23,067 bases of DNA from a virus. Location of the stretch: positions 1 to 23,067 of IMG/VR virus record IMGVR_UViG_3300030616_000083. One strand, written 5' to 3'. Below the pieces are notes generated by a model. It ran no database searches, had not been told where the DNA came from, and was given only the letters and a program-made list of their open reading frames with translations. Shown here piece by piece: positions 1 through 23,067 of the stretch; positions within the stretch are counted from its first letter, which is position 1; each line of letters opens with the position of its first letter. The position numbers were made by a program, and so were the translations under genes.

Positions 1-65
1 AACAATTTGTAGTTAGTTTATAATGGTTTTATGAATGTAATTATGTAGATAATAATGCAATTACA

Positions 66-128
66 CTTATCGTTATACTAGATAACTAACAGATAGAAAT
101 TAATGTTATATGCTATCTTATCGTTATA
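66..128. repeat. Direct repeat CTTATCGTTATA, two copies
   Basis: The 12-mer CTTATCGTTATA occurs at 66-77 and again at 117-128, 51 bp apart. Its core TTATCGTT reappears inverted as AACGATAA at 384-391. It could be an iteron or a protein binding site; the function is unknown. Confidence 0.5.
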
Positions 129-279
129 GATATTAGATTGAAAATTAAACCTATTCTATATAATATTTAGATACTATAAGAATTAATCATAAGATAAGAA
201 TTAAGATAATTAATCAGATAAGTAAATAATTAGTTAAAAGTATAATATTGGATTAAAACTTAATACTATATACATATCA

Positions 280-381
280 ATTAGTTAAGGTTGTAGCTTA
301 ACTACCTTAAATCCTGATTAAGTCAAATTTCTACATTATATTGCATATAAGCTATTCTAAGAACATTTAACCTTAACTAAT
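280..381. repeat. 13-bp perfect inverted repeat
   Basis: ATTAGTTAAGGTT at 280-292 is the exact reverse complement of AACCTTAACTAAT at 369-381. The left arm also takes part in a smaller imperfect hairpin with ACCTTAA at 304-310 (TTAAGGT at 285-291). This gives two mutually exclusive folds, either in single-stranded DNA or in RNA. It lies in the AT-rich control region. Origin or attachment function is speculative. Confidence 0.55.
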
Positions 382-496
382 ACAACGATAAAGGGTATTA
401 AGAGATATTGCCTTAAAATCGCTCTAAATAGCCTTTAAATTGAAAATAGACTTATCATATCAAAAAATGTTATATTCAAAAATCCTATAATTTCAA

Positions 497-546
497 ATAA
501 CCTTTACTCAGTAAAGATTGTAAAGCTATAACCTTTACTCAGTAAA
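497..546. promoter_or_regulatory. Tandem palindromic operator-like sites
   Basis: ATAACCTTTACTCAGTAAA occurs twice, at 497-515 and 528-546, exactly 31 bp apart (about three helical turns). Each copy contains the perfect dyad TTTACT-C-AGTAAA. Two identical dyads on the same face of the helix are what a dimeric helix-turn-helix repressor or an origin-binding protein usually recognises. No regulator gene is visible in the window. Confidence 0.55.
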
Positions 547-763
547 AATAAGATATAATAAATAATAATCTTATCTATATGAAATAAAATTATATCTATA
601 GACTTAATCTAATATTCTTATATTTGATATATTATATAAACAAATGAATAATAAGATTAATATCACTATGTTAATGATTGCCGTGCTAATAATTCTATCT
701 ATCTAATTATATAATAGTATAAACATAAAAAAGCCTTAATAAAAATTTGATATGGCAAAACTA

Positions 764-1066
764 GTGCTTAGTTCCCCACCTTCGGTGTAACGGAATACCC
801 AAAAGCAGTCCTACCATATTCCACCGAATTTACTATATAAGCACGTGAAAATTGCAGAATTATAACGGAATTCCTACAATAAGTAGTATATAAAGGTTTC
901 CATACTCTAACAGGAGTACATTATATATTGTAGCGTGATAGCTCCCACCATATAATATTCTTGAGAGAGAGGGAAAATTATTTAAATTTTTCTAATCTAC
1001 TTAAAAATTATATGATAATGTAAAATTCGGAGAGGCAAGCTATGCCGGGTAGTAGGAAGGGAATTC
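764..1066 (+). ncRNA. Candidate structured RNA upstream of terminase genes
   Basis: This stretch has visibly more G and C than 1-720 and no open frame. The first domain nests three perfect stems: GTGCTTA 764-770 with TAAGCAC 838-844, TTCGGT 781-786 with ACCGAA 823-828, and GGAATA 792-797 with TATTCC 817-822, around a 19-nt loop. The second domain pairs CTACAATA 874-881 with TATTGTAG 926-933 and encloses the hairpin TACTC 903-907/GAGTA 914-918. A third hairpin is GGCA 1034-1037/TGCC 1043-1046. TTCCTAC 871-877 could instead pair with GTAGGAA 1052-1058. It may be a non-coding RNA, a long 5' leader or a packaging site. No known RNA family was recognised. Confidence 0.4.
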
Positions 1067-1087
1067 ATATTATTTTAAAATATATAT

Positions 1088-1666
1088 ATGACTAAAACTA
1101 ATTTGATTATTAAATATAATTTGCAAGACGAAGTAGATGCACTTCTTGATAATGGTTACTCAACATATTCTATCAAAGATGTTATTAGAAACAACTACTC
1201 TGATAAACCAGAGTTATCTAAAATTTCTCATATGGCTATACAAAGATATAAAGAAACTAGAAGTAAAAATAAACTTATAGAACTTGATGAGTCTGGAGAA
1301 GATTTGGTAGAATTCTTGAAGGAAGAATACAAAAATACTACAGATCAAATAAAAAAAGAATTGAAAAAGTGGTCAAATAGAATAGATGATCTATACAAAA
1401 AAGCTGAACAAGACGGTAGTTATTCAGATTTAGCTAAAGTTATTCAACAAGCTAATAAAACTCTTATGGATCAGTTAAAACTATCTGAATCAAAGATGTT
1501 TCATTTAGGAAAACAAGTTAGAAATATCGGAGATATTAACCAGAAGAAGGTTCAAAATTTAAATATAATTATGGTTGATATAGCAAACGATTTATGTCCT
1601 GATTGCAGAATTAAAGCTTTAAATAAATTAAAAGGCTTATATGCAAACAATGTTGATACAGAATGA
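1088..1666 (+). CDS. terS: Probable terminase small subunit (HTH and coiled coil)
   Basis: The protein has 192 residues. Residues about 13-56 look like a helix-turn-helix: an acidic first helix with DALLDNGYSTYSI, then a candidate recognition helix around ISHMAIQRYKE (46-56). Residues about 70-110 are charged and helical, suited to a coiled-coil oligomerisation region. The C-terminal part carries a CPDC pair (170-173). Small terminase subunits recognise viral DNA and load it onto the large subunit; they usually have an N-terminal HTH and helical core and lie just upstream of terL, as here. The family call rests on architecture and position, since small terminases diverge quickly; an HTH regulator is the alternative. 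The ATG has no clear Shine-Dalgarno, only a TTTTAAAATATATAT stretch in front. Confidence 0.55.
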   Translation: MTKTNLIIKYNLQDEVDALLDNGYSTYSIKDVIRNNYSDKPELSKISHMAIQRYKETRSKNKLIELDESGEDLVEFLKEEYKNTTDQIKKELKKWSNRIDDLYKKAEQDGSYSDLAKVIQQANKTLMDQLKLSESKMFHLGKQVRNIGDINQKKVQNLNIIMVDIANDLCPDCRIKALNKLKGLYANNVDTE

Positions 1667-1680
1667 TAAAGGAGATAAAT

Positions 1681-1935
1681 ATGGCAAAAGCTAAATATGT
1701 AGCACAGGTAAGATCTACATATGATCCTTGGATAACTGTAAAGAAATTCTTTATAGGATTAGTAACTACAATAATCCCAGTAATATTATTATACGCTATA
1801 GAATTTCTTCGAAATGAGGAATTTCCACCCGAATATATATGGATTGTTCCTCTATTAGTTGCAATTCTAGATGCAATTTACAATTACCTGAAACATTACG
1901 GTGACACTGAATCTGTAAAAGTAAGAGTTAATTAA
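1681..1935 (+). CDS. Small two-helix membrane protein
   Basis: The protein has 84 residues. The start at 1681 is chosen because AAAGGAG lies just upstream; a longer frame from 1663 would place that ribosome site inside the gene. Two hydrophobic segments are evident, about residues 22-43 and 52-70, joined by a short polar/acidic loop (RNEEFPPEY) and followed by a charged tail. Size and topology fit a small holin or another viral membrane protein. Its position between the small and large terminase is not the usual place for a holin, so function is left open. The preceding gene ends 15 nt before this start, implying co-transcription. Confidence 0.7.
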   Translation: MAKAKYVAQVRSTYDPWITVKKFFIGLVTTIIPVILLYAIEFLRNEEFPPEYIWIVPLLVAILDAIYNYLKHYGDTESVKVRVN

Positions 1936-2069
1936 AGAAATATCTATAACAACGTAAATTCCGGTGTGTCTCATATAGCATAGAGAATCGTACCTTGGTT
2001 CTTGATATCTCAAGAGACTCTGTAAATTCTAAAAATATACTTATTCAACTACGCTGAGAACCAAATGGT
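1936..2069 (+). other. Intergenic region with nested hairpins
   Basis: No gene is seen. TTGGTTCT (1995-2002) is the reverse complement of AGAACCAA (2057-2064). Just inside, CTTGA (2001-2005) pairs with TCAAG (2010-2014), and GTCTC (1968-1972) can pair with GAGAC (2014-2018). GTAAATTC occurs twice (1954-1961, 2022-2029). It is less AT-rich than ordinary spacers here, which suggests a structured transcript segment, a processing site or a terminator. There is no long T run after the stem. Confidence 0.35.
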
Positions 2070-2090
2070 ATGTAATATATGTTATTAATA
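2070..2090 (+). promoter_or_regulatory. Bipartite ATGT promoter-like motif
   Basis: ATGT at 2070 and 2079 (9-nt period), followed by TATTAATAATA. The second ATGT is 23 nt before the ATG at 2102. The same arrangement occurs before many other genes in the window. Confidence 0.5.
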
Positions 2091-2101
2091 ATAGATGAAA
2101 T

Positions 2102-2281
2102 ATGGACTTTTTACAAAAACTACCAAAAGGATTTTTAGGTGGAATAATTGGAATAACATTCGGTGGAATTGCAGGTGCAATGTTTGCCGATATGGGTTTT
2201 GTACCAGAATTAGCTTGGTCAGAAATCTTTATATTCCTTGGTGGTATTTTCGGCTTTATTGTTGGTTGGCAATCTGAATAA
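2102..2281 (+). CDS. Glycine-rich two-helix membrane peptide, 59 aa
   Basis: The ATG at 2102 opens a 59-codon frame. An overlapping frame from 2095 gives a Trp/Arg/Cys-rich product and is a shadow. Residues about 11-32 (FLGGIIGITFGGIAGAMF, then ADMG) and 42-56 (IFIFLGGIFGFIVGW) are hydrophobic and glycine-rich, with GxxxG-like spacing typical of packed transmembrane helices. A promoter-like ATGT pair lies 23 nt upstream, supporting the start. It is the second small membrane protein between the two terminase genes. A holin/antiholin-like pair is possible but not shown; no family is recognised. Confidence 0.7.
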   Translation: MDFLQKLPKGFLGGIIGITFGGIAGAMFADMGFVPELAWSEIFIFLGGIFGFIVGWQSE

Positions 2282-2313
2282 GACTGTCAAACAAAATAGA
2301 TGAAAATCTAATT

Positions 2314-2340
2314 ATGTTTTTATGTTTATTTTTAATATTA
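2314..2340 (+). promoter_or_regulatory. Bipartite ATGT promoter-like motif before terL
   Basis: ATGT at 2314 and 2322 (8-nt period), then TTATTTTTAATATTA. The second ATGT is 26 nt before the terL ATG. Confidence 0.5.
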
Positions 2341-2347
2341 TTGAATC

Positions 2348-3781
2348 ATGGATAGTAGTCTAGACGCATTAAAATATTCACTTGATTGCAGTTTATTCAT
2401 TAAAGAAGTTCTAGGACTTAAATGTGAAAAATTTCACAGAGAGTGGATAGAACTATTTGAAAATAATAAATATGCATCTCTTTTAGCTCCAAGAGGGCAT
2501 GGAAAATCAGTATTAGTAGGAGCTTATCTAACTTGGAAAATAGTAAAGAATCCTAATATAAGGATATTAACAGTAACTATTAACCAAGATAAAGCTAATG
2601 AAATGATGACTCTAGTGCAAAGAGCATTAGAGAGTAATGATAAATTAATTGAAATTTATGGTCAACAGAAAGGTTATTCTGATTGGTCGCGTTCAACTTT
2701 AAGGGTTCTTAGAGCTGGAAGTGGAGGTAAGGCTAATAAAGAGCCTACATTTACAGTTTATGGTGTCACAGCAGGTATGGTTGGTGGACACTACGATATA
2801 ATAATCCTAGATGATATAACAGATCAAAAAAATTCTAGAACTGAACATAGAAGAAGAGAGTTAGTGAATTGGTATAACTCAACAATAACGCCTATGCTAG
2901 AGCCTAATGGACAAATCATATCCATAGGAACGAGATGGCATGAGGCGGACATTCACAGTTATCTTCAATCTCTATCTAATTATTCTTCAAGAACCTACAA
3001 AGCTATAATAAATGAAGACAATAAAAGAGTTCTATGGCCTGAACAATGGTCTTATGAAGAACTTCTTAAAAGAAAAGCTGGTATGGGAAGTATTGGCTTT
3101 GAAATGCAATATCAAAATGAAATAATATCCACAGAAGATTCCCCAGTTAAGAGGGAATGGATAGAAAACTCAGTAGAAGGATATCAAGAAGCTATAAAAG
3201 AAATAAGAAAAACTGGAGATAATTTACAATCTTATATGGGTGTAGATTTAGCATCTAAAGGTGAAGAATCTGATTATTTCACAATCACGGTAATAGGTAT
3301 AAATAAAGGAAGTATTTTCGTAGTAGATGGTTTAAGAACTAAAGCATCTCTATTCAGACAATTTGAACTAATAAAATCATTTGATAATAAATGGACACCA
3401 GCAAAGATAGGGATAGAGCAAGCAGCTCAACAAAAAATGATAGTAGATCAATTAACAGAATCAACAACACTTCCAATAATTCCGATTAAATCTTCTATTG
3501 TAAATGATAGAATGTCTCGAGTACAAAGATTATCAGTTTTATTTGAAACTGGTAGAATATTTGTAAATCCAAATCTTACAGATTGGATAAACGAATTAAT
3601 ATATTTTCCAAGAGGATCTAACGATGACACAATAGATTCTCTTTCATTTGCCATACAGTCATCCCAACAAGAAGAAGAAAAGCAAGTAGATTGGGAATCT
3701 ATAAAATGTATGGTATCTAAAAATCAAAAACCTGTGGGTAAAGAACTCGATGTAAGAAAATATAAAATAACCAAAATTTGA
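2348..3781 (+). CDS. terL: Terminase large subunit (ATPase and nuclease)
   Basis: The protein has 477 residues and is the motor that cuts viral DNA and pumps it through the portal into the prohead. The N-terminal ATPase shows Walker A APRGHGKS (47-54), Walker B IIILDD (151-156) and the coupling motif SIGTRWH (192-198). The C-terminal RNase H-like nuclease shows MGVDLASKGEESD with Asp300, GIEQ with Glu357, and NDDTIDS with Asp426/427 and Asp430, so the metal-binding acidic set appears intact. Full length for the family. The start is preceded at 26 nt by the promoter-like motif rather than by a clear Shine-Dalgarno. It is followed after 12 nt by the Alba gene, whose GGAGG ribosome site overlaps the end of this gene. 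Confidence 0.95.
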   Translation: MDSSLDALKYSLDCSLFIKEVLGLKCEKFHREWIELFENNKYASLLAPRGHGKSVLVGAYLTWKIVKNPNIRILTVTINQDKANEMMTLVQRALESNDKLIEIYGQQKGYSDWSRSTLRVLRAGSGGKANKEPTFTVYGVTAGMVGGHYDIIILDDITDQKNSRTEHRRRELVNWYNSTITPMLEPNGQIISIGTRWHEADIHSYLQSLSNYSSRTYKAIINEDNKRVLWPEQWSYEELLKRKAGMGSIGFEMQYQNEIISTEDSPVKREWIENSVEGYQEAIKEIRKTGDNLQSYMGVDLASKGEESDYFTITVIGINKGSIFVVDGLRTKASLFRQFELIKSFDNKWTPAKIGIEQAAQQKMIVDQLTESTTLPIIPIKSSIVNDRMSRVQRLSVLFETGRIFVNPNLTDWINELIYFPRGSNDDTIDSLSFAIQSSQQEEEKQVDWESIKCMVSKNQKPVGKELDVRKYKITKI

Positions 3782-3793
3782 TGGAGGAAACAC

Positions 3794-4075
3794 ATGACTG
3801 AACAGATATTTATTGGAAACAAAGATATATCTAGATATATTTCAGCTTGCTTATATTCTCTCGGTAAAGAAGAAAATGTAGTTATCATTTCAAGAGGAAG
3901 TAATGTAAAGAGAGCTGTAGATACTCTAGCAATCTTAATTAGAGATTATTTAGAGAATCCTGAATACAAAATAAAAGTTGGAAGCGAACCTTTTGAAAGT
4001 AGAAATGTATCTACATTGGAAATTACTTTATCAGGAAAGAAAAAAGAAAATTTAAAATTAAAGAAAGAGAAATGA
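3794..4075 (+). CDS. alba: Alba-family nucleic-acid-binding protein
   Basis: The protein has 93 residues. It matches the Alba (Sac10b) layout along its whole length: the N-terminal strand and loop IFIGNKDISRYI (5-16, compare the IGKKPVMNYV type), a helix, then VVIISRGSNVKRAVD (29-43, compare the ARGRAISKAVD type), a second helix, IKVGS (60-64), a short variable beta-hairpin, and VSTLEITLSGKK (72-83). A Lys-rich tail (82-93) extends beyond the core. Alba proteins are dimers that coat DNA and RNA in archaea. A viral copy between terL and portal might compact the genome, protect it or mark it for packaging; that role is inference. GGAGG seven nt before the ATG supports the start. Confidence 0.85.
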   Translation: MTEQIFIGNKDISRYISACLYSLGKEENVVIISRGSNVKRAVDTLAILIRDYLENPEYKIKVGSEPFESRNVSTLEITLSGKKKENLKLKKEK

Positions 4076-4079
4076 TTTT

Positions 4080-6857
4080 ATGAGTATATGGGATAGAATT
4101 CCTATTAAACTAGGTAAAAAACGCTCAGTCTATCTCGATGAAAACGGTAAGCCTAAGAGTATAATAGCTACTGGAAAAGGAATAGAAAAAGGTCAAGTAA
4201 CTGCATCTAGCGATAGAACTGAATCTTTACTTAAGAGTTATAGGGATTATTATGAAGGAGAAAACACTGTATTTGCAGCTATAAATACCACAGCTTGGAA
4301 CTCTATAATGGTTGGATATAGTATTATATCAAAAGATAGTAATGCTAAAATTCTAATAGAAGAATATTTAAATAGGTTAAGTTTGGATTCAGTATTACTT
4401 GATTCTGTAATATTTGCTTTAGTATATGGGGATTCATTTATAGAGATTATAAGAAATTCTAAGAAAGATATAACAGGCTTAAAGAATGTTGATCCCATAA
4501 CTATGAACATATTGTATGATAAATATGGAACAATAGAGGGATATCAACAGAAAATTGGAGGAAAACTTCAAGATTCTGTATTAAATCCAGAAGATATTAT
4601 TCATGTAAAGTTTTTCTCAAAACCTAGTTCTCCTTATGGATTATCTTTGATAGAACCTTCTAAAGAAACTATAGATAGAAAAGTATCAACAGATGAATCT
4701 ATATCAAATGCATTCTCTAGACATGGAACACCTAAATATAAAGTTAAAGTTGGTACACCAGAGGAAATACCTCCAGCTTCTGTTTTTACTGATATAAAAA
4801 GTGAGCTTGAAGATATAAGTGAATTAAATGAAATAATAATACCAGGCTTAGTAGATATAGAAGTATTAGACGAGAAAGGAGTTCCAGGTGTAGAAGAGAT
4901 GGGGAATATATTCCAAACTCAACTTGTTATAGGAATGCTATGCCCAGAAGAAGCTCTTGGTTTAGGAAAAGGAATTTTGCATCCAGATACAGAAATTCTA
5001 GTAAAGGGGAAGGGTTATATACCAATATACGAAGTTAAAGAAAATGACATAATAATGACTTATAATAAAGATACCAACTCTTTGGAGTGGCAACGTAACA
5101 TAAAAACTTGGGAATATGATTTAAATGAAGAATTATTTTCTATAGAAGCTCAAACATTTAATCTTTTATGTACACAAGATCATAGGGTTCTATACAGAGG
5201 TCAACATAAAGAAGATTTTGAAGTATGTCAAGCTCAAGAATTGCCATCACGATTTGAAATGATTGTTGGAGGTATGAATTGGAATGGAGAAAAGTCTAAT
5301 TATGAAATAATTCCATCAGTACCTAGACTTTATGGAAACAAATATATAGAAGGAAAAGTTATAGGAGAATATGAGGAGAAAAAAGTTCTTATAGATACTT
5401 GGTTAAGATTCTTAGGATATTATATATCCGAAGGTTCAACAACAATTTCTAAAGATGGAGCTTATTCTATTAAAATTAAACAAACTAAAAAAGATGACTT
5501 AAATAAAATATTTGAAGATATTAAAGATTTACCATTCAAAATAAACAAGTACAAAGATTGTATAACGATAAATGATAAGCAACTTGGATCTTATTTGAGT
5601 CCTTTAGGAAAATCTTATGAAAAATATATACCAGAGCATATAAAAAGGTTGCCAAAAGAAAAATTATCCATATTATACGATTGTTTAATGTTTGGAGATG
5701 GATGTAAAAATAATTATTTTACATCCTCAAAACAACTAGCTGATGATGTTCAGGAAATAATATTAAAAATGGGATATGGCTCATCAATATATACAAGAGA
5801 TAGAATAGGACATGAAGTTAAAATAAATGGAAAAGTTACGGGTAAATGTAATTTTATACAATATACAGTTACAAGAAACGAGAAGAATTTAACACCAGAA
5901 ATTTGTATTAAAGACACAGATGGACATAAAGATATGCACAAACTTATTCCTTATGAAGGAAAAGCTTATTGCGTTACAGTAGAGAATGGTTTAATATTAT
6001 CAAGATACAATGGTAAGTGTGTAATAACGGGTAATTCAACAGAAGCATGTAATGATAAAAAAACTGAAGTATTAACTAAAGATGGATGGAAAAATTATTG
6101 GGATTTAGTTGATGATGATGAAATTGCAACATTTAACCCAGATACATTACAAATTGAATACGCTAAATCTTTGGAGTCTGTAGATAAATATATCTATAAT
6201 CATAATGGAGATATGGTACATCTACTTAATGATACTACTGATATACTAGTTACACCAAATCATAGGATGTATATTAGTTTAGATAAAAAAGGATGGTATA
6301 TAGAAGAAGCTGAGAATTTATTTAATTTGGATGAATTTTATGTTAGAACTCCAGAATCAATAAATTTAATTAACAAAAAGGATTTAAGTTTAGAATATTA
6401 TAAAGGTAAAGTGTTCAGTCTTAATGTACCAAATCATATATATTTAACACGTAGAAATAATAAAGTAGCTATACAAGGTAATACTGCAAAAATCAAAGAA
6501 GTAATGTACGAGAGATTTATTAAATCTATTCAAACTAAATTAGCTAGCCTAATTAGAAAAGAACTAATAAATAAAATATTAGAAAAAAATAGATTTGAAC
6601 TAAATACAGTTGTTATGAAATTTAATTCAGTGACAGATGCTGATGAAGCTGTAAAATCAAAATGGCTAGGAAATCTTTTAAGAGGTTATCCAGCAGGTAA
6701 ACAACCGTTTACAATAAATGAAGTAAGAGCAATGTTTGATTATCCCCCAGTTGAAGGTGGGGATGAATTAATTGTAGTTAATCAACCTAATGAGGAAAAT
6801 GAAGAAAAACCAAAAGAAGAAAGAGAGGAATCTCCACTTCCCGATGATTCATCTTGA
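4080..6857 (+). CDS. Portal protein precursor with two inteins
   Basis: The precursor has 925 residues. The N-extein (1-298) and C-extein (802-925) are portal-like: YYEGENTVFAAINTTA, VDPITM, IIHVKF then PYGLS, and LNEIIIPGLVDIEVL. Two inteins occupy 299-652 and 657-801 with residues STEA between them. Removing both joins LGLGKG-STEA-TAKIKE, which restores the conserved LGxGxGSTEATA-like segment of such portals and gives a 426-residue mature protein, a normal size. The portal is the dodecameric ring at one head vertex through which DNA passes and to which the tail attaches. The C-terminus is acidic/proline-rich and overlaps the next gene by 14 nt. Production of portal, and so of virions, depends on both splicing events. 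Confidence 0.9.
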   Translation: MSIWDRIPIKLGKKRSVYLDENGKPKSIIATGKGIEKGQVTASSDRTESLLKSYRDYYEGENTVFAAINTTAWNSIMVGYSIISKDSNAKILIEEYLNRLSLDSVLLDSVIFALVYGDSFIEIIRNSKKDITGLKNVDPITMNILYDKYGTIEGYQQKIGGKLQDSVLNPEDIIHVKFFSKPSSPYGLSLIEPSKETIDRKVSTDESISNAFSRHGTPKYKVKVGTPEEIPPASVFTDIKSELEDISELNEIIIPGLVDIEVLDEKGVPGVEEMGNIFQTQLVIGMLCPEEALGLGKGILHPDTEILVKGKGYIPIYEVKENDIIMTYNKDTNSLEWQRNIKTWEYDLNEELFSIEAQTFNLLCTQDHRVLYRGQHKEDFEVCQAQELPSRFEMIVGGMNWNGEKSNYEIIPSVPRLYGNKYIEGKVIGEYEEKKVLIDTWLRFLGYYISEGSTTISKDGAYSIKIKQTKKDDLNKIFEDIKDLPFKINKYKDCITINDKQLGSYLSPLGKSYEKYIPEHIKRLPKEKLSILYDCLMFGDGCKNNYFTSSKQLADDVQEIILKMGYGSSIYTRDRIGHEVKINGKVTGKCNFIQYTVTRNEKNLTPEICIKDTDGHKDMHKLIPYEGKAYCVTVENGLILSRYNGKCVITGNSTEACNDKKTEVLTKDGWKNYWDLVDDDEIATFNPDTLQIEYAKSLESVDKYIYNHNGDMVHLLNDTTDILVTPNHRMYISLDKKGWYIEEAENLFNLDEFYVRTPESINLINKKDLSLEYYKGKVFSLNVPNHIYLTRRNNKVAIQGNTAKIKEVMYERFIKSIQTKLASLIRKELINKILEKNRFELNTVVMKFNSVTDADEAVKSKWLGNLLRGYPAGKQPFTINEVRAMFDYPPVEGGDELIVVNQPNEENEEKPKEEREESPLPDDSS
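4974..6035 (+). other. Intein 1 with LAGLIDADG-type homing endonuclease
   Basis: This intein has 354 residues (portal residues 299-652). Block A is ILHPDTEIL; block B is LLCTQDH with T67 and H70 (intein numbering). The endonuclease blocks are FLGYYISEG (146-154) and LYDCLMFGDG (234-243), with the acidic residues present. Block F is AYCVTVENGLIL with C333, block G is CVITGN ending in Asn354, and +1 is Ser. Residue 1 is Ile rather than Cys, Ser or Thr. Cys at block F position 4 and Thr at block G position 5 are two of the three marks of class 3 inteins. The third, Trp at block B position 12, is not seen (Val lies there). The penultimate residue is Gly, not His. Confidence 0.85.
6048..6482 (+). 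other. Intein 2, mini-intein without endonuclease
   Basis: This intein has 145 residues (portal residues 657-801). It starts with Cys1 in CNDKKTEVLTKDGWK, has block B LVTPNH (Thr69, His72), block F KVFSLNVPNHIYL, and block G VAIQGN ending in Asn145, followed by Thr at +1. This is a standard class 1 set apart from Gly at the penultimate position. The length and lack of any LAGLIDADG block show it has no homing endonuclease, so it is either an ancient remnant or an originally minimal element. Only 12 nt (STEA) separate it from intein 1. Confidence 0.9.
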
Positions 6858-7305
6858 TTATGATACAAAAATTCTTTCAAAGTCAACAGATGCAAGAATA
6901 TATAAAGGAGCTACTCTACTCACTGAAGGAGAATTTTCTGATTCAATAACTAGAAGTCCAGTAGTCTATACACAAGAAGAAATATCTAAATCAGCTGGCA
7001 ATTGGACTCAAAATTATTTGAATCTTGATCACTCATTTGATGTAAGAGATAGACTTGGGTTTGTTAAAGATACCTACTTTTCTAAAGGAGTAGTTAAAGG
7101 AGATTTATATATATTTCCAATAACACAAGCGGCTAGAGATACTATAGCTCTTATAGATGCAGGATTAGTCAATTGGTTATCTGTAGAAATAACTACAGAA
7201 GACTATTGGAATGAAGATGATAATAAAAGATATGCATCTAACATTGAATTTATAGGAGCTGCAATTTGTTTGTATCCAGCTTGTGAAGGTACAAGGATAA
7301 AATGA
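6844..7305 (+). CDS. Prohead-protease-like protein
   Basis: The protein has 153 residues. The start is ATG 6844, just inside the end of the portal gene; a longer frame from 6790 would only add Lys-rich shadow sequence. The pattern resembles Caudoviricetes prohead proteases: LNLDHSFDVRDRLGFVKD with candidate catalytic His63, AGLVNWLSVEITTED with candidate nucleophile Ser113, and the late strand IEFIGAAICLYPACEG. The gene at 9204 shows the same order of motifs fused to a scaffold. This one lacks a scaffold tail. It may be the working protease, an accessory protease or an inactive relative. Position directly after portal is typical for a protease. Confidence 0.6.
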   Translation: MIHLDYDTKILSKSTDARIYKGATLLTEGEFSDSITRSPVVYTQEEISKSAGNWTQNYLNLDHSFDVRDRLGFVKDTYFSKGVVKGDLYIFPITQAARDTIALIDAGLVNWLSVEITTEDYWNEDDNKRYASNIEFIGAAICLYPACEGTRIK

Positions 7306-7460
7306 AGAAAAAAGAAGTAGTTTGTTCATTCTACAAGAAATGTAGAAATTATGAAAGAGAGTGTCATCACTGTAAATGGAATGCATCTTGTAATTTAGGA
7401 GATCATCTAGTATTAAAAACTGAAGATGGTAAAACTATCAGATATCTCTCGAGTTTATAA
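7302..7460 (+). CDS. 52-aa Cys/His-rich small protein
   Basis: The ATG at 7302 overlaps the stop of the previous gene (ATGA), and the gene's own TAA overlaps the next ATG by one base, so it sits in a tightly coupled chain. It has five cysteines (8, 14, 21, 24, 30) and adjacent His residues (22, 23): CSFYKKC, then CHHCKWNASC. The C-terminal half (HLVLKTEDGKTIRY) looks like a short beta-hairpin. Zinc binding is likely from the CxxC spacing. No family recognised and no function assigned. Confidence 0.7.
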   Translation: MKKKEVVCSFYKKCRNYERECHHCKWNASCNLGDHLVLKTEDGKTIRYLSSL

Positions 7461-7768
7461 TGAATCAGATAAGAGTAAATGGATGTCCTCTTTGTGATAT
7501 ATTTCTAACTAAAAAAGTAATCACTAAATTATATTGGCCTGAATCTATAGATGAGATTCCAGATTCAGAATTTATCATAGTAGATTGCAAAACATGTAAA
7601 GTGCCAATGGTAGTATATGGAGAACATATTACTACAATAACCAGAGAAGCTTGGGGTAGAGTCTTATATCGATCCAGAAAGTTATTTGGTGGTGGAATTA
7701 CATTAAGAACTAAAGCCCGTACCATAAGAGATCATTGGCATTCACATATATATGGATATAATAAATAA
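7460..7768 (+). CDS. Small zinc-ribbon-like protein
   Basis: The protein has 102 residues. CPLC (9-12) and CKTC (43-46) form a probable four-cysteine zinc site, with SEFIIVDCKTCKVPMVVYG in the middle and a basic C-terminus ending RDHWHSHIYGY that carries three histidines (92, 94, 96). It overlaps the preceding gene by one base and is followed after a few bases by the gene at 7774. Small zinc proteins like this occur among structural genes of many tailed viruses, but their function is not known. A nucleic-acid or virion-binding role would be a guess. Confidence 0.75.
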   Translation: MNQIRVNGCPLCDIFLTKKVITKLYWPESIDEIPDSEFIIVDCKTCKVPMVVYGEHITTITREAWGRVLYRSRKLFGGGITLRTKARTIRDHWHSHIYGYNK

Positions 7769-7773
7769 TAAAT

Positions 7774-8238
7774 ATGCCTGTAAAAAGTTGTCAAGAAAAT
7801 GGAAAACCTGGATGGAAATGGGGAGATTCAGGAAAATGCTACACTTACACTCCAGGGGATAAAGTATCTAGTGAAAGAGCAAGAGAGAAAGCAAAAAAAC
7901 AAGGTAGAGCAATTCAGGTAAATAAAGCCTCTGATATTCAATCAGTAAGGTTTAATAAAAATAATTTTAATAAAAATCAAGCAATTTCTTGGGCTAAATC
8001 ACATGATTTTAAATACGATAATGTTGAAGAAACAACTAATCAATGGAGATTACGTCAATTTCCTCCAGAAAAATGTATAAAATCAGGGGGAATGATTCAT
8101 TTAGAGGAAGGAGTATCTGGCTATGTTTGTCCTACATCCGAGAAAATTAACAAGCTTATTGAAGAAATAAAGGGTAGATTACCTCACATTTCAGGACATT
8201 ATACACCATATGTTCCATCAGAGACTACAGTAGATTAA
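7774..8238 (+). CDS. Conserved viral protein with GKPGWKWG motif
   Basis: The protein has 154 residues. The N-terminal block MPVKSCQENGKPGWKWGD, then SGKCYTY, followed by a basic helix ERAREKAKKQGRAI (34-47), is a pattern seen in proteins encoded near capsid genes of tailed viruses. The middle part (58-104) has FNKNQAISWAKSHDFK and then WRLRQFPPEKC, also familiar from viral proteins with unknown function. Cysteines at 6, 22, 101 and 119 may bind metal or form pairs. Whether it is a virion component or an assembly factor cannot be read from the sequence. Confidence 0.7.
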   Translation: MPVKSCQENGKPGWKWGDSGKCYTYTPGDKVSSERAREKAKKQGRAIQVNKASDIQSVRFNKNNFNKNQAISWAKSHDFKYDNVEETTNQWRLRQFPPEKCIKSGGMIHLEEGVSGYVCPTSEKINKLIEEIKGRLPHISGHYTPYVPSETTVD

Positions 8239-8243
8239 TAAGT

Positions 8244-8256
8244 ATGTATTATGTGT
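8244..8256 (+). promoter_or_regulatory. Bipartite ATGT promoter-like motif
   Basis: ATGT at 8244 and 8251 (7-nt period), 30 nt before the ATG at 8281, in the gap after the gene ending at 8238. The downstream box is less TATA-like than at other sites. Confidence 0.35.
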
Positions 8257-8280
8257 AACTCATTAAAATAAAGAGAAATT

Positions 8281-8519
8281 ATGAGTCTTGAAATTAAAAC
8301 TTGGTGATTAGTATTTCATTAATAGGTTCTTATAGAGCTAGCTGTAATAAAGCTTTATCAGATGCAGGTCCATCATCATCAGCTAGAGTTATAGCATTTA
8401 CTGGTTATAAACCTTCAGGTTTAGCTTATGGAAATGCTTTAGCAGTGTGTTTATATGTATGGTCAGGTGCAAGTCACACATCGGGTGATTGGGTGCCGTT
8501 AAAACGTGAATGGTTGTAA
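8281..8519 (+). CDS. Small hypothetical protein with a leader or frameshift at its start
   Basis: The ATG at 8281 (AAAGAGA upstream) reads MSLEIKTW and meets TGA at 8305-8307. An open frame shifted by -1 continues from GTG 8304 (or TTG 8301) to the stop at 8517-8519, giving about 71 residues. The body (SLIGSYRASCNKALSDAG, later SGASHTSGDWVPLKREW) looks like a real small protein. Two readings fit: an 8-codon leader whose stop overlaps the GTG and couples translation, or one protein broken by a frameshift, natural or from assembly. If joined, it would read MSLEIKTW-VISISLIG and be about 79 residues. No family recognised. Confidence 0.5.
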
Positions 8520-8520
8520 T

Positions 8521-8982
8521 ATGTCAAATGAGACAAATCTTAATAACAGAATAAACAAACTTAAGATATTAACAAAAGAACTAGCAAAGGAGATAGAACA
8601 CGAAGATAGTACTCATGTTCTAGACTTCATAAAGCTTATTCTGGATTCAGTTAAATCTCCAGCATTCATAATAGACATTAATTATAATTTATTATATGCA
8701 AATCTAGAGGCAGAAAGATTAGGAAAAAAATATGGTGTCTATACAGAGGCTGGAATTGGAAAGAAATGTTATGAAATTCAATATCCCGGACAAAATAAAC
8801 CTTGTAATAATTGTCCAGCAAAGAAAGCAATAAAGAGTAAGAAAGTTGAGAACACTGAATGGGTATCTGGAAATTCAAATGCTAAATATATGGTAACTGA
8901 TATACCATTACTGTATAATGGAGTAGCTGGAGTTATAGAAGTTCTTAATCCAATAAAGAGGATTAATAATGTCGAACAGTGA
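8521..8982 (+). CDS. Stand-alone PAS-domain protein
   Basis: The protein has 153 residues from ATG 8521. After a charged helical start (1-35), residues about 36-145 form one PAS domain: ILDSVKSPAFIIDINYNLLY then AN (40-61), GIGKKCYEI (78-86), the CxxC segment KPCNNCPA (93-100), and a last strand GVAGVIEVLNPI. The layout GxxCYE then PCxxCP is common in PAS sensors of histidine kinases, where Cys residues may serve metal or redox chemistry. There is no kinase, output or HTH domain. In a virion gene cluster it could bind a small molecule or protein partner; role unknown. It overlaps the next gene by 14 nt. Confidence 0.8.
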   Translation: MSNETNLNNRINKLKILTKELAKEIEHEDSTHVLDFIKLILDSVKSPAFIIDINYNLLYANLEAERLGKKYGVYTEAGIGKKCYEIQYPGQNKPCNNCPAKKAIKSKKVENTEWVSGNSNAKYMVTDIPLLYNGVAGVIEVLNPIKRINNVEQ

Positions 8983-9202
8983 TTTTGATAGATGGATGAA
9001 GATTGCTGAATGGAGAGGAGAGAGTGTTAGAGCTCTTGAAGATATCGAAAAGGAACTTAAAGAAATAAAAATGGATATTAAAAAGATAAGGGAACACAAT
9101 AGAGATAGAGATTGGAAAACTGCATATATAGCTGGTGGAATGGCTATAATTGTATCTATAATTACATTGGTTTTAAGTTTTATGATGAATAGTGTATTAT
9201 AA
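8969..9202 (+). CDS. Coiled-coil protein with C-terminal membrane helix (XhlA-like)
   Basis: The protein has 77 residues. Residues about 19-45 are a heptad-like charged helix (ALEDIEKELKEIKMDIKKI), followed by RDWKTAYIAGG and a hydrophobic helix at about 52-75 with almost nothing after it. This is the layout of the XhlA/hemolysin-type small proteins of tailed viruses, which sit in the membrane with a coiled coil in the cytoplasm and assist release in some bacterial phages. No lysis enzyme lies next to it here, so a structural or membrane-anchoring role is equally possible. The start overlaps the PAS gene's end. Confidence 0.65.
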   Translation: MSNSDFDRWMKIAEWRGESVRALEDIEKELKEIKMDIKKIREHNRDRDWKTAYIAGGMAIIVSIITLVLSFMMNSVL

Positions 9203-9203
9203 T

Positions 9204-10475
9204 ATGGTAAAGTTAAAAGATTTAAAATATCATCTTACAATAACTCCTATATTAACTCCTATAATTGAAGAGAGTAATAAAGAAGTAACTCCATTTAACT
9301 TAAGAGGAAATATAAAGATAATCAATAAATCAGAAAAAAGTAGAATCATTGCTGGTTATGCTAATATAGCAGTAGTTGATTTAGAGGATCAGTTTATACC
9401 GATAGAAACTCTTAAAAAAGGTATAGAATCTTTATTGAAGGATCCTCATTATTCAAACTTAATGTTGGTTCATCAGAATATTCAAATAGGAAAGATAATC
9501 TCTGAATATGGAGAACTAACAACTCATGTAGATGATAAAGGTTTATTTATAGTAGCTGAAATACGTAACGACATAAAAACTGCAGATAAAATCTGGGAAT
9601 CAATTTTAGATGGAGAAATCAATGGATTTTCTATAGGTTGTGAAGTAATAAGAGATCATCAAAAATGTGATGAAAAAAAGTGTGTTACTATTTTAGATGA
9701 GATTAATATATTTGAGGTTAGTGTATGTACTAAACCAGTTAACGAAGAATCAGGTTTCGTAGTAGTATCTAAATCTCAATTAAATGATAATGTATGTAAT
9801 GAATGTATAAAAAATATAGATAAAATGACAAAGACAAAAAATAAAACTGAATCGGAAGTCGTCAAAGAGGAAGAAAAAGAAGTTAAAGAAACTCCAAAGA
9901 AAGAGACTAAAGAGGAAACAAAACAAGAGGAACCAGAAGAAGACATGCCTGAAGAAGACCCAGAAGAAGAACCAGAGGAAGAAGTTGAGGAATGGAAGAA
10001 ATCTTACGAAGATAGATTATCTAACATTGAAAGATCAATATCATCCTTAACTGAAATCATTCAGGGCTTAGCAAAACCTAAAGAGGAAGAAATCGAAGAA
10101 CCCGAAGAAGAAGAAAAATCAGAAGAAACTCCTTCAGAAGAGCCTTCAGATTCTCAGAAATCTGAAGAAGAAAATAAAACAGAAGAATCTGAAGAAGATA
10201 CTTCTAAACTTTCAGAGAAAGATTACTTTGATGAATTGAAGAATTCAGTAGATGATCTAAAGAAATCTGTAAATTCATTATTAGAAAAGGAAGAGCTTAA
10301 ATTATCAATCAAAGCTAGAGATGATCAAATTAACGCCCTCAAAGAAAAACTTAAAGTTCTGGATGAACCAAAAGGTGAATCAAAAACTGTTCAGGAAGAA
10401 GAATCAAAAGATTTAAATCTTGAACATGATCATTCATTTATAGTCAGACGAGGCGAAGTGTATATTAAGGATTAA
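9204..10475 (+). CDS. Prohead protease fused to acidic scaffold
   Basis: The protein has 423 residues from ATG 9204 (a GTG at 9192 in the same frame is less likely). Residues about 35-190 are protease-like: IAGYANIAVVD, NLMLVHQN with candidate His90, IGKI, GFSIGCEV with candidate Ser143, and INIFEVSVCTKPVN (168-180). From about 210 on it is very rich in Glu, Lys, Pro and Ser (219-265, 292-335), with helical coiled-coil stretches at about 262-290 and 339-385. The C-terminus ends in a short HDHSFIVRRGEVYI segment that could contact capsid subunits. Such fusions build the procapsid core, and the protease then removes the scaffold. Neighbouring decoration and capsid genes agree. Confidence 0.8.
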   Translation: MVKLKDLKYHLTITPILTPIIEESNKEVTPFNLRGNIKIINKSEKSRIIAGYANIAVVDLEDQFIPIETLKKGIESLLKDPHYSNLMLVHQNIQIGKIISEYGELTTHVDDKGLFIVAEIRNDIKTADKIWESILDGEINGFSIGCEVIRDHQKCDEKKCVTILDEINIFEVSVCTKPVNEESGFVVVSKSQLNDNVCNECIKNIDKMTKTKNKTESEVVKEEEKEVKETPKKETKEETKQEEPEEDMPEEDPEEEPEEEVEEWKKSYEDRLSNIERSISSLTEIIQGLAKPKEEEIEEPEEEEKSEETPSEEPSDSQKSEEENKTEESEEDTSKLSEKDYFDELKNSVDDLKKSVNSLLEKEELKLSIKARDDQINALKEKLKVLDEPKGESKTVQEEESKDLNLEHDHSFIVRRGEVYIKD

Positions 10476-10485
10476 CCTTATAGTT

Positions 10486-10508
10486 ATGTCATTAATGTTA
10501 ATAATAAA
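10486..10508 (+). promoter_or_regulatory. Bipartite ATGT promoter-like motif
   Basis: ATGT at 10486 and 10495 (9-nt period), then TAATAATAAAA. The second ATGT is 27 nt before the ATG at 10522. A GAGTGATAA ribosome site follows. Confidence 0.5.
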
Positions 10509-10521
10509 AGAGTGATAAAAT

Positions 10522-10914
10522 ATGGCATTCACTTCACCAACAGAAGATATTATAGTGCAAGAAGGAACATTTGCTTATGATTTAACTTGTTCAGGCTCAA
10601 TATCAGCCGGTCAAGCAGTAATCGTTTGTGGAACTATGCAAGTAAAACCTGCTACTACAGCATTATCAACTGATGTTTTCGGAGTAGCTGCTTATTCACA
10701 AACAGATGGAAATCCAATAGCAGTATATGGTCCAGGTAACATTTGCAGAGTTATCATATCAGGAACATCTAAGTGTACAGCAGGAGATGACTTATATGCA
10801 CAATATGAAGGAAAATGGGCAACAGGTACAGCAACAGCTGGAGTAACCTGTCATGCATTAGCTTTAGAAACACAAGCAACTGCAGACGGTACAGCTAGAG
10901 TTCTTCTAGTATAA
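10522..10914 (+). CDS. Capsid decoration protein (DUF2190-like)
   Basis: The protein has 130 residues, rich in Ala, Gly, Thr and beta-branched residues and nearly devoid of charge. It reads as a small beta barrel: EGTFAYDLTCSGSISAGQAV, VFGVAAYSQ, then NPIAVYGPG, CTAGDDLYAQYEGKWATGTA, and a final TARVLLV. This resembles the DUF2190-type cement proteins encoded just before the major capsid protein in many tailed viruses; they bind the outside of the expanded capsid and strengthen it. GAGTGATAA before the ATG is the ribosome site. Family assignment is by pattern and position. Confidence 0.7.
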   Translation: MAFTSPTEDIIVQEGTFAYDLTCSGSISAGQAVIVCGTMQVKPATTALSTDVFGVAAYSQTDGNPIAVYGPGNICRVIISGTSKCTAGDDLYAQYEGKWATGTATAGVTCHALALETQATADGTARVLLV

Positions 10915-10946
10915 TCTTAATGTTTATAATTTAATTTAAAATAAGT

Positions 10947-10971
10947 ATGTTTATTAATGTCTATAAAATAT
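10947..10971 (+). promoter_or_regulatory. Bipartite ATGT promoter-like motif before the capsid gene
   Basis: ATGT at 10947 and 10957 (10-nt period), then CTATAAAATATTTA. The second ATGT is 25 nt before the capsid ATG, so the most abundant virion protein has its own copy of the motif. Confidence 0.5.
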
Positions 10972-10981
10972 TTAGGTAAGT

Positions 10982-11995
10982 ATGACTAAAGCATTAACAA
11001 AACTTTTAGAATACGGATTTGCAGGAAATTCAGAAAGAAAAAGAATTCTAAATCAAGAATCCTTCAAGAACTCTCTAGAAGGAACATCTTGTTATTTTAA
11101 AGATGACAAGAATCCAGAGAGAGTAGACGGTTACAAAGCTCTTTTGCAATCAGAAAGAAATGCAATTACAAATTCAACTTTGGTTCAAGAAGAAGTTTAC
11201 AAGACTGTCATAGAAGGAGCAGAACCTTTTAGATGCTGGAGAGAGTGTCAACCTATTATAAACACTGATAGTTATTCAATAAGGTTTGTAAAAGGTGAAT
11301 CTGGTACATATGCAGAAAAGGTAGCAGAAGGAGCTAAAATCACCATAGATACTCAAGAATACTCAAAAGAGGACGTTACAATTGATAAATATGGTGTTAG
11401 ACCTCTTATTACAAATGAATTAATAGAGGATGCTCTATTTGATGTAGTTGATTTAGAACTTAAGAAAGCTGGAGCTAGAATGGAAAACAAATTAAATAGA
11501 GTAGTTTTAGCTGCAGTTTTAGCTGGTGTAACTACAAATACATTAAATCCAGCTGGAGCACATATTGCAGTATCCGATATAGCTCAAGCTATAGGAAAAG
11601 TTAAAACCCAGAACTATCTACCAGATACATTAGTTTTACATCCAACAGCGGAGGCATATTTAGTTCAAGATTCAAATCTTGCTTATGTATCTTGGGCTGG
11701 TGGAAACCAAACACTAAGAAACTATGGTCTCGGTGGAAAACTTATGGGATTGAATCCATACGATTGCACTGCAACTGATGCATCGTCTCCAACTTGGGAT
11801 GATACAACTGCTGGTAGTGATGTAACAGCTCTAGTATTCTCTAAGAATGACTTAGGTGCTCTTTGCATGAGGAGAGACTTAACCATAGAACAGTATGACG
11901 ATCCTATACATGATTTAGTAGGAATCGCTCTTACAATGAGATATGGCTACGGAGTTCTTCAAGAAACATCAGCTTGTAAAATATATCACAAGTAA
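10982..11995 (+). CDS. Major capsid protein, HK97 fold
   Basis: The protein has 337 residues. The sequence follows HK97-fold capsid proteins: a charged N-terminal arm (1-75), VEGAEPFRCWRE-like region (here VIEGAEPFRCWREC), an E-loop-like stretch SIRFVKGESGTYAEKVAEGA, the strand-helix pair YGVRPLITNELIEDALFDVV then a long spine helix LELKKAGARMENKLNRVV, and a late domain with LVLHPTAEAYLV and a C-terminal IALTMRYGYGVLQETSA. It assembles hexamers and pentamers of the head. Position after protease-scaffold and decoration genes is the canonical one. No cleavage site can be named. A non-coding gap with hairpins follows. Confidence 0.88.
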   Translation: MTKALTKLLEYGFAGNSERKRILNQESFKNSLEGTSCYFKDDKNPERVDGYKALLQSERNAITNSTLVQEEVYKTVIEGAEPFRCWRECQPIINTDSYSIRFVKGESGTYAEKVAEGAKITIDTQEYSKEDVTIDKYGVRPLITNELIEDALFDVVDLELKKAGARMENKLNRVVLAAVLAGVTTNTLNPAGAHIAVSDIAQAIGKVKTQNYLPDTLVLHPTAEAYLVQDSNLAYVSWAGGNQTLRNYGLGGKLMGLNPYDCTATDASSPTWDDTTAGSDVTALVFSKNDLGALCMRRDLTIEQYDDPIHDLVGIALTMRYGYGVLQETSACKIYHK

Positions 11996-12010
11996 AACTA
12001 TTATCAATAC

Positions 12011-12079
12011 CATACATATATTTGTATAAATGTATGTTATCTGTATCATTGGTTTTGTTGGGAATTTCCAAAAATCCCA
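12011..12079 (+). terminator. Two hairpins after the capsid gene
   Basis: CATACAT (12011-12017) pairs with ATGTATG (12030-12036), and TGGGA (12059-12063) pairs with TCCCA (12075-12079), the latter after a TTTTGTTGG stretch. They lie in the 150-nt gap between the capsid gene and the next gene. They may end or slow transcription or protect the capsid mRNA 3' end. No clean T run follows the second hairpin, so the terminator call is tentative. Confidence 0.3.
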
Positions 12080-12110
12080 GTATTAGAGATGAATGATATC
12101 TGATAATTTA

Positions 12111-12130
12111 ATGTATGTTAAAATTTAAAA
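12111..12130 (+). promoter_or_regulatory. ATGTATGTTA promoter-like motif
   Basis: ATGTATGTTA at 12111-12120, followed by AAATTTAAAATT, about 31 nt before the ATG at 12146. The same 10-mer also occurs at 12030-12039 within the upstream hairpin. The two ATGT units are directly joined here, unlike at the other sites. Confidence 0.35.
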
Positions 12131-12145
12131 TTACGAGGTTAAAAT

Positions 12146-12427
12146 ATGCCTGGAGCTAAAATTCCAGTATTAGAAATAGAGAACCTTACCATCACAGAAG
12201 ATGGTAGAGGTATCTTATTGTATAATGACGGCACAAATGTTCATTTAGGTCAAGATTGGACTGGTATATCATCTCAAGTAACTGCTGCAAGTAAAAGATT
12301 CTTTCCGGCAGCTAGTTCATCTGGATATATAGGAGTACACATTATATCTGGAAGCACATATGGTCCTACTGGAGCAATATATTATATACCATTGTATAGT
12401 AATGTTAATACCAATCTGTCAAGTTAG
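12146..12427 (+). CDS. Small virion-like protein, copy 1 of a duplicated pair
   Basis: The protein has 93 residues. It starts MPGAKIPVLEIENLTI and then EDGRG, has a central DWTG, and ends HIISGSTYGPTGAIYYIPLY. The next gene (12436) repeats all these landmarks in order, so the two arose by tandem duplication. The content is Gly/Ser/Thr/Tyr-rich and beta-like without charge clusters, resembling virion surface proteins. Function is unknown; a second decoration or a spike-like protein is a reasonable guess given its place just after the capsid gene. The GAGG-TTAAAAT sequence before the ATG is a fair ribosome site. Confidence 0.7.
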   Translation: MPGAKIPVLEIENLTITEDGRGILLYNDGTNVHLGQDWTGISSQVTAASKRFFPAASSSGYIGVHIISGSTYGPTGAIYYIPLYSNVNTNLSS

Positions 12428-12435
12428 GTGATGTG

Positions 12436-12705
12436 ATGCCTGGAGCAAACATACCCTTAGTTGAAACAGAAAAATTAACAATTTCGGATGATGGAAGAGG
12501 TTTTATTTTCCATGAATCTGGAAGAATGACTAAAGATTGGACTGGTTGTAGTTACTCTGGAGGAACAGTTGGAGGTAGACATTTTCTATATGCACCCAGT
12601 TCAGCAGGTTGGTTAAAAATCCATATAATTTCTGGAAGTACATTCGGTCCCACTGGAGCATCTTACTACGTTCCCCTATTTAAGTCTAGAAGTACTTATT
12701 CATAA
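12436..12705 (+). CDS. Small virion-like protein, copy 2 of a duplicated pair
   Basis: The protein has 89 residues from ATG 12436, preceded by AGGTGAT; a GTG one codon earlier is possible. It shares with the gene at 12146 the start PGANIPLVETEKLTI then DDGRG, the central KDWTG and the end HIISGSTFGPTGASYYVPLF. The middle differs most (SGGTVGGRHFLYAPSSAG against the copy-1 stretch with FFPAASSSG), which fits two homologues held together but adapted to different contacts. Tight spacing to the previous gene indicates a shared transcript. Confidence 0.7.
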   Translation: MPGANIPLVETEKLTISDDGRGFIFHESGRMTKDWTGCSYSGGTVGGRHFLYAPSSAGWLKIHIISGSTFGPTGASYYVPLFKSRSTYS

Positions 12706-12714
12706 TAGATTATA

Positions 12715-13002
12715 ATGCTACATGGAAAAGGAAGGGGTAATTGGGATAGAAATTCTCAATCTTTTCTAACAAATAAATATGAAAATAAAAGAAGAAAAGG
12801 TTTAAGAGATAGAACTAAATTAACTTCCTCTGAAATTCTAGTGTATGAAATATCAGGAGCTCAAGGTTTGGGTTCTACAAATAATGAGTTCTTTGAGATT
12901 AAACAATTTCCTTTTCCCACTGATTCAACTATAAGAAAGAAACAAACTATTGATGTAAGAAGGACAGACAAAAAAATTGGAGATTCAGATGATATTATAT
13001 AG
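12715..13002 (+). CDS. Hypothetical basic protein
   Basis: The protein has 95 residues. The first third is strongly basic and Asn/Gly-rich (MLHGKGRGNWDRNSQSF, then KRRKGLRDRTK). The rest has EILVYEISGAQGLGS, IKQFPFPTDS and an acidic end (IGDSDDII). No family recognised. It starts 9 nt after the preceding gene and ends 10 nt before the connector gene at 13013, so it is part of the head-completion operon and probably a minor structural or assembly protein. Confidence 0.6.
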   Translation: MLHGKGRGNWDRNSQSFLTNKYENKRRKGLRDRTKLTSSEILVYEISGAQGLGSTNNEFFEIKQFPFPTDSTIRKKQTIDVRRTDKKIGDSDDII

Positions 13003-13012
13003 GAGATAAAAT

Positions 13013-13435
13013 ATGTCAGATTATACTCCATTGTATGTAAAAGAAGAAGACGTAAGAGGTTTTTTCACACCACCATTAGATTATAATGATGTTACAAAGA
13101 ATGAAATTCTAAGAAAAATAGAAGCTGTTGAAGATTTCGTAAATGCAGTATATTTCAATAATTCTCAAACAAGTGCAACATATGCTAGAATACCTTGTTT
13201 ATTATTAATAGCATCCAAAATAATTCTAACTCCAGCATTAGCTAAAAAATATTACACTTTAAATAGAGAAGTTCTTGGAGATTACGAATACGAATTAGCT
13301 CAACCAATATCTAGAGGAACAGATATTCAGTCATCCCCATTTGTTATATCAATAACTTGGGAAAAGATGGCTATAAAAATGCTAGAAAAAAGAACTTCAT
13401 TAGGTAAGTGGAAGATGTACAAAGCTAATGACTGA
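13013..13435 (+). CDS. Head-tail connector (adaptor) protein
   Basis: The protein has 140 residues with a strong AGGAGATAAAAT ribosome site. It is mainly helical: an N-terminal YTPLYVKEEDVRGFF, helix KNEILRKIEAVEDFVNAVYF, helix ARIPCLLLIASKIILTPALA, a variable middle, and the helix WEKMAIKMLEKRT. This fits the adaptor ring (gp6/gp15-type) bound under the portal. Size and location, following capsid and preceding stopper, gp10-like and terminator genes, agree. Its stop overlaps the next start (TGATG). Confidence 0.65.
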   Translation: MSDYTPLYVKEEDVRGFFTPPLDYNDVTKNEILRKIEAVEDFVNAVYFNNSQTSATYARIPCLLLIASKIILTPALAKKYYTLNREVLGDYEYELAQPISRGTDIQSSPFVISITWEKMAIKMLEKRTSLGKWKMYKAND

Positions 13436-13674
13436 TGACATATAATAGACCATCAAATTTATACCCTCTTAACTGGAATAGACTAAGATTTGCTTTATTC
13501 AAGAAGCATAACTATACTTGTGAAAGATGTGGGAGATATTCTAAAGGAGATTTACATTTACATCACAAGATACCAGTAAAAATGGGTGGAAGTCACGATG
13601 AGTCTAATTTAGAAGTTCTATGCTCTGATTGTCATTATCAAGAACATCTAAGAAGAAGGAGAATATATAGATGA
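13435..13674 (+). CDS. HNH endonuclease
   Basis: The protein has 79 residues. It shows the complete HNH set: CERC (29-32), LHLHHKIPVKMGG with His43/His44, NLEVLC with Asn58, and CSDCH (63-67). The two CxxC pairs bind structural zinc, and His/Asn/His form the nicking site. Small HNH proteins near packaging genes assist terminase cleavage in some tailed viruses; free-standing ones can also be homing nucleases. It sits inside the connector gene chain, overlapping both neighbours by a few bases, which favours a built-in viral role over a recent insertion. Confidence 0.88.
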   Translation: MTYNRPSNLYPLNWNRLRFALFKKHNYTCERCGRYSKGDLHLHHKIPVKMGGSHDESNLEVLCSDCHYQEHLRRRRIYR

Positions 13675-13991
13675 GTTATGAAAGTTTATTAAATAACAAT
13701 GTTTATTTAAGAACTAGATATTCCACTACAAATGAATTAGGTGAGCCTATATATACATATTCTTCATCTAGTACACCTACTAAATGTAGAATGGTTCCAA
13801 TAACAGTTAGTAACAGAATAGAAAATCCAGGATTATTTGATGATGTTAGATATACTTGTTACTCCCTTTCTTCATCTGGTATAACAACTGATAGTCAAGT
13901 TACATATCAAGGAAATTCATATAGTGTGAAGGAAAGTGAATTTGATTCTTCATTTCATCATAAAAAGTCTTTATTAAAATTAATAACATGA
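13671..13991 (+). CDS. Head closure (stopper) protein
   Basis: The protein has 106 residues. It is beta-rich: NNNVYLRTRYSTTNELGEP then IYTYSSSSTPTKCRMVPI, RYTCYSLSSSGITTDSQVTY, and a final SFHHKKSLLKLIT. The pattern of a short barrel beginning with a line like VYLRTRYST and carrying a QVTYQGNSYSV strand is usual for head-tail joining/stopper proteins, which close the portal channel after packaging. The order adaptor, nuclease, stopper, gp10-like, terminator matches many tailed viruses. It overlaps the genes on both sides by 4 bases. Confidence 0.65.
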   Translation: MSYESLLNNNVYLRTRYSTTNELGEPIYTYSSSSTPTKCRMVPITVSNRIENPGLFDDVRYTCYSLSSSGITTDSQVTYQGNSYSVKESEFDSSFHHKKSLLKLIT

Positions 13992-14509
13992 AATCAATTA
14001 AGGTTAAAGGAGAGAAATTAGTTAAATCTAATATTAATAAAATACAAAATTCTATAAATAATTCAATAATAAATTCTCTAAAGTTTGGGGGAGCAGTTTT
14101 AAGAGATAAAGCAATTAGTAATCTAATAGATACTTCTAAGAATTATGGATTATCAAAGGATAGTGAATCTATAATTGATAAAGATAGGAATTGGTTAATA
14201 GTAGAGGAAAGTAGAGATACAATTAAGGTTGAATGTAATTCAGAGCATGCTGCAGTAGTTGAATTTGGTGGAGAAAATACAGGCACCACATTAATAAAAA
14301 TGAAACAGGGTCCTGGTTATCCAATTGGTAAACAACAATTAGGTTCAGCTATGATAGGAACCAAATACCCTTTTAAAGGAAGACCTGTCATAAGTAAAAA
14401 GTTTTTAATCCAACAACCTAAAGCTTATTTTAGAAATGCAATAGATTCTCCTTACGTAAGGGAAAGTATTAAAAATAAAATTAAAACCAATATAAGGAGT
14501 GTACTATGA
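13988..14509 (+). CDS. HK97 gp10-like tail completion protein
   Basis: The protein has 173 residues. The recognisable core is the SEHAAVVEFGGENTG motif (about 90-105) and the late QPKAYFRNAIDSPYVRESIK segment, both typical of the gp10-like minor tail family. An insertion of about 40 residues between them (IKMKQGPGYPIGKQQLG region) is rich in Gly and Lys. The N-terminal helical part (KLVKSNINKIQNSINNSI) starts the usual N-terminal helix. These proteins join the tail tube top to the head. A 4-base overlap with each neighbour indicates coupling. Confidence 0.75.
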   Translation: MKSIKVKGEKLVKSNINKIQNSINNSIINSLKFGGAVLRDKAISNLIDTSKNYGLSKDSESIIDKDRNWLIVEESRDTIKVECNSEHAAVVEFGGENTGTTLIKMKQGPGYPIGKQQLGSAMIGTKYPFKGRPVISKKFLIQQPKAYFRNAIDSPYVRESIKNKIKTNIRSVL

Positions 14510-14904
14510 GTTTAAATTTCATAAAACAAGTTAGAGGTTATTTAATTAGCTCTTCCTATATAACTGCTATAGTACCATCAACAGATATAAGAGTAGGTTG
14601 GATAAAAAGTGCTGATAGCTTTCCTTGTATAACAATTAATCAAGTAACCGGTTCGGATGTTGGGTATTTGGGATACAACACATCAACAGCTGGTTCAAAA
14701 CTTAGAAAGGAAGAAACTTCTGTTCAATTAGATATATTCTCTCAAACTAGTAGATTGCAAACAATACAAATTGCAGATTTAATAGTTCCTTTAATGATTT
14801 CAGGTGGTTGTAGAAAAGAAAGTGACATAGATGATTATATAAGTGAATTTAACACTTATAGAAAAATACAAACATATACTTGTATAAGACATTTTGATGA
14901 TTAA
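14506..14904 (+). CDS. Tail terminator protein
   Basis: The protein has 132 residues with AAGGAG in front of the ATG. The opening MSLNFIKQVRGYLISSSYIT, a strand SFPCITINQVTG, then TSVQLDIFSQTS and a helix LQTIQIADLIVPLMI match tail terminator/DUF3168-type proteins, which form a hexameric ring that caps the tube and docks to the head. Position between the gp10-like gene and the tail-tube genes is the standard one. The operon ends here: a 58-nt gap with ATGT repeats follows. Confidence 0.7.
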   Translation: MSLNFIKQVRGYLISSSYITAIVPSTDIRVGWIKSADSFPCITINQVTGSDVGYLGYNTSTAGSKLRKEETSVQLDIFSQTSRLQTIQIADLIVPLMISGGCRKESDIDDYISEFNTYRKIQTYTCIRHFDD

Positions 14905-14927
14905 TGTATTATTTTGATGTTAGTAAA

Positions 14928-14950
14928 ATGTATTTATTATGTTATAAAGA
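14928..14950 (+). promoter_or_regulatory. ATGT promoter-like motif before the tube genes
   Basis: ATGT at 14928 and 14939 (11-nt period), then TATAAAGA. Further ATGT copies lie at 14904 and 14917. The last is 24 nt before the ATG at 14963. Confidence 0.5.
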
Positions 14951-14962
14951 TAGGAAAATATT

Positions 14963-15442
14963 ATGGCAGGAACAGTAACAGGAGAAGATGCAAAAGTATT
15001 AATTACAGTTCATGGTGCTGGAGCAGCTCCATCATTTTCATATAATCATTCATATTGGGGTATAGGAGATTTTTCTTTAACAGTTGATAGAGGAACAATA
15101 GAGCAGAATTTAGTTGGAGAAGATGGTAATTATTTCGATCAAGGAGCATTATCCTTAGATGGTTCATTAACAGCAATAAAATTTGGTGCTTCTGGAATGT
15201 CTCAAATGCTAAACAATATCATTGAAGCTTCAGATTCTTATCAATATCTAGCTATATCAGGTACTGTTTGCTCTACCGATGCAACTTTGAATCATATTTC
15301 TTGGTATCTAACATCTTGTCAAGTTACAGGTTATGATATATCAATTGGAGATGCGGATACTATAACCGAAGCGAGCATTGACTTTACAGTTATAAACCCA
15401 TTTAAAGTTTCCTATGCTGGTGGATGTATAAAGGATGCGTGA
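14963..15442 (+). CDS. Tail-tube-like protein A1
   Basis: The protein has 159 residues. It is beta-rich: MAGTVTGEDAKVLITVHG, WGIGDFSLTVDRGT, NLVGEDGNYFDQGALSLDGS, ISWYLTSCQVTGYDISIGDA then DTITEASIDFTVINP. These Gly/Asp-punctuated strands and the final TEASIDFTV strand resemble major tail tube proteins of long flexible tails. It is the first of four tandem relatives and closest to the gene at 15913. It follows the tail terminator, where a tube gene is expected. Confidence 0.65.
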   Translation: MAGTVTGEDAKVLITVHGAGAAPSFSYNHSYWGIGDFSLTVDRGTIEQNLVGEDGNYFDQGALSLDGSLTAIKFGASGMSQMLNNIIEASDSYQYLAISGTVCSTDATLNHISWYLTSCQVTGYDISIGDADTITEASIDFTVINPFKVSYAGGCIKDA

Positions 15443-15447
15443 TATAA

Positions 15448-15912
15448 ATGGCAGTTAATCCTACAGTATATACTGGTGAAGATGCAACTCTCAATATTAA
15501 AACAGGTGGATCCTTTAGAGGTCATTCAACTTTAGCTATATCAGATTTTTCACTAACTATTTCTAGAGATGTAGCTGAACAAGAATTGGTTGGAGAAGCT
15601 GGAAATTATTTTCTAGCAGGTTCAATGTCAGCAGATGGATCTTTAGGTGCATGTAAGTTACATAGTACCGCAGTTGGTTATTTGTTATCAGATATGATTG
15701 CTGGTAATACAGTACAAATATCAGGTATGTGTGGTCCTAATAGTTTACACTTTTTCCTTCATAGTTGTCAGATAACTGGATTTGATTTTTCAATTGGTCC
15801 AGCTGATGAAATTACTGAAGGTACCATTGATTACACATTGTTATATCCTTATAGATTATCTACCAACAGTAAAGAATTAGGTGGATATACCTATCTAAGA
15901 GAGGTGTGGTAA
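15448..15912 (+). CDS. Tail-tube-like protein B1
   Basis: The protein has 154 residues. It shares the fold pattern of A1 (AISDFSLTISRDVAEQELVG, then EAGNYFLAGSMSADGSL, and GFDFSIGPADEITEGTID), but is most similar to the gene at 16411, with which it shares YTGEDATL, AEQEL, SLHF and ITGFDFS. The stop is followed immediately by the next ATG. GCGTGATATAA before the ATG is the ribosome site. A heteromeric tube, a tube plus a minor tube protein, or a chaperone-specific partner are the possible roles. Confidence 0.6.
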   Translation: MAVNPTVYTGEDATLNIKTGGSFRGHSTLAISDFSLTISRDVAEQELVGEAGNYFLAGSMSADGSLGACKLHSTAVGYLLSDMIAGNTVQISGMCGPNSLHFFLHSCQITGFDFSIGPADEITEGTIDYTLLYPYRLSTNSKELGGYTYLREVW

Positions 15913-16404
15913 ATGGCAGGAACAGTAACAGGTAAAAATGCATCATTAAGATTTGCTATACATTCAGGTGGTGCAACAGCTGCAAATATATGGTCAACTA
16001 GTTACACTCATTCAACTTGGGGTATAGGAGATTTCTCTCTTACATTCGATAAAGGTGTAAATGAGAGTAATCTTATAGGAGAAAGAGGAAATTATTCTAA
16101 AGCTGGTTCTTTAACAATAGATGGTTCTTTAACCGCTGTTAAATTTGGAGCATCAGGAAATAGAATATTTCTAGATAATTTAGTACCTCCTTTAGGAGAT
16201 GCAAATTACGACTATTTAGCAATATCAGGAGCAGTTTCTACAGATACAGATGCAACTTATCTTAGATGGTGTTTACATTCATGTCAAGTAACTGGATATG
16301 ATGTAAGTCTAGGTGATGCTAATACTATAACTGAAGCTAGCATTGATTTTACTGTAATGAATCCAGATTCTATAAGTTATTCAGATCCTGTAATTAAGGG
16401 GTGA
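15913..16404 (+). CDS. Tail-tube-like protein A2
   Basis: The protein has 163 residues and is a duplicate of A1: both genes begin with the identical 20 bases ATGGCAGGAACAGTAACAGG, and both have WGIGDFSLT, LTAxKFGASG, YLAISG, SCQVTGYD and TITEASIDFTV. It differs from A1 mainly in a longer N-terminal loop (ATAANIWSTSYTHS) and a loop before DYLAISG. GAGGTGTGG before the ATG is the ribosome site. Retention of all landmarks suggests it is functional. Confidence 0.6.
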   Translation: MAGTVTGKNASLRFAIHSGGATAANIWSTSYTHSTWGIGDFSLTFDKGVNESNLIGERGNYSKAGSLTIDGSLTAVKFGASGNRIFLDNLVPPLGDANYDYLAISGAVSTDTDATYLRWCLHSCQVTGYDVSLGDANTITEASIDFTVMNPDSISYSDPVIKG

Positions 16405-16410
16405 TAAAAT

Positions 16411-16857
16411 ATGGCACAAAGTCCAACAATTTATACTGGTGAAGATGCAACTCTTTGTATAAGTGGATTAACACATTCTGTGTTAGCAATCTCAGATTTT
16501 TCACTAACATTGAGTAAAGGTACTGCTGAGCAAGAATTATTAGGATCTACTGGTAATTATCAAATAGCTGGTTCTTTATCTTGTGAAGGTTCTTTAACAT
16601 CTTGTAAGCTTCATAATACTGCTTTAGGAAAATTAATAGCAAATCTGATGGGCAGTGATGAAGTAGAGATATCAGGATCTTGTGGATCAAATAGTTTACA
16701 CTTTGATTTAGATAAGTGTATAATTACTGGATTTGATTTCAGTCTTGGTACAGCTGGAGATATAACTGAAGGAACAGTTGATTTTACTCACTTAGAACCT
16801 TACAATATATCAGTACAAAGAACTGGTTTGGGATACACCCGATTGATAGATAACTAA
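16411..16857 (+). CDS. Tail-tube-like protein B2
   Basis: The protein has 148 residues and is a duplicate of B1: YTGEDATL, LAISDFSLTLSKGTAEQELL, SLSCEGSLTSCKLHNTALG, CGSNSLHFDLDKCIITGFDF, DITEGTVDFTHLEPY. It lacks the short insertion that B1 has after DATL. Together the four genes form A-B-A-B, which implies an A/B duplication followed by duplication of the pair. GGGGTGATAAA precedes the ATG. Confidence 0.6.
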   Translation: MAQSPTIYTGEDATLCISGLTHSVLAISDFSLTLSKGTAEQELLGSTGNYQIAGSLSCEGSLTSCKLHNTALGKLIANLMGSDEVEISGSCGSNSLHFDLDKCIITGFDFSLGTAGDITEGTVDFTHLEPYNISVQRTGLGYTRLIDN

Positions 16858-16862
16858 TCTTA

Positions 16863-16882
16863 ATGTACAAATGTTAATAATT
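16863..16882 (+). promoter_or_regulatory. Bipartite ATGT promoter-like motif
   Basis: ATGT at 16863 and 16871 (8-nt period), then TAATAATTT. The second is 33 nt before the ATG at 16904, longer than usual because an ATGGAGG ribosome site is added. Confidence 0.45.
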
Positions 16883-16903
16883 TCACTTTAATGGAGGTTC
16901 TTA

Positions 16904-17380
16904 ATGGCTGAAGAAAAAAATAAATCACCAAAAGATTTTGATGAGCTCAAACAGAAAATAAATAAGAAAAAAACTACTGATATACAAGAAGTAGTACTAC
17001 AAATAGCAACTAGAGATAAACTAGAAAGGGACTACCAAGAAGATATTATAGAAGTTATATTCTATTCTTCTCCAGAAACTAAGAGAAAAATTCAAGCTAA
17101 ACGCCCAACTCAATCTGAGATGATGACTATAATGAGATTATCTGCAGAAGCTTCTATATATGAAGGAAGAGTCGATGATAAATCTCTAAGAAAAATGGTT
17201 GACATCTACGATAAGTTGCCTGAGTTAGCTGAATCCTTATCAGTTGATAAAAATCTTGATAAAGATTTCTGGAAAGATTCAGTGTCTTTTACAACTCTAC
17301 AAAATTTCATTACTGAGCTTATCAAAGAAACTCAAAGAGGAACTGGTATACCGGAAGAAGATATAGACAAATTTCGTTAA
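16904..17380 (+). CDS. Tail assembly chaperone (gpG-like)
   Basis: The protein has 158 residues, mostly helical and charged: PKDFDELKQKINKKKTTDI, VVLQIATRDKLERDYQEDII, RPTQSEMMTIMRLSAEASI, then DKSLRKMVDIYDKLPELAES and FTTLQNFITELIKETQRGTG. Location right after the tube genes, and an open +1-frame continuation at its end, mark it as the gpG-type chaperone that holds the tape measure while the tube assembles. GGAGG lies 8 nt before the ATG. The TTT CGT TAA end is the frameshift window. Confidence 0.75.
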   Translation: MAEEKNKSPKDFDELKQKINKKKTTDIQEVVLQIATRDKLERDYQEDIIEVIFYSSPETKRKIQAKRPTQSEMMTIMRLSAEASIYEGRVDDKSLRKMVDIYDKLPELAESLSVDKNLDKDFWKDSVSFTTLQNFITELIKETQRGTGIPEEDIDKFR

Positions 17381-17579
17381 ATCCGGGTTAGGCCAGCTTG
17401 AGGCTAAAGTCTGTGAATTTCTTCATAAGACTCCAACTGAAATTGGAGAAATGAGAAGGAAAAGTCCACATGATATAGATTTCATAGAAAGATATCTAAT
17501 ACATGATGCTGAAACAAGATATAAAGCTATGAAAGAAGCTGAAAGAAAATCTAAAGCTAGTAAACCAAGAAGAAGGTAA
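17376..17579 (+). CDS. Frameshift extension of tail chaperone (gpGT-like)
   Basis: A 67-codon frame begins at GTT 17376 and ends at TAA 17577-17579, with no start codon before an internal Met 29 codons in. It is closed upstream by TAG at 17364-17366. Ribosomes must therefore enter from the upstream gene in the window 17367-17377, by a +1 (or -2) shift. The phrase AAA TTT CGT TAA allows tRNA-Phe to slip from TTT to TTC, with a rare Arg codon and a stop behind it. The extension (SGLGQLEAKVCEFLHKTPTE, then a basic tail) is T-like and would give a fusion of about 224 residues, the usual two-product tail chaperone arrangement. Confidence 0.75.
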   Translation, partial: VKSGLGQLEAKVCEFLHKTPTEIGEMRRKSPHDIDFIERYLIHDAETRYKAMKEAERKSKASKPRRR

Positions 17580-17585
17580 TTCTAT

Positions 17586-17611
17586 ATGTATGTAATAAAT
17601 GTTAATATATA
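17586..17611 (+). promoter_or_regulatory. ATGT promoter-like motif
   Basis: ATGT at 17586, 17590 and 17599, then TAATATATAGAG. The last is 23 nt before the TTG start at 17622. Confidence 0.5.
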
Positions 17612-17621
17612 GAGTGATAAT

Positions 17622-18302
17622 TTGACTGCTACAGTACATGTAGAACAAATTTCAGGAACATTTCCAGGAACATACAAATGGAAAGATAATTCTGGTACAG
17701 AAAAATCTGGAACCAGATATCAAACTTCAGATCAATGGGATGGTAGCCTCACTACATATCCTATACCTATACCAACAGTAGATCAAGGTGCTAGTGGATC
17801 TTATTGGACAACTCATTGTCTAAATATAACAGTTGCACCATCAACTTATATAAAAAATCTTAGATACTATCAAACTTGGACTACATCTCCAAGAGCTGAT
17901 TGGACTCTAGGAAGCTCAAATACAAGAACTCCGGGCTTATATATAGGAATATCTTCTAATAGTATAGCTGATGCTAGAATACTAACTCAAGGTTTTCATT
18001 CTGGTTCTTATGTACAAGCTACAGGAACAGAAGGAACTTGTGGCACTTTAATTTCAGCTGCAACTACAGGTTATGGATTTTATTCAGGAACTTCAGCTGG
18101 ACAACCTAGAGCGTCAGGTGGTATGATTCCAATAGACAATTTTTCTGATGTATCAACTTCATTTATGGTTCAATCAGGACAAGTTGTTGGAGCATCAACT
18201 GGTAGAAGTTATTGTATAGCTACACAAGTTATAGTTGGTTCAGGGGCTACCCAAGGAGAGAAAGCTGATAAGACAGCGACGTTTGTTTATTCGGAAGTCT
18301 AA
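17622..18302 (+). CDS. Probable surface or tail structural protein
   Basis: The protein has 226 residues. Start codon is TTG, chosen because AGAGTGATAAT lies just in front, as before the gene at 10522. It is dominated by Ser, Thr, Gly and Tyr with few charges (YQTSDQWDGSLTTYPI, LGSSNTRTPGLYIGISSNS, TGYGFYSGTSAGQP), typical of beta-sandwich virion proteins. The C-terminal GSGATQGEKADKTATFVYSE is a final strand. It occupies the place where a tape-measure protein is usual but is too short and of the wrong composition. No family is recognised. Confidence 0.6.
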   Translation: MTATVHVEQISGTFPGTYKWKDNSGTEKSGTRYQTSDQWDGSLTTYPIPIPTVDQGASGSYWTTHCLNITVAPSTYIKNLRYYQTWTTSPRADWTLGSSNTRTPGLYIGISSNSIADARILTQGFHSGSYVQATGTEGTCGTLISAATTGYGFYSGTSAGQPRASGGMIPIDNFSDVSTSFMVQSGQVVGASTGRSYCIATQVIVGSGATQGEKADKTATFVYSEV

Positions 18303-18305
18303 TTA

Positions 18306-18330
18306 ATGTTTTAATGTGTTTATTCTTTAA
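18306..18330 (+). promoter_or_regulatory. Bipartite ATGT promoter-like motif
   Basis: ATGT at 18306 and 18314 (8-nt period), then GTTTATTCTTTAA. It lies 61 nt before the ATG at 18375, further than at other sites. Confidence 0.35.
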
Positions 18331-18374
18331 ATCACCAATAAAATGGAAAGGAGGAAGGAATACAATCCGCTACA

Positions 18375-18995
18375 ATGCAAAGACCTTTAGTATATCAATG
18401 GATTGCAAGATATGAAAATGGAACAGGTTGGTCACAATTTGATCCTAAAACATACACAGAAAATCCATTCAGTATAATAGAACAAGATAAATTAAAGAAA
18501 TTTGGTTTATATCCCTTAACTAGAGAATTAGAAGAGGGTTTAAGGAAGAATAATATAGAAACTAGAGCGATTCCATTTCTTCCAAAATATGAAATTAATA
18601 TAGATAAAAATAAAAGGCTTATATATTACAGGGATGTATTTATAAGTCATGAGAATTATCATCTATGTAAAAATTGTAATAAAGAATATTTCTATGGAAA
18701 AAATTCTCCAAAGTTGGAGAATACCAAATATTCATCTCCCATATGTCCAAATTGTGGATCACACGATTTATTTGTGTGTAAAAATTGTAAAAAAGAATTT
18801 AAAAGATTTGAAGATGCAAAGTTTCAGATGTGTGACTGTGGTGCACATCTTAATAGAATAAGAATAACATCTGGACAATATTCTAGAGAAAGGAGATGGA
18901 TAGAATATTATTTAGGTTATCAAACAATAGTTAAAGGAGCTAATACAAAGTTCCTTCTAAAAATAGATGAAAGAGGAGATTCAATAATAATTTGA
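18375..18995 (+). CDS. Double zinc-ribbon protein
   Basis: The protein has 206 residues. Residues 1-90 (VYQWIARYENGTGWSQFD, then FGLYPLTRELEEGL and PFLPKYEINI) form a beta/alpha region. Then come two zinc ribbons: CKNC (98-101) with CPNC (124-127), and CKNC (135-138) with CDC (153-155). The last part is basic (YSRERRWIEYYLGYQTI). Related proteins occur in other tailed viruses without known function; nucleic-acid or protein contact through the ribbons is likely. AAAGGAGGAAGG lies unusually far (about 16-20 nt) from the ATG; an ATA codon at 18360 in frame sits closer to it and would add five residues. Confidence 0.65.
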   Translation: MQRPLVYQWIARYENGTGWSQFDPKTYTENPFSIIEQDKLKKFGLYPLTRELEEGLRKNNIETRAIPFLPKYEINIDKNKRLIYYRDVFISHENYHLCKNCNKEYFYGKNSPKLENTKYSSPICPNCGSHDLFVCKNCKKEFKRFEDAKFQMCDCGAHLNRIRITSGQYSRERRWIEYYLGYQTIVKGANTKFLLKIDERGDSIII

Positions 18996-19122
18996 GTGAA
19001 TTATATATAATATAATTCCAAAGCATATATCTTTTTATCATTTCAGTTTCGCTTGGGATTAATTATTTATATTTCTATGTTTTTTGTTTAGTATTAAATA
19101 TATTAAATTATAAAAGGATATA
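18996..19122 (+). terminator. AT-only hairpin after the zinc-ribbon gene
   Basis: GAATTATAT and ATATAATTC form a perfect 9-bp stem with a 3-nt loop at 18998-19018, right after the stop codon. A T5 run follows at 19032-19036. This could end transcription. The rest of the 127-nt gap holds a T-rich stretch with one ATGT at 19077 and no gene. Confidence 0.35.
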
Positions 19123-20928
19123 ATGGCTTTTAATGACAATAAAAATATAGGAGACATAATCAATTCTTCAGATTGGAATGATTTTGTTGACTATACCGAA
19201 CTTATTAGCGGAAGCCATTACGGTCACTCTTCAAATAAAGATGTACATTTTCCATCATCCCAATTAGAAAATTGGTTTAACTCTCTATATGCTCCATCTG
19301 GAGTATCAGATTTAGAATATGCATCAGGTTTAAAACTAGGAACCCCATCTGATTTAGATTGGACTGATGGAGCTAATGCTTGGACAGATGAGACTAATAT
19401 AACAGATGCTATTGATGATTTAAATGAAATGATGGGAGAACTAGCACCATCAGATGCATCTCCATTAGGTGGTTCTCTTCCAGATAATATAACACTTCAT
19501 TCTGGAAAATTAGCTAGTGGAGCCAATTTAACATACAAATCTGGAGATGGTCCTACAGCTTCAGTATCCTATATAACAGATGATTCTTCTATAACATTAG
19601 GTACATTATCTTTTAATAAAGCCGACGAGGGTACTCTTAATTGTTATATTAATGGAACACAAAGTGGATCTGTAAATCTTGCTAATGCATTCAATGAAGA
19701 CTATCGTAACTCATCTCAAATATATACTCCTTCGACAAACTTAAGATTAACAGTCACAAATGTAGGAAAATACAACAACTTTAGAAAATGGCAGATAGGT
19801 AGTGGACAAATATCAGTTACTACTAACACTCATCTAGTTAATGGCTATAATTGGTTATATATGTCTCATGAAGGAATATCTACTCCAGTATCATCTAATA
19901 ATTATGAATGTTGGTACGATTCCGATGCTGTAACTTCAGTATCCTTAATAGGAACTCCAAAAATCTCAGAGAATACTGCTAAAATAAAATATCTTAGTGG
20001 TATTAAACATTATTATTATGGTTCAACTTTCGATGTTACTTGTTCTTCTCAACATTGTTTTAGAAGTGCATATCGTACTGATTCCAGATTATTTAGAATA
20101 CAGTCTATGACTGGTCATTCAGCTGAAAATATCTCAATAGGAGATGGAAGTCTATCAGGATTTTCATCTTATCCAGTAACTGGAGAGACTGCAACTATGA
20201 CTAACAAAACTATTACATTAGGTAGTTATTCAGCACGTTCAACAGATGCTCGTGCTACTTGTGTAGCTTATAATGCTTATGATGATGGTTCAGCTCAAAC
20301 TGCATCAGAGGGAAGATTGGTAGATACTTATAGAAGTGGTTCTGCAGGAACATCTGAAGATACTGACGAATATTTTGATGATGAGTGGTATAGATTACCT
20401 GGTGGAACATACGACTCTGTACCAAATCCTATAACTAACACTTGGGATTCAACAGTAGTTATATCTGATGGTTCTGGACAAGTTTATAATGGAAGGTTAT
20501 ATTATCCTTCAATAGATTTTACTTCTGGATATCTACCATCTCAAGACGGTTCAGCTGATTTTTCTGGATATTCCAATAATGCAGTTTATTATAGAGCATT
20601 TTATGATTCAGGAACTCCTCACACTAATGGACAGTTACAATTAGGTAACTTATCAGATTCTGATGTAGATCCAGTTGGTACAGGAGATGTAAATGTAGAA
20701 ATAAAACTTCCAACTCAAACAGGTTGGTTGGATTTAGGAACAGATTATGATAGTGGTTCCTTTACAGGTTCAGATGGTGATGGATGCCAGACATCTCAAT
20801 CAGGTGATGATTGGAGTTGGACATCTGGAGTATATTCAACTGCAAACTCTGGATATATGATTATTGTTAGAGTTACCATCCGTAATAGCTCTAAAAATTT
20901 AACTCAAATAAGGGAGCTTGGATGGTAA
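19123..20928 (+). CDS. Large fibre-like virion protein
   Basis: The protein has 601 residues. The N-terminus (NIGDIINSSDWNDFVDYTEL, GHSSNKDVHFPSSQLENWF) resembles attachment domains that dock fibres to the tail or baseplate. The remainder is a long Ser/Thr/Gly/Asp/Tyr-rich beta region (for example GSLSGFSSYPVTGETATM, SGYLPSQDGSADFSGYSN) ending in a compact strand with VRVTIRNSSKNLTQIRE. Such composition is typical of receptor-binding or carbohydrate-contacting fibres. AAAGGATATA before the ATG is a modest ribosome site. The next gene starts just 1 nt after its stop codon. Confidence 0.6.
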   Translation: MAFNDNKNIGDIINSSDWNDFVDYTELISGSHYGHSSNKDVHFPSSQLENWFNSLYAPSGVSDLEYASGLKLGTPSDLDWTDGANAWTDETNITDAIDDLNEMMGELAPSDASPLGGSLPDNITLHSGKLASGANLTYKSGDGPTASVSYITDDSSITLGTLSFNKADEGTLNCYINGTQSGSVNLANAFNEDYRNSSQIYTPSTNLRLTVTNVGKYNNFRKWQIGSGQISVTTNTHLVNGYNWLYMSHEGISTPVSSNNYECWYDSDAVTSVSLIGTPKISENTAKIKYLSGIKHYYYGSTFDVTCSSQHCFRSAYRTDSRLFRIQSMTGHSAENISIGDGSLSGFSSYPVTGETATMTNKTITLGSYSARSTDARATCVAYNAYDDGSAQTASEGRLVDTYRSGSAGTSEDTDEYFDDEWYRLPGGTYDSVPNPITNTWDSTVVISDGSGQVYNGRLYYPSIDFTSGYLPSQDGSADFSGYSNNAVYYRAFYDSGTPHTNGQLQLGNLSDSDVDPVGTGDVNVEIKLPTQTGWLDLGTDYDSGSFTGSDGDGCQTSQSGDDWSWTSGVYSTANSGYMIIVRVTIRNSSKNLTQIRELGW

Positions 20929-20929
20929 T

Positions 20930-21730
20930 ATGACTTTAACTGATAGTGACAAAGTAGACAGACTCTTTAAAGGAAGTCAAGGACGTAAAATGACTTCCAC
21001 AAACAAAGCTTATTACGAAGAGGGTGCTGGAGATTTAGATATACAACTCGGTGAAGAAATATGGATAGATGATATAGACTCAAATCCAGCAACTGCAATA
21101 GCTAATGGTACAGTTTGGATGCAATCCGGTTGGATGCATGAAGATGCAACTGTAGCTAGTCAGAAAGCTTGGTTTGCTAGTGGATCTAACATAGGTTATT
21201 GGACTAGATGGATACCTCCAAAGTGTGGACAAGAATATACTATAAAAATATATCAGAGTGGTTCAGGTGATGGTAATTTAGGAAATAAATTATCTGATGC
21301 AGATATGGGTACATTAGGTGCTGTATTTGATTATCAAGCTGGCATCTTTTGGATGAATACAAGTCCTACTTCATATACTCAACCATTTTATATATCAGGT
21401 TATATATACTCTGGTAATCTAGCTAAAAAGTCTGACTTAGATAAATTATATCAAGAGTCAGGAACAGCTGGTACAGATGTTGCTTGGTCAGGTGCATCCG
21501 ATTTTTATGGGTTTTCTTCCAATACTGCTGTAGTTAAGAACGGTTACGCTACAGTATCCGATGGAAGTACAATCGCTCATGGTTTATCAAACACTCCAAA
21601 ATATGCAAATATATCACCAAGTGGTTTTAGTGTTAATTTTGGAGCTACATGTAGTGTTGATGATACTAATATAACTGTATATCTTACTGCTCCCGGCAGT
21701 AGAAATGTATTTTGGACTGCAAGTTTGTAG
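20930..21730 (+). CDS. Fibre-like protein with shared C-terminal domain (1)
   Basis: The protein has 266 residues from ATG 20930; a TTG at 20918 is in frame but less likely. Residues 1-180 are a beta-rich body (GDLDIQLGEEIWIDDIDSN, WFASGSNIGYWTRWIPPK, YTIKIYQSGSGDG). A C-terminal domain from about 205 (GYATVSDGSTIAHGLSNTPK to the end, NITVYLTAPGSRNVFW) recurs in the next gene. This kind of module, DGxTIxHGL then TNITV then GSRxVxW, is common at fibre tips of tailed viruses. It likely caps a trimeric fibre or binds host surface molecules. Confidence 0.6.
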   Translation: MTLTDSDKVDRLFKGSQGRKMTSTNKAYYEEGAGDLDIQLGEEIWIDDIDSNPATAIANGTVWMQSGWMHEDATVASQKAWFASGSNIGYWTRWIPPKCGQEYTIKIYQSGSGDGNLGNKLSDADMGTLGAVFDYQAGIFWMNTSPTSYTQPFYISGYIYSGNLAKKSDLDKLYQESGTAGTDVAWSGASDFYGFSSNTAVVKNGYATVSDGSTIAHGLSNTPKYANISPSGFSVNFGATCSVDDTNITVYLTAPGSRNVFWTASL

Positions 21731-21756
21731 TCTTATGTGTATAATTAGGTAATAAT

Positions 21757-22752
21757 ATGGCAATTCCATTTTTAGCTGTTGAAATTTCAGGTTTAGCAAC
21801 TCAGGCATATAATTCAGGTGCAGTTAATAGAAAATTTATTAATGATGTATCAGGTGCTCTCTGGACTAAAATAGAAGATATAGAAGGTGGTTTGGAACTT
21901 GATACTCCAGAAAATTGGACAACATTAACAGCTGGTACTGGTATAGGAGCATTTGAAGGTTCAATAGGAGTTTCTGGTAGTACTCCAGTTACAGTAAATG
22001 TTGCTGGTTATTCAACAATATCGTCTCAAGCTAAATCGGCTTACGATTGGTTTTCAGAGTCTTCTCAAAGTATTTCAACCAAGATAGTATCTCTAGAATC
22101 ATTTATGGCATCTGGAGATGAATATTCCAAAGCATACGCCTCAGCACAAATAGCTTTCTATGATAGTTCTCATGTAGATCACGATCAAACAACAAATTTT
22201 GTTGCCAATGAGCATATAGATCACTCAACTGTTAGTATTACAGCAGGTAATGGTTTAACTGGTGGTGGTACAATTGCTTCTACTAGAGATATGGCTGTTG
22301 GTGCTGGAACTGGTATAGGTGTAAATGCTAATGATATAGAAGTTCTTGGATACGCTACAATATCAGCAAATGCTAAATTAGGTGCAGATTATGTAGCATC
22401 AGGAAATGAATATAGTGCAGCATATAATTGGTACACAGAATCTTCTCAGAGCATATCAACAAAATTAGCTTCTCTAGAAAGCTTTGCAGCATCTGGTGAT
22501 GAGTATAGTTCAGCATATGCATCAGCTCAATTATTAAAAGAAGGTGCATTTAGAAAGGTTGCAACTGGATACGCATCAGTAGCTGATGGGGGTACAATAG
22601 CTCACACTTTAGGATCAGTACCAAAAGCAGTACAGATAACTCCTAGTGGAGCAATAACATTTGCAGTAGCTTACACAGTTGATGCAACAAATATCACAGT
22701 AAGAATTTCTGCAGCTGGAAGTCGAGTAGTAAACTGGAGAGCGGAAGTTTAA
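21757..22752 (+). CDS. Fibre-like protein with repeats and shared C-terminal domain (2)
   Basis: The protein has 331 residues. The middle has a fibre segment common in environmental tailed viruses: DHDQTTNFVANEHIDHSTV followed by TAGNGLTGGGTI. It is flanked by two 36-residue repeats (nt 22042-22149 and 22423-22530) sharing ESSQSISTK, SLESF, ASGDEYS and AYASAQ, which look like helical stalk units. The last about 61 residues (GYASVADGGTIAHTLGSVPK to NITVRISAAGSRVV) match the tip domain of the preceding gene. It probably forms an elongated trimeric fibre. A terminator-like hairpin directly follows the stop. Confidence 0.7.
   Translation: MAIPFLAVEISGLATQAYNSGAVNRKFINDVSGALWTKIEDIEGGLELDTPENWTTLTAGTGIGAFEGSIGVSGSTPVTVNVAGYSTISSQAKSAYDWFSESSQSISTKIVSLESFMASGDEYSKAYASAQIAFYDSSHVDHDQTTNFVANEHIDHSTVSITAGNGLTGGGTIASTRDMAVGAGTGIGVNANDIEVLGYATISANAKLGADYVASGNEYSAAYNWYTESSQSISTKLASLESFAASGDEYSSAYASAQLLKEGAFRKVATGYASVADGGTIAHTLGSVPKAVQITPSGAITFAVAYTVDATNITVRISAAGSRVVNWRAEV
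22042..22530 (+). repeat. Two 108-bp intragenic repeats
   Basis: Codons at 22042-22149 and 22423-22530 encode near-copies of a 36-residue unit (ESSQSISTK, SLESF, ASGDEYS, AYASAQ). They frame the DHDQTTNF/GLTGGG segment, so the fibre reads as unit, spacer, unit, tip. Confidence 0.75.
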
Positions 22753-22765
22753 TTTTAAAAAATTA

Positions 22766-22805
22766 AGCTAATGCTCTTCAATATTAGCATTAGCTATCTT
22801 TATAT
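22766..22805 (+). terminator. Hairpin terminator after the fibre genes
   Basis: AGCTAATGC (22766-22774) and GCATTAGCT (22787-22795) form a perfect 9-bp stem around a 12-nt loop, followed by ATCTTTATATTTCT. It begins 13 nt after the fibre stop codon. This is the most terminator-like element in the window. Confidence 0.6.
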
Positions 22806-22831
22806 TTCTGCTCTTAATGTAAAGTAGTAGT

Positions 22832-22852
22832 ATGTTATATGTTTAATATTAA
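22832..22852 (+). promoter_or_regulatory. Bipartite ATGT promoter-like motif
   Basis: ATGT at 22832 and 22839 (7-nt period), then TTAATATTAAG; another ATGT lies at 22817. It sits between the terminator and the gene at the window end. Confidence 0.4.
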
Positions 22853-22877
22853 GATTAATTTTAATTAAATAAAAGTA

Positions 22878-22893
22878 TAAGTTTTGAAACTTA
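22878..22893. promoter_or_regulatory. 16-bp palindrome
   Basis: TAAGTTTTGAAACTTA consists of 7-bp arms around TG. It lies just downstream of the ATGT motif, where an operator of the next gene would be. A hairpin with a 2-nt loop is unlikely, so a DNA-binding site is preferred. Confidence 0.35.
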
Positions 22894-22931
22894 CACTATA
22901 AATAAGTGGAATTAGTAATACAAAACTATAA

Positions 22932-23067
22932 AGAAATGGATATGATATTATAACAGAAGAAGAAATATTAAAAGTGAAAGATTTATATAATAAATATACT
23001 CAAGATAATCTGAAATTAAAGGATAGAAGTAAGAAAGGAGATTTAACTAGAAAACTAGTATCGGATT
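22932..23067 (+). CDS. Partial gene at window end, start uncertain
   Basis: After a TAA at 22929-22931 a frame stays open to the end of the window (about 45 codons): YDIITEEEILKVKDLYNK, then a Lys/Arg-rich helical part (KDRSKKGDLTRKLVSD). No ATG occurs in this frame; GTG 22974 is the first standard alternative, while ATT/ATA codons lie earlier. The ATG at 22936 belongs to another frame and stops after five codons. The residues look helical and coding-like. No family can be named from this fragment. Confidence 0.4.

Follow-up and report, generated by a model that had tools for sequence, protein, structure and literature searches.

In the usual view of tailed viruses, TerL, TerS and a portal load DNA that is naked. 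A small virus-encoded organiser of viral DNA is known from phi29, in which protein p6 (PMC11894785) resembles the protein described here in function only, its fold and family being unrelated. In Sulfolobus, Alba contacts nucleic acids through K16, K17, Y22, R42, R44 and R83 (PMC7498313; PMC4200833), and M20, L24, L27 and F60 form its dimer-dimer patch (PMC7498313; PMC4200833). In vivo, S. islandicus depends on K17. Binding by Sis10b suffers when K16N/R44I and R83T are combined, and its RNA chaperone activity requires K17 and not K16 (PMC7498313). Viruses are not mentioned in a 2024 survey of Alba domains (PMC11621453).

Here we describe a virus-encoded Alba located between TerL and the portal in a 23,067-nt stretch of viral DNA (IMG/VR record IMGVR_UViG_3300030616_000083, referred to as the window). 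None in such a position came up in the open-licence literature searched, and earlier reports may exist.

Alba gene and packaging module

The module comprises the following features, with coordinates given in the window:
1088..1666, + strand: conserved helical protein, a candidate small terminase judged from its location alone (same place in most relatives)
1663..1935, + strand: small conserved membrane-like protein (same place in most relatives)
2348..3781, + strand: terminase large subunit (TerL), directly upstream of Alba (PHROG 38, E=2e-87; Pfam Terminase_6C)
3783..3787, + strand: GGAGG ribosome binding site, 6 nt before the Alba ATG (read from the sequence)
3794..4075, + strand: viral Alba-superfamily protein, 93 aa (Pfam Alba, AF2 model, Foldseek)
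4080..6857, + strand: portal protein, directly downstream of Alba, with two intein-like insertions (Pfam Phage_portal, E=1.6e-12; intein domains)
6790..7305, + strand: conserved gene after the portal, weakly like phage head proteases (Peptidase_S78_2, under the cut-off; same place in most relatives)

As the original prediction had stated, the Alba gene is tightly packed between terminase and portal behind a ribosome site: terL ends at 3781, 12 nt before the Alba ATG at 3794, and the Alba stop at 4075 is followed after 4 nt by the portal ATG at 4080. Purine-rich ribosome sites comparable to the GGAGG of the window were present in many relatives. All the Alba landmarks that had been picked out from the letters were present in the 93-aa ORF, and their match was above chance. 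When the window protein was searched against Pfam PF01918, a check that had been proposed with the prediction, it passed the gathering cut-off of 25 with 35.7 bits (E=7.4e-9), and it matched the PDB Alba AF1956 with phmmer (E=2.5e-7). All 21 members of the viral alignment matched Pfam Alba.

Structure prediction, the second proposed check, recovered the expected Alba topology. The AF2 model, built from 21 viral sequences, had a mean pLDDT of 89.8 and the order E-H-E-H-E-E (beta1-alpha1-beta2-alpha2-beta3-beta4). Among solved structures, Foldseek ranked Mja10b Alba (1nh9) first, with a target-normalised TM-score of 0.91. Complexes of Alba2 with DNA (3u6y) and of Alba with RNA (3wbm) were matched as well, and the top 28 matches were all Alba or Alba-like chains. 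In a library of predicted viral structures, a SpoVS-like protein was the single match with E<0.001, and no close Alba was found. The ORF at 3794-4075 encodes a true Alba-superfamily protein, and family, fold and conserved place in the packaging module agree with the view that it is a viral one.

Distribution, conservation and origin

With the protein itself, alignments and TerL as queries, the viral collection yielded 41 Alba-bearing contigs besides the window, and a genome collection added a single 4.1-kb contig from a Thermoplasmata MAG. The same gene had been expected beside terL in related contigs, and Alba indeed sits between TerL and the portal in all 41 viral contigs and in the MAG contig; several of these are near copies of each other, and therefore the independent lineages are fewer than the contig count. 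A more distant TerL relative (37% identity; L053, L054) lacks Alba at that place, and named phages and plasmids gave no match to the Alba protein. An Alba in the packaging module can serve to recognise a broad family of uncultivated tailed viruses that probably infect archaea.

The median identity to the window over 36 loci was 68% for Alba and 58% for TerL, and Alba was the more similar of the two in 26 of them. For the four Alba pairs with estimable dS, dN was 0.03-0.21 and dS 0.6-2.0, while a fifth pair had a dN of 0.09 with dS saturated. The viral Alba is under purifying selection.

A tree was built from 53 proteins: 28 viral ones and a narrow cellular set, made up of 21 from the MAG's order and four Albas with solved structures. 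The 28 viral proteins formed one clade with support of 100/99, on a long branch from the sampled cellular Albas. Most likely, the ancestor of the virus family acquired Alba once from an archaeal cell. The viral protein shares with cellular archaeal Alba (PF01918; for example Mja10b, AF1956 and Sso10b) the fold, the length, the K17, Y22 and R42 equivalents, the RG motif and the VST-type end of the hairpin; it differs in scoring far under the equivalog cut-off, in its changed K40, R44 and F60 equivalents, in its packaging-module location and in its long branch. Like the viral protein, a second Alba paralogue in genomes of the Thermoplasmata order (for example L061 and L081) has a short beta3-beta4 hairpin (ENRNVSAIEI versus the viral ESRNVSTLEI) and is basic at window position 14, but its identity is about 37% and it falls outside the viral clade.

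Four large contigs in the viral collection also carry Alba genes of cellular type (L114:4040-4321, L115:3983-4291, L116:3986-4258 and L117:3968-4243). These genes are nearer to cellular Albas than to the viral clade, and inspection of the ORF lists recognised no terL or portal beside them.

Nucleic-acid contacts and possible functions

Residues of the 28 viral sequences were mapped onto Sulfolobus numbering by our own alignment. K10, Y15 and R34, the equivalents of K17, Y22 and R42, were invariant (28/28). Position 9, equivalent to K16, was variable and is N in the window protein. The R44 equivalent is S36 in the window and mostly N or S in the viral family, the F60 equivalent is Y52 in the window and mostly Y or H in the family, and the M20 and L24 equivalents (S13 and S17) are mostly S or T. 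The K40 equivalent was changed in the viral proteins, the R83 region was changed or missing, and the beta3-beta4 hairpin was shorter than that of classic Alba in most members. Virus-specific invariant residues were R50 and S64, with D11, A46 and P66 mostly so, and new basic residues were found at K39 (27/28) and R50 (28/28).

The replacement of the classic KK pair by NK, pointed out in the original prediction, holds for the window protein but carries no special meaning, as NK is common in cellular Albas: N was the commonest residue at the K16 position in the cellular set (17/25), and A. fulgidus Alba is also NK. The Lys-rich tail was found at window residues 83-93, and its length varied among relatives; without it, the window protein has no net charge. 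Considering the loss or change of R44, R83 and the stacking patch, together with a score of 34.4 bits against the cut-off of 88.25 for the Alba equivalog NCBIfam TIGR00285, we regard the window protein as a virus-specific Alba-superfamily variant and not as an ordinary cellular Alba. From the residues, we infer that the kept K17, Y22 and R42 equivalents and the altered patch would mean retained nucleic-acid binding with changed stacking between dimers.

In our reading, the protein is a late nucleic-acid-binding factor tied to packaging, to which we assign a probability of about 0.5. The conserved position between TerL and the portal suggests a packaging role. Alba is now a core gene of this module and, judging from gene order, would be transcribed late together with terL and portal. 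Its product would most likely be a small, presumably dimeric protein with putative DNA-binding activity that coats or organises viral DNA on its way into the terminase-portal motor or, alternatively, keeps host chromatin proteins off that DNA. The idea raised earlier that packaged or replicating viral DNA is bound by the viral Alba is plausible on these grounds. The change or loss of R44 and of the R83 region, N at K16 combined with S at R44, and the zero net charge without the tail count against this reading. The locus suggests that the packaging of viral genomes came to include a protein of host chromatin. More tentatively, and with the odds somewhat against it, an archaeal chromatin protein captured once might now be an obligate packaging component that works with TerL and the portal on the loaded DNA. 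A strongly conserved Alba fixed in the packaging module would connect archaeal chromatin with the loading of viral DNA, and the viral Alba offers a concrete gene for testing this connection.

It is unlikely, though worth weighing, that Alba works chiefly on RNA, as a binding protein or chaperone for viral mRNA or for a viral RNA of the packaging operon. The K17 and Y22 equivalents are invariant in the viral set; viruses keep K17 and vary K16, in line with the K17-dependent and K16-independent chaperone activity of Sis10b (PMC7498313); the model matches an Alba-RNA complex; and a subset of relatives share a conserved inverted repeat upstream of terL. However, none of the tests for an RNA partner lent support. 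The region upstream of terL had no match in Rfam, the RNAalifold consensus had 10 pairs with a single compensatory change, for 10 of 12 sequences folded singly the z-score against shuffles was close to zero, and in a proposed second helix the pairing within sequences was no better than that between sequences. The stretch upstream of terL is, moreover, shorter than 60 nt in several Alba-bearing relatives and mostly missing in many. A structured RNA ligand upstream of terL is not supported, and neither is the earlier suggestion that Alba binds an RNA from that place.

In the window, conserved sequence occurs within 1936-2090 and includes the inverted repeat 1989-2002/2057-2072. The repeat (CRTACC..GGTTCT / AGAACC..GGTATG) and the two TATGT motifs that come after it occupy 1989-2082, upstream of a small membrane ORF. 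The element of inverted repeat and TATGT is retained in about half of the relatives, and the stretch may be a protein-binding or promoter site.

Disturbance of host chromatin by Alba, for example through heterodimers with host Alba that weaken the nucleoid, appears improbable. Sulfolobus Alba2, which lacks F60, is an obligate heterodimer with Alba1 and alters DNA condensation (PMC4200833); the viral protein likewise lacks the F60-type patch (S13, S17, Y52), and one to two cellular Albas are encoded in most of the Thermoplasmata genomes searched. Nevertheless, the fixed late-packaging position and the conservation above TerL fit virion assembly better than early takeover. We give similarly low odds to Alba being packaged along with the DNA as a protein of the virion interior. 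Its gene lies within the structural block, and SSV1 packages a cellular chromatin protein according to Quemin 2015 as cited in PMC10848311 and PMC11894785, but by sequence such a protein is indistinguishable from the late packaging factor that we favour. That the Alba fold now serves contacts between proteins of the packaging motor or head and has lost nucleic-acid binding, as the several lost binding residues and the virus-specific R50 and S64 (and mostly D11, A46 and P66) could be taken to mean, is very improbable in view of the retained K17, Y22 and R42 equivalents and the added basic K39 and R50.

Host and neighbouring genes

An archaeal host, as originally proposed, is likely on indirect grounds. 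The genes of a 144-kb relative include those for a family-B DNA polymerase and for a Rad51/RadA-like protein; a 33-kb relative has PCNA, and in a set of 14 control genomes only archaea had it; and a homologous contig is placed in the Thermoplasmata MAG. The gene content of this MAG contig is wholly viral, and its place in the Thermoplasmata bin could be a binning error. Evidence from spacers and proviruses did not add to the proposal: one Guaymas-type virus compared with 80 genomes of the class of the MAG gave weak short spacer-like matches only, the best of which had no repeat array beside it, and the provirus search of 390 genomes of the phylum returned, apart from the MAG contig, one weak cellular Alba and nothing else. 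MCM and TFIIB were absent from the viral records searched. The 144-kb relative (L085-L086) also contains an extended series of ORFs named by reading as sugar-nucleotide, glycosyltransferase-like and radical-SAM-like.

As for the neighbours of Alba, the protein at 1088-1666 gave an all-helical AF2 model, for which the PDB search returned no significant match, and Pfam and PHROG searches gave no family for the protein at 1663-1935. A double motif, TATGTTTTTATGTTT, lies at 2313-2327, about 25 nt before the terL ATG, and is conserved in many relatives; the terL ATG has no ribosome site, and the motif is perhaps the promoter of a leaderless gene. The insertions in the portal (4080-6857) were shown by comparison with the uninterrupted portal of L029. 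The two intein-like insertions are separated by four extein residues (GKG / STEA / TAK), and the first of them starts with Ile (Pro in L036) and not with Cys or Ser. TerL is interrupted too in L017 and L018. A small HNH-type nuclease ORF is located at 13435-13674, and similar ORFs adjoin the portal module in L018, L034 and L101. Further downstream, four successive related ORFs of approximately 150-160 aa at 14963-16857 are probably tail proteins that arose by duplication.
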